The position numbers and the translations under genes were made by a program. Of a DNA stretch of 64,000 nucleotides, positions 1 to 64,000 are shown piece after piece. Below the pieces are notes generated by a model. That model did not search any database and had not been told where the DNA came from. It saw nothing but the letters and a program-made list of their open reading frames with translations. The stretch covers positions 1 to 64,000 of the forward strand of contig JAGPFF010000003.1 of assembly GCA_018056725.1 (NCBI GenBank), written 5' to 3'. Positions within the stretch are counted from its first letter, which is position 1. Each line of letters begins with the position of its first letter. The DNA comes from Anaerolineaceae bacterium (GTDB lineage: Bacteria > Chloroflexota > Anaerolineae > Anaerolineales > Anaerolineaceae).

Positions 1-1
1 A

Positions 2-556
2 TTCACGGCTAACGCTGATGAACATTTTTCCGCAGACCCTCACGTCTGGATGGATCCTGCCAATGTGGTGATCTGGGTGCAAAATATCGAAGCCGCTTTG
101 ACCTCTTACGACCCTGCTCATAAAGATCTTTATCACGCTAACAGCACCGCCTATATCGCAGAACTGAAAGCACTCGACCAATGGATCACCGATCAAGTGG
201 CGCAAATACCACCTGAAAACCGAAAGATAGTCACCGATCACATGCTTTTCGGTTACTTCGCTGAAAAATATGGGTTCACCATCGTGGGCGCGCTGATTCC
301 CTCCTATAGTTCGGTTGCCGAGCCTTCCGCCCGCGAGCTGGCTGCCCTGGAAGATGCCATCCGCCAGTACGGGGTGAAGGTCATACTGGTGGGGAACACG
401 GTCAATCCTGCCCTCGCCGATCAGGTTGCCAGTGATACCGGCACCCGTCTCGTCCAGTTTTACACCGGGTCGTTATCCGCGCCAGATGGACCAGCCCCCA
501 CTTATCTGGATTACATGCGCTTCAACGTAAACACAATCGTTGAAGCACTTCGATAA
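2..556 (+). CDS. Metal ABC transporter substrate-binding protein (ZnuA/TroA family), 5' end outside window
   Basis: This is the C-terminal 184 residues of a cluster A-I (ZnuA/TroA/PsaA) binding protein, which captures Zn2+ or Mn2+ outside the membrane for import. The frame is open from base 2. It begins before the family motif DPHVWMDP (fragment residues 12-19), whose His is a metal ligand in the family. A second ligand-type His lies in TDHMLFGYFAEKYG (about residues 79-92). It is followed after 9 bases by the ATPase gene and then the permease, the usual order of such operons. The metal cannot be told from this fragment. The N-terminal half, with signal peptide and His-rich loop, lies outside the window. 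Confidence 0.9.
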   Translation, partial: FTANADEHFSADPHVWMDPANVVIWVQNIEAALTSYDPAHKDLYHANSTAYIAELKALDQWITDQVAQIPPENRKIVTDHMLFGYFAEKYGFTIVGALIPSYSSVAEPSARELAALEDAIRQYGVKVILVGNTVNPALADQVASDTGTRLVQFYTGSLSAPDGPAPTYLDYMRFNVNTIVEALR

Positions 557-565
557 GAGGTATTT

Positions 566-1414
566 ATGAATTCCTCCCCCCAATCTTTGCCAGTAAATTT
601 GTCACAACAACGCCACCCACACCATTTGCCCAATACGCCAATTCTGACCGTGGATCACGTATCCGCCGGTTATGAAAGCGGACGCGCACTTGAAGATATT
701 TCATTTGAACTGACCACCGGCGAGCGCACGGCAGTGGTGGGTCCGAACGGTGCCGGTAAAAGCACCCTTTTCAAAATCATTGCCGGTTTGATGCAGCCGG
801 ATCATGGAGCGGTTCGTGTTTTCGGCGAAGATCCGTGCGGTCATGGCTGCATTTCCTATTTGCCGCAGCATTACCATGTTGATTGGAATTTTCCAGTAAC
901 CGTTGAGGATGTAGTGATGATGGGGCGCACCCGAAAAATAGGTCTTTTTCGCCGCCCAACCCTTGCTGATCACCAGGCTGTGGAAAGCGCTTTGGAAACA
1001 GTCAATCTCAGCAATTTCGCGCACCGGCAGATCAGCCAGCTTTCTGGTGGGCAGCAGCAACGCATGTTCATCGCCCGCGCTCTGGCTCAGGAAGCTGACC
1101 TGATGTTAATGGATGAACCTTTTACCGGTCTCGATACTCCCTCTCAGGAGGAATTATTTACAGTGCTGGAAGGGTTGAAAACTCAGCAGGTAACAGTGAT
1201 GATTGCTCTTCACGATCTCAATCTCGCTGCTTCAAGCTTTGATCGTGTTTTACTGCTCAATCGCCGCCTGATCGGCATGGGCAAACCTTCTGCCGTTTTC
1301 ACGCGTGAACATCTCCGGCAGGCGTATGGCGATCGAGCCCAGGCGGCAGTTGCGGACCTGGAGATCCCGTTCATGGATGAATCCTGCTGCGGTGAGGAGG
1401 AACCTCATGCTTGA
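566..1414 (+). CDS. Metal (Zn/Mn) ABC transporter ATP-binding protein
   Basis: This is the cytoplasmic ATPase subunit of the importer (282 aa). Visible are Walker A GPNGAGKST (59-67), the Q-loop Gln at about 101, signature LSGGQ (159-163), Walker B LMLMDEPF (179-186) and the H-loop His in ALHDLN. Compared with usual ZnuC/MntB proteins it has an N-terminal extension of about 25 residues with several histidines (RHPHH), and a C-terminal Cys-Cys pair (ESCCGEEE). Both could touch metal, but that is inference. Its stop overlaps the start of the permease gene by 8 bases, indicating translational coupling. Confidence 0.93.
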   Translation: MNSSPQSLPVNLSQQRHPHHLPNTPILTVDHVSAGYESGRALEDISFELTTGERTAVVGPNGAGKSTLFKIIAGLMQPDHGAVRVFGEDPCGHGCISYLPQHYHVDWNFPVTVEDVVMMGRTRKIGLFRRPTLADHQAVESALETVNLSNFAHRQISQLSGGQQQRMFIARALAQEADLMLMDEPFTGLDTPSQEELFTVLEGLKTQQVTVMIALHDLNLAASSFDRVLLLNRRLIGMGKPSAVFTREHLRQAYGDRAQAAVADLEIPFMDESCCGEEEPHA

Positions 1415-2267
1415 TGGTTTATTGGCTCCTTTGCAATATGCTTTCATGGTTCGTGGAATGATTGCCGCGGTAATCGTTGGGGTGGTGAGCGCAGTTTTGG
1501 GAACTTATGTGGTTTTGCGCGGCATGGCTTTTTTTGGCGATGCACTGGCTCATGCCGTGCTGCCTGGTGTTGCTGTTGGCTACCTGGTGGGCGGGGGTTC
1601 CCGTGCAGGCGTTTTTTGGTGGGCACTGGGCACTGCCCTGGTCAGCGCCTTCGCCATGGGTTCGGTTTCACGCTCCGCCAAATTAAAGCAGGATACTGCC
1701 ATTGGTATCATTTTTGCGGGTATGTTTGCCCTGGGGGTAGTGCTCATCTCGTTGGTACGAAATTACACGGCTGATCTGACCCATTTCCTTGTGGGTGATG
1801 TGCTGGGTGTCGGCAAGCAGGATCTGTTATTGACTGCCATCTTCGGTGCGCTCATCCTCTTGATTGTCTTCGCCCTGTACAAAGAGTTTTTGCTCACTTC
1901 CTTTGACCCCACCCTTGCTGCCACCCTGCGTCTGCCGGTACGCACTCTTGATTCGCTGCTCATCGGGTTGATCGCGGTCAGCATCGTGGTCTCACTGCAA
2001 ACCGTGGGCGTCACCCTGATGGTCGCCATGTTGATTACCCCGGCGGCTACCGCCTCCATGCTCACGCGCCGACTCCCGCGCATGATGGCAATTGCCATGG
2101 TAATCGCGGTTTTTTCCGGCATCAGTGGACTGTACCTGTCTTATTATCTCAATCTGGCTTCAGGTGCGGCAATCGTGCTGATATGCACCGCCATCTTTGC
2201 CCTAACCTGGGGCATCACTTCACTGCTTCGCCGCCCTGCCCGCCTCAAACCGCCAGCGGCACTGTGA
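1407..2267 (+). CDS. Metal (Zn/Mn) ABC transporter permease (ABC-3 family)
   Basis: This is the membrane channel of the importer (286 aa), with about eight hydrophobic segments and the ABC-3 family pattern VLRGMAFFGDALAHAVLPGVA near the N-terminus. The ATG at 1407 is chosen over in-frame starts upstream because GAGGAGG lies 5-6 bases before it and the protein then begins where ZnuB/MntC homologues begin. It overlaps the ATPase gene by 8 bases. The binding protein, ATPase and permease should form one pump. No Fur/Zur-type box can be assessed because the promoter is outside the window. Confidence 0.92.
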   Translation: MLDGLLAPLQYAFMVRGMIAAVIVGVVSAVLGTYVVLRGMAFFGDALAHAVLPGVAVGYLVGGGSRAGVFWWALGTALVSAFAMGSVSRSAKLKQDTAIGIIFAGMFALGVVLISLVRNYTADLTHFLVGDVLGVGKQDLLLTAIFGALILLIVFALYKEFLLTSFDPTLAATLRLPVRTLDSLLIGLIAVSIVVSLQTVGVTLMVAMLITPAATASMLTRRLPRMMAIAMVIAVFSGISGLYLSYYLNLASGAAIVLICTAIFALTWGITSLLRRPARLKPPAAL

Positions 2268-2303
2268 TACAATCTTTTCAATTCTTGATAAGAAAGGTAA
2301 AAA

Positions 2304-2822
2304 ATGAGTCCTCAAGCCAAACAATGGTCAACCCCGCCTGAACTGACGATCGATCCCTCCAAGACGTACACCGCCACGTTTAAGACAGATAAAGGCGATA
2401 TTGTCTGCCAGCTTTTTGCCGCCAAAGTTCCGCGCACAGTCAACAATTTCGTCTTCCTTGCCCGGCAAGGTTTTTACGATAACACGATCTTCCATCGTGT
2501 GATCACCGATTTCATGGCGCAAGGCGGTGATCCCACAGGAACCGGCATGGGTGGTCCGGGTTACAAATTCAATGACGAGTTTGATCCATCTCTCCGTCAT
2601 AAAGGTCCGGGCGTGCTCTCGATGGCGAATGCCGGACCCAATACGAACGGTTCGCAATTTTTCATCACCCATGTAGCCACTCCGTGGCTGGATAACAAAC
2701 ATGCCATTTTCGGTCAGGTTATCAAAGGGCTGGATGTCCTGCTGTCGATTCCAGAGCGTGATCCCTCGCGCCGTGACAGCCCCGCCATTCACCTGCAGAC
2801 GGTTGAAATCAGCGAAGCGTAA
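2304..2822 (+). CDS. Peptidyl-prolyl cis-trans isomerase, cyclophilin type
   Basis: A single-domain cyclophilin (172 aa) without signal peptide, so a probable cytoplasmic proline isomerase. It carries the family signatures [15 protein letters not shown] (catalytic Arg and the Gln-Gly-Gly stretch) and [10 protein letters not shown], followed by [12 protein letters not shown]. It starts 36 bases after the permease gene and ends at a strong terminator, so it is probably the last gene of the metal-transport transcript. It is clearly paralogous to the C-terminal domain of the lipoprotein at 20434-21747: both begin with DPSK-Y-A-FKT and share VNNFVFLAR. Confidence 0.93.
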
Positions 2823-2841
2823 GCATTCCAGCAATATCCAG

Positions 2842-2868
2842 GAGACCCTTGCAAGGGTCTCTTTTTTT
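2842..2868 (+). terminator. Rho-independent terminator after cyclophilin gene
   Basis: GAGACCCTT / AAGGGTCTC arms around GC, followed directly by eight T residues. Confidence 0.9.
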
Positions 2869-2901
2869 TAAATCCTTTTTGTATGCCTTAGAAAGCTGCG
2901 C

Positions 2902-2930
2902 TTGAATCCATCAATTGGTTTTGGTATAAT
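2902..2930 (+). promoter_or_regulatory. Sigma-70-type promoter for the secreted protein gene
   Basis: TTGAAT (2902-2907), a 17-base spacer ending in TGG, then TATAAT (2925-2930). It is both a spaced and an extended -10 promoter. Transcription from about 2937 would leave an untranslated leader of roughly 155 bases. Confidence 0.75.
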
Positions 2931-3039
2931 GAATTTAACATTTCCCATTTGTTGCCCACAATGAAAACACGGGGTTTATCCACTTTTAATTCTTATGAAG
3001 TGGTAATAAATCTGCGAATTATTGAACTTGCGCGCCGGA

Positions 3040-3059
3040 TTTTCAAGAGCTCTTGAAAA
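3040..3059. repeat. 20-bp perfect palindrome in the leader of the secreted protein gene
   Basis: The arms TTTTCAAGAG / CTCTTGAAAA have no loop. The palindrome lies about 35 bases before the start codon at 3094 and about 100 bases after the promoter. It has no T-run on the plus strand, so it looks more like an operator or a translation-controlling hairpin than a terminator. Confidence 0.6.
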
Positions 3060-3093
3060 ATAGGTTTTCCATTCATAGAACAAGGAGGATGAA

Positions 3094-4158
3094 ATGAAAG
3101 GTGGCAAATTTGGACTTGTTGTAGTGGTTATTTTTATGCTTTTGGCGACGGCGATCACAACCGCGGTCGCACAACCCGGACCGCAAATTAGTGGCATAGC
3201 CCCAATTGCGCCGAACGGATTTATAATGACCAAAACCCCGGTGTTTTCCTTCATAGAAGAATCTGGCGCGACAAAATATAAGATCAAGGTGATCAATACG
3301 GCGACCTCCCTGGTAATGTACACTTTTTCTGGGGCGGGTACTTGTACGGCGGGCACGTGTACGCTTCAACCGACAACTCCTTTGAATAATGCCAAGTTAA
3401 ATGGACAAAACGGTCATTACCGCTGGAAGGTGAGGGCTTATGTGAGTGGCGTATGGCAGCCGTTTTCGACAACTCTAGATTTTACGGTGATTTCAACCGG
3501 GTTTAATTCCACATTTACCGTTGATATGAATAAGTGGAAGGTCATCTATGGTACTTGGAACATCGTTGCCCCGGGATATTTAAAGACAAAGGGAAATATT
3601 CCCAATTATGTTTCGGTAGCCGAAAAAGAACTTACCACAGACCACCTGGTTTATGAGGTGAAAATGAAGCGCCTGGCAAGTGCTGATGGTCCCAATTACC
3701 TGTACCTGATGGGAAATCCCTATCCATTGAACCTGGACGAATACATGGATTGGAACAAATATTACAGTATCAGTTTTAATAATAACCAGTTATGGTGGTC
3801 ATGGAGAGCCGACGGAAACAACTATTTGCAGCTTAAGGCTTATACTACGGATACTCACATCAAGCCTTACGACTGGAACATAGTGTTGGTTTGGGTCGAT
3901 TATCCAAAGATCCATGTTTGGATAAATGATTGGTATTTGGGATATATCAATGATCCAACTTATACCTCTGGATTTGTAGGGGTCGGAATGGAAAAAGATA
4001 CCCCCGAAGGTTGTCCATTGCAGGTAGATTATGCAAAGACCTATTATTCCAACATCGCACCAATAGAGATTCCTACTTTATCAAACGGTAACCCTGATCC
4101 TGCTTTCGAGTTCAAGTATACCGAGACACATACTACAAGGAGTTTGCCTGGGGATTAA
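3094..4158 (+). CDS. Secreted protein of unknown function with a LamG/DUF1080-like C-terminal domain
   Basis: 354 aa. Residues 1-27 are a Sec signal peptide (positively charged start, long V/I/L core, cleavage after AVAQ or nearby). Residues about 30-135 look like a fibronectin-III-like region (KYKIKVINTATS, HYRWKVRAYV). Residues about 145-330 resemble a concanavalin-like/DUF1080 fold (WKVIYGTWNI, LVYEVKMKR, VLVWVDYPKIHVWIND). No catalytic residues can be named. It starts at AAGGAGG-N4-ATG, has its own promoter and a long leader, and stands alone. Base composition in a sample line (45% GC at 3781-3840) is lower than in neighbouring genes, which may mean transfer. A carbohydrate-binding surface protein is a guess. 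Confidence 0.75.
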   Translation: MKGGKFGLVVVVIFMLLATAITTAVAQPGPQISGIAPIAPNGFIMTKTPVFSFIEESGATKYKIKVINTATSLVMYTFSGAGTCTAGTCTLQPTTPLNNAKLNGQNGHYRWKVRAYVSGVWQPFSTTLDFTVISTGFNSTFTVDMNKWKVIYGTWNIVAPGYLKTKGNIPNYVSVAEKELTTDHLVYEVKMKRLASADGPNYLYLMGNPYPLNLDEYMDWNKYYSISFNNNQLWWSWRADGNNYLQLKAYTTDTHIKPYDWNIVLVWVDYPKIHVWINDWYLGYINDPTYTSGFVGVGMEKDTPEGCPLQVDYAKTYYSNIAPIEIPTLSNGNPDPAFEFKYTETHTTRSLPGD

Positions 4159-4366
4159 TAAAAGCAGAGCGCAAATTCAAATTGTCACAGAAAAATTTCC
4201 AGGCAGGTGCCATTCAGGAGACCTGCCCGTCTTCCTTCTGAACAAACGGATCATGCCTGCGACAATGAATCTTTTCCACCACCTTGAGAATGCTTTCACG
4301 AACCGAATCCTTTTCCATCTAAAACTAAAAACAATTGAAATAAATGAGAAAAACCCAAAAATACCC

Positions 4367-4397
4367 TTGACAATTTTCAAACATGTTATGGTAAAAT
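4367..4397 (+). promoter_or_regulatory. Possible promoter just upstream of a terminator hairpin
   Basis: A perfect TTGACA (4367-4372) is followed 19 bases later by TAAAAT (4392-4397). The spacing is long, so the call is moderate. The inferred start point coincides with the first base of the hairpin at 4404. Confidence 0.4.
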
Positions 4398-4403
4398 AAT
4401 CCC

Positions 4404-4448
4404 ATCAAGCGCTTGGGTGCCCCCCTCACCCAGGCGCTTGATATTTTT
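4404..4448 (+). terminator. 16-bp-stem terminator hairpin
   Basis: Left arm 4404-4419 and right arm 4427-4442 pair over 16 base pairs with one G-U. The loop is CCCCCCT, followed by ATTTTT. It has the form of an intrinsic terminator but lies about 245 bases after the nearest gene end and directly after a promoter-like TTGACA. Confidence 0.7.
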
Positions 4449-4475
4449 ACTAAAAGGAGCAGGTAGGTACTTGCC

Positions 4476-4504
4476 TTGACGTTTCAGATTGGTTGCGGTA
4501 TATT
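4476..4504 (+). promoter_or_regulatory. Promoter of tRNA-Arg
   Basis: TTGACG (4476-4481), 17-base spacer, TATATT (4499-4504), 19 bases before the mature 5' end. Confidence 0.85.
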
Positions 4505-4523
4505 TTAGATGCTCGTGACGTAT

Positions 4524-4597
4524 GCCCCCGTAGCGCAATTGGATAGAGCGTTTGCTTGCGGAGCAAAAGGTTGAGTATTCGAATTACTCCGGGGGCA
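4524..4597 (+). tRNA. tRNA-Arg(GCG)
   Basis: Acceptor GCCCCCG / CGGGGGC with discriminator A, and no encoded CCA. The anticodon stem TTTGC / GCAAA encloses loop TTGCGGA, anticodon GCG at 4558-4560. The T-arm GAGTA-TTCGAAT-TACTC is perfect. The D-stem GCGC / GAGC has one G-A mismatch (third pair) where related tRNA-Arg(ACG) has U-A. The body otherwise matches bacterial tRNA-Arg(ACG), so the anticodon seems to have changed from ACG to GCG. A promoter upstream and a terminator downstream suggest that it is expressed. Confidence 0.9.
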
Positions 4598-4603
4598 CTC
4601 TAA

Positions 4604-4627
4604 AAGAGCGGTTTTCCGCTCTTTTTT
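4604..4627 (+). terminator. Terminator after tRNA-Arg
   Basis: AAGAGCGG / CCGCTCTT arms with TTTT loop, followed by T-rich sequence. Confidence 0.85.
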
Positions 4628-4652
4628 ATTCCCACAAGGACAAATTTTTTCG

Positions 4653-5471
4653 ATGAACACCAAACCACAAATTCTGCTCACCAACGATGACGGTATCTAT
4701 TCCCCGGGGCTCTGGGCAGCTGCCCGCGAACTTGGACGCGTTGGCTATGTGACCGTGGCTGCCCCACGTGAACAGCATTCCGGCGCCGGTCGCAGCGTGC
4801 CTGCCTGGACGGATGGAGAAATTAAACCCACACAACTTACCATCGGTGATCAGGAATGGACTTGCTATGCCGTTGGCGGCTCTCCGGCTCAATCCGTGCA
4901 GTACGGTATCTTTGCCATTCTCAAGCGTAAACCGGATCTAGTCGTCTCCGGGATCAATTATGGAGAGAATCCTGCCACTGATATCACCCTTTCCGGCACA
5001 GTCGGTGCTGCACTTGAGGCTGCCTCATATGGTATTCCCGCCCTTGCCGTCTCCCTGCAGCTTGCTTCTGAAGATTTCTTTGGCTACTCCCGCGATACTG
5101 ATTTTTCCACTGCTGCGATTTTTGCCCGCCGCTTCGCCAAATTATTACTCTCCAGCACCATGCCAGAGGATGTTCATGTACTCAACATCAATGTCCCCAT
5201 TGATGCTACGCCCGATACCCCCTGGAAAATGGCTCGGCTGGGTCGCCACCCTTATTTTGTCCCTTACCTGAAGGAATCCGCAGAACCCGGCGGCATTCCG
5301 CGGATTGACGCCACACGCCAGCCCCATCCGGAGGATTTGAACGACCCGCAATCGGATGTGTACGTTTTTAGTCGCGAAAATATGGTCTCAGTGACGCCGC
5401 TCAGCCTCGATCTGACCTCGCGTGTGGATCTGGCGGAGTTGCAGCGTTCTTTCGGAGTCCTGGAAGAATAA
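4653..5471 (+). CDS. surE: 5'/3'-nucleotidase SurE
   Basis: 272 aa, usual length for SurE survival proteins, which are metal-dependent cytoplasmic phosphatases acting on nucleoside monophosphates. The N-terminal signature ILLTNDDGIYSPGL (residues about 7-20) carries the Asp-Asp metal ligands. PREQHSGAGRS and SGINYGENPATDITLSGTVGAALEA are the further family blocks. It starts 26 bases after the tRNA terminator with weak Shine-Dalgarno sequence (CACAAGGAC). It faces ychF, which ends about 40 bases away on the other strand. Confidence 0.95.
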   Translation: MNTKPQILLTNDDGIYSPGLWAAARELGRVGYVTVAAPREQHSGAGRSVPAWTDGEIKPTQLTIGDQEWTCYAVGGSPAQSVQYGIFAILKRKPDLVVSGINYGENPATDITLSGTVGAALEAASYGIPALAVSLQLASEDFFGYSRDTDFSTAAIFARRFAKLLLSSTMPEDVHVLNINVPIDATPDTPWKMARLGRHPYFVPYLKESAEPGGIPRIDATRQPHPEDLNDPQSDVYVFSRENMVSVTPLSLDLTSRVDLAELQRSFGVLEE

Positions 5472-5511
5472 AAACTTCCTCTAACGAGGAAATTTTTGGG
5501 AACCGGCGATG

Positions 5512-6588
5512 TTAGTGTTTGGATACATTGAATAAAATGTTGAGGATATCGCCATCTTTGACGATATACTCCTTGCCTTCCATGCGCAGTTTTCCATGCG
5601 TCCTGGCTTCAGCCATTCCGCCCAGCGCGATCAGGTCATCATACGCCACGACCTCAGCGCGGATAAACCCCTTTTGCAGGTCAGTGTGAATTTCTCCAGC
5701 TGCCTCTGGCGCGGTTGCCCCACGGCGAACTGTCCATGCCCGGCATTCATCCGGTCCGGCAGTGAGAAAGGATTGCAATCCCAGCAAGTCATAGGAGAGG
5801 CGGATCATTCGATTAAGGCTTAACTCCTGAATTCCGTATTCGTTCATGAACATTTCCGCTTCATCCGGTGGAAGCTGGGCAATTTCCATTTCCAGTTTCC
5901 CCTGCAGCGCAATGACCATACTGTGTTTGTGCGGGTAATGGATCTCTGGCGCAGCCTGTCCTTCCGCGGTATTGAGCACAATCAGCATCGGTTTGCGGCT
6001 AAGGAAGCCAAAACCTGACAGCAGCCTGTCTTCTTCAGCGTCAATTTCGATATCTTTCAGAGGAGTTTCTTTGAGCAGGGTTTCATGCAACCGTTCAAAC
6101 AGCGCATGCTCTCGTTCGATCAAGCTTTTATCCCGCCCGGCGCCTTTCTTTTTTTCTTCCTCCAGCCGTTCGAGCTTCCTCTCCACCTGAATCAGGTCAT
6201 TGAGCACGAACTCGCTTTCCATATTTTCAATATCGCGTTGAGGATTGATGCTATTGAGGACATGCGCAACATTATCGTCCTCAAAAACCCGCACCACCTG
6301 GATAAACCCATCCATCTGCGTCAGTTGATTGAGCAGTGCGCCCGGGATTCCCGCCTTGCTTGCACTTCCATCCAACCCGCCGATATCTACATATGTAACT
6401 TTGGCGTAAACAGATTTTTTGGGCTTAAAAATTTCCGCCAGCCTGTCCACACGCTTGTCCGGCACATCCACAACCGCGGTATGAATTTCAATTTTCCCGC
6501 TGGCGCCGGTGGGCTGCGTGGCGCGGGTCAGCGCATTGAATAAGGTTGTTTTTCCAGCCTGGGGCAAACCAATGATCCCTAATCTCAT
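5512..6588 (-). CDS. ychF: Redox-regulated ATPase YchF (Obg family)
   Basis: 358 aa, full length for the family. The P-loop is GLPQAGKTT (7-15), where most YchF proteins have GLPNVGKST. The G4 position reads LNTAE rather than NKxD, the known reason why YchF/OLA1 prefers ATP over GTP. Residues about 275-355 are the TGS domain (ECRAWTVRRGATAPEAAGEIH, RAEVVAYDD, GKEYIVKDGDI). Its role in ribosome or stress physiology is known only from homologues. The start ATG lies at the left edge of the tRNA-Leu promoter region, so ychF and tRNA-Leu diverge. Confidence 0.96.
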   Translation of the reverse strand: MRLGIIGLPQAGKTTLFNALTRATQPTGASGKIEIHTAVVDVPDKRVDRLAEIFKPKKSVYAKVTYVDIGGLDGSASKAGIPGALLNQLTQMDGFIQVVRVFEDDNVAHVLNSINPQRDIENMESEFVLNDLIQVERKLERLEEEKKKGAGRDKSLIEREHALFERLHETLLKETPLKDIEIDAEEDRLLSGFGFLSRKPMLIVLNTAEGQAAPEIHYPHKHSMVIALQGKLEMEIAQLPPDEAEMFMNEYGIQELSLNRMIRLSYDLLGLQSFLTAGPDECRAWTVRRGATAPEAAGEIHTDLQKGFIRAEVVAYDDLIALGGMAEARTHGKLRMEGKEYIVKDGDILNILFNVSKH

Positions 6589-6599
6589 GATCGTTTCCC

Positions 6600-6628
6600 T
6601 TGACCCTTGTGAATTTGTCAGATATACT
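6600..6628 (+). promoter_or_regulatory. Promoter of tRNA-Leu
   Basis: TTGACC (6600-6605), 17-base spacer, TATACT (6623-6628), 12 bases before the mature 5' end. Confidence 0.85.
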
Positions 6629-6640
6629 CACGTCGTAATT

Positions 6641-6722
6641 GCCGGAGTGGCGGAATTGGCAGACGCGCACGACTCAAAATCGTGTTCCCTCGGGAATGTG
6701 GGTTCGATTCCCACCTTCGGCA
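6641..6722 (+). tRNA. tRNA-Leu(CAA)
   Basis: Acceptor GCCGGAG / CTTCGGC, anticodon stem CACGA / TCGTG with loop CTCAAAA (anticodon CAA), long class II variable arm (TCCCTCGGGA), T-arm GTGGG-TTCGATT-CCCAC, discriminator A, no encoded CCA. Confidence 0.95.
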
Positions 6723-6739
6723 CTCAGATTATAACATTT

Positions 6740-6767
6740 CTCCCCGTTACCCGGCGGGGAGTTTTTT
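6740..6767 (+). terminator. Terminator after tRNA-Leu
   Basis: CTCCCCG / CGGGGAG arms with an 8-base loop, followed by TTTTTT. Confidence 0.9.
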
Positions 6768-6799
6768 CTTCCTAAAATTCCCGGTTGAGCTGATCCCGT

Positions 6800-7426
6800 T
6801 TAGTCCTGCAGGCTATAGGAGGGCTCGCGAAGCATCCCCAAGACCTCCGGAGCTTTCGGGGATAGACTTTTCCTTCCCGTCAGTGTGAATCCCAGCGAAG
6901 TGTAAAAAGGCACATTTTCCGAGTTAAAAGTATCAAGATAACAGGCAAGCTGCAGTTGATCTGCGCGGGCAAGCCCTTTCCTTACTAAAGCGGCACCCAA
7001 TCCCCTGCCATGCAAGGCTGGTGAGACACCGAGTTCTGCCAGATAGAAATGGGCACCGGAAATGGTTTCCCGGTGCAGCTGATCTGAGAGGCTCGCCAGT
7101 TCGGTGCTGCGACGGAATTCCAATCGGGACAATTTGAGCGGCAGCAGGAACAAACCGGTGCGCAGCACACCGTGCAGTTTAAGGCTGGTGGAATGCGGAC
7201 CGAGCCACATCGCCGCCCCTTCCAGCTGCTGTGTGGTGTCCACTTTGCCGTAAAGATGACCATAGGCAAGCAGCTTTTGATATAACCAGGGAAGGATGTG
7301 GGAGCGTTTATGCTCATTCGGAAGGATATAGGCGAAAAACGGGTCCGCGAAGAATGCCTGAGACAGGATAATCGCACCGCGAGAGATTTGTGTGCGCGCC
7401 AGGGGGATAATCTCATTTGGGTTCAT
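6800..7426 (-). CDS. GNAT-family N-acetyltransferase
   Basis: 208 aa. The C-terminal part carries the acetyl-CoA binding motif A region, VSPALHGRGLGAALVRKGL (about 133-151), then YLDTFNSENVPFYTSLGF, the usual last strand/helix block. The N-terminal half (AFFADPFFAYILPNEHKR, LEGAAMWLGP) resembles the GNAT proteins found in many Actinobacteria and Chloroflexi whose substrates are unknown. The gene ends about 30 bases from the tRNA-Leu terminator and starts with no strong ribosome-binding site. Confidence 0.85.
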   Translation of the reverse strand: MNPNEIIPLARTQISRGAIILSQAFFADPFFAYILPNEHKRSHILPWLYQKLLAYGHLYGKVDTTQQLEGAAMWLGPHSTSLKLHGVLRTGLFLLPLKLSRLEFRRSTELASLSDQLHRETISGAHFYLAELGVSPALHGRGLGAALVRKGLARADQLQLACYLDTFNSENVPFYTSLGFTLTGRKSLSPKAPEVLGMLREPSYSLQD

Positions 7427-7583
7427 GTTTTTCGCTTAATCGTGATACAGGCTGTCGGGCTGATATCGCATGCTCCCTTTTCGAAGGTGTTTCCGCCACA
7501 TGCGGCGATGTTCAGGCGTATGGCGGATGCGAGTGCAGGTGATTCACTCCACCATTCTGAGAGGAAAACTTTTTTTACTCCGC

Positions 7584-8162
7584 CTAAAGTTCTTTACGCA
7601 AGATGGGACGATTTTCACGGCGCGCGACCTCTTGGAATCCAAGACGGTAAAAGACTTCGACCTTACCGGGGAACAAACTGGTCGAACTGACGTGCTGCTC
7701 CACTTCCACCGGAAAGGCTTCCAACGTCTTTACCCCTTTGCTTCTGGCAGTTTCCACGGCTGCCTCGAGCAACTTTTCCATCAATCCCATGCGGCGATAA
7801 TCACGATGAATAAAAAAACAAGGCACCACCCAGACCGGTTGCTCATCCACCGCACCAAGATGTGCCGAAGCGGCGAGTCTTCGATAACGCTCTCTCGGTC
7901 CGAGCGCGATCCAGCCAGCGGGTTTACCATCTGCATAAGCGATCATGCCGGGTTCCCCGCCGGTTTGAACGAGCGTTCGCATTTCTTCTCGATGACCGTC
8001 TCTGCCCGCCTCTTTATACTCCTTGTTGGTCATGAGGAACCAGGCGCACCAGCAGCCGGCACAGGCGCCATTGGCACCAAATAATTGTTCAAAATCGTCC
8101 CAATTCTCCGGGGTAAGAGGTTTGAATTCCCAGGTTTGCACGAGTGTCTTCTTGTTCGCCAT
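7584..8162 (-). CDS. GNAT-family N-acetyltransferase
   Basis: 192 aa from the third in-frame ATG, chosen because an AAAGG sequence lies 7 bases upstream. Two earlier in-frame ATGs at 8177 and 8201 would add 5 or 13 residues. Motif A is VPCFFIHRDYRRMGLMEKLLEAAVETA. The N-terminus has a Cys/Trp-rich CAGCWCAWF (about 34-42), typical of a subfamily in which an aminoacyl or small-molecule substrate has not been fixed. It runs divergently from dnaN. Confidence 0.85.
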   Translation of the reverse strand: MANKKTLVQTWEFKPLTPENWDDFEQLFGANGACAGCWCAWFLMTNKEYKEAGRDGHREEMRTLVQTGGEPGMIAYADGKPAGWIALGPRERYRRLAASAHLGAVDEQPVWVVPCFFIHRDYRRMGLMEKLLEAAVETARSKGVKTLEAFPVEVEQHVSSTSLFPGKVEVFYRLGFQEVARRENRPILRKEL

Positions 8163-8264
8163 CTGTTTGCCTTTCATCCTTCCTGGTTTAACGGGTATCA
8201 CATCAATTCAATTGTACAGTACTCATCCTCCTTGTGATCACTGGTTTTTTTACCTTTCTCGTTG

Positions 8265-8270
8265 TATACT
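8265..8270 (+). promoter_or_regulatory. Possible -10 element for dnaN
   Basis: TATACT preceded by TG, 34 bases before the dnaN start. No good -35 hexamer is seen at 16-18 bases, so this is tentative. Confidence 0.4.
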
Positions 8271-8304
8271 CAAATCACAAATTTTTCTTAACGCGAGGGT
8301 GCTT

Positions 8305-9432
8305 ATGAAAGTCACTGTCACTCAGCAACATCTCGCTCACGGTCTGAGCATTGTCAGCCGGGCGGTTTCTCCGCGCAGCACCCTGCCGGTGCTTTCTAAT
8401 GTGCTGCTGGCAACGGATGAAGGGCGATTACGCCTTTCCGCCACCAATCTTGAACTGGGAATTACCTGTTGGATTCCCGCTAAAATTGAGGAGGAAGGGT
8501 CAATTACCATCCCGGCACGCACCATCGTTGATCTTGTAGGCACCTTTCCTCCGGATAATGTAGTGCTGGCGCTGGATGAACGCACCCAAACCCTGAATCT
8601 AGTCTGCAACGCTTCAGTGCATGATATCAAAGGGATTGATGCCCAGGATTTCCCTCCCATGCCGGTGTATGATCCCGAGGAGGGCGTTGAGCTCAATCTG
8701 GCTGATTTCAAAGATATGATCCAGCAAGTGGCTTTTGCGGCTTCTGCGGATGAAGCCCGCCCCGTCCTTCAGGGTGTCAAGATGGAGGTGATCGACAATC
8801 AGATCACCCTGGCTGCCACGGATGGCTTTCGGATTTCGGTACGCAAGGAAAACCTCTCCACACCAGTCCCCCAGGAGATTTCCATTATCATTCCCGCCCG
8901 CGCGATGAACGAACTTGCCCGCATTTTCAGTGATGTCGACAAATCCGTGCACATGATCGTCCCACCCAGCCGCGGTCAGGTAATTTTCCATCTCAAAGAT
9001 GCCGAGCTGGTTTCCCAGTTGATCGATGGGAATTTCCCCGATTACCGCGCAATTATTCCCAAGAGCGCAAAAACCAAAACCATCATTTCCACCCCCGCAT
9101 TTCTCAAAGCCTGCAAGCAGGCTGAAGTCATCGCGCGAGAAGGTAACAACGTCATCCGCCTCGACATTATGCCTGCGGAAGAAGGTCCGGGCAAAGTGGA
9201 GATCAACGCCCAAACTGAAGAGACCGGCAAGAGTGATATCTCGGTGGAAGCCAACATCGAGGGCAGCCCACTCCTCATTGCTTTCAACGTGCGCTTCCTG
9301 CGTGAAGTGCTGGACGTCATTCACTCCCCCAACGTGGCTCTCGAAACCAATGCCAATAATTCTCCGGGGGTCATCCGACCTGTGGGTGATGAAGATTTCG
9401 TTCATGTCATCATGCCCATGCACCTCGGCTGA
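8305..9432 (+). CDS. dnaN: DNA polymerase III subunit beta (sliding clamp)
   Basis: 375 aa, the standard clamp length, with three repeats of the clamp fold. Typical blocks are LSIVSRAVSPRSTLPVLSNVLL (N-terminal domain), AASADEARPVLQGVKMEV and ATDGFRISVRKE (middle), and LIDGNFPDYRAIIPK with a C-terminal HVIMPMHLG (the MPM/R-L end typical of clamps). The start at 8305 is set by homology. The frame runs open much further upstream without sense. dnaN is not next to dnaA here. It is a single gene followed by a GC-rich hairpin and is about 43.5 kb from the candidate origin. Confidence 0.97.
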   Translation: MKVTVTQQHLAHGLSIVSRAVSPRSTLPVLSNVLLATDEGRLRLSATNLELGITCWIPAKIEEEGSITIPARTIVDLVGTFPPDNVVLALDERTQTLNLVCNASVHDIKGIDAQDFPPMPVYDPEEGVELNLADFKDMIQQVAFAASADEARPVLQGVKMEVIDNQITLAATDGFRISVRKENLSTPVPQEISIIIPARAMNELARIFSDVDKSVHMIVPPSRGQVIFHLKDAELVSQLIDGNFPDYRAIIPKSAKTKTIISTPAFLKACKQAEVIAREGNNVIRLDIMPAEEGPGKVEINAQTEETGKSDISVEANIEGSPLLIAFNVRFLREVLDVIHSPNVALETNANNSPGVIRPVGDEDFVHVIMPMHLG

Positions 9433-9447
9433 TTTCCCGTACCCTCC

Positions 9448-9474
9448 TTCCCCTCTCTACGCCGGAGAGGGGAA
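9448..9474. terminator. Perfect hairpin after dnaN
   Basis: A 10-bp perfect stem TTCCCCTCTC / GAGAGGGGAA with a 7-base loop, but followed by AAATG rather than a T-run. It may be a processing or weak termination site. Confidence 0.5.
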
Positions 9475-9517
9475 AATGTATCACCCGTGATAATTATTTC
9501 TAGAAAATATTACCCGT

Positions 9518-11842
9518 ATGGATTTCTCACAGAACACCACCGAACAACTTCTGAATGTAACACTCGCTCTTGCGCAGTATCCCATTCTAGCCACTCGCAT
9601 CCGTGCCCGGATGCGCGAGGAATTGTTCACCCGCCTCATCATCGAGCCCAAAACGTTTGAAGCTCGTGTGCGCGATAATGCCATTCAATCCCAGCAGCTT
9701 GAAGGAATCGACAATCCTTACAGCGAAGAAACCACCGACTTGTGGGAAACCAGGCTCACCATCGTCCGCGATCACCTGACCGACTTGCTTTTCAGCCGTC
9801 ATCTCCCCTTCGACCGGTTGGAAGAATTGATTAAGGAGGTATTGAATGAGCGTGGCATTTCCTCAAGCGATATGCTTCTATCCATCAACCCGGAACTCGC
9901 TCCCCTCGACCTGGTTTTCGAACAGGCGCTTTTCATTGAAAATCTTGCTGAAAATGAACGCGCACGCTACGCCGCGCGGCTGGAGGAATCCAGGGTGGTG
10001 CTCATCCGGGCTCTGATCAGTGACCAGCTGCGCTACATCAATATTGCCAAGGAATGGCTCTCCATCCAGGACCTGGCGGAGATCCGCCGCCGTAAAATCG
10101 GCGGAGGGCGTATTGGCGGAAAAGCTGCCGGCATGATCCTGGCACAGCAGATTCTGCGCAATAACAGCGACTTGAGCATGGTACCCTGCCTTTCAATGCC
10201 GGAGTCTTTTTACGTCGGTTCCAACGAGTTCTACACCTTTATGGCAATCAATAATTTGCTCGTTTGGAACGACCAGAAATACAAGTCTGAAGCCCAAATG
10301 CGCGCCGAATATCCTGCCATTGAGCAAGAGTTTCGTAAAGGCTCCTTCCCACCGGATATTCTGGATCAATTGGAGACGATGCTGATTAAGATCGGTAAAC
10401 AACCGCTGATTGTGCGCTCCTCCAGCCTGCTCGAAGATAATTTCGGCACATCTTTTGCCGGCAAGTATGAAAGTATTTTCCTGCCAAATCAGGGTACACT
10501 GGCTGAAAACCTTCATCAACTTACCGATGCCATTGCGCAGATCTATGCCTCGGTGCTTAACCCCAACGCATTACTCTACCGGCGCACCAAAGGTCTGCTT
10601 GATTATGATGAACGGATGGCGCTCCTCATTCAGCTCGTGGAAGGCGACCGTTTCAACAACTTCCTCATGCCCCACGCAGCAGGTGTCGCTTTCAGCCGGA
10701 ATCTCTTCCGTTGGTCGCCACAGATCCGTGCGGAGGATGGCTTTGTACGACTGGTTTGGGGGTTGGGCACGCGCGCCGTGGATCGGGTGGGAAATGATTA
10801 CCCGCGTCTCATCGCCCTCAGCCATCCCCTGCTGCGCCCCAGCAACGACCCGCACGCCATACGGCGCTATTCTCAGCAATATGTGGATGTCATAGACCTG
10901 AGCCATAATACTTTCACTTCCTTACCCGTACACGAAGTTCTCGCCGCGAATTACCCGCCGCTTCGCTATATTGCCCAGGTGGATGAAGACGGGTACTTTG
11001 AATCCCTTCATTCGTCCATCGTTGAGGATCCTCACAAACTGGTGCTGACGTTTGATGTCCTGCTTCAGCGCACCCCCTTTGCCGAGCGAATGAAAACCAT
11101 TCTCAAGTCACTCGAACAGGCTTATCACTCCCCGGTCGATGTGGAATTTACCGCTTCAATCAGTGACGACGCCCAGGGACAATCTCAGCTCTGCGTCACC
11201 ATCCTTCAATGCCGTCCACAGGGGCAATTGATCCAGACAGAAGTCGAGCACATTCCAACCAACCTTCCCGCTGAAAGAATCCTGTTTTCGACTGATTTTA
11301 TCGTCCCACAGGGGCGCATTCCTGCGGTGGACTGGATCCTTTATATCCACCCTGAAGATTACTTTGCCCTCCCTTCTCAGACCGAGAGAGTCGCGCTGGC
11401 ACGCCACATTGGGCGAATGAATGATCTGCTTAAGGAAGAATCTTTCATCTGCATCGGTCCGGGTCGTTGGGGCAGTTCCAATTCCGATCTGGGTGTGCCG
11501 ATTGGCTATGGGGATATTTATCATGCCCGCGCATTGGTGGAGCTGGCAGGCGAGAATTGCGGTCTGCCCCCTGAACCCTCGCTGGGCACCCATTTCTTTC
11601 AGGATTTACTGGAGTCGCAAATCTATCCGCTCGCATTGCAACTGGATAACCCCGTTACGGTGTTCAATCGCGCCTTTTTTGAGTCTTCTTACAATCATCT
11701 GCTGGAGTTTCTACCCGAGGCGACTGAGTATGTCCGCTGCTTGAGAGTGCTGCGCGTAGCGGATAAATACCCCGGGCAAACACTTCGCATCCTGATGAAT
11801 GACGAACTTGGGCGGGCAATCGCCTTCCTGGTGAAGAAATAA
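9518..11842 (+). CDS. PPDK N-terminal (PEP/pyruvate-binding, ATP-grasp) domain protein of unknown role
   Basis: 774 aa. The central part matches the ATP-grasp domain of pyruvate phosphate dikinase/PEP synthase: KIGGGRIGGKAAGMILAQQ (about 194-212), LIVRSSSLLEDNFGTSFAGKYES (about 297-319, the RSSS-x2-ED block) and GLGTRAVDRVGNDYPRLI. There is no phosphohistidine swivelling domain (TSHxA motif) and no TIM-barrel PEP domain, so it cannot carry out the full PPDK reaction. The N-terminal 190 residues are helical and unassigned. A phosphotransferase that acts on another protein or small molecule is possible. It has no operon partner and ends at a bidirectional terminator. Confidence 0.8.
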   Translation: MDFSQNTTEQLLNVTLALAQYPILATRIRARMREELFTRLIIEPKTFEARVRDNAIQSQQLEGIDNPYSEETTDLWETRLTIVRDHLTDLLFSRHLPFDRLEELIKEVLNERGISSSDMLLSINPELAPLDLVFEQALFIENLAENERARYAARLEESRVVLIRALISDQLRYINIAKEWLSIQDLAEIRRRKIGGGRIGGKAAGMILAQQILRNNSDLSMVPCLSMPESFYVGSNEFYTFMAINNLLVWNDQKYKSEAQMRAEYPAIEQEFRKGSFPPDILDQLETMLIKIGKQPLIVRSSSLLEDNFGTSFAGKYESIFLPNQGTLAENLHQLTDAIAQIYASVLNPNALLYRRTKGLLDYDERMALLIQLVEGDRFNNFLMPHAAGVAFSRNLFRWSPQIRAEDGFVRLVWGLGTRAVDRVGNDYPRLIALSHPLLRPSNDPHAIRRYSQQYVDVIDLSHNTFTSLPVHEVLAANYPPLRYIAQVDEDGYFESLHSSIVEDPHKLVLTFDVLLQRTPFAERMKTILKSLEQAYHSPVDVEFTASISDDAQGQSQLCVTILQCRPQGQLIQTEVEHIPTNLPAERILFSTDFIVPQGRIPAVDWILYIHPEDYFALPSQTERVALARHIGRMNDLLKEESFICIGPGRWGSSNSDLGVPIGYGDIYHARALVELAGENCGLPPEPSLGTHFFQDLLESQIYPLALQLDNPVTVFNRAFFESSYNHLLEFLPEATEYVRCLRVLRVADKYPGQTLRILMNDELGRAIAFLVKK

Positions 11843-11871
11843 AAAACTCGGCTGATCGACAGCCGAGTTTT
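11843..11871. terminator. Bidirectional terminator
   Basis: AAAACTCGGCTG / CAGCCGAGTTTT with a 5-base loop lies between two convergent genes. A-run and T-run flank it on both sides. Confidence 0.9.
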
Positions 11872-11889
11872 ATCACCTGAGATCTGAAC

Positions 11890-12843
11890 CTAACGGGGAT
11901 CCTCGTTCTCTTCTTGCTCCCCGGCTTCGTCTTCATTTCCAAAAGATTTACTAACCTCATCCTCATCGTCATCCGCGGGCAATTCTCCCTCCTCGTCCCC
12001 GACTTCGAGAGCTTCTTCAGCGGGTTCTTCTTCTATCTCTTCCAGCTCTTCTTCGAATTCCTCTTCATCCTTCCAGAAGCGGTAAATCAGGAAGAGGTTG
12101 ATGACCATAAAGACAGCCAGAACTCCTTCCACCGCCCAAGTATTCCAGCCAATCCCAGAAAGATAAACTGCCACCGCATCCACCACGGCGTGGTAGAGGA
12201 CTGCCAGCAAAAACCAGATGAACGAGCGGTCAACAACAGCTTTCCATACCAGGGTGGTAAGGAAGATCTGGAGAGTAAGAGCAATCAGGCGCTCCAAACC
12301 GGGAAGTAATCCGTTGTACCAGGGAGCCATCCAGAATTGATCAATCTGATAAAGCATATACTGGACCTGATTGGTATCAATCCCTTTGGCAATCTGTCCG
12401 CCGGCATTATAAAACAGCACCGTAACCAGCGTGGCGCCAGTGCCAAGGACCGCCAGCAGGATGCTTTCCATTCCGCCATGACCAACACCCAGTGCAAAGG
12501 CAGACCCGTAATGGTCGGCTTTTTTCTTCAAGAGTTTGAACCCAACAAAACGCGCTGTCTCTTCACAAATCCCCGCCAGCAAGCCACCGATCACGCCGTT
12601 GACCACTGGCACCCACTGGCTGCTGGGTGCTGGAATGGTGCCGTTGTTGAACAGGGCATTAATCCCTATCACCGCGGGATAATGCACTGCCTGAGAAGCC
12701 AGAAAAGTGAGCACGCCAGCCAGCACCACCCACCAGGAGACTTTGAAATATTTCGTAACCTGGAAAGCCAGCACTACGGGCAAGCCAATCATAATCAAAA
12801 TGGAGAGGAGATACGTAAGGAACAGGGGTATATTTTGAGCCAT
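11890..12843 (-). CDS. YhfC-family glutamic-type intramembrane protease with acidic tail
   Basis: 317 aa. About seven or eight membrane segments fill residues 5-260. The family motif GICEETARF (Glu-Glu at 94-95), GHGGMESILLAV (about 121-132) and LYHAVVDA carry the Glu/His residues used by the CPBP/PrsW/YhfC fold. After the last membrane segment comes a roughly 55-residue tail dominated by Glu and Asp, uncommon for the family and probably cytoplasmic. The ATG at 12843 is chosen because AAAGGTGG lies 5 bases upstream; a GTG three codons earlier lies inside that site. Substrate unknown. Confidence 0.8.
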   Translation of the reverse strand: MAQNIPLFLTYLLSILIMIGLPVVLAFQVTKYFKVSWWVVLAGVLTFLASQAVHYPAVIGINALFNNGTIPAPSSQWVPVVNGVIGGLLAGICEETARFVGFKLLKKKADHYGSAFALGVGHGGMESILLAVLGTGATLVTVLFYNAGGQIAKGIDTNQVQYMLYQIDQFWMAPWYNGLLPGLERLIALTLQIFLTTLVWKAVVDRSFIWFLLAVLYHAVVDAVAVYLSGIGWNTWAVEGVLAVFMVINLFLIYRFWKDEEEFEEELEEIEEEPAEEALEVGDEEGELPADDDEDEVSKSFGNEDEAGEQEENEDPR

Positions 12844-12977
12844 TGAAACCACCTTTTTTCAATAAAAATGGCGCGGATTTTTCTTCCGCGCAATCCGTTA
12901 AGTTCAATTGTAGTCGATTTTTACCCTGAAGTGAACACTTCAGCTACCCTTCTTGTTCTACCCGCCCTTCAGAAACA

Positions 12978-12993
12978 GGTTTCACGTGAAACA
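12978..12993. promoter_or_regulatory. parS site (centromere for ParB)
   Basis: GGTTTCACGTGAAACA matches the chromosomal parS consensus TGTTTCACGTGAAACA at 15 of 16 positions, with the whole 14-bp inner palindrome intact. Confidence 0.88.
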
Positions 12994-13305
12994 AATTTCA
13001 GATTTTTTCTCCGGGATATCTTCAGAAGGTATTTTTCACCTGTGCGCCAGAATCGCTTTCCTTTATAAAATTGAAGCATTTGGGCAGAATATCCAGCAAA
13101 TTGTTTAACAGAAACGATTCTGGTGAACCTCCTGGCTCTCGAAACAAGCCGTAAGAAGAACACAACTATCGCCCAGGATGCTCTGCATGATCAGCGATAG
13201 GCATTCTCCTAGTATCCCCTTGCCGCAGGTCGTTTTTCTGTTGGCGCTGCCAGCTGGATTCGCCTGAAGCGAGTCAAAAAATCCTAACGGGAGGAATCTG
13301 GTAAA

Positions 13306-13321
13306 TGTTTCACGTGAAACA
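13306..13321. promoter_or_regulatory. parS site, perfect consensus
   Basis: TGTTTCACGTGAAACA is identical to the consensus. The flanks GGTAAA and TTTACC extend the symmetry outward, with one base of offset. It is 328 bases from the first parS. Confidence 0.93.
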
Positions 13322-13415
13322 ATTTACCCTTCCCCAATGGATACCTTCGCTCTCAGTCACCCCAAATTAGCAGTGCCCGGATTTTACTCCCCTGCCGGGC
13401 ACTGCCAGAATCTCA

Positions 13416-14402
13416 CTATTCGTTTGGTTTGGCACTTTCGTTTTGTGCCAGGGCGGTGATACCACTGATACCACCCAGGTTCATGGTGTCAACCGCTGAA
13501 GACGGTACGATCACCATGGCGCCTTTTTCTTTCAATCCCTCAAACAACATATTCATGGCGCGCAGGTGCAGGGCTGTTGGGTTATTTTGATATGCTTTTG
13601 CGGCTTCAGCGAAGCTGGAAGCGATCTGCTTTTCCGATTCACCAAGAATGACCCGTGCCTGTCGTTCTCGTTCTGCTTGTGCCTGGCGGGACATTGCGTC
13701 CTCCAGATCAGCGGGGATCACTACATCTCGAATTTCTACCGATTGTACGGTAATCCCCCACGGGGTAGTACGCTCATCAATGATTTTTTGCAGATCCGCA
13801 TCCATCTTTGCCCGACCGACCAGGATATCCGCCAGTGTCATCTGACCAATGATCTCCCGCAAGGCTGTCTGCGATGCCCAGGCAATTGCTGCCTGATAGT
13901 TTTCCACTTCCAGCGCGGCTTTTTCAGCATCCCAAACCACCCAGAACAATACTGCGTCCACATTTACCGGTACTGTGTCGCGGGTCAACGTCTTTTCAGC
14001 CGAAAATGGAGTGACCATAACACGGTGATCGATCCACCGGGTGATGGAATCCACAATCGGAATAATGCAAAACAATCCCGGTCCCTTCAAGCCCTGAAAA
14101 TTCCCCAGTCGCAGAACCACTGCTTTTTCCCACTGGCGTGCCACTTGAATCGATGCCAGCAGAAGGGAGGCAACAATCACCATCGGGACGACTACTGCCG
14201 CTATGGTGCCATCCGTCGCTCCACGGCTATCAAGCATTGCGGCGAAGAATACTGCGAGTGCAACGAGGACAAGAAAGACAGTAAGACCAATCGCATTAAC
14301 GTGCGTATCCGGTCCTTTCTTGTAATTATTCATCTGGGCTTTAAAGGGGGTCAAGCTTTGATTTTCGTCATTATCATTACGGTTGGATGTGCTTGGTGCC
14401 AT
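13416..14402 (-). CDS. Slipin-type SPFH/band 7 membrane protein
   Basis: 328 aa. Two hydrophobic segments (about 39-58 and 66-86) anchor a band-7 domain that begins at RQWEKAVVLRLGNFQGLKGPGLFCIIPIVD and continues through TRDTVPVNVDAVLFWVV, ASQTALREIIGQMTL and ERTTPWGITVQSVEIRDVVIP. A helical Glu/Ala-rich segment follows (AMSRQAQAERERQARVILGESEK). Such proteins oligomerise on membranes and organise proteases or lipid domains. No NfeD partner protease is next to it. It is 14 bases downstream of a GntR gene and is probably co-transcribed and controlled by it. Confidence 0.92.
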   Translation of the reverse strand: MAPSTSNRNDNDENQSLTPFKAQMNNYKKGPDTHVNAIGLTVFLVLVALAVFFAAMLDSRGATDGTIAAVVVPMVIVASLLLASIQVARQWEKAVVLRLGNFQGLKGPGLFCIIPIVDSITRWIDHRVMVTPFSAEKTLTRDTVPVNVDAVLFWVVWDAEKAALEVENYQAAIAWASQTALREIIGQMTLADILVGRAKMDADLQKIIDERTTPWGITVQSVEIRDVVIPADLEDAMSRQAQAERERQARVILGESEKQIASSFAEAAKAYQNNPTALHLRAMNMLFEGLKEKGAMVIVPSSAVDTMNLGGISGITALAQNESAKPNE

Positions 14403-14416
14403 ACAGGTATCCTTTC

Positions 14417-14848
14417 TTACAACTCAAATTCGTTATTATCTTCATCCTGCAAGTGCCCTGTTTTCCAAACAGAGAGGCTCTCAATTAACCAGGGTTCGAC
14501 TTCTTCAGGACGGTATCCTTGCCGCTTTAGCAAGTAAAAAAATCGCTGAATTTGCGCTTCAAGCGCCTGCTGCTTAAGACCTTCCGTCTTTTCAGCAGCC
14601 TGTTTCTCGGTAATATAAGTGCCTCTTCCCTGTTGGGTGGAGATGAGCCCTGCCTCATTGAGCATGCGGTAAGCGCGCGCTACAGTATTGAAATTAATGC
14701 GTAATTCTGAAGCCATTTGCCGCACGGTTGGGATTTGTTCGCCAGCTTGAAGTTCACCTGATGAAAGGTGAGTCATCATCTGTTCCACCAACTGGATATA
14801 TACCGGAACTCCTGATCGAAAATCGATCGAAAAATCCTGGGGTTTCAC
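14417..14848 (-). CDS. GntR-family transcriptional regulator (YtrA subfamily)
   Basis: 143 aa starting at GTG. AAAGGAGG lies 7 bases before that GTG, whereas the upstream ATG at 14866 sits inside the ribosome-binding site. The winged helix covers residues about 12-78 (VPVYIQLVEQM, LQAGEQIPTVRQMASELRINFNTVARAYRMLNEAGLI, GRGTYI). The short C-terminal part lacks a large effector domain, as in YtrA regulators, which usually control adjacent membrane-protein genes. Here the adjacent gene is the slipin. Confidence 0.9.
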   Translation of the reverse strand: MKPQDFSIDFRSGVPVYIQLVEQMMTHLSSGELQAGEQIPTVRQMASELRINFNTVARAYRMLNEAGLISTQQGRGTYITEKQAAEKTEGLKQQALEAQIQRFFYLLKRQGYRPEEVEPWLIESLSVWKTGHLQDEDNNEFEL

Positions 14849-14866
14849 ATTTATGCCTCCTTTCAA

Positions 14867-14911
14867 ATTGTATCATTGTATTATTGTATCATTGTTTTTT
14901 TTGAATTTCAA
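14867..14911 (-). promoter_or_regulatory. Promoter with triple TACAAT repeat upstream of gntR
   Basis: On the minus strand TTGAAA (14906-14911), a 17-base spacer and TACAAT (14883-14888) form a good promoter. Two further TACAAT copies follow at 8-base steps (14875-14880, 14867-14872). The array is a likely binding site for the GntR protein on its own promoter (inference). Confidence 0.65.
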
Positions 14912-15002
14912 GGGGTGAAGATTTTCCAACTACTTTCTCGTTGCCACAAATCGGTTAAAATAGTAGATGTATCCAATAAAATTACGAGAAAAGGAGTAGA
15001 TT

Positions 15003-15500
15003 ATGACAAAGAGTTTCGATGATTTAATGGCTGGTTTTGCCGGTGAAAGTCAGGCGAACCGTAGATACCTCGCGTTTGCCCAAAAAGCTGAAGAAGATGG
15101 TTATGTTCAGGTTGCCCGTCTCTTCCGCGCGGTTGCTCATGCTGAGACTGTTCATGCCCTCAATCACTTCCGTCGTGCCGGTCAAGTCCGGTCGACTGCC
15201 GAAAACCTTGAAACGGCTGCTGACGGCGAGCATTATGAAAATACGATCATGTATCCCGATTTCATGAAGGATGCCGAAACAGAAGGAGACAAGAAAGCCT
15301 ATCAGAGTTTCCACTGGGCAAATGAAGCCGAGAAGATCCACGAAGGTCTATATCGCGAAGCGCTGGCTTCCCTTAGTCAGCCGGGTGAGGAATATGATTA
15401 CTTCATCTGCCCGGTGTGCGGTTATACCGAGAAACGCAGCGCACCCGAAAAATGCCCGGTCTGCGAAACCCCTGGCAGCCGATTCGAACGAATTCACTAA
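15003..15500 (+). CDS. rbr: Rubrerythrin
   Basis: 165 aa. The N-terminal four-helix di-iron domain has the paired ligand motifs ESQANRRY, HAETVH and the later NEAEKIHEGLY. The C-terminal rubredoxin-like domain has CPVCG and CPVC (about 137-141 and 152-155). It reduces peroxide in anaerobes, which fits an anaerobic or microaerophilic lifestyle. AAAGGAG precedes the ATG. A strong hairpin follows, so it is a single-gene transcript. Confidence 0.96.
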   Translation: MTKSFDDLMAGFAGESQANRRYLAFAQKAEEDGYVQVARLFRAVAHAETVHALNHFRRAGQVRSTAENLETAADGEHYENTIMYPDFMKDAETEGDKKAYQSFHWANEAEKIHEGLYREALASLSQPGEEYDYFICPVCGYTEKRSAPEKCPVCETPGSRFERIH

Positions 15501-15510
15501 TATCACATCT

Positions 15511-15540
15511 CCCCGGGTCACTCTTCTCTCTGACCCGGGG
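15511..15540 (+). terminator. Terminator-like hairpin after rubrerythrin
   Basis: Perfect 10-bp stem CCCCGGGTCA / TGACCCGGGG with a 10-base loop. The following sequence is only moderately T-rich. Confidence 0.7.
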
Positions 15541-15698
15541 TTCCTTCATTCATTTATCATTATTTTTTCTTCCTTTAATTATGGAGAGGAAGACGTTTCT
15601 ATACCTCATTTTGCCTGTCGTGGTAAAATCACCTAAAGCAAAAGTTTTTTGCAGTTCAGAAAATGTATTCGTATTAAGTGAAGGAGGTTGATCGATTT

Positions 15699-16586
15699 AT
15701 GGAACAGAAAGTAGGTTCCTTCGAAGTCAAAAAAGGGCTGGCGCAAATGTTAAAGGGCGGCGTGATCATGGATGTGGTCAATGTGGAACACGCCAAAATT
15801 GCTGAAGATGCCGGCGCCTGCGCTGTAATGGCGCTGGAGCGAGTTCCCGCGGACATTCGTGCTGATGGCGGGGTCGCCCGGATGAGTGACCCGGAGATGA
15901 TCCTCAAAATAATGGACGCAGTCAGCATCCCGGTGATGGCAAAATGCCGGATTGGCCACTTTGTTGAAGCGCAAATTCTTGAGGCGATTGGGGTAGACTA
16001 TATTGATGAATCCGAAGTGCTAACCCCTGCGGATGAGGCGAATCATATTTACAAACACAATTTCACCGTTCCTTTTGTTTGCGGCTGCCGTAACCTTGGA
16101 GAAGCCCTGCGGCGAATCGGTGAAGGTGCTGCCATGATCCGTACCAAAGGCGAGGCTGGCACGGGTGATGTGGTGGAAGCTGTCCGCCATGCCCGCACCG
16201 TTCTCGGTGAAATCCGCCGCCTGCAAAATATGCCGGAAGAAGAAGTCATGTCCTTTGCCAAAGAGATCGGAGCGCCCTTCGAGGTGGTCCTCGAAACCCG
16301 TAAACTTGGTCGGCTGCCAGTGGTCAATTTTGCTGCCGGTGGCATCGCCACCCCGGCGGACGCGGCGCTGATGATGCAGTTGGGTGTGGATGGCGTCTTT
16401 GTTGGCTCAGGAATCTTCAAGTCAGGGGATCCTGCCCGGCGCGCCTCCGCTATCGTCAAGGCAACAACCCACTACAATGATCCCAAGATCTTAGCCGAAG
16501 TAAGCCGCAATCTGGGAGAAGCCATGGTCGGACGGCAAATTTCCGTCATGCCAGAAGCTGAAAAGATCGCCACCCGCGGCTGGTAA
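15699..16586 (+). CDS. pdxS: Pyridoxal 5'-phosphate synthase subunit PdxS
   Basis: 295 aa. The TIM-barrel synthase subunit makes PLP from ribose 5-phosphate, glyceraldehyde 3-phosphate and ammonia supplied by PdxT. Conserved blocks are [77 protein letters not shown] and [20 protein letters not shown]. The ATG at 15699 is used because the upstream GTG in frame lies in the AAGGAGG site. The 5-base gap to pdxT shows an operon. Confidence 0.97.
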
Positions 16587-16591
16587 TCCTT

Positions 16592-17170
16592 ATGAAGATT
16601 GGCGTACTGGCATTACAGGGTGATTTTGCAGAACACCAGTTCGTCCTGGAATCGTTAGGGGTCGAGGTGGTGCAGGTTCGCCTGCCCCAACACCTCTTCG
16701 AATTAAACGGGTTGATTATTCCTGGCGGTGAATCCACAACCATTGGTAAATTAGCGGTGGATTTTGGACTTATTCAACCCTTACGCCTCTTCGGTCGTGA
16801 ACACGCCATTTGGGGAACCTGTGCCGGAGCAATTTTCCTCTCAAAGGATGCAAGACGTGACCAACCGCTGCTTGAATTGATGGATATTCAAATAGCGCGA
16901 AACGCCTTCGGGCGCCAGGTGAACAGTTTTGAAGCAGATCTTTCCGTGCCCTGCCTGCTCAAAATTGACCCAAAGGATAAACCCTACCCTACGGTATTCA
17001 TTCGCGCCCCACTCATCGAATCGGTCGGTCCGGGGGTTGAGGTCCTCGCTCAATTGGATGACGGGCGCATCGTTGCCGCCCAGCAGGGGCACCTGCTGGC
17101 AACCTCGTTCCACCCCGAATTAACCAGTGATGATCGGTTTCACCGTTATTTTATGGAGCTGGCAAAATAG
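16592..17170 (+). CDS. pdxT: Pyridoxal 5'-phosphate synthase glutaminase subunit PdxT
   Basis: 192 aa. This class I glutaminase provides ammonia to PdxS. The oxyanion strip GGES is at 45-48, the catalytic Cys at 78 in GTCAGAIF, and the His-Glu pair in HPE near residue 170. It begins 5 bases after pdxS. Its last codons overlap a possible start of the next gene (ATAG). Confidence 0.97.
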   Translation: MKIGVLALQGDFAEHQFVLESLGVEVVQVRLPQHLFELNGLIIPGGESTTIGKLAVDFGLIQPLRLFGREHAIWGTCAGAIFLSKDARRDQPLLELMDIQIARNAFGRQVNSFEADLSVPCLLKIDPKDKPYPTVFIRAPLIESVGPGVEVLAQLDDGRIVAAQQGHLLATSFHPELTSDDRFHRYFMELAK

Positions 17171-17226
17171 ACCTTCGTCCCTTAGCCTGGTTTGACCTTC
17201 CCACCTTATTAGGGAATCGCAACCGG

Positions 17227-18129
17227 GTGATCAGTCTGAATAAAGCGGCGTCCCTGACCCAGGGAAACCCCATTCGATTGAGTAACCTGGTCTCTTCGCT
17301 TGCGCCAGATTCTCACTCGCCTACCGTTTTGATGGATGACCCAGAAAAAGAGATCAACTGGTATGGTCAGGTACTTCATCAACCTGGCGATCGCTCTGCC
17401 CGACTTTCTTTTTTCACTCCGGATCAATTTGACCCGGGAAAGGATCCGTCAGCGCTCTTTGAATATCTGTGTTTTCAGGCGGGTGAATTGGGAGCTCTTA
17501 ACGTCCTGGCAGACGTGGAAGAGAGCCATCCGCTCCATGACATTTTGCGCGCAGTTGGGTTCAATGTTTATGGCTGGGAAACAATCTGGCGTCTTCCGAA
17601 CCATTTTGGTTCCCCTGTTTCCGCCAGCAGCTGGTCGAAATCTTCCCCCGTTGATGACCCGGCGATTCGCTCTTTGTATCAAACCCTCGTCCCCCCGCTA
17701 GTACAAAACGCGGAGCCCTTTACCAATGGCAACACTCCCCGCCTGGTTTATCGCCCTGGCAGTGATATTATGGCTTATGTAGAAAGCCTTGCGGGGCACC
17801 AGGGGATTTATCTGATCCCGTTGATTCATCCCTCTGTTGAAGACCCCGGTACACTGATGATCGATCTGGTGAATCACTTTCAGGATCTGGGAAGACCCGT
17901 TTACATTCAGGTGCGCTCCTATCAAGCCTGGCTTACCGAGATCCTCGAACAACTCGGAGCACATTCCACTCCCCGCTTTAACCTCCTGGTAAAACATCTG
18001 GCAGTGGGTCAGTATTCCACTGTAAAAGAGGCGCAGCGGGTCCGTTCTGATCAGCGCAGGGCGGAACCATCCTCCCCCATGGTTAACCATTACGTAAAGC
18101 CACAACCGCGCGATGAGGGGTTAAAATAA
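17227..18129 (+). CDS. Conserved protein of unknown function, distant GNAT-like features
   Basis: 300 aa from the first canonical start (GTG 17227). The frame, however, stays open upstream to the pdxT stop and reads a plausible protein N-terminus (DLRPLAWFDLPTLLGNRNR), so translation may begin at ATA 17167. Two halves of similar architecture are visible: 40-120 (ARLSFFTPD, ALFEYLCFQAGELGALNVLADVEE, LRAVGFNVYGWETIWRL) and 160-270 (VYIQVRSYQAWLTEILEQLGAHSTPRFNLLVKHLA). This pattern suggests a duplicated acetyltransferase fold without a clear acetyl-CoA motif. It lies between pdxT and a SpoIIIAA-like gene, probably in one operon. Confidence 0.65.
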   Translation: MISLNKAASLTQGNPIRLSNLVSSLAPDSHSPTVLMDDPEKEINWYGQVLHQPGDRSARLSFFTPDQFDPGKDPSALFEYLCFQAGELGALNVLADVEESHPLHDILRAVGFNVYGWETIWRLPNHFGSPVSASSWSKSSPVDDPAIRSLYQTLVPPLVQNAEPFTNGNTPRLVYRPGSDIMAYVESLAGHQGIYLIPLIHPSVEDPGTLMIDLVNHFQDLGRPVYIQVRSYQAWLTEILEQLGAHSTPRFNLLVKHLAVGQYSTVKEAQRVRSDQRRAEPSSPMVNHYVKPQPRDEGLK

Positions 18130-18149
18130 TCATAAGGTTGTTTTAAAAC

Positions 18150-19778
18150 ATGAAACAGATACGAATTACGGATGATTTACACGCCCTGATGGCGGTCCTT
18201 CCGCCACGGATTATTAGCGCCTTAGAAAAAGCCAACAATAGCGATAACTTGCTCGAGATCGTTCTGGATCTTGGGCGTCTACCCATGGCGCGTTTCGTCG
18301 ATTATGAACTCCAATTGAGTGATCATGAGGTCGGCCGGGCGGATATTGATTTGGTAGTTTCGTTGATCGGTGAATTTGATGCTGACAATCGAGCTGGTAT
18401 CGAGCGCACCCTGCACCGGATTTCAGCCATTCGCAATCGTCACGGGGTAATTGTGGGGCTCACCTGCCGGGTTGGACGTGCCGTTTATGGCACCATCGAA
18501 ATTATCCAGGATCTGGTTGAATCCGGCAAAAGCATCCTCCTGCTGGGAAAACCAGGGATTGGTAAAACAACCATGCTCCGTGAGTCCGCACGCATCCTCG
18601 CGGAAAACAAACGAGTCATTATCGTCGACACCTCCAACGAGATCGGTGGAGATGGAGACGTTCCCCATCCGGCGGTAGGGAAAGCTCGCCGTATGCAGGT
18701 GGCAACTCCTTCCCTTCAACACGAAGTCATGATCGAAGCAGTGGAAAACCACAACCCCGAAGTAGTCATCATTGATGAGATTGGTCGCGAACTGGAAGCA
18801 ATGGCAGCGCGCACGATTGCCGAACGGGGTGTGCAGCTGGTTGCCACTGCCCACGGACGCACCCTCGAGAATTTGCTCCTCAACCCCACCCTTTCCGATC
18901 TGGTTGGCGGCATTGAATCCGTAACCCTTTCAGATGAAGAAGCCCGCCGCCGCGGAACCCAGAAAACAGTGCTTGAACGTCGCTCACCGCCTACTTTCGA
19001 TGTGCTGGTGGAGCTGCAGGAGCGTGATCGTCTGGCGGTTCATCCGGATGTCGCCCAGGCGGTGGATACCTTGGTGCGTGGTTACCCCTTGCAACCTGAA
19101 ACTCGCTGGCGGGATGCTCAGAATGAAGTCCACATTGAAAAAGCTCCCCCGCCTGCCGCGCGTGGTCTGGCTCAAGGAACCCGCCGAACTTATCCGGCAA
19201 ACGGACAGACCAAAACGGATACTTACCCGGCACCCGCAGAAGGGCGCTATCTTTCCCGTGTCTCAGGACCTGCTATGGATTACGAGCAGGCGGTTGATGT
19301 GGCTGAACGAAAACCCGTGCGAAACGTCAGAATCTACCCTTACGGAGTGGCTCGAAACCGCCTGCAACAGGCGGCGCATCACCTTGCCGTACCTGCTTTT
19401 ATCGCCAAGGAGGTAAGCGAGGCGGACATTGTGATGACTCTGCGTGCTTATTATCGTTCGCGCCAGCAACCGATAATCGAGGCTGAATCGCGGGGAATTC
19501 CCATTTATGTGCTGCGCGCCAACACCATCAATCAGATGGAGCAATCGCTGGCAGAAATCTTCAACCTTGCCACCGAGAACGGTTCAAATCTGAATGAGGT
19601 TACCAGCCAGACTGAATCTGCCATCCAGGCAGTGCTCAACGGTCAGCGCTGGGTTGACCTTCCACCTGCGTCCTCCTCCATCCGTCGCATCCAGCACGAG
19701 ATGGCACGCCAGGCACAACTGGTCTCCCATTCTTATGGCAAAGACCCCAACCGCAGAGTACGCATCTTCCGGGAATAA
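18150..19778 (+). CDS. SpoIIIAA/Ycf45-like AAA ATPase with C-terminal R3H domain
   Basis: 542 aa. Residues about 1-110 are the SpoIIIAA-like N-terminal part. Walker A LLGKPGIGKTT is near 131-141, Walker B VVIIDEIG near 203-210, followed by the VATAHGRTLENLL sensor region. The middle (330-400) is Pro/Ala-rich and poorly conserved. The C-terminus holds an R3H nucleic-acid-binding motif (RRIQH, then QAQLVSHSYG). This is the standard architecture of cyanobacterial, plastid and Chloroflexi proteins annotated as R3H domain ATPases; their function is not established. It is 13 bases upstream of tmk. Confidence 0.88.
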   Translation: MKQIRITDDLHALMAVLPPRIISALEKANNSDNLLEIVLDLGRLPMARFVDYELQLSDHEVGRADIDLVVSLIGEFDADNRAGIERTLHRISAIRNRHGVIVGLTCRVGRAVYGTIEIIQDLVESGKSILLLGKPGIGKTTMLRESARILAENKRVIIVDTSNEIGGDGDVPHPAVGKARRMQVATPSLQHEVMIEAVENHNPEVVIIDEIGRELEAMAARTIAERGVQLVATAHGRTLENLLLNPTLSDLVGGIESVTLSDEEARRRGTQKTVLERRSPPTFDVLVELQERDRLAVHPDVAQAVDTLVRGYPLQPETRWRDAQNEVHIEKAPPPAARGLAQGTRRTYPANGQTKTDTYPAPAEGRYLSRVSGPAMDYEQAVDVAERKPVRNVRIYPYGVARNRLQQAAHHLAVPAFIAKEVSEADIVMTLRAYYRSRQQPIIEAESRGIPIYVLRANTINQMEQSLAEIFNLATENGSNLNEVTSQTESAIQAVLNGQRWVDLPPASSSIRRIQHEMARQAQLVSHSYGKDPNRRVRIFRE

Positions 19779-19791
19779 GGATCAATTTTCC

Positions 19792-20415
19792 ATGTTTATT
19801 ACGCTTGAGGGTCCGGACGGCAGCGGTAAATCGATGCAAGTTCCTGCTCTGGCAGAGTTCATCCGCGAGCTGGGGTATCCTGTCATCACTACTCGCGAAC
19901 CGGGGGGTACTGCCATCGGCGACCAGATCCGCGAAGTGATCATGCGCATGGAAAATAAGGCGATGAACCCGCGCACCGAAATATTGCTATTTTGTGCCGC
20001 CAGGGCTCAGATTGTCGCGGAAGTCATCCGTCCTCAACTGGAACAAGGCGCTGTGGTAATCAGTGACCGGTATGCAGATTCAACGCTCGCCTATCAGGGA
20101 TATGGTCATGGTGTCGATCTGGAAATATTACGCCGCATCCTTACCTTTGCCACCGGTGGGCTTGTTCCCGATTTAACTATCCTTTTTGATGTAGATGTTG
20201 AAACCGGTTTAGCAAGGCGCCAGCAAAGCGGTGGTGAATGGAACCGTTTGGATGATTACGAGCTTGCCTTCCACCGCCGGGTTCGAGCCGGTTACCTCGA
20301 ACTGGCGAAGTCGGAGCCCAAACGCTGGGTGCTCGTGGATGCCGGACAATCCCCGGAATGTGTCCGGAGGGATCTCCGGGCGATCGTAAATTCCCGCTTA
20401 AAACCCCACGCCTGA
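19792..20415 (+). CDS. tmk: Thymidylate kinase
   Basis: 208 aa. It phosphorylates dTMP to dTDP. The start at 19792 is the ATG that gives the normal N-terminus MFITLEGPDGSGKS; an open frame upstream is unrelated. The P-loop reads GPDGSGKSMQ, with Met where family members usually have Thr after GKS/GKT. The dTMP-binding block SDRYADSTLAYQGYG and the lid QQSGGEWNRLDDYE are present. In TMPKs a lid Arg substitutes for a missing P-loop Arg. It sits in a run of co-directional genes with small gaps. Confidence 0.95.
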   Translation: MFITLEGPDGSGKSMQVPALAEFIRELGYPVITTREPGGTAIGDQIREVIMRMENKAMNPRTEILLFCAARAQIVAEVIRPQLEQGAVVISDRYADSTLAYQGYGHGVDLEILRRILTFATGGLVPDLTILFDVDVETGLARRQQSGGEWNRLDDYELAFHRRVRAGYLELAKSEPKRWVLVDAGQSPECVRRDLRAIVNSRLKPHA

Positions 20416-20433
20416 ATCCTTAATAGAGGTCTT

Positions 20434-21747
20434 GTGGCTAAAAAAGCTCTTCTCATTGCTGCCTGTATTCTCCTTTCCGCCTGTGCCCCACGCGCAGCCC
20501 GGTCAGTAACTGAGACGGTTCCGGCGGCTGCTATTTCCCCTTCCCTTTCTGCTGTCTCCACCACACCGGAACTCAGCGGAACAACGTCCGTCGACCTCAC
20601 ACCAACCCGTCAACCCACAATTGCTTTTACCGCCAGTGCGCCTGCTGATTGCCAGGTGGTACCCGTAGTTCCAACAATTGATACGCTTGCGCAGCACAAT
20701 GTACCTGCCGAGGCTTCTTATGATCATGCCTACGGCGCCGAATCGCCTGGCGTGACCATCCTTTCCTATTGCAGTTACCAGAACCCTACCTGCCGGACAC
20801 TCAATGCCAATCTTGCCGAGATTCAGCAGCGCTATAGTAATTCTGTGCGCGTCATTCTGCGCCAGTATCCCCGCCCGGATGTGGAGAATAAATCCCTTCT
20901 CGCCGCTTATGCCGCAGAAGCCGCTGCGCTGGAAGACCATTATTGGGAAATGAACAACCTCCTTTATACGCAACAGTCGGATTGGTTGGATCTCTCACCG
21001 GATGAATTTCAAACCTGGCTGACAGTTCAAGCAGAATCCATGGGCATCTCAGACGCGCAGTGGAAAGCAGCTCTTGGGGATGAGCGTGTGATCGCTGCCA
21101 TTGACCAGACGCTGCAGGATGCCGCAGGGTTGCAAATTCAAAGTACACCGGTATTGTTTTATAACCACATCATTGTCAAAAGTGCCGTTGACGTGGATTC
21201 GCTGACCGTTCTGCTGGATTATTTTCTCCTGCCGGAAAAAGCCTATTCCGCCTGCCCTCCACAGGTCGTGGATCCCAGCAAAAGTTACAGCGCGATATTT
21301 AAAACCGAGAAAGGGGAGATTATTTTCGATCTGTTTCCACAGATCGCCCCACTTTCTGTGAACAACTTTGTTTTTCTCGCCCGTGAGGGGTGGTATAACC
21401 ATACCTCCTTTTTCCGCGTGATTCCCGGCTTTGTTGCCCAGGGAGGTGACCCCTCCAATTCCGGTCTCGGAACACCTGGCTATGGAATTGAGCTTGAAGT
21501 CGATCCGGCGTATCGCTTTGATGCACCAGGCTTGCTCGCTTTGAGTCACGACTCTGCTGGGTTGAGCGGATCCCAGTTTTTCATAACTTATTCCGCCCTG
21601 CCAGAAATGGATGGTCAGTTCACCATCATCGGTCGAATCCGGTCAGGAATGGACGTACTCAATTCATTTCGACCACGAAATCCCGAGTCTGATGAAATCC
21701 TTCTACCGGCTGAAGCACTCATCTCCGTTACCATCAAGGAAGAATAA
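20434..21747 (+). CDS. Lipoprotein: thioredoxin/DsbA-like domain fused to a cyclophilin domain
   Basis: 437 aa, GTG start with AGAGG upstream. The signal peptide ends in lipobox LSAC (Cys17), followed by a Ser/Thr/Pro-rich linker to about residue 70. Residues about 85-250 are a DsbA-like (Thioredoxin_4) domain, with the usual FxDFQCPxCR block replaced by YCSYQNPTCR: the first active-site Cys is Asn117, the second Cys (120) is kept, and a new Cys stands at 113. A TPV cis-Pro segment is present. Residues about 270-437 are a cyclophilin (FFRVIPGFVAQGGDP, LSGSQFFITY) paralogous to the protein at 2304. It is a probable extracytoplasmic folding factor joining thiol chemistry and proline isomerisation. 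It directly abuts the PrsW gene. Confidence 0.85.
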   Translation: MAKKALLIAACILLSACAPRAARSVTETVPAAAISPSLSAVSTTPELSGTTSVDLTPTRQPTIAFTASAPADCQVVPVVPTIDTLAQHNVPAEASYDHAYGAESPGVTILSYCSYQNPTCRTLNANLAEIQQRYSNSVRVILRQYPRPDVENKSLLAAYAAEAAALEDHYWEMNNLLYTQQSDWLDLSPDEFQTWLTVQAESMGISDAQWKAALGDERVIAAIDQTLQDAAGLQIQSTPVLFYNHIIVKSAVDVDSLTVLLDYFLLPEKAYSACPPQVVDPSKSYSAIFKTEKGEIIFDLFPQIAPLSVNNFVFLAREGWYNHTSFFRVIPGFVAQGGDPSNSGLGTPGYGIELEVDPAYRFDAPGLLALSHDSAGLSGSQFFITYSALPEMDGQFTIIGRIRSGMDVLNSFRPRNPESDEILLPAEALISVTIKEE

Positions 21748-22995
21748 ATGTCATTGCTCCCCGCAGCCAAACCGTCGCGTTTCCTGACCATTTCACAGCT
21801 GATTGTGAGTATTCTCGGAATACTCAACTCCGTTTTTGTCCTCATTAGTTTGGTTTTTCTGCTGCAATCTCCATCAGCAGATTCATTTTTAGGTGACCAG
21901 AAAAGCCAACTTCTAAATATGATATGGGTTTTTCTCGCGATCCTGCTGCTCACCATTCCCTCTCTCGTGGCTTCCATTCGCGCCCTCAGTTCCTCTCCCG
22001 CCAGCAATCCACAACGGGGGCGGTTGCTGTTTGCCAGTGTGGCATTGCTCCTGCTCTTCCCCTTGGTCTGGTTGAGCAGCCAACCTGCCAGCCCCATTTC
22101 AGGGAGCGCACTTGCCATGGTGAATATTTTTTCCATTCTTATCCCCATCTGGTGGCTGCTGGAACTGGGACATTTTCAACTGGTGACCGGTCCCAGAAAG
22201 CGGCAGTGGGGGCTGGTTGTTTTTGGCTTCTACATTTCATTGCCGGTCACGATCATCCTTGAATTTATTTTCATCCTGGTTGCAGCACTGCTGGGCTGGA
22301 TGTGGTTGGTTCAGCAGCCTGAAGCCGCCCCCTTATTGGCACTGTTGGGAAGCGAGACCTCGCTCGATCCCACCATGCTCCAGCAATTGAGTGAAGTTTT
22401 ACTCCCTTTGCTGCAACGTCCGCAGATCGTCGCTGTTCTTTTCGCCATCATTGGGCTGTTCATTCCGATCATTGAGGAATTGCTGAAACCGCTTGGTTTG
22501 TGGGTATTGAATAATCGTCACCTCTCACCCGCGGAGGGGTTTAGCGCCGGGATGATATGTGGGGCAGCCTTCGCCCTGCTGGAGAGTCTTCTATCTCTCA
22601 GCGCTGCTCTTCCATCTGACTGGCTGTATACAGTGGTCGGTCGCGCCGGTACCGGTCTGCTGCATGTCTTTACTGCTGGTTTGAACGGTTGGGCTCTTGC
22701 CGCCACATGGAAGGATGGCAAATATTTACGTGCTGGCTTGACTTATATCCTCACCGTAGCGCTTCATGGTACGTGGAACGTTTTCGCTGTTTTGATGGGG
22801 ATGAAGATGGTGTCTGCTGAGCTTCCCTGGTTTACTCTTCCTTCGATAGCCTCCGGGGCGGTTTGGGTGCTTTCCACTCTTGCCGCTTTGATTCTGCTTG
22901 CGCTCATCCTATTCAATCGCTATCTTCGTACCCAATCGCAAAGTCCCTCCACTCCTCCACCGCTTCCTACCTATGAGGCACCGGGAATGGGGTAA
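21748..22995 (+). CDS. PrsW-family glutamic-type intramembrane protease
   Basis: 415 aa with about ten membrane segments. PIIEELLKPLGLW carries the Glu-Glu pair, GAAFALLESLLSL a further Glu, HVFTAGLNGWALA and VALHGTWN the His residues, the set that defines PrsW proteases. B. subtilis PrsW cleaves an anti-sigma factor; no anti-sigma gene is adjacent here, so the substrate is unknown. The start codon follows the lipoprotein stop directly (TAAATG). The C-terminal tail is Pro/Ser-rich. Confidence 0.85.
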   Translation: MSLLPAAKPSRFLTISQLIVSILGILNSVFVLISLVFLLQSPSADSFLGDQKSQLLNMIWVFLAILLLTIPSLVASIRALSSSPASNPQRGRLLFASVALLLLFPLVWLSSQPASPISGSALAMVNIFSILIPIWWLLELGHFQLVTGPRKRQWGLVVFGFYISLPVTIILEFIFILVAALLGWMWLVQQPEAAPLLALLGSETSLDPTMLQQLSEVLLPLLQRPQIVAVLFAIIGLFIPIIEELLKPLGLWVLNNRHLSPAEGFSAGMICGAAFALLESLLSLSAALPSDWLYTVVGRAGTGLLHVFTAGLNGWALAATWKDGKYLRAGLTYILTVALHGTWNVFAVLMGMKMVSAELPWFTLPSIASGAVWVLSTLAALILLALILFNRYLRTQSQSPSTPPPLPTYEAPGMG

Positions 22996-23070
22996 AATTA
23001 CCGGGCATCCAGTTAGATGGATGCCTTGCTTCTTGCTACCAAAGAAGGAAGAATTGAGGTCAATAGTAAG

Positions 23071-23754
23071 ATGAAATCTCACCGCTTACGCAGCATCGTC
23101 GGCTGGTTAATCAAAAAACTCACCCATACCACTTTCAAAGGAGTTGAAAACATCCCGCCTTCGGGGGGGATACTGGTTGCCTGCAATCACATGAGCCGCA
23201 TGGATATCGCGGTCTTATTCCTCACGCCTAACCGTCCGGATATGACCGCGCTCGTCACCACAAAATACTTGAAGTACCCTCTTCTGCGCTGGTTTATTGT
23301 GACCGCTAATGGTATCTGGATAGACCGCGATACCGCTGATTTTTCCACTTTCCGCACTGCAGTTGAAGCATTGCACGAAGGAAAGGCTGTTGGTATTGCC
23401 CCGGAAGGGACGCGCAGCCAGAATGCCCAGTTGCTGGAAGGGAAGCCGGGGGTTGCATTGCTTGCCTTGCGCGCGCGGGTTCCTATCATCCCCGTCGCCA
23501 TCACCGGTACGGAGGATTCTTTCAGCAAATTAAAGCATTTAAAAAAACCTTCGATGATGGTGGAATATGGTAAACCGATTTATCCTCCTGATATGGATCG
23601 ATCGAACCGTGAGGGACAGCTGGAAAACCTGACCACCGAGATCATGTGTCAGATCGCAGCCATGATGCCCGAAAAATATCACGGGTTCTATGCCAATCAC
23701 CCCCGCCTGAAAGAGCTCCTGGCTGAAAAGAAAACAGTCACGAGTTCCGATTAG
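23071..23754 (+). CDS. 1-acyl-sn-glycerol-3-phosphate acyltransferase (PlsC family)
   Basis: 227 aa. The acyltransferase motifs are NHMSRMD (HX4D), GIWIDRD, and APEGTRS. The family acylates lysophosphatidate during phospholipid synthesis at the membrane. The ATG at 23071 is preferred over 23017 because a GAGGT lies about 10 bases before it and the resulting N-terminus (MKSHRLRSIVGWLIKK) is normal. It follows PrsW by 75 bases. Confidence 0.9.
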   Translation: MKSHRLRSIVGWLIKKLTHTTFKGVENIPPSGGILVACNHMSRMDIAVLFLTPNRPDMTALVTTKYLKYPLLRWFIVTANGIWIDRDTADFSTFRTAVEALHEGKAVGIAPEGTRSQNAQLLEGKPGVALLALRARVPIIPVAITGTEDSFSKLKHLKKPSMMVEYGKPIYPPDMDRSNREGQLENLTTEIMCQIAAMMPEKYHGFYANHPRLKELLAEKKTVTSSD

Positions 23755-23804
23755 GGATTTTCTGCCCTCCAGCCAAACCTCATTGCCCCATTTGCCTTCC
23801 TACT

Positions 23805-24899
23805 ATGCCTGAAGAACGCCCGCCCATTCCCCGCCGCCCTTCCCTGATCATTTCGGCAACCCTGGCGGTGCTCTTATTTGGTATCTTCGCCCTCCTCGCT
23901 GAAGGGATTTTCCGTTCAACCAATCTTGATTCCATCCTCCATATCCGCTCCCTGGGGGTTTTTCACAGCCAGTTTGAAATTAAATGGTTTGGTTTGAAAG
24001 ATTTTGTGGAAGAAAATGGTGGCGTGGATGTCATTTTGCTTGGAAGTTCCATGGTCAATACCGGCATCAATCCCCAAATTCTGGCCTCCGATTATAAAGC
24101 CCTCACCGGGAATGACCTGCGCATTTACAATTTCGGTGTGGAGGGGATGACGGTTTATCCAAACTCCAAAATTGCCCGCTTGTTGGTGGAACAATATCAC
24201 CCGGGAGCGCTCCTCTTCGTTACCGAGATGCGTGATTACACTGCCGCCAATGGTCTGGAGGTCGCCGATCAATTCCTGGCGGATGAATGGGTGACCGCCC
24301 GACTGGGAGGGAAGGTGACGTTCCGAGCCTGGCTTAAGGAAAATTCTGCCCTCCTGCAGCACATTCTTCCCTTCCGCAACTGGAGCCGGGCTGATTTCCC
24401 GGATACATTTTTGCTCAGCGTGCGCCGGTTCGGAGATGTAAGCGCCAGTGGTTACGAAGCGGATTCCAAAATTGGTTGGAAAGTGAAGTTTCCGCCTGAC
24501 CCCAATGATTCCCGCGAGAAGGAGAATTTTGCCATGTTCTCGAACTACTCAATCGACCCAGGGCGTCTCGAGAATCTGGCTGAAATCCTCTCACTCAAAG
24601 AACAAGGAACCCGGGTATTCGTCACAGAACTGCCGCTTTACCCCACTTATTTCACTTATTTCGGTGGTGAGAGTGTCCACCAGGAATATCTGGCGCAGAT
24701 TGCCCCTTTCATTACCGCTCATCAGGGTGTTTTTCTGCCGCCATTGTCCTACAAGGTTCTCCCTGTTGATTATCGGGTTGATTATTATCACCTGAATTTC
24801 AAAGGCGCGGTGCGTTATTCCTGGCTGCTGGGCAACCAGCTCGTTGCACTCTGTCAGGATGAAGGTATCTGCCTGCAGCGGGCGGAGAAGACCCCGTGA
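23805..24899 (+). CDS. Membrane-anchored SGNH/GDSL-like hydrolase paired with MBOAT
   Basis: 364 aa. There is one N-terminal membrane helix (about 14-36), with the rest probably extracytoplasmic. VILLGSSMVNTGI holds the likely nucleophile Ser in a Gly-Ser-Ser block, FGVEGMTVYPN the next SGNH block, and VDYYHLNFKGA a D-x2-H catalytic pair. In AlgJ/AlgX, DltD and PatB-type systems such a protein works with an MBOAT channel to O-acetylate or D-alanylate a polymer. The MBOAT gene overlaps its end by four bases. The polymer here is not known. Confidence 0.75.
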   Translation: MPEERPPIPRRPSLIISATLAVLLFGIFALLAEGIFRSTNLDSILHIRSLGVFHSQFEIKWFGLKDFVEENGGVDVILLGSSMVNTGINPQILASDYKALTGNDLRIYNFGVEGMTVYPNSKIARLLVEQYHPGALLFVTEMRDYTAANGLEVADQFLADEWVTARLGGKVTFRAWLKENSALLQHILPFRNWSRADFPDTFLLSVRRFGDVSASGYEADSKIGWKVKFPPDPNDSREKENFAMFSNYSIDPGRLENLAEILSLKEQGTRVFVTELPLYPTYFTYFGGESVHQEYLAQIAPFITAHQGVFLPPLSYKVLPVDYRVDYYHLNFKGAVRYSWLLGNQLVALCQDEGICLQRAEKTP

Positions 24900-26380
24900 C
24901 GGTTACCTCGCTTCTCTTTCTCGCCTGTACCGCTTTGGCAGCGATCATCTACAGCAGGCTGCCGGAACGCTGGCGTATCCCCTGGTTGTGGCTCGTTTCG
25001 ATCGCCTTCATCGCCACCTGGTCCTGGCAATTTGTGCTTTCGCTGCTTGTTTATAGTGTCCTTAACTACGCTCTTGGGCTGCGCTCGGACCCCGAGAGAC
25101 CTCATGCCAAAACCTGGGCGCGCGCTGGGGTCCTCTTCAACCTCCTTTTCCTCTTTGTCTTCAAATACAATCATTTTTTCCTGCCACAATTCTCCGCTTT
25201 TCTCCAGTCACTGGGGCTTTTTGAACCCGGCAAAATGTTGCAGATCCTGATGCCGGTCGGGTTGTCCTTCCTGACGGTGCAAAACATCTCCTACCTGCTG
25301 GATGTGGTTAATCGCCGTCTACCTGCAGAAAAGAATCTGCTCCATTTCAGTCTTTATAACATCTATTTTCCCAAGTTCCTTTCCGGACCGGTTGAACGTG
25401 CCCGCCTTTTTCTTCCCCGCCTGACCGCCCCGCTTACCGTTGACCTCCCATTGCTGGAACGGTCCGCTTCCCTCCTCCTCGCCGGTCTTTTCCGTAAGCT
25501 TGTCCTCGCCAATCCTTTGTTCAACATGATTCCCGCCAGTGCGTTTACCACACCCCTTGAACACTCCGGGCAAAACCTCTTCTTCTGGCTGTTGGCTTAT
25601 GCCATGGCGCTTTACAATGATTTTGCCGGTTACACCGCCATTGTGCGCGGGGTCAGCCTCTGGTTCGGCATTGAGCTTTCCCCCAACTTTAACCTGCCTT
25701 ATGATGCGCGTAATTTCACCGAGTTCTGGAACCGCTGGCACATCAGTCTTTCCAGCTGGCTGCGCGATTATATCTTCTTCCCTCTTTCCTGGTCGTTGCG
25801 CCGGAGATTTCCAAATCAGAACCACATCCTCAATGTGGTTCTGCCGCCGATGGTCACCTTTCTTGCCAGCGGCATGTGGCACGGTCTTTCCTGGAACCTG
25901 CTTGTATGGGGCGCATTACATGGGCTTTTTCAGGTCTTGGAACGCCTGCCTTCGTTGTGGAAATCCGTAACCCCATTGAACAAACGCCCGCTCTGGCGGC
26001 AACAGCTTGGCACAGGGGTAACTTTCCTGCTTGCTGCTCTCGCCTGGGTGCCCTTCCGCATGCCGCTCCCCATTGCCCTGCAATACTGGCAGGGGTTGTT
26101 CCACTGGACGATGCCGGATTTTCTTGAATTCGCCCGCACCCTGGTGGGATGGAGCCCCATCGTGGGCTGGTCACAGTTTGGTTTGCCCAACCCCCTGCTC
26201 CTCCTCGTCCTCGTCGTGGCAATCTTCATTGATTCCCGGCAACGTCGAGCCCGGAGTGAGGAGTTTCTGCTCTCATGGTCACGCTGGGGTCAGATGGTGT
26301 TTGTCTTTGTGCTGCTGGTGGCAGCTTTGCTCGCTTTCTTCTCCGATACGATCGTCCCCTTTGTCTACCAGGGATTCTGA
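24896..26380 (+). CDS. MBOAT-family membrane O-acyltransferase (AlgI/DltB-like)
   Basis: 494 aa, GTG start within a GTGA overlap with the SGNH gene. About eleven membrane segments. Family blocks are FPKFLSGPVERA, YNDFAGYTAIVRGVSLWFGIELSPNFNLPY, NFTEFWNRWHISLSSWLRDYIFFPL and FLASGMWHGLSWNLLVWGALHG with the active His. It should move acyl groups across the membrane to the partner protein. The pair probably modifies an exopolysaccharide or cell-wall polymer; the target cannot be read from this window. Confidence 0.9.
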   Translation: MTVTSLLFLACTALAAIIYSRLPERWRIPWLWLVSIAFIATWSWQFVLSLLVYSVLNYALGLRSDPERPHAKTWARAGVLFNLLFLFVFKYNHFFLPQFSAFLQSLGLFEPGKMLQILMPVGLSFLTVQNISYLLDVVNRRLPAEKNLLHFSLYNIYFPKFLSGPVERARLFLPRLTAPLTVDLPLLERSASLLLAGLFRKLVLANPLFNMIPASAFTTPLEHSGQNLFFWLLAYAMALYNDFAGYTAIVRGVSLWFGIELSPNFNLPYDARNFTEFWNRWHISLSSWLRDYIFFPLSWSLRRRFPNQNHILNVVLPPMVTFLASGMWHGLSWNLLVWGALHGLFQVLERLPSLWKSVTPLNKRPLWRQQLGTGVTFLLAALAWVPFRMPLPIALQYWQGLFHWTMPDFLEFARTLVGWSPIVGWSQFGLPNPLLLLVLVVAIFIDSRQRRARSEEFLLSWSRWGQMVFVFVLLVAALLAFFSDTIVPFVYQGF

Positions 26381-26506
26381 TCAGGAAATCTGGAATCCAG
26401 ATCCTTCCACGAAGTGGAGGATTAATCCCTCAGGCTGATTTGCAAATATTTCAAATCTGAATATAAATACAGGAAGGCAACTCTTTCCACGCCTCGTCGA
26501 GACCAG

Positions 26507-28795
26507 ATGCCTCTGATTTGGCTTACCCTTTCTTTCTTATCCGGCATCCTCTTTTCAGGGGTGATGCCAATCAAAGCAACGGTTTGGGTGGGTATTGCCC
26601 TTGTGAGTGTCCTCGCGGGCATCATAATCCATCGTAGACAGTCTGTATACCACAACCGTTTCCCCGTTCCGGTCTTTTTTCTTTTGCTCGCATTTTCTCT
26701 GGGCGGGCTGCGTTTTCAAGCTGGTCAGATTCACCTCAATGCAAACTCGCTGGCAAAATTCAATGACCAGGGTGTATACACCTTCACTGCACGGGTCATC
26801 GCTCCACCTGACCGCAGAGAGGACGCGGTTTACCTTGACCTGAGCGTTTTGGAAATTGAAGATCCGCTTGCCAGTGACCCTGCCCAATCCGTCCTAGCCG
26901 TCTCCGGGAATGCCCGCGCCCGCTTTCCGATGGACGCTCCCTGGCAATATGGAGAAGTACTGCGATTCAGCGCCCAACCGGCAACCCCTTCCAGTGAAGG
27001 TCGGTTTTCGTACAAGGACTATCTGAACCGAAAGCAAATTTCCACACTGCTATATTCACCTCGAGCAGTGCAAAAAATTGAATCCGCTCCTGCGGTCTCG
27101 TTGCGATTCAGGCTGGAAGTCCTGCGCCAGCAATGCCAGCGCTGGCTTTTTCGTCTTTACCCTCAGCCGGAATCGGGTTTGCTCGCCGGCATTCTATTGG
27201 GGAGAGACCAGGACCTGCCCTCAAGCCTAGTGAGTGCCTACCAGCAAACTGGGACCGCTCACATTATCGCCATTTCAGGTTTTAATATGAGCCTGCTGGC
27301 ACTTCTGCTCTATTCACTCTTCGGTCGTGTATGCAACCGGTATGCAGCTTCTTTGATTTCCGCAGCATTCCTGATTCTGTATACCGTCTTTGTTGGCGCT
27401 TCTCCCTCGGTAGTCCGCGCAGCCCTTATGGCAGTGATGGCATTTGGTGGACACCTTCTGGGTCGACGCCAATCCGGCGTAAACGCCCTCGCGTTTACCG
27501 CTATGGTGATGACCTTGTTGGATCCCAATGTGCTTTGGGATATCAGTTTCCAACTTTCATTCGCCGCCACCCTGGGACTTGTCTTGTTTGCCGACCCCCT
27601 GACGGGTTGGGTGAACAAGCGCTTATCCGCCGTGTTCACGCCTGAAAAAGCCTCCCGCATCGCCCGACCACTTGGCGATTATGTGCTGCTTACGCTGGCG
27701 GCTCAGGTGATGACTCTGCCAATCATCGCCTGGCATTTTGGTCGCATATCCCTCAGCTCACTGCTTGCGAACCCTCTCATCCTTCCAGCGCAACCACCTC
27801 TGCTGGTTTTAGGGGGCGTAAGTGTGATGCTCGCTTTTATTAGCCCGGTCTTGGGGAAGGCCGCAGCTTTCTTCGCCTGGCCACTGGCGGCTTATTCAAA
27901 TTTCATTGCCTCAACCTTTACCAAAATTCAGGGTGCCAGTCTGATTGTGACTCCACAAGTTGCGCTCTGGCTGGCGATCCTGGCGGGATTATTGCTCGCT
28001 TTATTTCTTTTTCGTAATTTTTTCTCGAAATTATTTGCGGGGAATTTGCACTGGGGATTATTTATTCTACTGCTGGGGATTTTTTCCACCGGTTCCTACC
28101 TCGTAAACCAGCCAGATGGGAAGCTGCATCTCAGCCTGCTGCGAACCGGCGCAGCTTCTTCCATCCTCTTGCAAACTCCTTCCGGTCGGGCAGTCCTTTT
28201 CGACCCTCAGGATAGCGCCAATGAGCTCAGTGCCACCCTCGGGGGCGAACTTTCTCCCTGGCATTACCAGCTTGACCAGGTCTGGTTGACCGGGCGAAAG
28301 AAAACCGATGTCCTGTCTGCCCTGCAGGAGCGAATCCCAATTCACACGCTTGTTCTGCCTCCAGTGGTTTATGGCATTGGCGCCGATTCTCCACCTTTAA
28401 AATTGCCTGAAGGGATGGAGCTGAGGAAGCTGCTCCCGGGCGCAACAGAAAGCTCCCTGACTGATCTGTCCATCCGGGTAATCGCCGAAAATCATCAGAA
28501 TGCCGCACTGCTCATCACCTCGGCGGATGCCAGAATCCTCCTGCCCAACGGAGTGGATTATGCCTTAATCAAAGCGGCAGCTCCCGCTGCCCTTTCTGAT
28601 CTTACCCTTCTCGTCCTCACAGAGGAGGATCTCTCTTACATCCCGCCTCGTGTCTGGGAATCCCTCCAACCACGCGCTATTTTGTGGAATAGCGCCGCCA
28701 TAAGCCCGGTGGAGGAATGGATCAGTCTGGACGGAGCCAACCGCCTCACATTAACCCTTGAGAACCAACAGGTTCTCCTCCCCGCGGAATCCTAA
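26507..28795 (+). CDS. comEC: ComEC/Rec2-type competence protein
   Basis: 762 aa. N-terminal membrane helices and an OB-like region (60-180) are followed by the Competence domain (about 220-500) with LLAGILLGRDQDLP, GTAHIIAISGFNMSLL, GASPSVVRAALMA and WDISFQLSFAATLGLVLF. This forms the channel for single-stranded DNA in natural transformation. The C-terminal 230 residues align with the usual metallo-beta-lactamase part (LHLSLLRTGAASSILLQTPSGRAVLFDP), but the HxHxDH metal motif is absent (LTGRKKTD at that place), so nuclease activity is probably lost. No other com genes are nearby. Confidence 0.9.
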   Translation: MPLIWLTLSFLSGILFSGVMPIKATVWVGIALVSVLAGIIIHRRQSVYHNRFPVPVFFLLLAFSLGGLRFQAGQIHLNANSLAKFNDQGVYTFTARVIAPPDRREDAVYLDLSVLEIEDPLASDPAQSVLAVSGNARARFPMDAPWQYGEVLRFSAQPATPSSEGRFSYKDYLNRKQISTLLYSPRAVQKIESAPAVSLRFRLEVLRQQCQRWLFRLYPQPESGLLAGILLGRDQDLPSSLVSAYQQTGTAHIIAISGFNMSLLALLLYSLFGRVCNRYAASLISAAFLILYTVFVGASPSVVRAALMAVMAFGGHLLGRRQSGVNALAFTAMVMTLLDPNVLWDISFQLSFAATLGLVLFADPLTGWVNKRLSAVFTPEKASRIARPLGDYVLLTLAAQVMTLPIIAWHFGRISLSSLLANPLILPAQPPLLVLGGVSVMLAFISPVLGKAAAFFAWPLAAYSNFIASTFTKIQGASLIVTPQVALWLAILAGLLLALFLFRNFFSKLFAGNLHWGLFILLLGIFSTGSYLVNQPDGKLHLSLLRTGAASSILLQTPSGRAVLFDPQDSANELSATLGGELSPWHYQLDQVWLTGRKKTDVLSALQERIPIHTLVLPPVVYGIGADSPPLKLPEGMELRKLLPGATESSLTDLSIRVIAENHQNAALLITSADARILLPNGVDYALIKAAAPAALSDLTLLVLTEEDLSYIPPRVWESLQPRAILWNSAAISPVEEWISLDGANRLTLTLENQQVLLPAES

Positions 28796-28961
28796 CTTTC
28801 AGGTGAGACATCCTGGTCAATCACACGTGCTCCAAGTTGCTTTACAGACAAACCTGGTTATTAATTTCTAGAAATAATTCTCCCATAGGCACTGAAATCC
28901 AGGTGGGTTTTTTCAAATCCTGTAAAATCATTACAGGTGATTTCTTTACCCCACCCAAGCC

Positions 28962-30560
28962 ATGAACCAATCGCGCCGACCCGTTCTCCGCACCGTTTTA
29001 TTTTATGTTCTGCTCATCGCGGTAACATTGGTTGCCGCCTGGCTTGTTGGCTATTCCACCGAGTTCGCGCCCCAAGGTTTCAGTGATTCTGCTGAATATT
29101 TTTCCGCGGCGCGCAACTTTGCTTCCGGGCGCGGGCTGGGTACATATGATTCTTCGGGCAACTTCACCCGCCTGACCATTTTTGCCCCGCTTTACCCGCT
29201 GGTTTTAAGCCTCTTTATCAAATTCAATGTGGATCCAATCTCTGCCTCCCGGGTGATAGATATTGTCACCTTTTCCGGAATGGTGTTCTTTTCCGGTTGG
29301 CTACTTTTTCGTCTCACTCAATCCGTGCCCACAGCTCTTGGAACTTCCTTGTTGCTGACTACCTCCCTCCCGCTGTTCAAGAATTTCACCAGCCTTATGT
29401 CCGAACCTCTCGCCATCAGTCTGGGGATGATCGGATTTCTTTATTCTCTTCTCTTCGTGGCGCAGGGAAAGTTTCGTTTCCTGTACCTTTCCGCTGTCTT
29501 AACCGGGTTGGCAGCTTTTTCGCGTTATGCCTTTCTGGCTGTTCCAGTGGCAGGTTGTCTGGTCATTCTCTTTTTTCACTCTGGCGCTTTCAGTAAACGG
29601 CTTAAGTCCTTTTTGCTTTATGGTTTGATCAGCATCGGTCCAATGTTACTGTGGCTCCTGCTGGAATGGCTGCAAAGGGGGTCTGTGGGTTCGCGCGGGT
29701 TTTCCAGCAAGGCGCTGCTTGCCAAGTCCATTGAGGCTTTCCGCGGTATAAAAGAGGTTGCCAAGTACTGGCTCCCTTATCGCAGTGATACTATTCCGGG
29801 TCTGCGCGCTGACCTGATGAGCCCCCTGATTCTGCTTGGCTTCTGCATTCTGGTGGCTGTGGCAGGGATATTCGCCTTGCGCAACTTTCGCCAAAAGGAT
29901 CCCCGTTTACGGTCTCCCGCAATCATACTGGGTGGATTTCTTATCCTGTTCCTTACTTATCTGGCTGCAATCCTTGTCGCTTACATCACCACAAGTTCCT
30001 TTCCGCTCAATGAACGCATCCTTTCGCCCTCTCTCCCGTCCTTGTTTGGGGTTTTAATGGCAGCCATTCTGGTTCTGGATCGTGCCGTGAAACCTCTGAC
30101 TGCCTGGTTTTCAGGGGTAGGCAGCTTGCTCCTTGTGGCATTGTTCATAGCCTACTATGCTGATCCAATCCACCGTTACACTGTTGCCGTCAACTCTTAC
30201 CCGGATGGATTTGCCTCTCCACTCTGGAAGGATCAAGAGATCTTCAACCAGATTGCAGATCACACGTTTACGGCAGCAGATATGGTTTTTTCGAACGGTC
30301 CGGATATGGTCGTTTTCTACAACAATTTCGCTCCTCATTATTTGACCCACTCTTATGTTTCCGGAACAGCAAATCAGGATTTGGATCCACTGCAGGAATG
30401 CCGTTTTTATATTCTCTTTCCGCCTGAGAACATTGATCGTTTTCAACGCCGGGAGGACCCTATCAGCCGTGCGGATATTGCGCGTCTTAAATCCATGCTG
30501 GCGGCAGAGTATAGCGGAGAGGATGGCTTGATCCTTGCCAGTTCAGCCTGCCAAAAGTAA
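28962..30560 (+). CDS. Polytopic membrane protein, GT-C glycosyltransferase-like
   Basis: 532 aa with about eleven membrane helices. FSDSAEYFSAARNFASGRGL after the first helix resembles the acidic first loop of GT39/ArnT-like transferases (Asp in loop 1, then a G-x-G), followed by FAPLYPLVLSLF. The C-terminal ~130 residues are hydrophilic and probably external. Such enzymes use polyprenyl-linked sugars, but neither donor nor acceptor can be named. CTGTAAAATCATTACAG, about 42 bases upstream, combines a -10-like TAAAAT with dyad symmetry. Confidence 0.7.
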   Translation: MNQSRRPVLRTVLFYVLLIAVTLVAAWLVGYSTEFAPQGFSDSAEYFSAARNFASGRGLGTYDSSGNFTRLTIFAPLYPLVLSLFIKFNVDPISASRVIDIVTFSGMVFFSGWLLFRLTQSVPTALGTSLLLTTSLPLFKNFTSLMSEPLAISLGMIGFLYSLLFVAQGKFRFLYLSAVLTGLAAFSRYAFLAVPVAGCLVILFFHSGAFSKRLKSFLLYGLISIGPMLLWLLLEWLQRGSVGSRGFSSKALLAKSIEAFRGIKEVAKYWLPYRSDTIPGLRADLMSPLILLGFCILVAVAGIFALRNFRQKDPRLRSPAIILGGFLILFLTYLAAILVAYITTSSFPLNERILSPSLPSLFGVLMAAILVLDRAVKPLTAWFSGVGSLLLVALFIAYYADPIHRYTVAVNSYPDGFASPLWKDQEIFNQIADHTFTAADMVFSNGPDMVVFYNNFAPHYLTHSYVSGTANQDLDPLQECRFYILFPPENIDRFQRREDPISRADIARLKSMLAAEYSGEDGLILASSACQK

Positions 30561-30613
30561 AATCTCCTTTTCTGATTGGTTTAGGCTAGAATTAGACGAA
30601 TGGAATCCCTGAT

Positions 30614-32143
30614 ATGAAACAACAAAACCCGAAATTTCTCCGTTATCTACTTCCTTCCATTTCAGTTTTACTTTGGATGATCACCTTTGTGGGCGTACTG
30701 GTGAATGGTCCGAAAATGATCAACGGAGATGGCGATCTCGGACGTCACATTACCGTTGGCAATTACATTCTTTCCAATCATGTCATTCCTTTAACGGATG
30801 TGTTCTCGCACACCATGACCGGCGAACCACTTACTCCGCATGAGTGGTTATCCGAGGTGCTTTTTGCTCTTGCCCATCGCATCATGGGGTTGGATGGCGC
30901 CATTCTCCTTGCTGCCGTCGTAATCGCCACGTCATTCTGGCTGACATTTCGGCACAGCAGCCGCGGGAGGAAATCCTATTTTGTTTTAATCATCACCACC
31001 CTCCTGATCCTCCTTACCTCATCCATTCACTGGCTTTCACGACCCCATATTTTTACCTTTCTGATGCTGGCACTCTGGTTAATGGTGTTGGAAGATCTGG
31101 TGGAGGGGAAGACAGGGCGCTGGGTCTGGCTCCCGGTGATCATGCTTTTTTGGGTCAATCTGCATGGTGCTTTTATTGCCGGTTTTGCCACCTGGGCACT
31201 TTATGCAGCCGGGCTGGTATGGGATCGAGTTTTGTTTAAGACAAGCGAAGACACACCTCTGCCGGCAGGATTTTGGCGTGCCTTCCTCCTCGGGGGTGGT
31301 ATATCTTTGCTTGTCACCCTGATAAACCCTGCCGGGACGGGTATTTGGAGCACCAGTGTGGGCTACGTAGCCAACCGTTTTCTGGTAGATCATACCGTGG
31401 AGTACATGGCTCCGGACTTTCACAACCCGGATTTAATTCCTTTTCTGATTTTTATTGCCGTTTTGATCCTCTCCCTCGGCTTAAAGCGGAAAAAAGTTCG
31501 TGCCGAGTGGCTGATTCCTTCCACAGCCTGGCTGATCATGGCACTTTACAGCCAGCGCAACATTCCCCTCTTCGTCATTGTCGCCGCCCCGCTGCTGGCT
31601 GAAAGCCTGGAGGAGATTTTCTTCGCATACGCCGAAAAGAGTAAATTTATCTCTGCCTGTCTTCAACGCGACCGCAATCTATTTACTCTGAACACTTCCC
31701 TTCAGGGAGGCGTGTTGCTGGTTTTGGTTGTATTCCTTTCGATCATCGGTCTTCGTGCTGGAATGAAATTTGACCAGAAGCAGCTTGGCAATACCTACGA
31801 TCCTGAAAAATTCCCTGTGGCAGCGGTGGACTGGCTTGAAACTCATCCTCAAGACGGGGAAATGTTTAATTATTTCATCTGGGGAGGTTATTTGCTCTAC
31901 CGTGAATGGCCAGATCTGCAGGTTTTTATCGATGGTCAAACAGACTTTTACGGTGAAACCTTGAGCCGCGAATACCTGTCCGTACTTGCTCTTGACCCGG
32001 AGTGGGAGGAAATCCTTACCCGCCGTCACGTGGACTGGGTAATTCTACCGGTCGAAGAGTTGGCAGCCCGCACCCTTATTCAATCTCCTGACTGGACGGT
32101 GGTGTACAAGGATTCCACCACCGTCATTGTCCACCGGGATTGA
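30614..32143 (+). CDS. Polytopic membrane protein of unknown function (GT-C-like)
   Basis: 509 aa, about ten membrane helices. The first loop has NGDGDLGRHITVGNYIL and DVFSHTMTG-PLTPHEWLSEVLF, a conserved pattern in a widespread bacterial membrane family with GT-C-like topology. The C-terminal domain (FNYFIWGGYLLYREWPDLQVFIDG) is soluble. It follows the previous membrane protein by 53 bases and may belong to the same surface-glycan set. No assigned reaction. Confidence 0.65.
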   Translation: MKQQNPKFLRYLLPSISVLLWMITFVGVLVNGPKMINGDGDLGRHITVGNYILSNHVIPLTDVFSHTMTGEPLTPHEWLSEVLFALAHRIMGLDGAILLAAVVIATSFWLTFRHSSRGRKSYFVLIITTLLILLTSSIHWLSRPHIFTFLMLALWLMVLEDLVEGKTGRWVWLPVIMLFWVNLHGAFIAGFATWALYAAGLVWDRVLFKTSEDTPLPAGFWRAFLLGGGISLLVTLINPAGTGIWSTSVGYVANRFLVDHTVEYMAPDFHNPDLIPFLIFIAVLILSLGLKRKKVRAEWLIPSTAWLIMALYSQRNIPLFVIVAAPLLAESLEEIFFAYAEKSKFISACLQRDRNLFTLNTSLQGGVLLVLVVFLSIIGLRAGMKFDQKQLGNTYDPEKFPVAAVDWLETHPQDGEMFNYFIWGGYLLYREWPDLQVFIDGQTDFYGETLSREYLSVLALDPEWEEILTRRHVDWVILPVEELAARTLIQSPDWTVVYKDSTTVIVHRD

Positions 32144-32272
32144 TTCTTGCATCCGTTCCGGATCATGCCCCGCCAATTCATCGAATCAAACCGCACTTAT
32201 CCGTGTTATTATCAAAAACAGTGAATCATTCCCTTAAATCCCATCCATTTTTCAATTGAAAAGGTGAGCCCC

Positions 32273-33394
32273 ATGACAGTAGAAATCAAGGAAGTCACGA
32301 CCTTGCGCCAGTTAAAGACCTTTATCAAGTTCCCCTTATCTATTTATAAAGCGAACCCTTATTATGTACCAGCCATGTATGGAGATGAATTGAATACGTT
32401 ACGCAAGGACCGCAACCCCGCCTTTGAAGATGCCAGGGCTCGCTACTGGCTGGCATACCGCTCCGGTAAAGTTGTGGGGCGCGTGGCAGCAATGATTATT
32501 CCCAAGGAAAAGAGCAAATGGGGAGTAAACCTGATGCGCTTCGGATGGATTGATTTTATTGATGATGCGGAAGTGGTCAGGGCGCTGATGGACACAGTGG
32601 AAGCTTGGGCAAAAGAAGAGGGAACAGATGGCGTCCATGGTCCTCTGGGGTTCACCGACCTGGACCGCGAAGGGATGTTGGTGGAAGGATTCAACGAAGT
32701 GACCACGCTGGCGACAATCTACAACTATCCCTATTATCCCAAACGCCTTGAAGAGTTGGGGTACACCAAGGATGTGGACTGGCTCGACCATGAATTTTTC
32801 GTCACCAATCGTTCGGAAGAAAAGATAAGAAAAGCTGCTGAACTCGTGGCAAAAAAGAACAATGTGCATTTACTGACCGGAAGCAAGAAAGACCTGATTA
32901 AGATTGCCCCACAGATTTTTGAAATCGTGGATGAAGCTTATCGTAATTTATACGGTACTGTGCCGCTTTCTCCAAAACAGGTGCAGATGTACATTAATAC
33001 CTACCTCACTTTTGTGATTCTTGATTTCATCCCGGTGGTTTTGGATGAAAACAACCGGGTTGTTGCCTTTGGCATTACTTTTCCTTCCTTTTCAAAAGCC
33101 CTGCAAAAATCCAGGGGATATATGTTTCCCTTCGGATTCATTCACTTTTTGCAAGCCTTGAGGAAAAACGACCGGGCTGATTTCTACCTGGTGGGGGTGA
33201 GGGATGAATACCGCCGTAGCGGGATCACCGCACTAATCATGAATCAGGTGCTGCACACGTTTTTGGAGCACGGAATCAAGTACATGGAATCCAACCTCAC
33301 CCTCGAAACCAACCTGGATATTCTGGCGATGTGGAAATACCTTGATAACCGCCAGCACAAACGCCACCGCTGCTATATCAAGCGTTTTGCCTGA
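32273..33394 (+). CDS. YghO-like acetyltransferase (first of tandem pair)
   Basis: 373 aa from ATG 32273, with AAAAGG eight bases before; a GTG three codons upstream lies in that site. Conserved stretches include VVGRVAAMI, RFGWIDFIDD, HGPLGFTDLDREGMLVEGF, ATIYNYPYYPKRLEELGYTKD-DW and in the last third a GNAT-like YLVGVRDEYRRSGITALIMNQV. The family is long for GNAT (about 370-380 aa) and its substrate is unknown. It is closely similar to the next gene, indicating tandem duplication. Confidence 0.8.
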   Translation: MTVEIKEVTTLRQLKTFIKFPLSIYKANPYYVPAMYGDELNTLRKDRNPAFEDARARYWLAYRSGKVVGRVAAMIIPKEKSKWGVNLMRFGWIDFIDDAEVVRALMDTVEAWAKEEGTDGVHGPLGFTDLDREGMLVEGFNEVTTLATIYNYPYYPKRLEELGYTKDVDWLDHEFFVTNRSEEKIRKAAELVAKKNNVHLLTGSKKDLIKIAPQIFEIVDEAYRNLYGTVPLSPKQVQMYINTYLTFVILDFIPVVLDENNRVVAFGITFPSFSKALQKSRGYMFPFGFIHFLQALRKNDRADFYLVGVRDEYRRSGITALIMNQVLHTFLEHGIKYMESNLTLETNLDILAMWKYLDNRQHKRHRCYIKRFA

Positions 33395-33422
33395 TACCCG
33401 ACTCTATAGAGCGCAGGATGCC

Positions 33423-34577
33423 ATGACCATCGAGATTAAAGAGGTTCAAACCCGCAACGACCTGAAAAGGTTCAGCTACTTCGTACGTTCTCTTTACAAA
33501 GGGAACCCGTATTGGGTTCCCCCCATTTATAAAAATGTGATCAACACCTTTGACCCCGCCCGGAACGCTGCCTATGAATACAGCCAATCGCGGCAATGGC
33601 TGGCGCTTAAAGATGGAAAAATCGTCGGGAGGGTTGCCGCCATTTTAAGCGAGGGGCACCGCCTGCGTTGGAATCAGGCGTATATGCGCTTTGGCTGGTT
33701 GGATTTCATCGACGATGAGGCTGTCTCGAAAGCATTGCTTGACACAGTGGAAGACTGGGCACACGAAAAAGGTTGCACTGCCATCCATGGTCCGCTCGGG
33801 TTTACCGATATGGATCAGGCGGGGATGCTCGTTGAAGGCTTCAACGAAATGGGTACCATGGCGACGATCTACAACCATGCCTATTACTCCATGCATATGG
33901 AAAATCTCGGCTACACAAAAGATACGGACTGGATCGAATTTGAACTGCGCGTGCCTGCCCAGCCTGACCCTAAAATAGCTCATCTGGCTTCCATTATCTT
34001 GCGACGCGAAAATCTTCGCCTGGTAACCTTCACGAAGAAAAGTGAAATCCTGCCTTATGCCAAACGGATCTTCGCCCTCTTCAATGAAAGTTACCGCAAC
34101 CTGTATGGTTATGTGCCTCTTAATGACCGCCAGGTGGAGGAATATACCAAACAGTATTTCGGTTTTATCCAACCGGAGTTTCTGCCTGTGGTGGAAGATG
34201 CCGCCGGGGACATCGTTGCCTTTGGAATTACCATGCCTTCCCTCGCCCGTGCCTTGCAGAGAGCGGGCGGGGAACTCTTTCCTTTTGGCTTTCTTCACCT
34301 TTTGAGAGCCAACAAGGTGAATGATCGCGCTGATCTTTACCTGATCGCCGTAAAACCGGAGTATCAGGGTAAAGGCGTCAATGCTGTTCTGATCGATACC
34401 ATTTCCAGGGTTTTCATCAAAAACGGTATTCATATCGTTGAATCGAACCCGGAACTCGAAACCAACCATCTGGTACAGGGGCAGTGGAAGCATTTCGAAA
34501 GCCGCCAGCATAAGCGCCGCCGCTGTTATATCAAGCACTTGCAAGCCACCCCTGAAGAAATCCCCTCTGCCACCTGA
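33423..34577 (+). CDS. YghO-like acetyltransferase (second of tandem pair)
   Basis: 384 aa. It shares block after block with the upstream paralogue: MTIEIKEV, GNPYWVPPIY, RFGWLDFIDDEAVSKALLDTVEDWA, HGPLGFTDMDQAGMLVEGFNE, LYLIAVKPEYQGKGVNAVLID, ESNPELETN and the closing HKRRRCYIKHL. The start at 33423 is 28 bases after the first copy's stop, with AGGA upstream. An earlier in-frame ATG at 33342 lies inside the first copy and is rejected. Two copies kept side by side suggest different substrates or a heterodimer. Confidence 0.8.
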   Translation: MTIEIKEVQTRNDLKRFSYFVRSLYKGNPYWVPPIYKNVINTFDPARNAAYEYSQSRQWLALKDGKIVGRVAAILSEGHRLRWNQAYMRFGWLDFIDDEAVSKALLDTVEDWAHEKGCTAIHGPLGFTDMDQAGMLVEGFNEMGTMATIYNHAYYSMHMENLGYTKDTDWIEFELRVPAQPDPKIAHLASIILRRENLRLVTFTKKSEILPYAKRIFALFNESYRNLYGYVPLNDRQVEEYTKQYFGFIQPEFLPVVEDAAGDIVAFGITMPSLARALQRAGGELFPFGFLHLLRANKVNDRADLYLIAVKPEYQGKGVNAVLIDTISRVFIKNGIHIVESNPELETNHLVQGQWKHFESRQHKRRRCYIKHLQATPEEIPSAT

Positions 34578-34746
34578 AAACAATCAACATGCGGCGAGTA
34601 ACAATTCAGGTAAAACGAGCGCTGGATTCTCAGAAATTTTTCCAGTCGATCACCCCTCTTTAAGACCTTAAGCTTTTCTTTGCCGCGGTTGTTCATCCCA
34701 TTTTTAAGATGCTCCCCGCTTCGGGGATGCCCCGCGCGCTTATGGG

Positions 34747-34752
34747 TATAAT
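34747..34752 (+). promoter_or_regulatory. -10 element of radA, implying a leaderless mRNA
   Basis: A perfect TATAAT ends six bases before the ATG at 34759, so transcription would begin at or next to the start codon. No Shine-Dalgarno sequence fits. A CCCCG-CTT-CGGGG hairpin lies at 34714-34726. Confidence 0.6.
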
Positions 34753-34758
34753 TAGCGT

Positions 34759-36177
34759 ATGCCCAAAACCACCAGCCAGTTTGTCTGTCAACAATGTGGT
34801 AAAGTCGTGCCCCGTCCGTTGGGGAAATGTCCGCAATGTGGCGGATGGGATACCTTCGTAGAAGAAATCATTTACACCCACGTGGAGCCAGCCAGGGCGC
34901 CACTGCGCGGAATGAACGCTCGTTCATCACCCCGCAGGATGGGTGACATCCAAGGTGATGTTGAAGAACGTATTCCTTTGCCAATCGGTGAATTTGCGCG
35001 TGTATTGGGTGGGGGTGTGGTTCCTGGTTCCATCGTTCTTGTTGGCGGAGACCCGGGGATTGGAAAATCCACGCTCCTGCTGCAAATGGCGCTTGAAATG
35101 ACCGGCACGCGCGATGCTGCCGGCAAAAAAGTGCTTTATGTTTCGGGCGAAGAGTCGGAGCGCCAGATTAAAGCCCGCGCTCTACGCCTGACCCGTCTTG
35201 CCGGAGAAAACAATCCGAGTGAATTCAGCGAGGAGCTGCTGCTTCTCACTGAAACCAATCTTGAGCTCATCCTGGAACACGTGCGCGCAATCAAACCGGA
35301 TCTATTAATTGTGGACTCGATCCAGACGGTTTACCTGCCAGAAATGAACTCCACTGCCGGGTCGGTCAGCCAGGTAAGAGAATGCGCCAACCAGTTGCGT
35401 GAGCTGGCAAAGACCAGCGGCATGGCAGTTTTTCTGGTGGGGCATGTCACAAAAGAAGGGGTCATCGCAGGACCGCGGGTTTTGGAACACATTGTGGATA
35501 CCGTGCTTTATCTGGAAGGCGATCGCTTTCAATCTTACCGCCTGTTGCGTTCGGTGAAAAATCGTTTCGGCGCTACTGCGGAAGTAGGCGTCTTCGAAAT
35601 GCGTGACCGCGGCATGGTGGAAGTAACGAATCCGTCCGAAGCCTTTCTGGCAGAACGCCTGGTCAATGCGCCTGGTTCTTCCATTGCTGTTACCATGGAA
35701 GGCACCCGACCTTTGCTGGTGGAGATGCAGGGACTTACCAGCCCCAGTAACCTTGGCAATCCCCGCCGTACCCCCAACGGGGTGGATTTTAACCGTTTAC
35801 TACTCATCATCGCTGTGCTCACGCGCAGGTTGGGTTACCGCCTTGCGGAGCAGGATGTTTTTGTCAACGTGATTGGCGGTTTGCAAGTGAGCGAACCAGC
35901 CGCCGACCTGGCGATTGCGGCGGCAATCGCCTCCTCAATGAAGGATTTACCGGTAAAAGCGGATACAGTGTTTATCGGCGAAGTAGGGCTTTCGGGCGAA
36001 CTGCGCTGGGTAGGTCAGATGAACGCCCGCCTGCGCGAAGCCGCCAAACTTGGTTTCCGCACCGCCATAATCCCGCGGCGGCTCAGGCAGGGGGAATCTC
36101 TGCCGAATACCATCGAGATTAAAGAAGCGCGATCATTAAGAGAAGCGCTTCAATTGGCGTTAATTTCATCAACGTAA
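34759..36177 (+). CDS. radA: DNA repair protein RadA
   Basis: 472 aa. The N-terminal zinc finger CQQC-x10-CPQC (residues 9-25), P-loop GGDPGIGKST (about 94-103), the RadA-specific KNRFG motif (about 267-271) and a C-terminal Lon-like domain (NVIGGLQVSEPAADLAIAAAIASS) are all present. RadA is a RecA-like helicase that drives branch migration in recombination and is also needed for natural transformation, which fits with comEC in the same region. The start codon has no ribosome-binding site and sits six bases after TATAAT. Confidence 0.97.
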   Translation: MPKTTSQFVCQQCGKVVPRPLGKCPQCGGWDTFVEEIIYTHVEPARAPLRGMNARSSPRRMGDIQGDVEERIPLPIGEFARVLGGGVVPGSIVLVGGDPGIGKSTLLLQMALEMTGTRDAAGKKVLYVSGEESERQIKARALRLTRLAGENNPSEFSEELLLLTETNLELILEHVRAIKPDLLIVDSIQTVYLPEMNSTAGSVSQVRECANQLRELAKTSGMAVFLVGHVTKEGVIAGPRVLEHIVDTVLYLEGDRFQSYRLLRSVKNRFGATAEVGVFEMRDRGMVEVTNPSEAFLAERLVNAPGSSIAVTMEGTRPLLVEMQGLTSPSNLGNPRRTPNGVDFNRLLLIIAVLTRRLGYRLAEQDVFVNVIGGLQVSEPAADLAIAAAIASSMKDLPVKADTVFIGEVGLSGELRWVGQMNARLREAAKLGFRTAIIPRRLRQGESLPNTIEIKEARSLREALQLALISST

Positions 36178-36200
36178 TCAGATTAATATCGGAGGAACAA

Positions 36201-36758
36201 ATGGGTGAAAATGGGATTCTTGAATGGGGACCTGTCTTGCGGGTTCGGCGAAATCATGGTCTTGAGCACGCCACCTTAAACTTATTGATCAAAAAGTATC
36301 CCGGCAGCCCTTTTTCAGGTCATTCTGATCGCCAGGGCTTTTGGATCATCGGAGACATCTCCACCGATGAGCTATTGGAGACTGCCCGCGAAGCCTTGAA
36401 AAGGATGCGGGATGGTGAAAAACGGCTGGCGGTGCACAGCAACTGCGGAACCAATTACGTCACCACAGGGTTGGTTGCCGGGTCGCTGGTCTGGCTGGCT
36501 TCGCTGGGAAACCAGCATTCTTTCAAGAAAAAACTTGACCGCTGGCCTCTAATGGTCATGATCGTTACCGGCTCGTTGATTGCTGCCCAGCCGCTCGGGC
36601 CCAAGGTTCAGGAGAAAATTTCAACTTCTGGTGATCCGGGTCCCCTGACCATTCGACAGATTATCCGCTATGAACGCTCCGGACCATGTCTTCATCGCAT
36701 CCTTACGGTGGAAGAATCCACCGAAGCCGTGGAAGCGGTTGAAGGGGCGGAGATCTAG
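36201..36758 (+). CDS. DUF6391-like small membrane protein
   Basis: 185 aa. A conserved N-terminal RVRRNHGLEHATLNLLIKKYPG, then GHSDRQGFWIIGDI and AVHSNCGTNYVTTG, are followed by two membrane helices (about 90-105 and 115-130). The NHGLEHAT block is the hallmark of this uncharacterised family. The ATG follows GGAGGAAC. It ends four bases before the TTG start of holA, so both are probably co-transcribed from radA. Confidence 0.7.
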   Translation: MGENGILEWGPVLRVRRNHGLEHATLNLLIKKYPGSPFSGHSDRQGFWIIGDISTDELLETAREALKRMRDGEKRLAVHSNCGTNYVTTGLVAGSLVWLASLGNQHSFKKKLDRWPLMVMIVTGSLIAAQPLGPKVQEKISTSGDPGPLTIRQIIRYERSGPCLHRILTVEESTEAVEAVEGAEI

Positions 36759-36761
36759 TCC

Positions 36762-37772
36762 TTGGCGGATACTCACCTCTACCTGTTGCGCGGTGATGAC
36801 AGGCACGCTATCGCGCAGCACATTCTACGAATTCAGGAGGGTTTAGGCGCTGATTTTGACCCCGCCATGAACCTTCAGCATCTGGACGGAAAGAGCGCCT
36901 CTGCTGAAGAAATTCGCACGGCGGTTTCGACGCTGCCTTTTTTTGGTACTGCACGCCTGGTCCTCCTTGAAAACTTTGCCAGCAAAACCGACAAAAGCCA
37001 TCAGGATTCCTTTGTCAACCTGCTTTCTGCCATACCCCCCTCCACTCACCTGGTGATCACAGCGGAAGATCATCAAAAATGGCGTCGGGTTAATGATCGA
37101 TGGGAGCAAGTGTGGGAGACTTTTTCTTCCACGCACTGGTTGGTAAAGGAATTTTCCTCCCGACGCGAAGCGGCAATTCTTGATGCCGGTGTACCGGACC
37201 TGCGCCAGATGCCCCAATGGATCCTCAATGAAGCCAAAAACCTTGGCGGCAGGTTCGATGCTGCCGCAGCTGCAGAACTGACCCAGCAGGTGGGTAATGA
37301 TACCAGTGTCGCCAGCCAGGAGATTCTTAAATTGCTCACCTATGTGGATCTGAAACGCCCGGTGACCCGCGAGGATGTGCTGGAACTGGTTTCAGTGGAG
37401 GGCACACCGGATGTTTTTCTCATGCTTGACCGACTGATGAACGGACAAACCCGTGATGCCCAGTTGTTAATGCACCAGCTGCTTGATGATTCACAGCCCG
37501 CGGTGATTCTTGGCGCGGTGATTCACCGCTTCAGGCAGTTGCTGCTCGTCAACGAAATCCTGGCGGAGGGCGAAAACCTGAACAGTGTAGCGCCAAAAAT
37601 TGGCATCCTGCCCAGGAAGGCGGAGGACTATGCCAGAGCCGCAAAGCGCTATGGCAAAGACCGCCTGGAACAGATTTACCGCCACCTGCTGGAGATTGAC
37701 CTTCAGGCAAAAACGTCCGAAGTAGACCTGGCGGGGAACCTTGAAGTTTTTATTCTGAAAGCCTCTCTTTAA
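36762..37772 (+). CDS. holA: DNA polymerase III subunit delta
   Basis: 336 aa. The clamp-loader delta subunit: YLLRGDDRHAIAQHILRI at the N-terminus (degenerate P-loop region), STLPFFGTARLVLLENF, and the C-terminal collar domain with LDRLMNGQTRDAQLLMHQLL and RKAEDYARAAKRYGKDRLEQIYRHLLEIDLQAKTS. It opens the DnaN clamp. It starts at TTG, with GGAG nine bases upstream. Confidence 0.92.
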   Translation: MADTHLYLLRGDDRHAIAQHILRIQEGLGADFDPAMNLQHLDGKSASAEEIRTAVSTLPFFGTARLVLLENFASKTDKSHQDSFVNLLSAIPPSTHLVITAEDHQKWRRVNDRWEQVWETFSSTHWLVKEFSSRREAAILDAGVPDLRQMPQWILNEAKNLGGRFDAAAAAELTQQVGNDTSVASQEILKLLTYVDLKRPVTREDVLELVSVEGTPDVFLMLDRLMNGQTRDAQLLMHQLLDDSQPAVILGAVIHRFRQLLLVNEILAEGENLNSVAPKIGILPRKAEDYARAAKRYGKDRLEQIYRHLLEIDLQAKTSEVDLAGNLEVFILKASL

Positions 37773-37804
37773 CTTGCTCCAAATGCTCTTGAGAAAGGAA
37801 ACCT

Positions 37805-38869
37805 ATGCCCTCTCTGTTTGACCCTTTAACCATCAAAGACATTACCTTACGTAACCGGATAGGCGTCTCGCCAATGTGCCAGTATTGTTATCAGGACGGT
37901 TTTTCCAGTGACTGGCAAGTGGTTCATTTAGGCACCCGCGCAGTCGGTGGGGCGGGGCTGATCATTACAGAAGCCACTGCTGTGGAACCACGCGGTCGCA
38001 TCACTCCGTTTGACGTGGGCATCTGGTCGGATGCTCATATTGCACCTTTGCAACGGGTGACGCAGGTCATCAAAGCCAATGGAGCAGTGCCGGGGATTCA
38101 AATTGCCCATGCCGGACGCAAAGCCAGTGTCGGTCAACCCTGGACAGGCGGAAATCCTATTCCGCCGGAAGATCCGCTGGGTTGGCAGGTAGTTGGCGCG
38201 AGCCCCATTGCCTTTTCACCCTCCCATCAGGTGCCAAAGGAACTTAGCCTACAGGAAATCGCCTCCATTTGCCAGCTTTTTGCGGATGCTGCGCTGCGCA
38301 GCCTTGAAGCTGGATTCGAATGGCTGGAAATTCATGGTGCCCATGGTTACCTGCTGCAATCCTTTTGCTCGCCGAAATCAAACCAGCGGACGGATCGTTA
38401 CGGCGGATCCTTTGAGAATCGCATCCGTTTCCTGCTGGAAGTGGTGCAGGCAGTAAAGGTGGTGTGGCCAGAACGGCTGCCCCTCACGGTGCGCATTTCA
38501 GGCTACGAGTGGGTGGAGGATGGCTGGTCGCTGGAAGAGTCGATTGAACTTGCAAAGCTGCTCAAAAAGGCTGGGGTGGATTTGATTGACTGCTCGTCAG
38601 GCGGCAATCTTCCGGATGCATCCGTTCCAAAAGATCCCGGGTATCAAGTTTTTATTGCAGACGAAGTGCGCAAAGCTGCCGGAATCTCCACTGCCGCGGT
38701 AGGGCTGATCACCGAGCCGCGCATGGCGGAAGAAATCATCCGCTCCGGCAAAGCTGACGTGGTGCTGTTAGGACGGGAAATGCTGCGCACGCCTTATTGG
38801 TCACTGCTTGCCGCCCGCGAACTGGGTTTCAAAGGGCTGGTGCCGCCCCAGTATCTGCGTGCCTTCTAA
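37805..38869 (+). CDS. Old yellow enzyme-type NAD(P)H:flavin oxidoreductase (YqjM-like)
   Basis: 354 aa. An FMN TIM-barrel ene-reductase of the YqjM class: SPMCQYC with the characteristic Cys, LGTRAVGGAGLIITEATAV, IQIAHAGRKAS, the substrate-binding EIHGAHGYLLQSFCSPKSNQRTDRYGGSFENR, and FMN-phosphate loops (AVGLITEP, LLGREMLRTPYW). It reduces activated C=C bonds, probably in detoxification or redox balance. AGAAAGGAAACC precedes the ATG. It stands in front of a palindromic hairpin and is convergent with the next gene. Confidence 0.93.
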   Translation: MPSLFDPLTIKDITLRNRIGVSPMCQYCYQDGFSSDWQVVHLGTRAVGGAGLIITEATAVEPRGRITPFDVGIWSDAHIAPLQRVTQVIKANGAVPGIQIAHAGRKASVGQPWTGGNPIPPEDPLGWQVVGASPIAFSPSHQVPKELSLQEIASICQLFADAALRSLEAGFEWLEIHGAHGYLLQSFCSPKSNQRTDRYGGSFENRIRFLLEVVQAVKVVWPERLPLTVRISGYEWVEDGWSLEESIELAKLLKKAGVDLIDCSSGGNLPDASVPKDPGYQVFIADEVRKAAGISTAAVGLITEPRMAEEIIRSGKADVVLLGREMLRTPYWSLLAARELGFKGLVPPQYLRAF

Positions 38870-38870
38870 A

Positions 38871-38889
38871 GAAAGGGATTTTCCCTTTC
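38871..38889. terminator. Symmetric hairpin between convergent genes
   Basis: GAAAGGGA / TCCCTTTC arms with a 3-base loop; weak T-tracts on both sides. Confidence 0.5.
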
Positions 38890-38910
38890 TGTTGAACCAA
38901 ACGGCGTAAA

Positions 38911-39126
38911 TTATTCGGTTGGTTTTACGATCAGATATGCCACTGCCCCCAGAATCGGGATGGCAGCCAGGATCAACACCCATATGGCTTTACTGGTGGA
39001 GGATAAGGTAGCGGCGCGCAGCCGAACCAGGCACATCACCAGCAGAACGATCCAGGCGATCAGGATCGCCAGACTGATCAATTGAACCAGCAAATATCCA
39101 GCATTCAATCCTTGGTTTACGATCAT
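38911..39126 (-). CDS. Small PLDc_N-type membrane protein
   Basis: 71 aa from ATG 39126, chosen because GGAGG lies 5 bases upstream; the longer frame to 39177 has no such site. It has two membrane helices. The end WVLILAAIPILGAVAYLIVKPTE is the Phospholipase_D-nuclease N-terminal (PLDc_N) helix pattern found in many short proteins of unknown function. It is 13 bases downstream of galE and likely co-transcribed. Confidence 0.8.
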   Translation of the reverse strand: MIVNQGLNAGYLLVQLISLAILIAWIVLLVMCLVRLRAATLSSTSKAIWVLILAAIPILGAVAYLIVKPTE

Positions 39127-39139
39127 GAGATCCTCCTGA

Positions 39140-40156
39140 TTATGATTCGTACTGGAGCATTTGCTTGCGAACTTCATCCCATTTCAGGGCATCCGCGATG
39201 CCTTGTTCGATGGATAACTCCGCTTTCCAGTGGAGCAGGCGGTAGGCTTTATCAGCATTGGTGTAAGAGCCGGCAACATCACCGGGGCGGGGGGTGGTCT
39301 CGCGTTTACGGATGGTTTGCCCATAAACTTTTTCAAAAGCCGTGACCAGTTCCCTCACTGTCACTCCCCTTCCAGTGCCCAGGTTAATGACGAGATAATT
39401 CTCGCGTGGGTTCCCGGCACGTTCAAACACCTTGGCAAAATCAGTAACTGCGTTGACATGCGCCCGCGCCAGATCCCAGACGTGAATGTAATCGCGGATT
39501 CCCGTACCATCCCGGGTGGGGTAATTTGTGCCCGTGATCTCAAATTCCGGCAGTCGCCCCTGGGCGGTATCCACCAGCTTGCCAAGTACGTGTGTGGGAT
39601 GTTTTACATGAATCCCACTGCGCATTTTGGGGTCCGCACCGATGGGGTTGAAATAGCGTAGCGCAATACCTTTCATTGGATAGGCGGCGCAAAAATCTTT
39701 TAAGACCATCTCCATCATCAGTTTTGTGCGCGCATAGGGGCTGTTGGGGTTCAAGGGGGCTTCTTCAGTGACCATGAAACCGGGAACAACATCATAAAGT
39801 GCCGCCGAAGAGCTAAACACCACTTGTCCGTAGCCAAGGTCGGCGAGAGTATGGAAGAACTCGATCGACTTGGAAACATTGTCTTTGTAATATTCGTATG
39901 GGTGGCTGACGGATTCGGGAACCACAATTAACGCTGCGCAGTGCACCGTCGCCTGGATATCCGGGTGATCCCGGAAAATTTGCCTGACGGTGATTTCATC
40001 CGCGATATCTCCACGGTAAAAGATTCGCCCGCGGGTGAATTCCTCGCGCCCGGTGATGAGCGAATCAAGGATGACGGGGGTATGCCCGGCATCTTCCAGC
40101 GCCGAACAAATGGTGCTGCCAATATAACCAGCGCCGCCGGTGATGAGATATTTCAT
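39140..40156 (-). CDS. galE: UDP-glucose 4-epimerase
   Basis: 338 aa, full length. NAD-binding TGGAGYIGS (6-14), GDIAD, VHCAALIVVPESV, catalytic SSSAALY and SPYARTK (Tyr-x3-Lys), and RYFNPIGADP typical of GalE. It interconverts UDP-glucose and UDP-galactose, providing precursors for surface glycans. Upstream on the minus strand is a TATACT element about 60 bases before the start. Confidence 0.95.
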   Translation of the reverse strand: MKYLITGGAGYIGSTICSALEDAGHTPVILDSLITGREEFTRGRIFYRGDIADEITVRQIFRDHPDIQATVHCAALIVVPESVSHPYEYYKDNVSKSIEFFHTLADLGYGQVVFSSSAALYDVVPGFMVTEEAPLNPNSPYARTKLMMEMVLKDFCAAYPMKGIALRYFNPIGADPKMRSGIHVKHPTHVLGKLVDTAQGRLPEFEITGTNYPTRDGTGIRDYIHVWDLARAHVNAVTDFAKVFERAGNPRENYLVINLGTGRGVTVRELVTAFEKVYGQTIRKRETTPRPGDVAGSYTNADKAYRLLHWKAELSIEQGIADALKWDEVRKQMLQYES

Positions 40157-40326
40157 ACGCCTCCTTCACGACCAAGCGTTTGCATCAAAGAATGATCTAC
40201 GTCTTATCGACGAGGTAAAGTATACCCAACTCTGCTCCTTTAATTAGCCCAGTTTTAGCCCAAGTTTGCATTTTTGTTTTGTCAAATTAATGTCTACTTT
40301 TTTAGTTATCTTTTAAAAAAATATGC

Positions 40327-40332
40327 TATACT
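40327..40332 (+). promoter_or_regulatory. Extended -10 promoter for the flavoprotein
   Basis: TGC-TATACT, 36 bases before the ATG at 40369, in a very AT-rich setting. No clear -35. Confidence 0.5.
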
Positions 40333-40368
40333 CGTCCAAATTCATGAACGTCGACAAAGGAGAACAGC

Positions 40369-42006
40369 ATGGGATCAAAGAGTGAAAGTACTGTTTCACG
40401 CCGTGATTTTCTTAAAAGAACGGCAGTTGCCGGGGCTGGCGTGGCTGCAATCGCAGCCGGCTGTGCGCCAAAGATCACTGGAGAAACCTCGGGCAACGGA
40501 ACCAAAACCCCTGAATGGAGTAAGGAAGCAGATATCGTTGTCGTTGGTGCAGGAACCTCAGTAGTGGCAGCCCTTGTAGCCGCCAAAGAAGGCGCTAAAG
40601 TCATTATTGTCGAAAAATCCCCTGCTTTTGGTGGTACCACCGCCTTATCTGGCGGTATGTTTTGGGTGCCAAATAACTATGCCATGAAAGCCAAAGGCTA
40701 CGAAGATTCCCGCGAAGGTGCTATCACCTATATGAAACGAATTACGGAAGGGCAAAGCACCGATGAGCTGATCGAAGCCTACGTGGATGGATCACCCAAG
40801 ATGGTTGAATACTTACGCGACAAGTTCGCCTGGACCTTTGACGTCAATAATAGCCCAGCCTTCCAGGACTATTATGCCGGTGAGGGTTCCGTCCCCTTCG
40901 GGCGGTCGCTGCTGATGTATGATGGCGACCAAAAGCTCAACGGTGGCGGCTTATACAAAGCCTTCCGGGCTGCGGTGGATGAAATGGGGATCGAAATCCT
41001 CTTTGAAACCGCTGCGAAGGAGCTCGTCACCAATGAAAGTGGCGAGGTGATTGGTTTACTTGCTGATACAGCCGACGGCGAAATAGCCATTAAAGCTAAA
41101 AAGGCAGTCATCATCGGTACTGGCGGCTTTGACTATAACAAAACCTGGGTCACCCATTACCTACGGGGTCCGATCTACTTTTCCAATGCGGTGCCCACCA
41201 ATACTGGTGACGGTCATCTGATGGGAATGCTGATTGGGGCTTCCATGCGCAATATGAACGAGAGCTGGGGGCTGCCTGGTTTTGTGATGGATTTCGATAA
41301 AATGCAGGGAGAGGTGGACTGGCAAACCTACCGCGGAAAACCAAATTCCATCGTCGTTAATAAGTATGGAGAGCGCATTGGTAATGAATCTGCGGCTTAT
41401 GAGCAGTTCCAACGCTCCTTCTACTATTATGATTCCGGTTTAAGCGAGTATCGAAATATTCCGTCTTACTGGATTGTGGATAGCACCTATGCCCAGTATT
41501 ACTTCTTCCCGGGCTCAAAATACCAGATGGGCGTCATTCCTGAATGGATCGTCAAAGCCGACACGCTCGAAGAACTGGCAGGCAAACTGGGTATCGATTA
41601 CGCTGGTTTGCAGGCAAACCTGGAAGTCTTCAACGCCAACGCGCTGGAAGGCATTGATCCGATCTGGCATCGGGGTGAGAATCCCTTTGATAAGAACACG
41701 GCTGGTGATGCCACCGGACGCACCGATCTTAAGAACAACTGCCTCGCACCGATTGAAACCGGTCCATTCTACGGTGCCCCTTATTACCCCGGCACCTGCG
41801 GTACCAATGGGGGGCTCGAGATCAACAAGAATGGTCAGGTGATTCACCTCAACGGCAACATCATTCCGCGTCTGTACGCCGTGGGCAACACCTCGGGCAG
41901 CGTAATGGGTGCGGGGTATGCCGGCGCTGGTGCCACGCTTGGTGCGGGCTTTACTTTCAGTTACCTGGCTGCACTTCATGCCTTAACCCTCGAGGCTTTG
42001 GCTTAA
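40369..42006 (+). CDS. Tat-exported FAD-dependent oxidoreductase (fumarate reductase/ketosteroid dehydrogenase-like)
   Basis: 545 aa. The twin-arginine signal SRRDFLKRTAVAGAG leads to AAGC (Cys near 34), which could make it a Tat-exported lipoprotein. The FAD-binding Rossmann motif VVVGAGTSVVAALVAAKEGAKVIIVEK is at about 57-84, followed by GGTTALSGGMFWVPNN. The C-terminal FAD block YAVGNTSGSVMGAGYAGAGATLGAGFTFSYLA closes the fold. Related flavoproteins reduce fumarate-like enoates or dehydrogenate steroids. The electron donor and substrate are unknown, and no cytochrome or quinol partner is adjacent. Confidence 0.85.
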   Translation: MGSKSESTVSRRDFLKRTAVAGAGVAAIAAGCAPKITGETSGNGTKTPEWSKEADIVVVGAGTSVVAALVAAKEGAKVIIVEKSPAFGGTTALSGGMFWVPNNYAMKAKGYEDSREGAITYMKRITEGQSTDELIEAYVDGSPKMVEYLRDKFAWTFDVNNSPAFQDYYAGEGSVPFGRSLLMYDGDQKLNGGGLYKAFRAAVDEMGIEILFETAAKELVTNESGEVIGLLADTADGEIAIKAKKAVIIGTGGFDYNKTWVTHYLRGPIYFSNAVPTNTGDGHLMGMLIGASMRNMNESWGLPGFVMDFDKMQGEVDWQTYRGKPNSIVVNKYGERIGNESAAYEQFQRSFYYYDSGLSEYRNIPSYWIVDSTYAQYYFFPGSKYQMGVIPEWIVKADTLEELAGKLGIDYAGLQANLEVFNANALEGIDPIWHRGENPFDKNTAGDATGRTDLKNNCLAPIETGPFYGAPYYPGTCGTNGGLEINKNGQVIHLNGNIIPRLYAVGNTSGSVMGAGYAGAGATLGAGFTFSYLAALHALTLEALA

Positions 42007-42032
42007 CCAACCCTGTTTCAATAACAAAAAAG

Positions 42033-42065
42033 CTTCCGGCGATTGATTCTGCCGGAAGTTTTTTT
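42033..42065 (+). terminator. Terminator after the flavoprotein gene
   Basis: CTTCCGGC / GCCGGAAG arms with a 10-base loop, followed by seven T. Confidence 0.92.
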
Positions 42066-42237
42066 ATTCCCCACAATAATTATGGAAAAGAGTCTTTCAG
42101 AAGCCGCCATCCCAGTTCTCAATGCGAACCATTGAGCGTCCTCGCCCCGGTCAGGTACAGGATGACACTCGTCACATCCCAGTACCCGAGCCAAAACACC
42201 TTTGCGACCAGCTGCTAACCTTTTCCTGAATGAGGGT

Positions 42238-42696
42238 TTATTTCATTTGGAAGATGAAAAATATCGCCAGTGCAAAAAATACAATTCCCAGAATGATGTT
42301 GCCGGTGCTGCCTCTTGCGCTGCTTTCAAGCACGGCTTCATCTGGCTTTTCGGGGTTATAGCGCACGTTCACCGGTGAACCAGCAGGGTAGCGGGCAACG
42401 ATTTCATTGCATTTTTTCCGACCGGCATTCTTCTCGCCAAAGCTGATCCGCTTGCCGGTATAAACCTGCCCCATCACGCTGTACTGATAGTTCACCGATG
42501 GGGCGTACGTCGTCCGTTGATGACCTGGAGCATCGCTATCGTATCGTTGGCTGGTAATGACTTCGGAGGAAAGAACTGTTCCGGGCACAGTCGGCCAGGA
42601 TTCGGTTTCTTTTGCCCGTTTTCTGGCTAAAATTCCCTGCACGATGACAAAAATTCCCAGAACGACAAAGAGAATTACAGGTAACCACGATGTCAT
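42238..42696 (-). CDS. DUF3592 membrane protein (copy 2)
   Basis: 152 aa. N- and C-terminal membrane helices flank an external beta domain with the DUF3592 pattern: ESWPTVPGTVLSSEV, YAPSVNYQYSVMGQVYTGKRISFG and YPAGSPVNVRYNPEKPDEAVLE. Function unknown. It is 24 bases downstream of a paralogue of the same design and both are probably one transcript. Confidence 0.85.
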   Translation of the reverse strand: MTSWLPVILFVVLGIFVIVQGILARKRAKETESWPTVPGTVLSSEVITSQRYDSDAPGHQRTTYAPSVNYQYSVMGQVYTGKRISFGEKNAGRKKCNEIVARYPAGSPVNVRYNPEKPDEAVLESSARGSTGNIILGIVFFALAIFFIFQMK

Positions 42697-42720
42697 AACA
42701 CTTCTCCTTTTTTAGATAGA

Positions 42721-43188
42721 TTAGGACGGAAAGAGAATGGCAAACAAACCAATCAACAGTCCGGAACAGATAAAAAAGATACCGGGAATAAAGGAGCGCT
42801 GCCCTTCGTTGGTTTTGGGCACCAGCACTGATTCCGCCGGTTTGTTGGGGTTGTAGTAAACATCAGGAGTGGAGCCGACCGCAAATTTTTCACAAATACG
42901 GGAGGCGGTGATGTAATCGTACGCTTTTTCACCGAAGATGACATTCTTGCCGGTGAATGGTTGACCCATGACCACATATTCATAGGAAACATCTGGTACA
43001 TAGGCGATGGTGGCTTTACCAGTGGCGCTGCGGAAGCGGTCTTCCACTGCCTCGGAGGAGAGCACTTTCCCCTTCACCGTTGGCCAGTGTTGCGCGCTTT
43101 TGGATTTTAACCTCCCGTTAATAGCCGTGTACATGAATGCGACACCGACAGCGATCAGGGCGATCATAAAGACAATGGAAAGAAGCAT
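42721..43188 (-). CDS. DUF3592 membrane protein (copy 1)
   Basis: 155 aa, same architecture as the gene downstream: two terminal membrane helices and HWPTVKGKVLSSEAV, YVPDVSYEYVVMGQPFTGKNVIFG, FAVGSTPDVYYNPNKPAESVLV. The two copies differ in most positions but keep the same core, so the duplication is old. Confidence 0.85.
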   Translation of the reverse strand: MLLSIVFMIALIAVGVAFMYTAINGRLKSKSAQHWPTVKGKVLSSEAVEDRFRSATGKATIAYVPDVSYEYVVMGQPFTGKNVIFGEKAYDYITASRICEKFAVGSTPDVYYNPNKPAESVLVPKTNEGQRSFIPGIFFICSGLLIGLFAILFPS

Positions 43189-43571
43189 GAGTACCTCTTG
43201 GAAGATTGATTGCTATATTATATCAATGACCGGGTGGAGTGGTGAAGAGCTCCCTGCTTCTGATGGCGAATGCCAGCCCGCCTTCCCGCATGCTTATGCC
43301 GTTGGCGCTGGAGAACATCGTTCGGACAAGAAGGGCTTGCGAACGGCGATGATCAGAGCCGTTTGGACAGTATCGTTTATTGTCACACGTTTGGGTTCGC
43401 GTTTTCTACTGTCATCTCCCTCTTGGTTCAAGGTTTTTGGCAGTAACGACTTGGTTGCTATGGAATGCTGCCATGAACCGTCTATTCCCGTACAGAACAA
43501 GATTTTAAAACCCGTTATAATACTGCCAGAAATTTGTCTCTTTTCAATCCTCTTTCCATCATAAGGAAAAA
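43189..43571. other. Intergenic region without recognisable gene
   Basis: 383 bases between divergent genes. A TATAAT at 43516-43521 may be the -10 for the next plus-strand gene, though no -35 is clear. Long overlapping frames here give implausible proteins. Confidence 0.5.
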
Positions 43572-44834
43572 ATGATTCCGATGCAGATCCCCGCGCGAGA
43601 AAATCACTGGAAAACATTGCAAATCGTTTTTCTTTTTCTAATGATTTTTCTGTTAACCCTTTTTCTAATCCCTACCCCGGGTACAGGCAATATGGACACC
43701 TGGGTGCGCTGGGCAAATGACGCAAATCAGATGGGACTGGTGGAAAACTACCACATAAACCATGATACCTATCCTCCGCTGACAACGGTAATTCTGGTCG
43801 GAGCGGCAAAACTATCCCAGACCTTTGGCATCTGGATTTACACTGCGATCAAGCTGACCATTGTATTTTTCCTCATGGCATCCTCCGCGCTTTTCTGGGG
43901 AATGACCAGAAACGCACTTTTGACCGCGGCGTTGCACCTTTCCATGCTGATCATGAGCGTTGGTTTGGGGCACCTGGATGTTTTCTTTGCGCCTTTTCTG
44001 ATTGCCTCTTTGTGGGCATTGAAAAAAGACCGTCTGGTTCTTTTTTCAATCACCTTTTGCCTCGCGTTCTTTACCAAATGGCAGCCTTTAATCATCGCAC
44101 CATTTCTTGCCCTTTATGTTTTCAACATTTCACGTTTACGAGATTGGAAGCAGATCAAATTCGCGCGCATTCTTAAGGAAGTAGTCCTTCCGGTTGTGCT
44201 GGTATTCATTTTCTTTTTTGTTATCTTCGGCTTTCAACCAATTTTGACCGCTTTTACGGTTGCCAGCGACCACCATTATCTCAGTGGCAACGCGCTGAAT
44301 ATCAACTGGATCATCACCCATTTCCTGCATGTTTTCCAACCCGATCAGTACGGACCCCTGGTTAATGGGCAGGCAACTCTCATCAAAGGTCCGCCAGAGA
44401 CGGTCAAGCTTTATCCCAAGCTGTTATTCTTCCTGGTTTACCTCATCACCCTGGTAATGTTTTTCCGGCGTCACAAGACCTTTGAGAATTTGTTGCTATT
44501 CTCCCTCCTCGGTTACTGGGCTTACTTCACATTGAACACAGGCGTGCACGAAAACCATCTCTTCATCGGCATGATCCTTGCCATTCTGCTAGCCTGGCAG
44601 AACCGCAAGCATCTCCTCACCATGCTGATGGTGATTATGATCGAAAACATCAACCTGATTGTCTTTAACGGTTTGGATGGAGTGGAAAACGAATTTTCCC
44701 GCGTGGTCAGCGGCGTGGATACGGCTCTTTTGATTGCCATATTCAATGTGTTAACTTTTGCGGCTTACTGGGTTTTCTACACCTTCCTCCAGACGCCAAA
44801 AAAAGAAGAGGCTCCTGCACTTCCTGAAAAATGA
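43572..44834 (+). CDS. Polytopic membrane protein, GT87/mannosyltransferase-like
   Basis: 420 aa, about ten membrane helices. GNMDTWVRWANDANQMGL in the first loop and NHDTYPPLTTVILVGAA match the loop-1 Asp and D-x-Y-P-P pattern of membrane hexosyltransferases of the GT87/ALG-like GT-C group. FFTKWQPLIIAPFL and NTGVHENHLFIGMILA are further family-like stretches (G-x-H-E). The first in-frame ATG follows ATAAGGAAAAA. It probably transfers a polyprenyl-phosphate sugar outside the membrane. Confidence 0.72.
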   Translation: MIPMQIPARENHWKTLQIVFLFLMIFLLTLFLIPTPGTGNMDTWVRWANDANQMGLVENYHINHDTYPPLTTVILVGAAKLSQTFGIWIYTAIKLTIVFFLMASSALFWGMTRNALLTAALHLSMLIMSVGLGHLDVFFAPFLIASLWALKKDRLVLFSITFCLAFFTKWQPLIIAPFLALYVFNISRLRDWKQIKFARILKEVVLPVVLVFIFFFVIFGFQPILTAFTVASDHHYLSGNALNINWIITHFLHVFQPDQYGPLVNGQATLIKGPPETVKLYPKLLFFLVYLITLVMFFRRHKTFENLLLFSLLGYWAYFTLNTGVHENHLFIGMILAILLAWQNRKHLLTMLMVIMIENINLIVFNGLDGVENEFSRVVSGVDTALLIAIFNVLTFAAYWVFYTFLQTPKKEEAPALPEK

Positions 44835-44844
44835 AAGAGCCCGG

Positions 44845-46491
44845 TTATTTCAAATAGCGCTGATACAGATTTTCGCGCACAAAGACTGCGCCAAAGTCAG
44901 TCTCAAGAGCGCGTATATACCCGGTAACGTTTCCATTCAAGGCGTCTGAATAGAAGGCGAGCATTTCTTTCATTCTTGCCGGATCAATCGCTCTGGAAAT
45001 TTTGGCAGCGTCGGAAAAATAGATCATATTCTCTCGCTCAATGAACAGGACGTCGGCGTCCAGATCCTGCAGGTAGGGATAGGTCGCCAGATCCCAGTTT
45101 ATCCTCACGTCGTATTCAGGACGGTCGGCGACGTACGCCCGCCAATCACGGTAGATGCGCAGCTTGCGGTCAATCTCGATCTTCTGCAGGATCTGATCTT
45201 CTGCCTGGCGGAACATCTGGATGCTGGTGGAGGTGGTTTCGCGCTTTTGAACGTTAAGGATGTCTTTCACATCGCGAGTCCCATTCAGTCCGATCTGGAT
45301 GACGAACCCAATCATCAGGAGATAAGAAGCGACCCTGCCCCATACTACCTTTTTTGAGGTTTCAGTCGCCGCGGTGCCTTTGAGGGGGATGGCAGACGGC
45401 AAATAATTGCCCAAGCTGGAAAGCAACGGCAGCGCTGCCGGGATCAGGTAGTGCTCACGCATCGTCGCCGCGAAAAGAAGGAAATACCCCAGGTAGCCAG
45501 CGACCCAGGTGAGAATCACCAGACTGAGCAATCGGGTCTCGCGACGCAGGATGCCGTGGACAAGGGCGATCAACGAAAGGAAGAAAAACAGGATCGAAGC
45601 ATAATTTTTCTCAAAGACGGAGACAATTTGGCGAAACATGCTTTCGTTCGTATTTCCAATCACCCAAAACCCGAGCGTATTTTGCTGAAGGTTGGCTTTA
45701 AAAACGGAGATGATTTCCGCCCGCTCCATTGGCAGCAACAGCAGCGGATTAGAAATAACCACCACTCCCAGCAGCAGCAACAGGTAGACACCGGCGCGAC
45801 CCAATGCCTTTTTCAAGGTCAGCCGGTGGGAGAAGAGCCCCACCCCCAGATAAACCGCATAAGTGATCACGAATAAAACACCCAGAATCTTGGCGCCGAT
45901 AGCCAGCCCGCAGCTTACCGCGGAGAGGTAGAAGTATTTTCCAAAGTGAAATTCATCTTTTACCAGGAAGAATATAGTCAGCACAGAGAAGAAGGTGAGC
46001 AGACTGTCAGGGTGCCACCACAGGTTATTCGCGAAAACAGCAGGCAGGCTAATCAAAAGAAGGAAGAGGAGGATGGAGCGTAGCCGGGATTTGAAGCGGG
46101 TTTGCAGCCAAACGAGGAGATAGATGGAAAGGAGGATGGGCAGCACGTTGATCATCTGGCGCAGCACCAGCATGATGAGCGGTGTCTGGAATGCCCAATC
46201 GCTGCCGAAGATCCATTTGACGGGCAATAACGAGAGGGCAGAGAAGAAATAGAAGGGGTAGCCGTAATAATAGTGCAGGTAGACCACAAAGTTGCGCACG
46301 GACTGGTAGAAGGTTTCGCCAGGGGTCAGCATGTGAATGACGTAGGGGTACTGCGCGTATTCGTCATGCTCGAAGACGCTGATCATATTGACGTCCTGCG
46401 CGCCGGTGAGATTTGCCGGTATGAAGATGGCAAAATAGATCAACCCGAAAGCAAGAAGCACAAGGAAGGTGGTACGCTGAGAGCGATCCAT
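44845..46491 (-). CDS. Polytopic membrane protein, GT39/PMT-like glycosyltransferase
   Basis: 548 aa with about eleven membrane helices. SVFEHDEYAQYPYVIHML in loop 1 (Asp-Glu) and WWHPDSLLTFFSVLTIFFLV resemble GT-C dolichyl-mannose-type transferases. The C-terminal ~130 residues are soluble (IEIDRKLRIYRDWRAYVADRPEYDVRINWD, VLFIERENMIYFSD). It converges with the GT87-like gene, separated by 10 bases, so both probably serve surface glycosylation. The exact reaction is unknown. Confidence 0.7.
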   Translation of the reverse strand: MDRSQRTTFLVLLAFGLIYFAIFIPANLTGAQDVNMISVFEHDEYAQYPYVIHMLTPGETFYQSVRNFVVYLHYYYGYPFYFFSALSLLPVKWIFGSDWAFQTPLIMLVLRQMINVLPILLSIYLLVWLQTRFKSRLRSILLFLLLISLPAVFANNLWWHPDSLLTFFSVLTIFFLVKDEFHFGKYFYLSAVSCGLAIGAKILGVLFVITYAVYLGVGLFSHRLTLKKALGRAGVYLLLLLGVVVISNPLLLLPMERAEIISVFKANLQQNTLGFWVIGNTNESMFRQIVSVFEKNYASILFFFLSLIALVHGILRRETRLLSLVILTWVAGYLGYFLLFAATMREHYLIPAALPLLSSLGNYLPSAIPLKGTAATETSKKVVWGRVASYLLMIGFVIQIGLNGTRDVKDILNVQKRETTSTSIQMFRQAEDQILQKIEIDRKLRIYRDWRAYVADRPEYDVRINWDLATYPYLQDLDADVLFIERENMIYFSDAAKISRAIDPARMKEMLAFYSDALNGNVTGYIRALETDFGAVFVRENLYQRYLK

Positions 46492-46616
46492 GGTGATGAT
46501 GAAATTATACCCTCCCGCCCCTTGGCAGAGGATGTCAACAGAGCACGGGATGTAGAGGTGTCACATCGAGCCGCACGCTGCGGACAGGATGCCAAGGTAA
46601 ACAAAATCTTAAACAA

Positions 46617-46636
46617 AAAAGCCCTTACGGGCTTTT
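46617..46636 (-). terminator. Terminator next to the displaced tRNA-Asn end
   Basis: AAAAGCCC-TTAC-GGGCTTTT; on the minus strand it is followed by TTTTTTG, the orientation needed to end a tRNA transcript coming from the right. Confidence 0.85.
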
Positions 46637-46645
46637 AAGTCTGAT

Positions 46646-46682
46646 GGCTCCTCGTCGAGGACTCGAACCTCGAACCTAGCGG
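46646..46682 (-). repeat. Displaced 3' part of tRNA-Asn (attachment-site repeat)
   Basis: 37 bases are a direct repeat of 48471-48507 with two differences. It covers the acceptor 3' strand, the T-arm and part of the anticodon-stem 3' side. The two differences are opposite each other in the T-stem (CGAGG / CCTCG here versus CGAAG / CTTCG), so pairing is kept in both copies. It marks the far end of an insertion into the tRNA gene. Confidence 0.85.
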
Positions 46683-46827
46683 ATAATTCTTCTGACCCTG
46701 TTGGTATACATTAAAACGTAGTAGTAATTTGGGAATAATTAATTCCGGGAATTTTTTACGAATTTAAAAATCACTTCAGAAAATGTAGTTAAGTCTTTGG
46801 CATCGTTTACATTAACAAGAGTTATGG

Positions 46828-48306
46828 TTATTTGAAATATGGTTTTATTCCATTGAAGTTTTCCACAGCGATAATTCCGTCAACTCCATAATATTTTGCC
46901 GCACAAGCATTTACCCAGTGATTTTCATTGGATTGCAGTTCAGTTATGCCCCCAATTTGGTCAAAGGCAGGGACAGTTATGTGCCTTTTTCCTAAGTTTT
47001 TCTCCTGAAGAATCCATGCTTCCCTTTGGTCCCAAGCCAATGCCCGTGCTCGGAGTGGCAGAATACCAGCATATAAGCTTGGTAACATCCTACCGGTATA
47101 CGCAACTATAAATAATCCCAAAATTAAAATCCCTATGCTTCGCATCATTTTAGGAAACTTCAAGATGGCTAATTTGGTAATTAATTCACTGGTGAGAAAA
47201 CCAAGGAGAAATAAAGTCCAAATCAATAAATAATGAATTGGAAACCAGGCTCTTTCCTCAGGATATACCGATCGAATCAATACAGTTGGTACTGTATTAA
47301 AAACGCTAATTAGATAGATAGAGACAACTAAGAACAGTGTATATATTCCAAGGGCTTTTTTAGAAATTTCCAAGTGATTTTCTAATATCATGTTTAGGAA
47401 TGCCCCAAAGCCAAAAATAACCAAGAATGGAAGCCATTTTCCCTTTAACGAATAATAGAGAAAATCGAAGCCGTATCGAAATGATTTTTCTAGAAATGTG
47501 AATAGGTCGGGTCTTTTTACAGACGCGGCACTCAAATGAAAAGCATTATTTGGACTTATCAATAAGAAGAATATGCCTAATAAATTTGCAACTAGAATTG
47601 TTGAAAACAGCCAGATGAGAAAACTTAAATGTGCTTTCTTACGATTTAAACCCAGTATTAAAAACATTGCCATCGACCAAAGTCCTAGTTGCCACATTGC
47701 TGCTGTTTCCGAAAATCCTACTGAGATGAAACTAATTAGAGCAATTTCGAGGAAATTAGACCATATAAATTTTCGACTCCGTCCAATCTTTATCCCTCTA
47801 GCTGCCAAAAAAGTATTTGTTATTATAGGAAAGAGATAGGGAAAACTACCCGATCTCCAATAGAAAATTTGGTACAAGTCTGGAGCCAAGTATAGAGAAA
47901 ATACCAAAACCAAAAGACTAATAGCGATCGAATATCTCTTCTCTATCTTCTTCAGAAACAGAACTTGTATTTGGTTTACCAAAAAAATCAACGCCCCAAG
48001 CCATAATAAAATTGATATTCCGGATATCCATCGGTAGAACGAGGTTCCTCCTGCTAACTCAGCAATTCCAGAAAATAGCGTAAGGGAATACCGATTTCCA
48101 TTGTATTCAGTGTCTGCTGTATAGGCTTCGTACTGGGCAGTAATAAAGCCTTTAGTTAGAACATCCTTACCATAACAATAATCATCTTGTAAATATCTTG
48201 AAAAGAAACCTTTGTAAGCAAAGCTAAATAATGAGACAAATAGAATCAAAATCAAAAAATATAAGATCCACTTTTTCAATAATTGGTTCTCAACAAGTAA
48301 TTTCAT
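46828..48306 (-). CDS. Polytopic membrane protein, DUF6056-like (surface polysaccharide type), horizontally acquired
   Basis: 492 aa with about eleven membrane helices. Loop 1 reads GFFSRYLQDDYCYGKDVLTKGF, the acidic-Tyr-Cys pattern of DUF6056-like proteins found in O-antigen and teichoic-type glycan loci, followed by YNGNRYSLTLFSGIAEL. The short C-terminal domain (GGITELQSNENHWVNACAAKYYGVDGIIAVENF) is external. Codons are very AT-rich, unlike every neighbour. It is the only gene of the tRNA-Asn insert. Changing a surface glycan, for example against phage, is a possible role (inference). Confidence 0.7.
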   Translation of the reverse strand: MKLLVENQLLKKWILYFLILILFVSLFSFAYKGFFSRYLQDDYCYGKDVLTKGFITAQYEAYTADTEYNGNRYSLTLFSGIAELAGGTSFYRWISGISILLWLGALIFLVNQIQVLFLKKIEKRYSIAISLLVLVFSLYLAPDLYQIFYWRSGSFPYLFPIITNTFLAARGIKIGRSRKFIWSNFLEIALISFISVGFSETAAMWQLGLWSMAMFLILGLNRKKAHLSFLIWLFSTILVANLLGIFFLLISPNNAFHLSAASVKRPDLFTFLEKSFRYGFDFLYYSLKGKWLPFLVIFGFGAFLNMILENHLEISKKALGIYTLFLVVSIYLISVFNTVPTVLIRSVYPEERAWFPIHYLLIWTLFLLGFLTSELITKLAILKFPKMMRSIGILILGLFIVAYTGRMLPSLYAGILPLRARALAWDQREAWILQEKNLGKRHITVPAFDQIGGITELQSNENHWVNACAAKYYGVDGIIAVENFNGIKPYFK

Positions 48307-48429
48307 AGGAATCTCTTCTACGCTTCTATTATTTAATAAAAATGGAAAAATCTATGGGAATGGCTTTTTCAAAAATTACTCACCGAATATCTTTACACGA
48401 GTTTCTTTAAATTATAGCATTGGTGTAAA

Positions 48430-48460
48430 AAAGACACTCTGAACAATTAAGAGTGTCTTT
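48430..48460 (-). terminator. Terminator downstream of tRNA-Asn
   Basis: AAAGACACTCT / AGAGTGTCTTT arms, 9-base loop; minus-strand T-run TTTTTT follows. It belongs to the inserted side. Confidence 0.85.
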
Positions 48461-48472
48461 CTAAGGCTAAGG

Positions 48473-48545
48473 CTCCTCGTCGAAGACTCGAACTTCGAAC
48501 CTAGCGGTTAACAGCCGCCCGCTCTGCCGATTGAGCTAACGAGGA
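48473..48545 (-). tRNA. tRNA-Asn(GTT)
   Basis: Acceptor TCCTCGT / ACGAGGA, D-arm GCTC / GAGC, anticodon stem GGCGG / CCGCT with loop CTGTTAA (anticodon GTT), T-arm CGAAG-TTCGAGT-CTTCG, discriminator G, no complete encoded CCA. Its 3' part is repeated at 46646-46682, so the gene was the target of an integration. Confidence 0.95.
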
Positions 48546-48556
48546 AAGCGTCCTTT

Positions 48557-48584
48557 ATTATAATTCAGGTACGCTTGCTGTCAA
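48557..48584 (-). promoter_or_regulatory. Consensus promoter of tRNA-Asn
   Basis: On the minus strand TTGACA (48579-48584), 16-base spacer and TATAAT (48557-48562), both hexamers perfect. Confidence 0.9.
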
Positions 48585-48597
48585 GCGTCTTAAAAAA

Positions 48598-48622
48598 GGC
48601 TGCCCCGTGTTGTGGGGCAGCC
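48598..48622 (-). terminator. Terminator of the Gly-rich secreted protein gene
   Basis: Perfect 9-bp stem GGCTGCCCC / GGGGCAGCC, 7-base loop; minus-strand T6 follows. Confidence 0.92.
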
Positions 48623-48646
48623 TCTTCTTGAATCTGTTAAGTGACC

Positions 48647-49150
48647 TTACGGCAGGTTCGGGCAGGTGCCTGCTTGCGCTCCGTAGCCAAACATCCCTCC
48701 CCCAAGACCGCTGCCGGCACGCATCCCGGCGCCGCGCGCCCCCAAGCCACCCCTGTTTGCCCCAAAAGCCTGGCTCATTCGCTCTGCCTGTGCTTCATCA
48801 ATGTACCCCGCAGCCAGTGCCGCGTCAGCCACAGAAGCGTGAATGGTACTCTTCAGGTCACGGAACTCCGCCAGCGTCAGTCCGGTGGAAAGAGCAATCG
48901 ACGACATACGTTCCCCTGCATCCAGACGGGTCTCCAGTTCCTCCACACTGATGCCGAGCTCGGTTGACCAGGCTTCGATCATCAGGGTGTGTACCTCTTC
49001 ATTCACCAACCGGTCGGTGTCCGGGCTGGTTGCGGTGCCGTACCCCGCGCCCCGACCGTTGTATGGTCCCTGTGCACTGGCAGTGCTGGTAAAACCAACC
49101 GCGGTAACGATCACACCTGCTAAAAGTAAACTAAATAGTATCTTTTTCAT
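48647..49150 (-). CDS. Secreted Gly-rich protein with DUF2680-like helical region
   Basis: 167 aa. A signal peptide (MKKILFSLLLAGVIVTAVGFTSTASA) is cleaved near residue 26. Residues about 45-120 are helical with ELGISVEELETRLDAGERMSSIALSTGLTLAEF and YIDEAQAERMSQAF, the repeated IS-x-EELE / G-x-ID-x-QA pattern of DUF2680-type proteins. The end is Gly/Ala-rich. The ATG at 49150 is preceded by GGAGATCAAA; a much longer frame extending to 49642 overlaps azlD and is rejected. A role in envelope stress or metal binding is only a guess. Confidence 0.8.
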   Translation of the reverse strand: MKKILFSLLLAGVIVTAVGFTSTASAQGPYNGRGAGYGTATSPDTDRLVNEEVHTLMIEAWSTELGISVEELETRLDAGERMSSIALSTGLTLAEFRDLKSTIHASVADAALAAGYIDEAQAERMSQAFGANRGGLGARGAGMRAGSGLGGGMFGYGAQAGTCPNLP

Positions 49151-49281
49151 TTTGATCTCCTTTTTTTTTCGCAAAGATTGTCTCTTTGTGATTGCCTCCA
49201 TCATAGCTGCCAAATTTGAAGAAGTTATGAAGAGAAAATGAAAAATATATGAATGTTTGGGAAAGCGATCTTCTGATCTGT

Positions 49282-49614
49282 CTAACTGCCTGGGGCAAGC
49301 AGGCGTATCAGCGCCACCACTGCCATGCCGGTGAGTACGGTCAGAAAGAGGCTTTTTCGCTTCCATGCCACCAACGCTGAGGGAAGTGCCGCCCACAGGT
49401 AGAGGTTTTGACCGTTCAGGTTGAGCTGTCCGTTCTCCACCAGCAAGGTAGGCAGCAGCAAGGCGGATAAAATTGCCGCAGGAATATAGCGCAGCCACGC
49501 TGCCAGAAAAGGCGGCAGGGCTCGTCCGCGCAGGAACCACGCCGGCAGCAGGCGCGGAAGGTAAGTTACCAGCGCCATCCCGAGGATCGTGATCAGCAGG
49601 GTCGTTTGCGCCAT
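49282..49614 (-). CDS. azlD: Branched-chain amino acid exporter small subunit AzlD
   Basis: 110 aa with four membrane helices and the AzlD pattern MALVTYLPRLLPAWFL, LPPFLAAWLRYIPAAILSALLLP, ALVAWKRKSLFLTVLTGMAVVALIRLL. It starts inside the end of azlC (22-base overlap) with GGAGAC just upstream. AzlC and AzlD together export branched-chain amino acids or their analogues. Confidence 0.93.
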   Translation of the reverse strand: MAQTTLLITILGMALVTYLPRLLPAWFLRGRALPPFLAAWLRYIPAAILSALLLPTLLVENGQLNLNGQNLYLWAALPSALVAWKRKSLFLTVLTGMAVVALIRLLAPGS

Positions 49615-50375
49615 GTCTCCACTCCAGCGGCAATGGCTGCACAAATCACCGCCGCCAAAATAACGTTCCACTGCGTTTGCCCCGCGATCCAGAAGAGCAT
49701 GGAAAGACCGCCGGCAGCCAGCGCCACGCCAAGGGTTGCTCTTCCGCGGATCTGCAGAATGAGCAGTGCAATAAACATGGCTGGGAGGGCATAATCCAAT
49801 CCCAGCGGACGAACATCAGCGATCCTTCCCCCGGCAAGCACACCTAAAAGTGAGCCACCGATCCAGGCGAGATGGCAAATCAGATTGATGCCCAGCGCGT
49901 GACTGGCTTTCAATTCTCCACGTTCGAAGCGCAGGCTGTGAACCCCAAAGGTTTCATCCGTCAGTTCGGCACAAAAAGCCATCACCTCACTGTTTTTCCA
50001 TTTTTGAAGGGAAGGGGAAAGCGACGCGCTCATCAGCAGGTGACGCAGGTTGATGACAAAAGTGGCGATAATGATCGCCCAGGGAGTGAGCCCCTGACTG
50101 ATCAGGCTCACCGCCATCAACTGAGAAGAGCCGGCAAAAACAATCACCGACATCAATGTCGCCGTAAAGACGTCCATACCGGCAGCAGCTGCGAGGACGC
50201 CATAAGCAAAGCCAATGGGAAGATAGCCCATCACGACCGGCAGGGCAGGTGCCAGCACAGAAAGAGATGTCGTTAATGGGGCAAGTCGGTGGGGATGAGT
50301 CATTCGCTTCGCCAGCAGAAATTTAGGCTGGATTATACCTTCGATCGGGATAAATTTCAGCGGAAATGGTGACAT
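49593..50375 (-). CDS. azlC: Branched-chain amino acid exporter large subunit AzlC
   Basis: 260 aa from the first ATG. An ATG at 50303 would give a more usual N-terminus (MTHPHRLAPL) but has no ribosome-binding site, so the start is open. The AzlC family blocks are LPVVMGYLPIGFAYGVLAAAAGM, FAGSSQLMAVSLISQG, INLRHLLMSASL and FCAELTDETFGVH. About six to eight membrane helices. Overlap with azlD indicates an operon. It is divergent from a ferredoxin gene. Confidence 0.9.
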   Translation of the reverse strand: MSPFPLKFIPIEGIIQPKFLLAKRMTHPHRLAPLTTSLSVLAPALPVVMGYLPIGFAYGVLAAAAGMDVFTATLMSVIVFAGSSQLMAVSLISQGLTPWAIIIATFVINLRHLLMSASLSPSLQKWKNSEVMAFCAELTDETFGVHSLRFERGELKASHALGINLICHLAWIGGSLLGVLAGGRIADVRPLGLDYALPAMFIALLILQIRGRATLGVALAAGGLSMLFWIAGQTQWNVILAAVICAAIAAGVETWRKRPC

Positions 50376-50392
50376 TTTCCAATCTCTCTTGA

Positions 50393-50421
50393 TTGACAGC
50401 CCACTCGCTCGGTGCTATTCT
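50393..50421 (+). promoter_or_regulatory. Promoter of the ferredoxin gene
   Basis: TTGACA (50393-50398), 17-base spacer, TATTCT (50416-50421). Confidence 0.85.
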
Positions 50422-50462
50422 ATACTTCGGAAGATATCCCTCCAAAAGGAGAAGAAAAGAAC

Positions 50463-50633
50463 ATGACATACAAGATCACCACAGATTGCATCATGTGCGG
50501 CGCCTGCGAAGCCGAATGCCCCGAGGGTGCCATTTCCGCCGGAGACACTCAGTACGTGATTGACCCCGCCAAGTGCAAGGATTGCGGTTCCTGCGCTGAG
50601 GTTTGTCCCACCGGTTCCTGCGTACCCGCCTGA
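50463..50633 (+). CDS. 2[4Fe-4S] ferredoxin
   Basis: 56 aa. Two clostridial-type cluster motifs: CIMCGACEAECP and CKDCGSCAEVCP. The ATG at 50463 follows AAAAGGAGAAGAAAAGAAC. It is a small electron carrier for anaerobic metabolism, transcribed alone between its own promoter and terminator. Confidence 0.96.
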   Translation: MTYKITTDCIMCGACEAECPEGAISAGDTQYVIDPAKCKDCGSCAEVCPTGSCVPA

Positions 50634-50653
50634 TTTTGAAATCGCACCCCCTC

Positions 50654-50684
50654 AAAAAGCCTTCCCTTCTGGAAAGGCTTTTTT
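50654..50684 (+). terminator. Terminator of the ferredoxin gene
   Basis: AAAAAGCCTT / AAGGCTTTTT stem with T-run. The last Ts overlap the -35 hexamer of the next promoter. Confidence 0.9.
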
Positions 50685-50711
50685 GCGTGCAAAAAGCAGC
50701 AATGCTATAAT
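50683..50711 (+). promoter_or_regulatory. Promoter of the deoxynucleoside kinase gene
   Basis: TTGCGT (50683-50688), 17-base spacer ending in TGC, TATAAT (50706-50711). Confidence 0.75.
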
Positions 50712-50749
50712 TTTTTTGCGTCATTAATTCATGCCCCTCGAGGATGTCC

Positions 50750-51409
50750 ATGAAAAAATTTATTGCGGTGGCGGGTAACATTGGCGTTGGCAAATCCACG
50801 CTGGTAGAAATGATCAGCGTAAGACTGGATTGTCAGCCTTTTTTTGAACCAGTAGCTGAAAACCCTTATCTCGCAGATTTCTACCGGGATATGAAGACCT
50901 GGAGCTTTCATTCGCAAATCTTCTTTCTTACTCACCGCCTGCGCATTCATCAGGATCTGGTACGCGCCACCTGTTCGGTTATCCAGGACCGCAGCATCTA
51001 CGAAGACGCTGAAGTATTCGCTTACAACCTTTTTCTACAGGGGAACCTATCCGAACGCGATTACACCACTTATCGCTCTCTCTATCGCACTTTAGCCGAG
51101 TATCTGCCACCGCCTGACCTGGTAATTTACCTGCGGGCGTCGGTATCCACCCTGCTGCAGCGCATTGAACTGCGCAACCGGGATTATGAACGCAGCATCT
51201 CACCGGAATATCTGGAACAATTGAATCTGCTGTACGAAAACTGGATCCAGCACTTTACCCTCTGCCCGGTGCTGACGGTGCCGGCGGATGATCTGGATTA
51301 TGTGGCGCATCCGCGCCACCTGGAATTAATTATTTCCAAAGTGAAGGAAAAACTGACGGGGAAGGAAGAAGTCGTCTTTACCCGCGAAGAAGCCAATTCC
51401 ATCGAATAG
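50750..51409 (+). CDS. Deoxynucleoside kinase (dNK/dGK family), copy left of the origin
   Basis: 219 aa. The P-loop is GNIGVGKST (about 8-16); DRSIYEDA (about 80-87) carries the Asp-Arg-Ser motif; the lid is RIELRNRDYER. The family phosphorylates deoxynucleosides with ATP for dNTP salvage. The second ATG (50750) is used because GAGG lies six bases before it, while the first ATG touches that site. A second member of the family lies 1.8 kb away across the candidate origin; in Gram-positives such pairs have different base specificities. Confidence 0.93.
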   Translation: MKKFIAVAGNIGVGKSTLVEMISVRLDCQPFFEPVAENPYLADFYRDMKTWSFHSQIFFLTHRLRIHQDLVRATCSVIQDRSIYEDAEVFAYNLFLQGNLSERDYTTYRSLYRTLAEYLPPPDLVIYLRASVSTLLQRIELRNRDYERSISPEYLEQLNLLYENWIQHFTLCPVLTVPADDLDYVAHPRHLELIISKVKEKLTGKEEVVFTREEANSIE

Positions 51410-51457
51410 CAGACATCTCGATCCATTGATGTCTGTTGCAATCGCGTCGATAGACAA

Positions 51458-51724
51458 TCAGCTCTTGATGTCAACTACAAGCTTGATTGCTGTGCGGACT
51501 TTTCCTTCTATTTCCACATCAACGAATTCAGGCATACAGTAGATTGACAATCCATCCTCTGCGAGGTATCCCCTGGCCAATACCAGTGCTTTGACGGCTT
51601 GATTGACTGCTCCTGCTCCAATCGCCTGGATATCTGCGTGTTTATGCTCACGTATCACCCCGGCGATGGCGCCAGCAACTGCTGCGGTGCGCGAATTGGC
51701 TTTGACCTTAATGACATCTACCAT
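51458..51724 (-). CDS. spoVS: Stage V sporulation protein S (SpoVS)
   Basis: 88 aa, normal length. MVDVIKVKANSRTAAVAGAIAGVIREH, IQAIGAGAVNQAVKALVLARGYLA and the closing basic-hydrophobic strand are the Alba-like SpoVS fold. It is common in non-sporulating Chloroflexi and Thermus/Deinococcus, where it probably binds nucleic acid. It lies 115 bases from the triplet array of the candidate origin, and its promoter is directly beside it. Confidence 0.95.
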   Translation of the reverse strand: MVDVIKVKANSRTAAVAGAIAGVIREHKHADIQAIGAGAVNQAVKALVLARGYLAEDGLSIYCMPEFVDVEIEGKVRTAIKLVVDIKS

Positions 51725-51733
51725 AATGTTCTC

Positions 51734-51753
51734 CCTCCTGAAAGATTTTCAGG
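51734..51753 (-). promoter_or_regulatory. Hairpin overlapping the spoVS ribosome-binding site
   Basis: CCTGAAA-ATC-TTTCAGG in the leader; the 3' arm pairs with the first three bases of AGGAGG (51734-51739), 9 bases before the ATG. It could lower translation. Confidence 0.45.
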
Positions 51754-51794
51754 AATGTATGGCCAAATGGGGTAGTAAAATGCTCCTTTTTTTC

Positions 51795-51823
51795 ATTGTA
51801 CACATTCCACAGGGCAAATTCAA
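51795..51823 (-). promoter_or_regulatory. Promoter of spoVS
   Basis: On the minus strand TTGAAT (51818-51823), 17-base spacer, TACAAT (51795-51800). Confidence 0.75.
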
Positions 51824-51840
51824 GCCTGTGTTTGATGATC

Positions 51841-52205
51841 CCTCTTTATTCTCTTATTTGTTAATCAGTAGATAGTAGTCGTAGTAGGGGCTGTGCAAAA
51901 GTGGAGAAACAGAGCGAAAACGGGTCCAAGCACCAGATCTGGGGTGCCTTGTGCCATCTACACCCCGAATGTGGGGGATAGGGAGAGAGCCTTTCTCCCC
52001 GGTTGTATGTGCACCGTCTGTGGAAAAAAACAAAAAAGTTGAAAAACACCGCTTAGTTAAAAAACATGTGGAAAAGAGGGAGAAACTGCCAGTTTCTCCA
52101 CCGATTTTTTGGCTTTGTTTGTGGAGAAAAAGGGGATTTTGACATGCTTTATCCACAAAAAACAGCCAGTTATCCACAGGTTTCTAGAGAGTTGTGCACA
52201 AAATG
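51841..52205. other. oriC: Candidate chromosomal replication origin (oriC)
   Basis: A gene-free region between spoVS and a nucleotidyltransferase gene with strict TTWTNCACA DnaA-box matches at 51892-51900 (-), 52019-52027 (-), 52067-52075 (-), 52149-52157 (+) and 52170-52178 (+), plus near matches at 52120-52128 (-) and 52192-52200 (+). The three plus-strand boxes are 21 and 22 bases apart, two helical turns. The left edge is AT-rich (51841-51868) and is followed by TAG-type triplets. A-rich stretches lie at 52024-52066. The sequence is seen directly; that it is the active origin is inference. Confidence 0.85.
51869..51900 (-). promoter_or_regulatory. DnaA-trio array with GC spacer and DnaA box (basal unwinding element)
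   Basis: Reading the plus strand: TAG (51869), then in phase from 51873 TAG TAG TCG TAG TAG, then GGGC, then TGTGCAAAA (51892-51900, reverse complement TTTTGCACA). Box, GC spacer and trios stand in the order and orientation described for the bacterial oriC unwinding element, next to an AT-rich flank. Confidence 0.75.
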
Positions 52206-52217
52206 GGGAAAATGACG

Positions 52218-53210
52218 CTATGCCGAAAGCCGCTCGCAGGTCTCCTCAACGCTGTCGAGCAGATGGTCGAGCTCTTCCAGGCGTGTGGGAAGGTGCTTCG
52301 AATCCAATTCCAGTTGTTTGCCAACCTCCTGCCAGTCCTTGAAAGACTGTTCGCTGTGGGGCAGGCAGGCAGCGGCGCGCGTCCAGGTATAGTAAAGCAG
52401 CCAGACTGCCCCCGCCGGGTTGGCAGGGTAGAGGGCGCGAATCGCCTTTTCGTAGTAGGCACGCCTGAAAGGTTGCAGCGAGGGTGGCAGCTCCTCCACG
52501 TTCTTGAGGGCATCAAACATCAGGTGATAGGCGTCCAGCCAGGCGTTGAAATTCTCATCATTTATCGCGTCGCTGGTGAAAAGCGGGATGAAGTCGGCAC
52601 TGAAGTCGTGCAAATCGGCGGCTTCAGCCCGGCTTGGAAGCTCGTGCACCAGACGGCGCTCTGCCAGCGGTGCGCCGGTGAGGCAGGCGACGGCGTTGGC
52701 GGTATTGCGCAGCGCAGTCAGATAAGCAGAAGCCCGTTTAATCCCCTGAGGGATGGATTCTTCCGTCAGATCCAGCCAGGTCTTGCGCGCCGGCACAAGA
52801 AACGTGTTGATGCGCGCGGCGACATTCTCCATTTTCCAAAATTGGGCGGTGGCTGATGCGCGGGTAAAATCATACCAGCGCAAGGAATCAAATAAGACAA
52901 GCGGGACCTTTTCAAGCCAACCGCCGAGCCAGGCATCGGTGCGCAACTTCCGCGGCGGTTCAAACTCTTCCTGCTCGTAATGCGCCACGTCCAAGGTAAT
53001 CTCCGGACTGAGACGGATCACCTCGCGCCGCACCTTTACCGCCCGGCTATGTACGCACACCAGATCAATATCCGTGATACCGCCAATAAAGGGATCTTCA
53101 TCAAGCAGCGAGCCAGTGACATACACGCAAATGATGCTGCGGTCTTTGGAGGTCAATAATTGGGTGTTTTCACGCGCCTGGTTGAGAAGTATTTCACGGG
53201 TGATGCGCAA
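52218..53210 (-). CDS. Nucleotidyltransferase-fold protein of unknown substrate
   Basis: 330 aa. VYVTGSLLDEDPFIGGITDIDLVCVH (about 29-54) is the pol-beta-type nucleotidyltransferase GS-x-x-D-x-D signature, and ITLDVAHYEQEEF (about 71-83) supplies a third acidic residue. The C-terminal 200 residues are helical, with no named domain, as in aminoglycoside-adenylyltransferase-like and MNT-like proteins. It lies 11 bases from the second deoxynucleoside kinase gene, likely the same transcript, and its stop is close to the last DnaA box of the origin. Confidence 0.75.
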   Translation of the reverse strand: MRITREILLNQARENTQLLTSKDRSIICVYVTGSLLDEDPFIGGITDIDLVCVHSRAVKVRREVIRLSPEITLDVAHYEQEEFEPPRKLRTDAWLGGWLEKVPLVLFDSLRWYDFTRASATAQFWKMENVAARINTFLVPARKTWLDLTEESIPQGIKRASAYLTALRNTANAVACLTGAPLAERRLVHELPSRAEAADLHDFSADFIPLFTSDAINDENFNAWLDAYHLMFDALKNVEELPPSLQPFRRAYYEKAIRALYPANPAGAVWLLYYTWTRAAACLPHSEQSFKDWQEVGKQLELDSKHLPTRLEELDHLLDSVEETCERLSA

Positions 53211-53221
53211 GGGAACCTCGC

Positions 53222-53857
53222 TTATTGAATAGGCAGTTTAGGTTGGTAAGGCGCCAACTGTAATTCTTCGCGGATACGGTTGCAGATGAACTCCAAATCT
53301 TCAGGATGTTCCACGAAGTTGAGGGTATCGGTTTCGATGGTGAGTACATTGGTTAGATGAGGCGAATTGAAATAGAAGGAATCGTATGCCCGGTTGACAA
53401 GATCAATGTATTCGCGGTCCATCTGACGTTCGTATGGGCGGTCCCGCATGGCAATGCGCTTCATGAGGACGTCCGTTGAAGCGCGCAAGTACACCACCAG
53501 GTCAGGAGCAAGAATCTTTTCCGCCAGGGCTTCCTGTACCTTATAGTACATATCCAGTTCATCGCCATGCAGGTTGATTTGGGCGAAGAGCCGGTCTTTT
53601 TCGAAGGTGTAGTCGCTGATCAGCGCCTTTACCTGGCTCAAGCGGTCTCCGATATTACGGCGTTGCTGGTGGTAACGGCTGAGCAGGAAGAAAATTTGTG
53701 TTTGAAACGCATAACGAGCCCGATCGGCGTAAAAGTTACTAAGGAAGGGGTTTTCTTCGAAGACTTCGAGCACTAATTCAGCCTCGAAGTGGGGTTGCAG
53801 CAGACGGGCGAGAGTGGTTTTGCCGACTCCGATCACGCCCTCGATTGCGAAATACAT
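53222..53857 (-). CDS. Deoxynucleoside kinase, copy right of the origin
   Basis: 211 aa. The P-loop is GVIGVGKTT (about 7-15). The nucleoside region is SDYTFEKDRLFA, where the DRS motif of the other copy is replaced. The lid is RIAMRDRPYERQMD. Similar size and fold to the protein at 50750 but divergent, suggesting a different base preference. It is upstream of the nucleotidyltransferase in one transcript. Confidence 0.9.
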   Translation of the reverse strand: MYFAIEGVIGVGKTTLARLLQPHFEAELVLEVFEENPFLSNFYADRARYAFQTQIFFLLSRYHQQRRNIGDRLSQVKALISDYTFEKDRLFAQINLHGDELDMYYKVQEALAEKILAPDLVVYLRASTDVLMKRIAMRDRPYERQMDREYIDLVNRAYDSFYFNSPHLTNVLTIETDTLNFVEHPEDLEFICNRIREELQLAPYQPKLPIQ

Positions 53858-53995
53858 ATCCCGGCTCCGTAATGGGTTAATGTGGTGTTTTGAATTAAAA
53901 CTATACCATAGAATACACGGCGCGGATGGGGCAAGAACCCTTGCACAAATCTGGCAGGGGACGGATCTTGAGGAGGGGGCTGTTTCAGGCGGTGT

Positions 53996-54580
53996 TTATT
54001 CTGCCAAACGCCAGTAATCTCCGCCGCCGCCTGCGCGCTCCATAAGTTTGAATTCCACCAAACCGCGCCGCAGCGAGGCTGTATCGTCATGGTAACGCTT
54101 TAGGATTTCATTCACTTCTTTTTCGGGGTAGTGACGCCCAGGTTCGAAAGCCCTGACCACATAGCGCAACAGCACCAGGAACTTCTTATCCTGAGCTGGA
54201 AACGCGGTAATCCGTCCGTTGGCATCAACGAAGGCTTTCATCACTTTGTGCTCAAAGGGGTCGGCTGCAGGTTGGGGAAGGTCGCGCGAGAGTGCGGGTA
54301 AGGTTTCTGTGCGCAGGAGGGATTGGGATAGATCGTGCAGTTTATCGATGTTGAGGGCATAAATGGCATAATGACCCTCGGCGCGCGCGGAGACCAGCCC
54401 GCTTTTGGAAAGTCTTGTCAGGTGATGGGAAACAGTGGAAACACTTAATTTTAAGGCTTCTGCCAGTGCCTCCACTGAAGCTGGCTGCTGTGCCAGCAAG
54501 CCGATGATCTTGAGCCGATTTTCGTCCGCCAAGGCTTTGAAAAAGTCGAGTAACACGGGCATTTCATTCTGTTCGGTCAT
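53996..54580 (-). CDS. ArsR-type regulator with C-terminal DUF2087 domain
   Basis: 194 aa. The winged helix (about 8-85) includes FFKALADENRLKIIGLLAQQPASVEALAEALKLSVSTVSHHLTRLSKSGLV. Residues about 115-190 are DUF2087 (RITAFPAQDKKFLVLLRYVVRAFEPGRHYPEKEVNEIL, LRRGLVEFKLMER). No Cys metal site is seen in the recognition helix, so the signal is unknown. A promoter with an inverted repeat just downstream of its -10 suggests autoregulation. Confidence 0.9.
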   Translation of the reverse strand: MTEQNEMPVLLDFFKALADENRLKIIGLLAQQPASVEALAEALKLSVSTVSHHLTRLSKSGLVSARAEGHYAIYALNIDKLHDLSQSLLRTETLPALSRDLPQPAADPFEHKVMKAFVDANGRITAFPAQDKKFLVLLRYVVRAFEPGRHYPEKEVNEILKRYHDDTASLRRGLVEFKLMERAGGGGDYWRLAE

Positions 54581-54596
54581 AAATCCTCCAAAACAA

Positions 54597-54643
54597 TTCG
54601 ATAACTATCGAAATAATTTTACCTTCGTTTGATCTTAAGTCAA
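54597..54643 (-). promoter_or_regulatory. Promoter with operator for the ArsR-DUF2087 gene
   Basis: Minus strand: TTGACT (54638-54643), 16-base spacer, TAAAAT (54616-54621), then the inverted repeat TTCGAT-N4-ATCGAA (54597-54612) across the expected transcription start. Confidence 0.7.
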
Positions 54644-54654
54644 GTTCTAAAAAA

Positions 54655-54678
54655 AACGACGCCTCAGGGGGCGTCGTT
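54655..54678 (-). terminator. Terminator of pepF
   Basis: AACGACGCC / GGCGTCGTT stem, 6-base loop, minus-strand T-run. Confidence 0.9.
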
Positions 54679-54700
54679 TCATACAATCTGCGTTGGGTTA

Positions 54701-56476
54701 TCAGGAAAGCTTCTCGAGCTGATCCACCATGGCGTTGAGCACATCGAAGCCACCCTGCCAGAATTCAGGTTTGTGCACGTCCACCCCGGCGTCTGCGAGG
54801 ATCTTCATCGGTGCTTCAGAACCGCCTGCTGAAAGCAGCTGAATGTACTTCGGTTTGAAGGTTTCCCCTTCCGCTTTGTAGCGCTGGTAGAGCGAAAGCA
54901 CCAGAAGTTGACCAAAGGCGTAAGCGTAAACATAGAAGGGCACCTGGTAAATGTGAGGGATGGAAACCCATTCGTACTTGAACTCTTCGGCTGTTTCCAC
55001 GGCATCGCCAAACTGAGTCTTGAGATTCTCCATGTAAACCTCTGAAATCTCATCCACTGATGCGCCATCCATCACCATCTGGTGAGCCTGTTTTTCAAAC
55101 ATGGCAAAGAATGCCTGACGCTGGATGGTGGCGTACGCATCGTCCACCTGCTTGAAGAGCAGGTCCCGCCTGACATTCTCGTCCGTTTCTTCTGCGAGCA
55201 TTTGATCCACCAGCATCATCTCGCCAAAGGTCGAAGCTGTCTCTGCCAGCGGCAAATTTGCATGCTGAGTAAAGAGGCTGTGATGTTCTGCCAGCATGGA
55301 ATGAATGGCATGACCCAGCTCATGCGCCATGGTTGCCACATCATCCACTTTACCCTGATAATTAAGCAGCACCCAGGGTGTAAGATCGGGGGTGGCAGTG
55401 GCACAGAAAGCCCCTCCATGCTTGCCCTTGCGCACCTCGCCATCTATGTGGTCTGCGGCAAAGACGCGTTCCGCCAGGCGGGCGAATCGTGGATCGAACT
55501 GATTGAAAGATTGCAGCACTTTTGCGGCAGCCGCCGGATAGGCAAAGGGCTTATCCGCCTCGGCGACCGGAGCATAGATATCATACCGTCGCAGTTTTTC
55601 CATCCCCAGCAGGCGGGCTTTGAGGCGGAAGAAGCGTTGGAAAACGTCAGTATTCTTGCGACAGGTTTCCAGCAGCAGTTCAATCACTTCATCCGGCAGA
55701 TCATTTGCCAGGTTGCGAGCCGAGATGGGCGAGGCGTGATGACGCAAGGTCACTTCTTCATTCCACCAGTCGCGGACGATGGTCTGGTACATTTGTCCGA
55801 GGATGGGGGCATCATTGCCATAAACCCGGTATAACTCCTGGTAGGCGCGCGCACGCAGGTTGGGGTCGCTGCTGCGCACCAGGCTCATCAATTCTCCGCG
55901 GGTAAGCTCTTTGACCTCACCGTCAACCTCAACCTTGAAAACATAACGATTGGTGATGGAATCATACAGGGTGTTCAACGCACTGACACCGGTGACATTT
56001 TTGGTGTTGATGATTTTTTCTTCCGGCTCACTGAGCGTGTGGGGCTTGAAATGGCGCATTTCCTCAAGCCAGTAGCGGTAATCACCCGCGGCAGCCATCA
56101 ACGGGGCAGCCTTTTCATCCGAAAGATCCTTCCACCACAGGCTGAAGAAAAGGGTGCGGTTGTTAATTTCGGAGAGGAACTGCTCGGTACGTGCTACCAA
56201 TCCGAGGGCTTCCTGGTTTTGTGTATCGGAAGCGAATCCCAATTCAGCAAAACTGGCAACCCGATGGGCAAGGCGGTAAAGTGCTTCCAGCTCCTTGATG
56301 AGGGACACAAATTCCTGCGAACGGATTGAATCAGTCAGCAGGGAACGCTTTTTTTCCAGGTCAGCCGCGCGGGAATCCATTTCCTTAAAGGCGGCTTTTA
56401 ATTCCGCACTATCAATGGAAGGGAAAAGGTCGTTCAGGCTCCAGGCTTTTTGGATGTAGGTTGGATTTGTCATCAA
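54701..56476 (-). CDS. pepF: Oligoendopeptidase F (M3 family)
   Basis: 591 aa, normal length. The zinc motif MAHELGHAIHSM (HExxH, about 381-392) is followed by the third-ligand helix around AETASTFGEMMLVDQ. The C-terminal YVYAYAFGQLLVLSLYQRY and SAGGSEAPMKIL are the substrate-pocket blocks of PepF. It is a cytoplasmic enzyme degrading 7-17-residue peptides. The start is given as the first ATG; the next codon is also ATG. Confidence 0.95.
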   Translation of the reverse strand: MMTNPTYIQKAWSLNDLFPSIDSAELKAAFKEMDSRAADLEKKRSLLTDSIRSQEFVSLIKELEALYRLAHRVASFAELGFASDTQNQEALGLVARTEQFLSEINNRTLFFSLWWKDLSDEKAAPLMAAAGDYRYWLEEMRHFKPHTLSEPEEKIINTKNVTGVSALNTLYDSITNRYVFKVEVDGEVKELTRGELMSLVRSSDPNLRARAYQELYRVYGNDAPILGQMYQTIVRDWWNEEVTLRHHASPISARNLANDLPDEVIELLLETCRKNTDVFQRFFRLKARLLGMEKLRRYDIYAPVAEADKPFAYPAAAAKVLQSFNQFDPRFARLAERVFAADHIDGEVRKGKHGGAFCATATPDLTPWVLLNYQGKVDDVATMAHELGHAIHSMLAEHHSLFTQHANLPLAETASTFGEMMLVDQMLAEETDENVRRDLLFKQVDDAYATIQRQAFFAMFEKQAHQMVMDGASVDEISEVYMENLKTQFGDAVETAEEFKYEWVSIPHIYQVPFYVYAYAFGQLLVLSLYQRYKAEGETFKPKYIQLLSAGGSEAPMKILADAGVDVHKPEFWQGGFDVLNAMVDQLEKLS

Positions 56477-56526
56477 AAACCTCTTTGAAGAATAAATTTA
56501 ACTCCCGAAGAAACCGGGTTTAATGA

Positions 56527-57357
56527 TTATACATGAGGGGAACGAGCCACGGATCCAGTTTCCGGATCCTTCAGCCGGGCAAACAGCTCCAAAAGGCGGG
56601 GATGAAGATTTGGGGCAGCTGCCAGGATGGCGTGTGGCGGCTTAAAGTAGTCCGGGTCTCCTTCGGGGGTAGTGACCACGCCACCGGCTTCTTCCACGAT
56701 CAGCGCCGCCGCTGCGATATCCCAGGGGTTGATGCCCTGTTCCCAATAGGCATCCAGGCGGGCGCAAGCCACATAAGTCAACTCGAGTGCCGCGGACCCC
56801 ATGCGCCGTACCCCGAGCGAATGACGGGAGAGGTAAGAAAAATTACGCAGATTGCGCTTAAATTTCCCTTCGTCCTGACGGGCAAAAGCGGTGGCATGAA
56901 GGCTTTTCTCCACCTCGTCCACAGCGCTAACATGCAACGGTTCATTATTAAGCCACGCACCTGCGCCTTTCTGCGCTGAAAAGCATTCATCGCGCGAAGG
57001 GTCGTAGACCACGCCTAACTTCAGCCCCTCAGCATCCTGAAAGGCAATTGAAACCGCATACACCGGAATCTGATGGGCGTAATTGACAGTGCCATCCAGC
57101 GGATCAACGTACCAGCGGAGGGAGGGAACACCATCGAGTGCCCCAGCTTCCTCCGTCAAAATAGAATGCTCTGGAAAAGCGCCATGGATTGCCCGGATCA
57201 GTGCCTGTTCAATCTGGAAATCAATCTCGGTGACGAGATCGGTGCGCCCTTTAAAAGCCACCTGGTGTGAACGGGTAAACCCCTCACGAGCAATGGCACC
57301 CGCTTCCAGTGCCCAGTGAATCACCTGATCAAGCATGGGTTGGGGCGCCGCAGCCAT
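56527..57357 (-). CDS. Inositol monophosphatase family protein
   Basis: 276 aa. Metal-binding motifs: DLVTEIDFQIE, LTEEAGAL, YVDPLDGTVNYAHQIP (D-P-L-D-G-T) and near the end INPWDIAAAALIVEEAGG. The family hydrolyses sugar or inositol phosphates in a Mg2+-dependent way; substrate not decidable. Its ATG overlaps the stop of the HD gene by one base (TGATG). Confidence 0.93.
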   Translation of the reverse strand: MAAAPQPMLDQVIHWALEAGAIAREGFTRSHQVAFKGRTDLVTEIDFQIEQALIRAIHGAFPEHSILTEEAGALDGVPSLRWYVDPLDGTVNYAHQIPVYAVSIAFQDAEGLKLGVVYDPSRDECFSAQKGAGAWLNNEPLHVSAVDEVEKSLHATAFARQDEGKFKRNLRNFSYLSRHSLGVRRMGSAALELTYVACARLDAYWEQGINPWDIAAAALIVEEAGGVVTTPEGDPDYFKPPHAILAAAPNLHPRLLELFARLKDPETGSVARSPHV

Positions 57358-57992
57358 CAGCGTTCACCATTGATTTCAGCGATTAGTTGAATAAAGAAGT
57401 CATCCAGGTAGCGGCGGCGTTGGCTGGCGATGGCTTTGGCGCTATCGGTATAGAGACGCTTTTCTACATTGCGCAGCTTGAAAAGATGTTCGTGATAAGC
57501 ACTGTGCAATTCACCAGGTTCTTCCCTGCCAGTTTCAAGAAACTGGCGTGAAGGAGGACTGTAAAAGGGCGTACCAGCTAGTGCGGCGTAAACTGTGACA
57601 CGCACCGCTCCTATGGCGCCGAGCACATCCAGTTTATCGGCATCGAAGATCACCTTCGCTTCGATGGTTGCGGGAGGTTCGCTGTCATCGCGGTAGCGGT
57701 GGGCGCGGATGCAATGCTGAACCGCCTGGATACGGTCCTCAGACCAGCCCTCTGCCTGAAGAATAACAGCAGCGAACTCCGCCGAGCGCAGGTGGTGCTC
57801 TTTGCGCACCTCGCTGCCCGGGGTGGTTCCGTCCGCGTCATGCAGCAGGGCGGCAGCACGCACGATCTCCAGGTCGGCACCTTCCGCCAGGGCAAGGCGT
57901 TCTGCCATGCGGTAGACGCGTTCGATATGCGAGAAATCATGTACGGCGTCTGTGTTTTGATACCAATCTTTCGCCTGTTCCAATGTCAACAT
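57357..57992 (-). CDS. HD-domain phosphohydrolase
   Basis: 211 aa. HD residues: HDFSHIERVYRMA (about 18-30), AAALLHDAD (His-Asp), and VIFDADKLDVLGAIG (Asp). Similar to YedJ/YpgQ-type nucleotide or phosphate-ester hydrolases. It is translationally coupled to the inositol-phosphatase-like gene, suggesting joint metabolite dephosphorylation. Confidence 0.9.
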   Translation of the reverse strand: MLTLEQAKDWYQNTDAVHDFSHIERVYRMAERLALAEGADLEIVRAAALLHDADGTTPGSEVRKEHHLRSAEFAAVILQAEGWSEDRIQAVQHCIRAHRYRDDSEPPATIEAKVIFDADKLDVLGAIGAVRVTVYAALAGTPFYSPPSRQFLETGREEPGELHSAYHEHLFKLRNVEKRLYTDSAKAIASQRRRYLDDFFIQLIAEINGER

Positions 57993-58023
57993 GCCTGATC
58001 CTTAATTATTTCGTGAAATTATT

Positions 58024-59274
58024 TTAAGCTGTAACCCGGCACCCTTTTTTGATCACGGTTTCCACCAGGTTTCCACCAAAACGGTAGGCGAGCTGACGGT
58101 AATCCTCCACATTCAAAATGAGAAGGTCAGCCTGTTTACCGGGTTCGATTGAGCCAATGTCGGTTTGGCGGCGAATGGCGAGCGCGGCGTTGATGGTGGC
58201 AGCTGCCACCGCCTGGGCAGGGGTGAGCTTCAGGTAACGGCAGGCTAAGGCAAGCACAAATTGCATGTTCTCACACCATGCCGTGCCCGGGTTGAGGTCA
58301 GTGGCAAGTGCCAGCGTGCCGCCGGCAGCCAGCAGCTCACGAGCCGGGGTGTAATGGGAATCCGCCAGCCCGAAAGGCGTGCAGGGCAGAGCGACCACCA
58401 CCGTCTCCGATGCTGCCAGGGCTTTGATCTCAGCAAGGGAGGTTTTTACGGCATGATCAACCGACACTGCTCCCAGTTCCAGAGCCAGGGCAGCGCCGCC
58501 GAGGTTTTCGAATTCATCCACATGCGCTTTGAGGGCAAACCCTAATTCTTTTGCCCGCGTGAGGATGCGTCGGGTTTGCGTCAGATTGAAGGCATTCTCT
58601 TCGCAGAATACATCTACGAAAGGCAGCGGTTTGGCTTGTTGTCTGTTGCCCCACCACGATTTCACTCGCGGCAGCATCTCGTCGCATATCCGTTGCGTGT
58701 ACTCGTCCTCCCGCCCCCTGTATTCAGGCGGAATGGCGTGGGCAGCCATAAAGGTTGGGACGATCTCGAGGGGTCCTTCGGCGTCGAGGCGCAACAATAC
58801 TTCAAACTGTGCGAGCTCGGCGTTTAGCTCCAACCCGTAGCCCGTCTTGGCTTCAGCTGTGGTGGTGCCATAATGCAGCATGGCATTGGCGCGTTGCCGG
58901 GTTTGTGTATACAACATCTCCAAAGAAGCTTCGCGCGTGGCACGTACGGTGGCATTGATACCGCCGCCTGCCGCCATGATCTCCATATAACTCTTCCCTT
59001 GCAGGCGGGCTTCAAACTCCGCGGCACGGTCTCCCGCCCAGACCAGATGCGTATGAGGATCCACAAACCCGGGCATGACGACCTTTCCGCTTGCATCAAG
59101 GCGTTCTTCTCCGGGGTATTTTGTCAGCATTTCCGCGCTATTGCCGACGGCAAGGATCGTCTCACCCTGAATGAGGACGGCACCGTCTTCAAGGATGGCG
59201 AGATCATAATTCCAATCACCTGAATAGGGTCCAGCAGCGAGGGTGAGTAATTGGGAGGCAGAATGGATGAGCAC
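58024..59274 (-). CDS. hutI: Imidazolonepropionase
   Basis: 416 aa. An amidohydrolase that opens imidazolone-5-propionate in histidine breakdown. The metal motif is VDPHTHLVWAGDR (H-x-H); typical HutI blocks are AGGGINATVRATREAS, HYGTTTAEAKTGYGL, KAHVDEFENLGGAALALELGAVSVDH and ATDLNPGTAWCENMQ. No hutH, hutU or hutG in the window, so the rest of the pathway lies elsewhere. Confidence 0.96.
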   Translation of the reverse strand: MLIHSASQLLTLAAGPYSGDWNYDLAILEDGAVLIQGETILAVGNSAEMLTKYPGEERLDASGKVVMPGFVDPHTHLVWAGDRAAEFEARLQGKSYMEIMAAGGGINATVRATREASLEMLYTQTRQRANAMLHYGTTTAEAKTGYGLELNAELAQFEVLLRLDAEGPLEIVPTFMAAHAIPPEYRGREDEYTQRICDEMLPRVKSWWGNRQQAKPLPFVDVFCEENAFNLTQTRRILTRAKELGFALKAHVDEFENLGGAALALELGAVSVDHAVKTSLAEIKALAASETVVVALPCTPFGLADSHYTPARELLAAGGTLALATDLNPGTAWCENMQFVLALACRYLKLTPAQAVAAATINAALAIRRQTDIGSIEPGKQADLLILNVEDYRQLAYRFGGNLVETVIKKGCRVTA

Positions 59275-59308
59275 GGCAAAATCCTCCTTCTAGTATACCG
59301 TCATAGGC

Positions 59309-60511
59309 CTATGCCGGACGGTGAGCCCGGGCGCGGCTTAGTGCCCAGAACGCGACGAGGATAAAAATCACTGCGGAGATGGCATTGGCGCCAAAACCGA
59401 TGCGGAACACGAAAGGTGCAACCAGGTTGCCGATCATTCTCCCCAACGACAGGCAGGCAACGTTCGCTCCGAGCAAGGTGCCGCGGGCTTCGGGCACCAG
59501 TTCGGTCATGAATGGCAGCGTGGAAACAAAAGTGAATTCGTAGGATAGATAAAAGAAAAACAACCCGACGAGCGCGCCGACCTTTGTGCCGCCCACAAAG
59601 GGCAGTGCAATGGAAACGAGCAGCATCATCACCATACCCACCATGATGCTGCGTTCTCGTCCCAGTTTATCTGAAACAACCCCGCCGATGGATTCTCCGC
59701 TGATTTCAGAAATGCCGATGATGGCTGAAGCCGCCCCCAGGGCAGCCAGTTTCAACCCAAAGGATTCCTCCAGCCAGACCCCAAAGACCAGATTAATTAC
59801 TTCGTTGGAGGAGATGAGCATCAGGCTCATCAACAGACCAAAGCGCGCTGCCGGAATCTTTAGCACCTCACGGATGCTTTTGAGAATGTTGCCGTTTTGA
59901 GTTTGCACCGGTTTGAAATTCGGCACCAGCACCAGAATCAATAGAAAAGCCAGCACTCCGAGCGCCGCGGTGAAGGGAAAAGGTGCCTGCCAGCCATGAC
60001 GATCGATCAGTGCGCCAATAATTGGCATCCCAACGATGTAACTCACTCCCCAACCGGTTTCAATCAGCCCCAGAGCAGTTCCACGCCTGCCCGGTCGTAC
60101 GCGATCACCTACGTACGCCTGAGTAGAAGAAAGGTAAACGAACATGCCGAGGAAAGTGAGGCTGATGGCAATGGTGAAGGCGGTGAAGGATGGCCAGACA
60201 ATCACCAGCGCCGCACCCAGGATGAAAATCGCCACCCCCAGCAACATGCCAGTTTTTCGCCCATGACGGTCAGCCACAGGGGTGATGAAGAGGCTGAGGG
60301 CGCCGCTGATGGAGCGCACAGTCATCGCCAGAGAGATTGTTACCAGGTCAACGCCCAACCCGCCGGCAAAAGCATTCAAAAAGGGATACACCATGCGTGT
60401 GTTGATGTTAATGATCATCCGCACCAGCGCAAAAAGAGGCACTTGCCCACGCATTGGCAGGTGTTTTTTCTCGTGGATCAACGTTGGCGACGCAGACGAC
60501 TCTTCGTTCAT
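59309..60511 (-). CDS. MFS transporter (second of tandem pair)
   Basis: 400 aa with twelve predicted helices. The loop 2-3 MFS motif is VADRHGRKTGMLLG. Its ATG overlaps the stop of the upstream MFS gene (ATGA), indicating coupling. It shares LVTISLAMTVRSISGALSLFITPVADRHGRK, GMFVYLSSTQAYVGD, LVFGVWLEESFGLKLAALGAAS and LVSIALPF with its neighbour. Substrate unknown. A longer frame upstream lies inside the neighbour and is rejected. Confidence 0.9.
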   Translation of the reverse strand: MNEESSASPTLIHEKKHLPMRGQVPLFALVRMIININTRMVYPFLNAFAGGLGVDLVTISLAMTVRSISGALSLFITPVADRHGRKTGMLLGVAIFILGAALVIVWPSFTAFTIAISLTFLGMFVYLSSTQAYVGDRVRPGRRGTALGLIETGWGVSYIVGMPIIGALIDRHGWQAPFPFTAALGVLAFLLILVLVPNFKPVQTQNGNILKSIREVLKIPAARFGLLMSLMLISSNEVINLVFGVWLEESFGLKLAALGAASAIIGISEISGESIGGVVSDKLGRERSIMVGMVMMLLVSIALPFVGGTKVGALVGLFFFYLSYEFTFVSTLPFMTELVPEARGTLLGANVACLSLGRMIGNLVAPFVFRIGFGANAISAVIFILVAFWALSRARAHRPA

Positions 60512-61674
60512 AAGGTTTCCCTGGGAAGTTTGATGCGTGAGAGGACGAGCAGACCAAGGAGGTCCAGGGCTGCGCAAACGAGGGTATTGACCAGAAAGCC
60601 GTTGCGAAAGAGCAGCGGAGCCACCAGGTCACCCAGGGCGCGACCCAGTGAAAGCGCCGCAATGAAAAGGGAAATCATGGTGGCACGGGTGGCAGGTGTG
60701 ATCTCGGTGATGAGAGGGAGGATGCTGACCATGGCAACTTCAAAGGTGAGGTAGAAAAGAAACAACCAGACGAAAGCTCCAACGAGGCTACCCTCCAGCC
60801 AGGGAAGAGTGATAACCCATACGGCGTTCAGGAAAAGGCTCACGCCAACCGTGCGTTCCTTTCCCAGGCGGTCTGCCAGGATAGCGCTGATGCCTTCACC
60901 GGCAAGCTCGGAGAAGCCGATGACAATGGATGCTGTGCCAAGCGCAGCTATCTTTATGGCATAGGAGTCCTGCATCCAAACCCCAAACACCACATTGACC
61001 AGCTCGTTTCCGGTGATGAACAGGAAACCAGTGATGATCCCGAAGACTGCCGGTGGGTAGGAGATGACTTTGCGGATATCTGAGAATACCGCCAGAGGTT
61101 CGATGGTCTCGGGTCTGTCCGCCGGAATTAAAAGGGCGAGGAGTACCAACATCCCTGCTCCCAGCACACTCAACCCAATATAAGGGGCATACCAGGTGGT
61201 TTTTTCCATTAACAAGCCGGCGAGCGGCACCAGCAGGATAAAAGACAGCGCCCAGGAAAGTTCCGTGATGGAAATGACAAGTCCACGCCGGTTGTATGGA
61301 GTGTGATCGCCCAGATATGCCTGCATCGCTGGCAAAAAAAGGTTATTGCCGAGGTTGCACAGCAAAATGGCTAAAAAGAAGGTGAAGTAACCGGGGAAGA
61401 TACTGACAGCAAGTGTACCAGCAAGGAAGACTCCCATGCCCATCAACATTCCGATTTTGCGACCGCGACGGTCAGCAATTGGCGCCAGGAAGGGACCAAC
61501 AGCGCTGGTAGCCATCGAGGCTGCCAGGGCTAGCGAGATCATCCCGATTTCCTTGTTCAAACTAACCGCGAAAACAGCCAGGAAGGGATAGACCATGCGA
61601 ATTGAAGTATTCAAGGTCAGCCGCAGAGTGGTGAAAAAGGCAACGCGTTGGATCAGTGTTTTCTTCTCAAACAT
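60508..61674 (-). CDS. MFS transporter (first of tandem pair)
   Basis: 388 aa, twelve helices, loop motif IADRRGRKIGMLMG. It is homologous along its length to the downstream copy (NTSIRMVYPFLAVFAVSL versus NINTRMVYPFLNAFAGGL; VVFGVWMQDSYAIKIAALGTAS versus the same block). The pair may form a heterodimeric or sequential system, but the four-base overlap only shows co-expression. Confidence 0.9.
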   Translation of the reverse strand: MFEKKTLIQRVAFFTTLRLTLNTSIRMVYPFLAVFAVSLNKEIGMISLALAASMATSAVGPFLAPIADRRGRKIGMLMGMGVFLAGTLAVSIFPGYFTFFLAILLCNLGNNLFLPAMQAYLGDHTPYNRRGLVISITELSWALSFILLVPLAGLLMEKTTWYAPYIGLSVLGAGMLVLLALLIPADRPETIEPLAVFSDIRKVISYPPAVFGIITGFLFITGNELVNVVFGVWMQDSYAIKIAALGTASIVIGFSELAGEGISAILADRLGKERTVGVSLFLNAVWVITLPWLEGSLVGAFVWLFLFYLTFEVAMVSILPLITEITPATRATMISLFIAALSLGRALGDLVAPLLFRNGFLVNTLVCAALDLLGLLVLSRIKLPRETL

Positions 61675-61705
61675 GGTTTACTTATCACTTGAACAAAGAA
61701 AAAAA

Positions 61706-61724
61706 CTCCCGTGATTCACGGGAG
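61706..61724 (-). terminator. Terminator of the 86-aa protein gene
   Basis: CTCCCGTG-ATT-CACGGGAG; minus-strand T-run of seven. Confidence 0.92.
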
Positions 61725-61747
61725 GAAGTTGCAGCTGGATCCAGCGC

Positions 61748-62008
61748 TCATTCCATTGTGCGTTGGGTTCTTTCTGGCAGACTATTGATTTTAACGACCA
61801 GGGAATCGTAAGAGGCTACCCTGCCGGCTTTTACTAAAATATCCAGCTCATGGTTCAAAATATGATGGCTGTAGTCTGATTCCTTGACCTTAAGAAAATC
61901 ACCACTCATCACGTCCTGGTAAATATCATCCCCCCAGTCGATCACCGTATTCCCATTCTTCAATACGATCACCCATTGGCGGTTAATCGGGGTTCCACCA
62001 GAAGCCAT
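61748..62008 (-). CDS. Hypothetical small cytoplasmic protein
   Basis: 86 aa, not recognised. It has no signal or membrane segment. INRQWVIVLKNGNTVIDWGDDIYQDVMSGDFL reads like a small beta-sheet module; the rest is mixed (HHILNHELDILVKAGRVASYDSLVVKINSLP). It starts after GAGGAGTGAAAAGAA, 29 bases downstream of the Rrf2 gene, and ends at a strong terminator, so it is a real transcript unit and probably controlled together with rrf2. Confidence 0.7.
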   Translation of the reverse strand: MASGGTPINRQWVIVLKNGNTVIDWGDDIYQDVMSGDFLKVKESDYSHHILNHELDILVKAGRVASYDSLVVKINSLPERTQRTME

Positions 62009-62037
62009 TTCTTTTCACTCCTCGTTGAAAGCAGACT

Positions 62038-62451
62038 CTATGCGCCTGATTGTGTAGATAAGTAATGATCAAAGGTTGTCTTGCGCAACCTTTCTACCAG
62101 TTGAATCTGGGTTTCCGACCAGACCTCATGTAGCGGGCAATTCCCTCCCATATCGCAGGTGCCGGATTCAACCGTGCACTCGTTCAGCGCGATCGGTCCA
62201 TCTATGGCTTCCACGACATCCAGGAGGGAAATCTCCTTCGTGGGGCGGGAAAGCACTACGCCGCCATGCGCCCCGCGTGTGGTTTTGATCAAACCGGCAA
62301 CGGATAATTGGGAGATAATCTTCGCCAGGAAGGAGGGCGGGATCTTTTGTGCCTCGGCAATCTTTTTGGTCGCCGCCCGTTCATTGGGACCAAGACGCGC
62401 CAGATACAACATTGCCCTGAGTGCGTAATCAGCCTGTCGGGTGATTTGCAT
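62038..62451 (-). CDS. Rrf2-family transcriptional regulator with cysteine cluster
   Basis: 137 aa. The winged helix is ITRQADYALRAMLYLARL, TKKIAEAQKIPPSFLAKIISQLSVAGLIKTTRGAHGGVVL. Three cysteines in CTVESGTCDMGGNCPLHEVW match the Fe-S ligand region of IscR/NsrR-type sensors. It probably senses Fe-S status, NO or redox. The coupled target here would be the 86-aa protein. Confidence 0.93.
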   Translation of the reverse strand: MQITRQADYALRAMLYLARLGPNERAATKKIAEAQKIPPSFLAKIISQLSVAGLIKTTRGAHGGVVLSRPTKEISLLDVVEAIDGPIALNECTVESGTCDMGGNCPLHEVWSETQIQLVERLRKTTFDHYLSTQSGA

Positions 62452-62594
62452 AGAAATTTGCCTCTTTCGGTAATTACGGTCGAAATAGTCTTGTTCCAGC
62501 TTTATTTTACTACGTTATAGGCAAGCGAAAAAGTGACAATGGTACCTCAAAATGTATGACCGTAAAGCAAGCCGGGCTCCCCGGAACTTAAAGG

Positions 62595-62600
62595 TATAAT
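62595..62600 (+). promoter_or_regulatory. -10 element of the thioesterase gene, implying a leaderless mRNA
   Basis: TATAAT ends six bases before ATG 62607, the same spacing as at radA. A CCGGG-CTC-CCCGG hairpin lies at 62572-62584. No ribosome-binding site. Confidence 0.6.
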
Positions 62601-62606
62601 CCTGGT

Positions 62607-63029
62607 ATGAGCTCCTTCAAGTACCATTACCCCATTCAAGTGCGCCTGGCGGATATTGACGCCTACTGGCATGTCAATAACACCAAATTCCTGGTTTATT
62701 TGGAAGATGCCCGCAGCCGGTATATGATGGAGATGGGGCTTTTTGATGCTGAAAATATCTGGAAACTGCCGGTGATCGTTGGGGACGTGCATTGCCGTTA
62801 CCTCGCCCCAATTTTTCTGGGGGATAAAGTAATCATCTCCATGGGGGTGACCGCCATCAGTTTTAAGACGATCACCTTTACTTATGAAATCACCGGGGAG
62901 AATGGCACACCCCTCTATGCCACTGCTGAGACGATCATGGTGGCGTACGATTACAACTCGAAAAAATCCGTGCCGGTCAGTGCTGAGCTGCGACGCATGT
63001 TTTCAGAACGCGAAGGAAAAGAATTCTAA
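62607..63029 (+). CDS. Acyl-CoA thioesterase, 4-hydroxybenzoyl-CoA thioesterase fold
   Basis: 140 aa. The hot-dog fold block VRLADIDAYWHVNNTKFLVYLEDARSRYM has the Asp-x3-His-x-N motif of YbgC/FadM-type thioesterases. DVHCRYLAPIFLGDKVII and TFTYEI complete it. The substrate acyl-CoA is unknown. It is 13 bases upstream of the M42 peptidase gene. Confidence 0.92.
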   Translation: MSSFKYHYPIQVRLADIDAYWHVNNTKFLVYLEDARSRYMMEMGLFDAENIWKLPVIVGDVHCRYLAPIFLGDKVIISMGVTAISFKTITFTYEITGENGTPLYATAETIMVAYDYNSKKSVPVSAELRRMFSEREGKEF

Positions 63030-63042
63030 TAAGGAATAGGAT

Positions 63043-64000
63043 ATGAGTCTGCCTGCAATTGATGAGACCCTGCTGCAGCGATTCCTGGTCGACCTGTTAA
63101 AAACACCCAGCCCGACCGGTTACGCTGAAGAGGCGGTTGCGCTCACCGAGCGCGTCTTTCGCGCCATTCCGGGCGTACAGACCCGCCGCACCCGCAAAGG
63201 AGCTCTACTGGTCACACTGGAGGGTGAGCGCGATGATGCGCCACGTGCACTGGCGGCACATGTGGATACCCTTGGATTGATGGTCAAAACGATCAAGCCT
63301 AATGGGCGGCTGTCGCTGACGCGTATCGGGGGCTTTGCCTGGAACACCATCGAGGGGGAAGGATGCACTGTTTTCACCCGGGATGGCAGGCAGATCAGGG
63401 GGTCGATCCTGATTACGTACTCATCCAGCCACGTGCATGGCGAGAAAACCGCGGAAACAAAGCGCAACGAGGAGACCATGGAAGTGCGGTTGGATGAAAA
63501 AGTGGCGCAAGCAGAGCAAACGCGCGCTCTGGGGATCGAAGTAGGCGACTTTATCGCCATTGATCCGCGCGTGGAACTCACCAACGGCTTTGTGCGTTCG
63601 CGTCATCTGGATGACAAGGCGGCGGTTGCCTGCCTGGTGGAGGCAGTGCGTGCATTGCACGCAGCCGGGTTAAAACCGAAGCAAACCACACATATTTTCA
63701 TCAGTAATTTTGAAGAGGTGGGGCACGGAGGCGCCAACGGACTTCCCGCGGACATCAGCGAGCTGGTTGTGGTGGATATGGCTGCCATTGGGGAGGGGCA
63801 GAGTTCGGATGAATTCCATGCCACCCTGTGTGTTAAGGATTCCAGTGGACCGTATCATTATGGGCTGAGCGAGCACCTGCGCAAGCTGGCGGAAGAGCAC
63901 AACATTCCTTACAAGGTTGATATCTATCCGTACTACGGTTCGGATGGCAGTGCTTTCTGGCGTGCTGGCGGAGAGGCGGCGGTTGCGCTCATTGGTCCGG
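63043..64000 (+). CDS. M42-family aminopeptidase (3' end outside window)
   Basis: The first 319 codons are visible, starting at ATG 63043 after AAGGAATAGG. Metal-binding motifs of the co-catalytic M42 (FrvX/PepA-like) enzymes are AAHVDTLGLMV (His), SRHLDDKAAVACLV (Asp), and ISNFEEVGHGGANGL (Glu-Glu), followed by VVDMAAIGEG and PYYGSDGSAFWRAGG. It removes N-terminal residues from peptides. The frame continues to the last base of the window. Confidence 0.93.
   Translation, partial: MSLPAIDETLLQRFLVDLLKTPSPTGYAEEAVALTERVFRAIPGVQTRRTRKGALLVTLEGERDDAPRALAAHVDTLGLMVKTIKPNGRLSLTRIGGFAWNTIEGEGCTVFTRDGRQIRGSILITYSSSHVHGEKTAETKRNEETMEVRLDEKVAQAEQTRALGIEVGDFIAIDPRVELTNGFVRSRHLDDKAAVACLVEAVRALHAAGLKPKQTTHIFISNFEEVGHGGANGLPADISELVVVDMAAIGEGQSSDEFHATLCVKDSSGPYHYGLSEHLRKLAEEHNIPYKVDIYPYYGSDGSAFWRAGGEAAVALIGP

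Follow-up and report, generated by a model that had tools for sequence, protein, structure and literature searches.

An integrase-less 1.8-kb insert with exchanged tRNA 3' ends at tRNA-Asn of an Anaerolineaceae genome, a probable derivative of tRNA-directed integrative elements

Splitting of a tRNA gene by an integrating element, followed by restoration of the gene and displacement of its old fragment, is a textbook principle, and tycheposons were considered as an analogue of the locus described here. In the tDNA islands of Islander, a tyrosine integrase splits a tRNA gene, the island restores it, and the displaced fragment marks the far end (PMC4383910). Among the integrative elements, CIMEs have lost the genes for integration and transfer but keep attL and attR, IMEs with Rep_trans/MobT have been described, and accretion is also described for IMEs (PMC5704250). 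Within Chloroflexota, the ssrA islands of Dehalococcoides target the T-loop, carry a direct repeat of the 3' end of the RNA gene and in many cases are without an integration module; their recombinase DsiB was compared with Ccr recombinases (PMC3146451), from which we read DsiB as a serine recombinase. The insert of 1.8 kb described below is very probably an integrase-less derivative of tRNA-Asn-specific integrative elements of Anaerolineae.

The window, that is the whole stretch of 64,000 nucleotides analysed, belongs to contig C44 of genome G000 (an assembly of 2.14 Mb in 90 contigs, 89% complete), whose relatives in the named-genome collection are Anaerolineaceae. Only one tRNA-Asn(GTT) gene is present in the window, intact at 48471-48545 on the minus strand (ARAGORN; Rfam tRNA, 63.8 bits), and a promoter of the consensus TTGACA-16-TATAAT was detected by promoter scan at 48584-48557 (-). 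The 37-base copy of the 3' end of this gene, which the initial annotation had placed about 1.8 kb downstream, was confirmed at 46646-46682 (-), 1.79 kb from the gene, 35 of its 37 bases being identical to the gene 3' end (48471-48507, -). The two mismatches, at positions 14 (A/G) and 24 (T/C), face each other in the T-stem, where the intact gene has an A-T pair and the displaced copy a G-C pair, and tRNA-Asn with either 3' end was accepted by ARAGORN, in agreement with the proposal that both copies could form a functional arm. No third copy of the 37-mer was found in the genome as assembled, with up to three mismatches allowed, and a chance match is thus excluded. The compensated base-pair change makes it possible to tell the old tRNA end from the new one, and the locus is an unusually readable case of the replacement of the end and terminator of an essential tRNA gene by a mobile element.

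The insert between the two copies is 1788 bp long with a GC content of 0.346, and no segment of equal length in the window has less (mean 0.512, sd 0.032; the next-lowest stretch elsewhere has 0.422), which bears out the low-GC island noticed at first reading. It carries a single substantial open reading frame at 46828-48306 (-), coding for a polytopic membrane protein of 492 amino acids with the DUF6056 domain (Pfam PF19528, E 3.8e-17), and within the insert no similarity to Int, Xis, Rep or XRE was detectable and no phage or plasmid genes were found; the earlier description of one gene and no integrase thus holds. A TATAAT -10-like box upstream of this cargo gene (48411-48416, -) was read by eye and is weak, being absent from the full sigma-70 scan. 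The 3' part of the intact tRNA-Asn (48471-48507, -) forms the element-side end, the attL core, and is followed at about 48427-48460 (-) by the terminator-like hairpin AAAGACACTC..GAGTGTCTTTTTT, which is element-supplied and was read from the sequence, the terminator scan not having listed it. On the far side, the displaced 3' end (46646-46682, -) forms the attR core with the G-C version of the T-stem pair, as identified by the 35/37 identity and by the clade distribution of the pair, and directly 5' of this tRNA-like core lies the 20-nt right-end box AACAGGGTCAGAAGAATTAT (46683-46702, -), identified with a position-specific scoring matrix (PSSM). The terminator suspected beside the displaced copy was found by terminator scan as a hairpin at 46617-46636 (-), 9 bases beyond it, and is presumed to be the original terminator of tRNA-Asn, following the principle seen in relatives (see below); the sequence ATCAGACTTAAAAGCCCGTAAGGGCTTTTTTG beyond the displaced G-C copy on the same strand is presumed to be the old 3' flank of tRNA-Asn.

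By scanning named genomes for the tRNA-Asn end, two complete elements were obtained, L112 (Chloroflexi bacterium GWB2_54_36) and L138 (JAKAKU010000085.1), the latter with a full element between tRNA-Asn and a displaced copy. Complete elements at tRNA-Asn range from 5 to 9 kb (L138, 5.0 kb; L112/L230, 5.5 kb; L235, L237 and L238, 6.4-9.0 kb) and are built on a common plan: the tyrosine integrase lies by the tRNA and is joined by a zinc-ribbon protein, in most cases by a rolling-circle Rep and in many by an XRE regulator, after which come the cargo and the displaced tRNA end. The order outward from the tRNA in L112 and L138 is an optional left cargo (tRNA-Ile in L112, an ORF of 189 amino acids in L138), the integrase (PF00589), the adjoining gene for the zinc-ribbon protein, Rep (G2P in L112; Rep_trans in L138, PF02486 E 6.6e-18, with a weak MobT match), XRE, cargo and the displaced end. 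Among the other cargo found at tRNA-Asn, L112 carries SieB and a DpnI-like protein, G013 has an AriA/AbiL-like ATPase, and L128 has GmrSD-SLFN. What has been uncovered is a family of small tRNA-directed elements of Anaerolineae that combines a tyrosine integrase and a rolling-circle replication Rep with defence-type cargo. A tRNA-Ile(GAT) gene right after the left end was observed both in the L112/L230 element (L230, 8847-8935) and in a remnant of G002 (L056, 123-210).

Relatives of this integrase were detected in 40 of 147 family genomes and in 21 of 396 class-drawn genomes (E<=1e-20). The integrase lies less than 1 kb from a tRNA gene in 13 of the 18 loci inspected and, at every inspected locus with a detected tRNA, points towards it (Asn, Met, Val or Pro), the tRNA-Ile of L230 being located inside the element. 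The integrases at tRNA-Asn, hereafter the Int138 clade, form a single clade (100/99) that spans two families, and each of them is directed towards the tRNA; L236 carries an integrase of this clade without a detected tRNA. It was also observed that this integrase family, together with the adjoining zinc-ribbon protein, has switched targets among tRNA-Asn, Met, Val and Pro (L230, L232-L234, L240, L242, L244, L247), offering a ready system for studying the change of tRNA target in tyrosine integrases. The integrase had no match in phages, no relative of it was confirmed in viral contigs (IMG/VR), and only one match, a distant one, was found in the plasmid collection; the DUF6056 cargo had no PHROG match, and a phage origin is unsupported.

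The initial annotation had proposed that the displaced copy is the original end, swapped for an incoming one, and this is supported by two pairs of filled and empty sites. Between the flank of the displaced copy in L138 and that of the intact tRNA in G001, a near relative, 74 of 87 positions agree and the hairpin is shared (score 58.5 versus a shuffle maximum of 6), and the flank of the intact tRNA in L138 matches that of the second copy in G001 at 68 of 89 positions. The second pair, G013 versus G012, gave 69 of 89 positions (score 48.5 versus a shuffle maximum of 5.5). These flank matches show for L138/G001 and G013/G012 that the old end retains the terminator of the host and that the incoming end brings its own. 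The flank of the displaced copy in the window gave weak scores against the terminators of relatives, the best being 14.5 (G004), because the relatives of the window are too distant. In G001 (L055, G001:C16, about 7400-9000), the left end of an element and an integrase stub were observed after the displaced tRNA-Asn end and not after the intact tRNA, which, with the match to the second copy in G001, indicates that an element entered an already displaced end by accretion.

Inserts without integrase are not confined to the window genome. Those in G008, G012 and G013, at tRNA-Asn, are 1.9-3.1 kb long with GC contents of 0.34-0.38 in flanks of mostly 0.53-0.56, and carry one cargo gene or operon each; tRNA-Asn is an insertion hot spot in the genus of the window genome. 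One and the same XRE gene is left in fragments just before the cargo in G008 and G012, and integrase stubs of 106 codons and about 24 codons remain in G001 and G002, respectively; these are decay products. An integrase beside tRNA-Asn was not found with the PF00589 profile on those contigs of the genus, where the stubs of G001 and G002 are short, because the sole intact genus-like copy is that of L138, which is outside the set searched. Integrases with such tRNA ends, for which the initial annotation had suggested a search elsewhere in the genome, are present in the relatives and were not detected in the window genome, in which, as assembled, no integrase of the Int138 family was found at E<=1e-20; since the assembly is 89% complete in 90 contigs, an integrase could sit in the missing part.

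The right-end box of the window copy gave a PSSM score of 7.73 with the spacing of 20 nt, as in complete elements (AATAGGACTTGAA...), a score reached by 2 of 3536 20-mers of the insert and 32 of 127960 20-mers of the window. The PSSM was built from 12 other right ends, with G000 left out, for a box that was defined after inspection and to which L237, itself in the training set, does not conform, and the match of the window copy by this comparison is considered moderate. The left end of the window copy has the leader TTAGCCTTAG and a hairpin frame common to G010 and in part to G007, with identities of 92.5% over 120 bp including the tRNA (G010) and 88% over 119 bp (G007), but differs from the left end of L112 and L138 (TTTGACCAAAAATGAC...).

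In the rpoB tree, G000 clusters first with G005 and G008, and next with G010, G011 and G004. The search for an empty site in close relatives was answered by G005, one of the two genomes closest to G000 in rpoB, which has the same flanks as the window, azlC, azlD, dAK and a spoVS-like gene upstream and a PMT-like gene, a GT-like gene and a homologue of 42721 downstream, but only about 770 bp between tRNA-Asn and the PMT gene and no DUF6056; these 770 bp have repeats of their own, so that the site is close to empty without being fully clean. Between tRNA-Asn and the PMT-like gene of G005 (L053, 9921-10760 in tRNA orientation; G005:C65), two tandem GAGTCGACGAGRAGCT units and a terminator were observed, the units resembling decayed tRNA-end repeats. 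Adjoining the island in the window, and outside it, lie two convergent genes for membrane proteins, at 43572-44834 (+), without a Pfam match, and at 44845-46491 (-), with a sub-threshold PMT match; their order is conserved in G005.

The T-stem pair of the intact tRNA-Asn is G-C in four of the five other genomes of this rpoB clade (G005, G008, G010 and G004) and A-T in G011. Since the clade has mostly G-C in its intact genes, the displaced G-C end of G000 is likely to be the inherited one and the A-T end to have come with the insert. By alleles alone this is suggestive only, because the order is reversed in G008, with G-C in the intact copy and A-T in a displaced and decayed copy, and because the pair has switched no fewer than five times along the rpoB tree of the genus.

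The ends of the element, its target, the replacement of the tRNA end, the empty and filled sites and the absence of the integrase from the genome as assembled are all shown by comparison of the sequences. A complete element would enter by recombination, through its tyrosine integrase, between attP, predicted to carry a copy of the 3' part of the tRNA together with its own terminator, and the chromosomal tRNA-Asn gene, whereby the incoming 3' end would rebuild the tRNA (attL) and the old 3' end of the host would be pushed with its terminator to the far side (attR). The window copy would have arrived through an integrase of the tRNA-Asn clade and then lost the block of Int, Xis, Rep and XRE by internal deletion, leaving the left end, the cargo and the right end, a CIME in the terms used for ICEs and IMEs. 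As the insert holds no detectable remnant of Int, Xis, Rep or XRE, its descent from a complete element would be traced through its ends only.

The locus resembles the Islander islands in the split and restored tRNA and in the displaced fragment at the far end, but the window copy is without its own integrase and its ends are recognised via relatives. Like CIMEs, the insert is without genes for integration or transfer, holding the DUF6056 ORF only, and it keeps both attachment sites, with both 37-bp cores and the right-end box; its mobilization is putative, and its parent family in Anaerolineae has no description in the literature covered by our limited search. With the ssrA islands of Dehalococcoides it shares the phylum, the T-loop target, the 3'-end direct repeat and the occurrence of integrase-less islands, but the target and enzyme are tmRNA and DsiB there, and tRNA-Asn and a tyrosine recombinase here. 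The complete relatives recall IMEs with Rep_trans/MobT in pairing a tyrosine integrase with Rep_trans (L138), whereas some members (L112) have a Rep of the G2P type. The window copy has the location at the tRNA-Asn 3' end, the displaced end at the far side and the right-end box 20 nt before the core in common with the elements of the Int138 clade, but no integrase next to the tRNA, and is therefore filed as a derivative, not a member, of that clade; as the insert has no integrase or relaxase gene, it is not an IME either. It is best read as a remnant of the cis-mobilizable type.

Small cargo units without integrase but with both tRNA ends are present in four genomes of the genus (G000, G008, G012 and G013), and the unit of the window is a compact one, in which a left end, a single undisrupted ORF and a right end with a conserved box follow one another, as would be expected of a non-autonomous satellite that keeps both ends and is still moved into tRNA-Asn, as a single-gene unit, by an integrase supplied in trans. 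Such a satellite is nevertheless unlikely, because the broken XRE of G008 and G012 and the integrase stubs of G001 and G002 point to decay and the window genome is without an integrase of the family. Also unlikely is the wider picture in which the clade of integrases dedicated to tRNA-Asn would shuttle single-gene units without an integrase, in trans, between Anaerolineaceae genomes, each insertion swapping the 3' half and terminator of the tRNA, so that T-stem alleles would travel with mobile elements and not with the chromosome. A remnant of a different element, be it a prophage or an ICE, that inserts at tRNA-Asn through an integrase of another kind might account for a left end like that of G010 and G007 and unlike that of L112 and L138, and the genome does have other integrases; this origin is improbable, since the right-end box and the 37-bp core match the Int138 family, the insert is without phage or plasmid genes, and all five Phage_integrase matches of the genome are on other contigs.

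Tandem duplications of tRNA tails do occur in the order, but a local duplication of the tRNA 3' end around a native AT-rich gene is very improbable for the window, because the known tandem copies retain the spacer and have a hairpin whereas both ends and terminators differ here, the gene is absent from G005, and the GC content of the insert is far outside the range of the window. Local duplication and chance were rejected because the genome has just one pair of copies and because of the composition of the insert. G012 and G013 have single-gene or operon units whose 3' site is structured, which brings to mind an integron-like cassette, one gene with a structured recombination site, for which the probability is close to nil: the complete members have a tRNA-directed integrase, target the tRNA 3' end and restore the tRNA, and the extra hairpin is absent at the window site. 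Preference is thus given to the integrase-less derivative of the Int138-type elements.

With respect to the cargo, an acidic motif in the first outer loop, D41 D42, is invariant in seven DUF6056 homologues and is a putative catalytic motif. An AlphaFold2 model of middling quality (pLDDT 66) was compared by VIA-align, and the first 34 rows were all enzymes of the GT-C type or complexes holding them, with a best Z of 11.8 that is below the 13 advised for helical folds; Foldseek with the same model gave no match at E<=0.001. The cargo protein is a putative GT-C glycosyltransferase. Such an enzyme would modify a surface glycan and might alter phage adsorption, which, given SieB, the DpnI-like protein, the AriA/AbiL-like ATPase and GmrSD-SLFN as cargo at tRNA-Asn, is a reasonable guess and not a result. 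For a defence role no support was obtained from PADLOC or NCBIfam, and no mention of DUF6056 was found in the literature searched.

A separate kind of repeat was observed at tRNA genes of Anaerolineales. In many members of the order, a tRNA gene is immediately followed by a tandem array in which its 3' end recurs one to five times; the units measure about 55-113 bp and share a hairpin, CCCCATTGAGGGGATGNTAT, at the junction of the T-stem and T-loop. No Rfam family was found for the hairpin unit, and no related hairpin is present in the displaced copy of the window. Units with CCCCATTGAGGGGATGNTAT were detected in 58 of 400 genomes, and 27 of the 30 unit loci inspected are located behind a tRNA, of eight kinds (Asn, Gly, Lys, Arg, Ser, Glu, Asp and Met), the tail of the unit copying the adjacent tRNA in many of them; examples are L278 (1392-1700), L280 (1377-1900), L299, L302, L292 and others. 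In G001, G003, G012, G013 and G015, the displaced tRNA-Asn ends are split by related hairpins.

Follow-up and report, generated by a model that had tools for sequence, protein, structure and literature searches.

A probable chromosome origin distant from dnaA in an uncultured Anaerolineaceae bacterium carries candidate operators of the nucleotide sensor NrdR

The non-coding spacer between spoVS and a conserved 330-aa gene is very probably the site where an uncultured Anaerolineaceae bacterium starts to copy its chromosome, far from the usual marker gene dnaA. The same spacer carries what look like binding sites for NrdR, the protein that senses the supply of DNA building blocks, which suggests a direct link between that supply and the start of replication. 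We analysed a stretch of 64,000 nucleotides (the window; GenBank assembly GCA_018056725.1, contig JAGPFF010000003.1), which belongs to an 82.9-kb contig of a 2.14-Mb draft genome with 90 contigs and 89% completeness. The coordinates of the individual elements are summarised in Table 1.

A first-pass annotation of the window had proposed an oriC not next to dnaA or dnaN, based on five strict TTWTNCACA matches, three plus-strand boxes spaced 21-22 bp apart and AT-rich stretches in gene-free DNA. Our analysis confirmed this observation and supports its interpretation. The five strict DnaA boxes lie within 287 bp, and a sixth box with one mismatch, TTGTGCACA, extends the tandem array, the plus-strand boxes being 21 and 22 bp apart. 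In 5000 dinucleotide shuffles of the 490-bp spacer the mean number of boxes was 0.10 (maximum 3) and none reached five; similarly, no 300-bp stretch of 300 shuffled whole windows contained five boxes. The window as a whole is not enriched (8 boxes, 4.7 expected), so it is the clustering that matters. As stated in the annotation, dnaN is about 43 kb away and dnaA is not in the window; it was found on another contig (C5) of the same assembly with no strict box within 1.5 kb. The spacer is free of genes; a minus-strand open reading frame of 107 aa within it gave a long match in only one close relative (35% over 102 aa) and was rejected as a gene.

Table 1. Elements of the proposed origin and neighbouring features (positions within the window)
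Feature	Position	Strand	Sequence or remark
Proposed oriC, non-coding spacer	51728-52217		
AT-rich duplex-unwinding element	51845-51874		least stable 30-mer of the spacer, among the least stable 0.08% of the window
DnaA-trios, in phase	51873-51887	+	TAG-TAG-TCG-TAG-TAG
GC-rich spacer between trios and box	51888-51891	+	GGGC
Unwinding-module DnaA box	51892-51900	-	TTTTGCACA (TGTGCAAAA on +), followed by a weak second box GTGGAGAAA
NrdR-box-like palindrome 1	51929-51946		AGCACCAGATCTGGGGTG, score 7.6
NrdR-box-like palindrome 2	51961-51978		CACCCCGAATGTGGGGGA, score 10.1
DnaA box	52019-52027	-	TTTTCCACA
DnaA box	52067-52075	-	TTTTCCACA
Distal tandem DnaA box 1	52149-52157	+	TTATCCACA
Distal tandem DnaA box 2	52170-52178	+	TTATCCACA
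Distal tandem DnaA box 3	52192-52200	+	TTGTGCACA (one mismatch)
spoVS	51464-51724	-	PF04232, E 6.7e-35
Putative spoVS -10 element	51795-51800	-	TACAAT
Open reading frame, rejected as a gene	51854-52177	-	107 aa
Conserved gene of unknown family, 3' end faces the origin	52218-53210	-	330 aa, no Pfam hit
Deoxynucleoside kinase gene	50744-51409		
Deoxynucleoside kinase gene	53222-53857		
dnaN	8023-9432		

To analyse the conservation of this region we used the 330-aa gene as an anchor. The gene was detected in 35 of 41 relatives, and 59 loci were retrieved from GTDB genomes, mostly Anaerolineaceae and Anaerolineales, including Bellilinea, Levilinea and Leptolinea. Of the 58 loci analysed plus the window, 51 have at least two strict boxes in the 560 bp next to the gene, and 44 of these 51 keep the tandem pair at 20-22 bp, which was found in none of the shuffles. 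Genus and family relatives differ strongly in the sequence of the spacer but keep the boxes. Eight of the 59 loci lack the cluster; the gene is therefore not an infallible marker.

The first-pass annotation had missed an unwinding module at the left side of the boxes. Here the relatives share AT-rich DNA, TAG/TCG trinucleotides, a G-rich spacer and two abutting boxes (TGTGGAWAT-GTGGATAA). Two regular expressions for trios, GG and tandem boxes detected the module in 22 and 31 of the 51 loci, compared with 0.1 in shuffles (0.12 for the latter), and an alignment of 12 genus members showed corresponding TAG/TCG trios. This arrangement has been described for the basal unwinding system (BUS), where a DnaA box lies within 16 bp of a run of trios (PMC8287927); in Bacillus subtilis a GC-rich 5-mer is found between them (PMC10316083). 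The published criterion asks for three consecutive NAN triplets. In the window the trios lie 4 bp from the box, but the TCG interrupts the run and leaves two consecutive NAN triplets next to the box and two beyond the TCG, so that the criterion is fulfilled in spirit only; several relatives have an uninterrupted run, e.g. TAG-TAA-TAG-TAG in the locus L050.

The polarity of replication was examined in the complete chromosome of Leptolinea sp. HRD-7 (AP024710.1). The orthologous cluster at 1,036,303-1,036,485 is the only close group of TTATCCACA on this chromosome, and among all 32 TTATCCACA sites of the own draft genome only the pair described here is close together. Forty 20-kb samples of the HRD-7 chromosome gave a two-arm skew pattern with a fitted minimum at 0.96-1.04 Mb (95% profile); none of 200 shuffles fitted as well, and dnaA at 0.704 Mb was rejected as the minimum with a likelihood-ratio statistic of 11.5. 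In the same genus, the 491-kb contig of one genome (G012) changes from mostly negative to mostly positive skew at the cluster (187 kb), while its dnaA (411 kb) sits deep in the positive arm, and a second genome (G004) also changes sign at its cluster. On the own 82.9-kb contig, however, the signal is weak and not decisive, as the cumulative G-C reaches -1079 at 52 kb and a slightly lower value of -1139 at 82.5 kb. dnaN is linked to the origin at roughly 9-43 kb in five genomes, whereas dnaA is unlinked (224 kb in G012, 332 kb in HRD-7). Around dnaA only 0-2 strict boxes were found in 3.5 kb in eight genomes, i.e. the own genome and seven relatives, and thus no denser cluster lies beside dnaA in these genomes. 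A complete genome of another family in the order (G035) keeps an orthologue of the 330-aa gene but has no cluster there; instead, four TTATCCACA on the same strand were found in 230 bp at another locus (C1:150326-150559), beside neither dnaA, dnaN nor spoVS. The origin may have moved within the order, but the sampled skew of this genome was noisy and we did not use it as support.

A k-mer comparison of the spacers with shuffles revealed, besides DnaA boxes, a second conserved element, CCCATATA/ATATGGGG, which was likewise not seen in the first-pass annotation. The full palindrome CCCC-ATATAT-GGGG is present in 18 of 50 spacers but only 3 times in 768 kb of flanking DNA. Searches of whole genomes detected its only copy in the own genome about 335 bp upstream of dnaA (CCCATATATAGGG, at position 2929 of C5:38501-44500), so dnaA is a likely NrdR target. 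In Bellilinea, the copies found with this pattern were two in the origin, one upstream of dnaA and one more. That one, and others like it, lie upstream of nrdR, and in one genome (locus L192) upstream of an adenosylcobalamin-type ribonucleotide reductase (RNR) gene; NrdR was confirmed by TIGR00244. Nearly every one of 22 genomes has a strong box upstream of nrdR, and where this was checked the RNR gene follows nrdR directly in six of seven genomes. The palindrome CCCCATATATGGGG is the operator of the nrdR-RNR operon in this family. In the own genome, NrdR is encoded at C88:21382-21819 (TIGR00244, 164.6 bits) and the RNR gene lies downstream of nrdR at C88:19441-21039; there is no RNR gene beside the origin.

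The strict palindrome CCC-ATAT-GGG is absent from the window. We therefore built a matrix from the nrdR promoters only. At a threshold giving 20 hits in 1.58 Mb of background, this matrix detected boxes in 36 of 59 origin spacers (35 of 57 sequence clusters), compared with 0.96 on average in shuffled spacers (maximum 5) and at most 27 with 300 column-permuted matrices. Boxes were also found 234-372 bp upstream of dnaA in 9 of 10 distinct genomes, including the own genome (score 16.3). In HRD-7 the 12-bp core occurs only upstream of dnaA and of nrdR, and its origin copy is weaker (7.5). The two boxes of the window are degenerate and individually weak, and three genus members (L036, L043, L044) have no clear box; however, the pair in the window scores 17.7 together, which was reached once in 1.58 Mb. 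Its two boxes are 32 bp apart, within the peak of 29-32 bp seen across spacers, although many relatives instead have boxes 135-170 bp apart. Box 2 aligns with strong boxes in relatives, and the centres of the pair sit 53 and 85 bp after the start of the last trio, which is the register of the relatives (52-53 and 82-84 bp). Across relatives the box centre most often lies 43, 53-55, 62-63, 74 or 83 bp from the distal DnaA pair, about one helical turn per step. This phasing (Rayleigh p about 0.003 on distinct values) is suggestive only, as the loci are related and ten loci with larger distances were left out.

Taken together, we propose with high confidence that the spacer is a DnaA-dependent oriC, in which DnaA binds the distal tandem boxes and the box beside the trios, extends a filament over the trios and opens the AT-rich element as in the B. 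subtilis basal unwinding system. DnaA binding and unwinding are inferred by homology. Compared with B. subtilis oriC (PMC6669920, PMC8287927), which also has a distal box region that may act through a loop, the proposed origin is not next to dnaA, its distal subregion is a 21-22 bp tandem array of TTATCCACA-type boxes and it contains the NrdR-type boxes. As in Escherichia coli, the origin is separated from dnaA-dnaN by other genes; its neighbours are different, dnaA and dnaN are unlinked and the unwinding module is of the trio type. An oriC away from dnaA is already known from several other bacteria. The spacer between spoVS and the 330-aa gene provides a sequence-level oriC for a large, mostly uncultured family that searches centred on dnaA would miss. 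We found no published account of an oriC in Anaerolineaceae or Chloroflexi, of SpoVS with oriC or of NrdR with oriC in the papers searched, leaving aside the entries of DoriC and of Rodionov and Gelfand 2005; a 2016 paper citing the latter states that nrdR is found clustered with replication genes including dnaA.

In other species, NrdR tetramers bind DNA only with ATP plus dATP, need two boxes about three turns apart with a C and a G nine bases apart, and kink the DNA by nearly 90 degrees at each box (PMC9110341, PMC12051234). Both boxes of the window keep this C and G (CCAGATCTGG, CCGAATGTGG). Compared with the operator pair of Streptomyces coelicolor nrdRJ (PMC9110341), they are located inside the proposed oriC rather than at an RNR promoter and have GC-rich flanks. 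The NrdR assignment rests on motif identity, position and recurrence, which are strong at the family level and moderate for this species, in which binding of NrdR to the origin appears likely. In B. subtilis the distal DnaA-box region acts on the unwinding module, probably through a loop (PMC6669920), and we infer that dATP-loaded NrdR, bound between the two, kinks the DNA and changes that loop. NrdR would thereby act as a gate, most likely a brake when dATP is in excess, together with its site upstream of dnaA. A brake fits its role as a repressor, its site upstream of dnaA and the report that raised dNTPs delay S-phase entry in Caulobacter (PMC12186491), but a helper role is not excluded. 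It is somewhat more likely than not that in Anaerolineaceae the deoxynucleotide pool directly gates initiation through one regulon (RNR, dnaA, oriC), a coupling usually thought of as indirect.

The cluster might alternatively be a DnaA reservoir or regulatory cluster comparable to datA or DARS, with the true oriC lying elsewhere. Box clusters away from dnaA appear to serve such roles in E. coli, and the weak skew of the own contig would allow for it. In view of the unwinding module, the skew minimum and the unique cluster in HRD-7, and the lack of a rival cluster near dnaA in the genomes examined, we consider this very unlikely.

With regard to the palindromes, they could be an operator for spoVS or an unannotated transcript without a role in replication, since NrdR classically acts at promoters and the boxes lie upstream of spoVS, about 205-254 bp from its start codon in the window. 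However, the distance to the spoVS start varies from 190 to 498 bp, while the boxes keep a few offsets to the unwinding module (52-53, 82-84 or 181-226 bp) and, in most loci, to the distal DnaA pair. Boxes also occur in loci where no spoVS start was recognised, and the putative spoVS -10 element is about 130-180 bp from the boxes, on the other side of the unwinding element. This reading remains possible but is unlikely. Another factor sharing the NrdR-like motif might also bind the palindrome, and a few strong copies in Bellilinea (genome G018, contigs C14 and C2) have unclear contexts. This appears less probable still, as the matrix comes from nrdR promoters alone, the 12-bp core occurs only upstream of dnaA and of nrdR in HRD-7, and the pair spacing and the C and G nine bases apart fit the solved NrdR-DNA complex (PMC9110341, PMC12051234). 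Extra palindrome hits in G018 and a further genome (G022) have no clear target gene; two of the G018 boxes (positions 2487 and 2518 of C14:32001-38000) are exactly 31 bp apart upstream of an unidentified short open reading frame and may represent a further NrdR target.

A second TTATCCACA pair 21 bp apart was detected in another genome (G024, C9:182758 and 182779) about 29 kb from the origin, which is possibly a DnaA reservoir or a DnaA-regulated gene. The 330-aa protein shows invariant G33-S34 and D47-I-D49 (GS...DxD), which look like a nucleotidyltransferase active site. The two deoxynucleoside kinase genes lie on either side of the origin, each about 0.3-1 kb beyond the spacer, which is notable next to candidate operators of a dNTP sensor.
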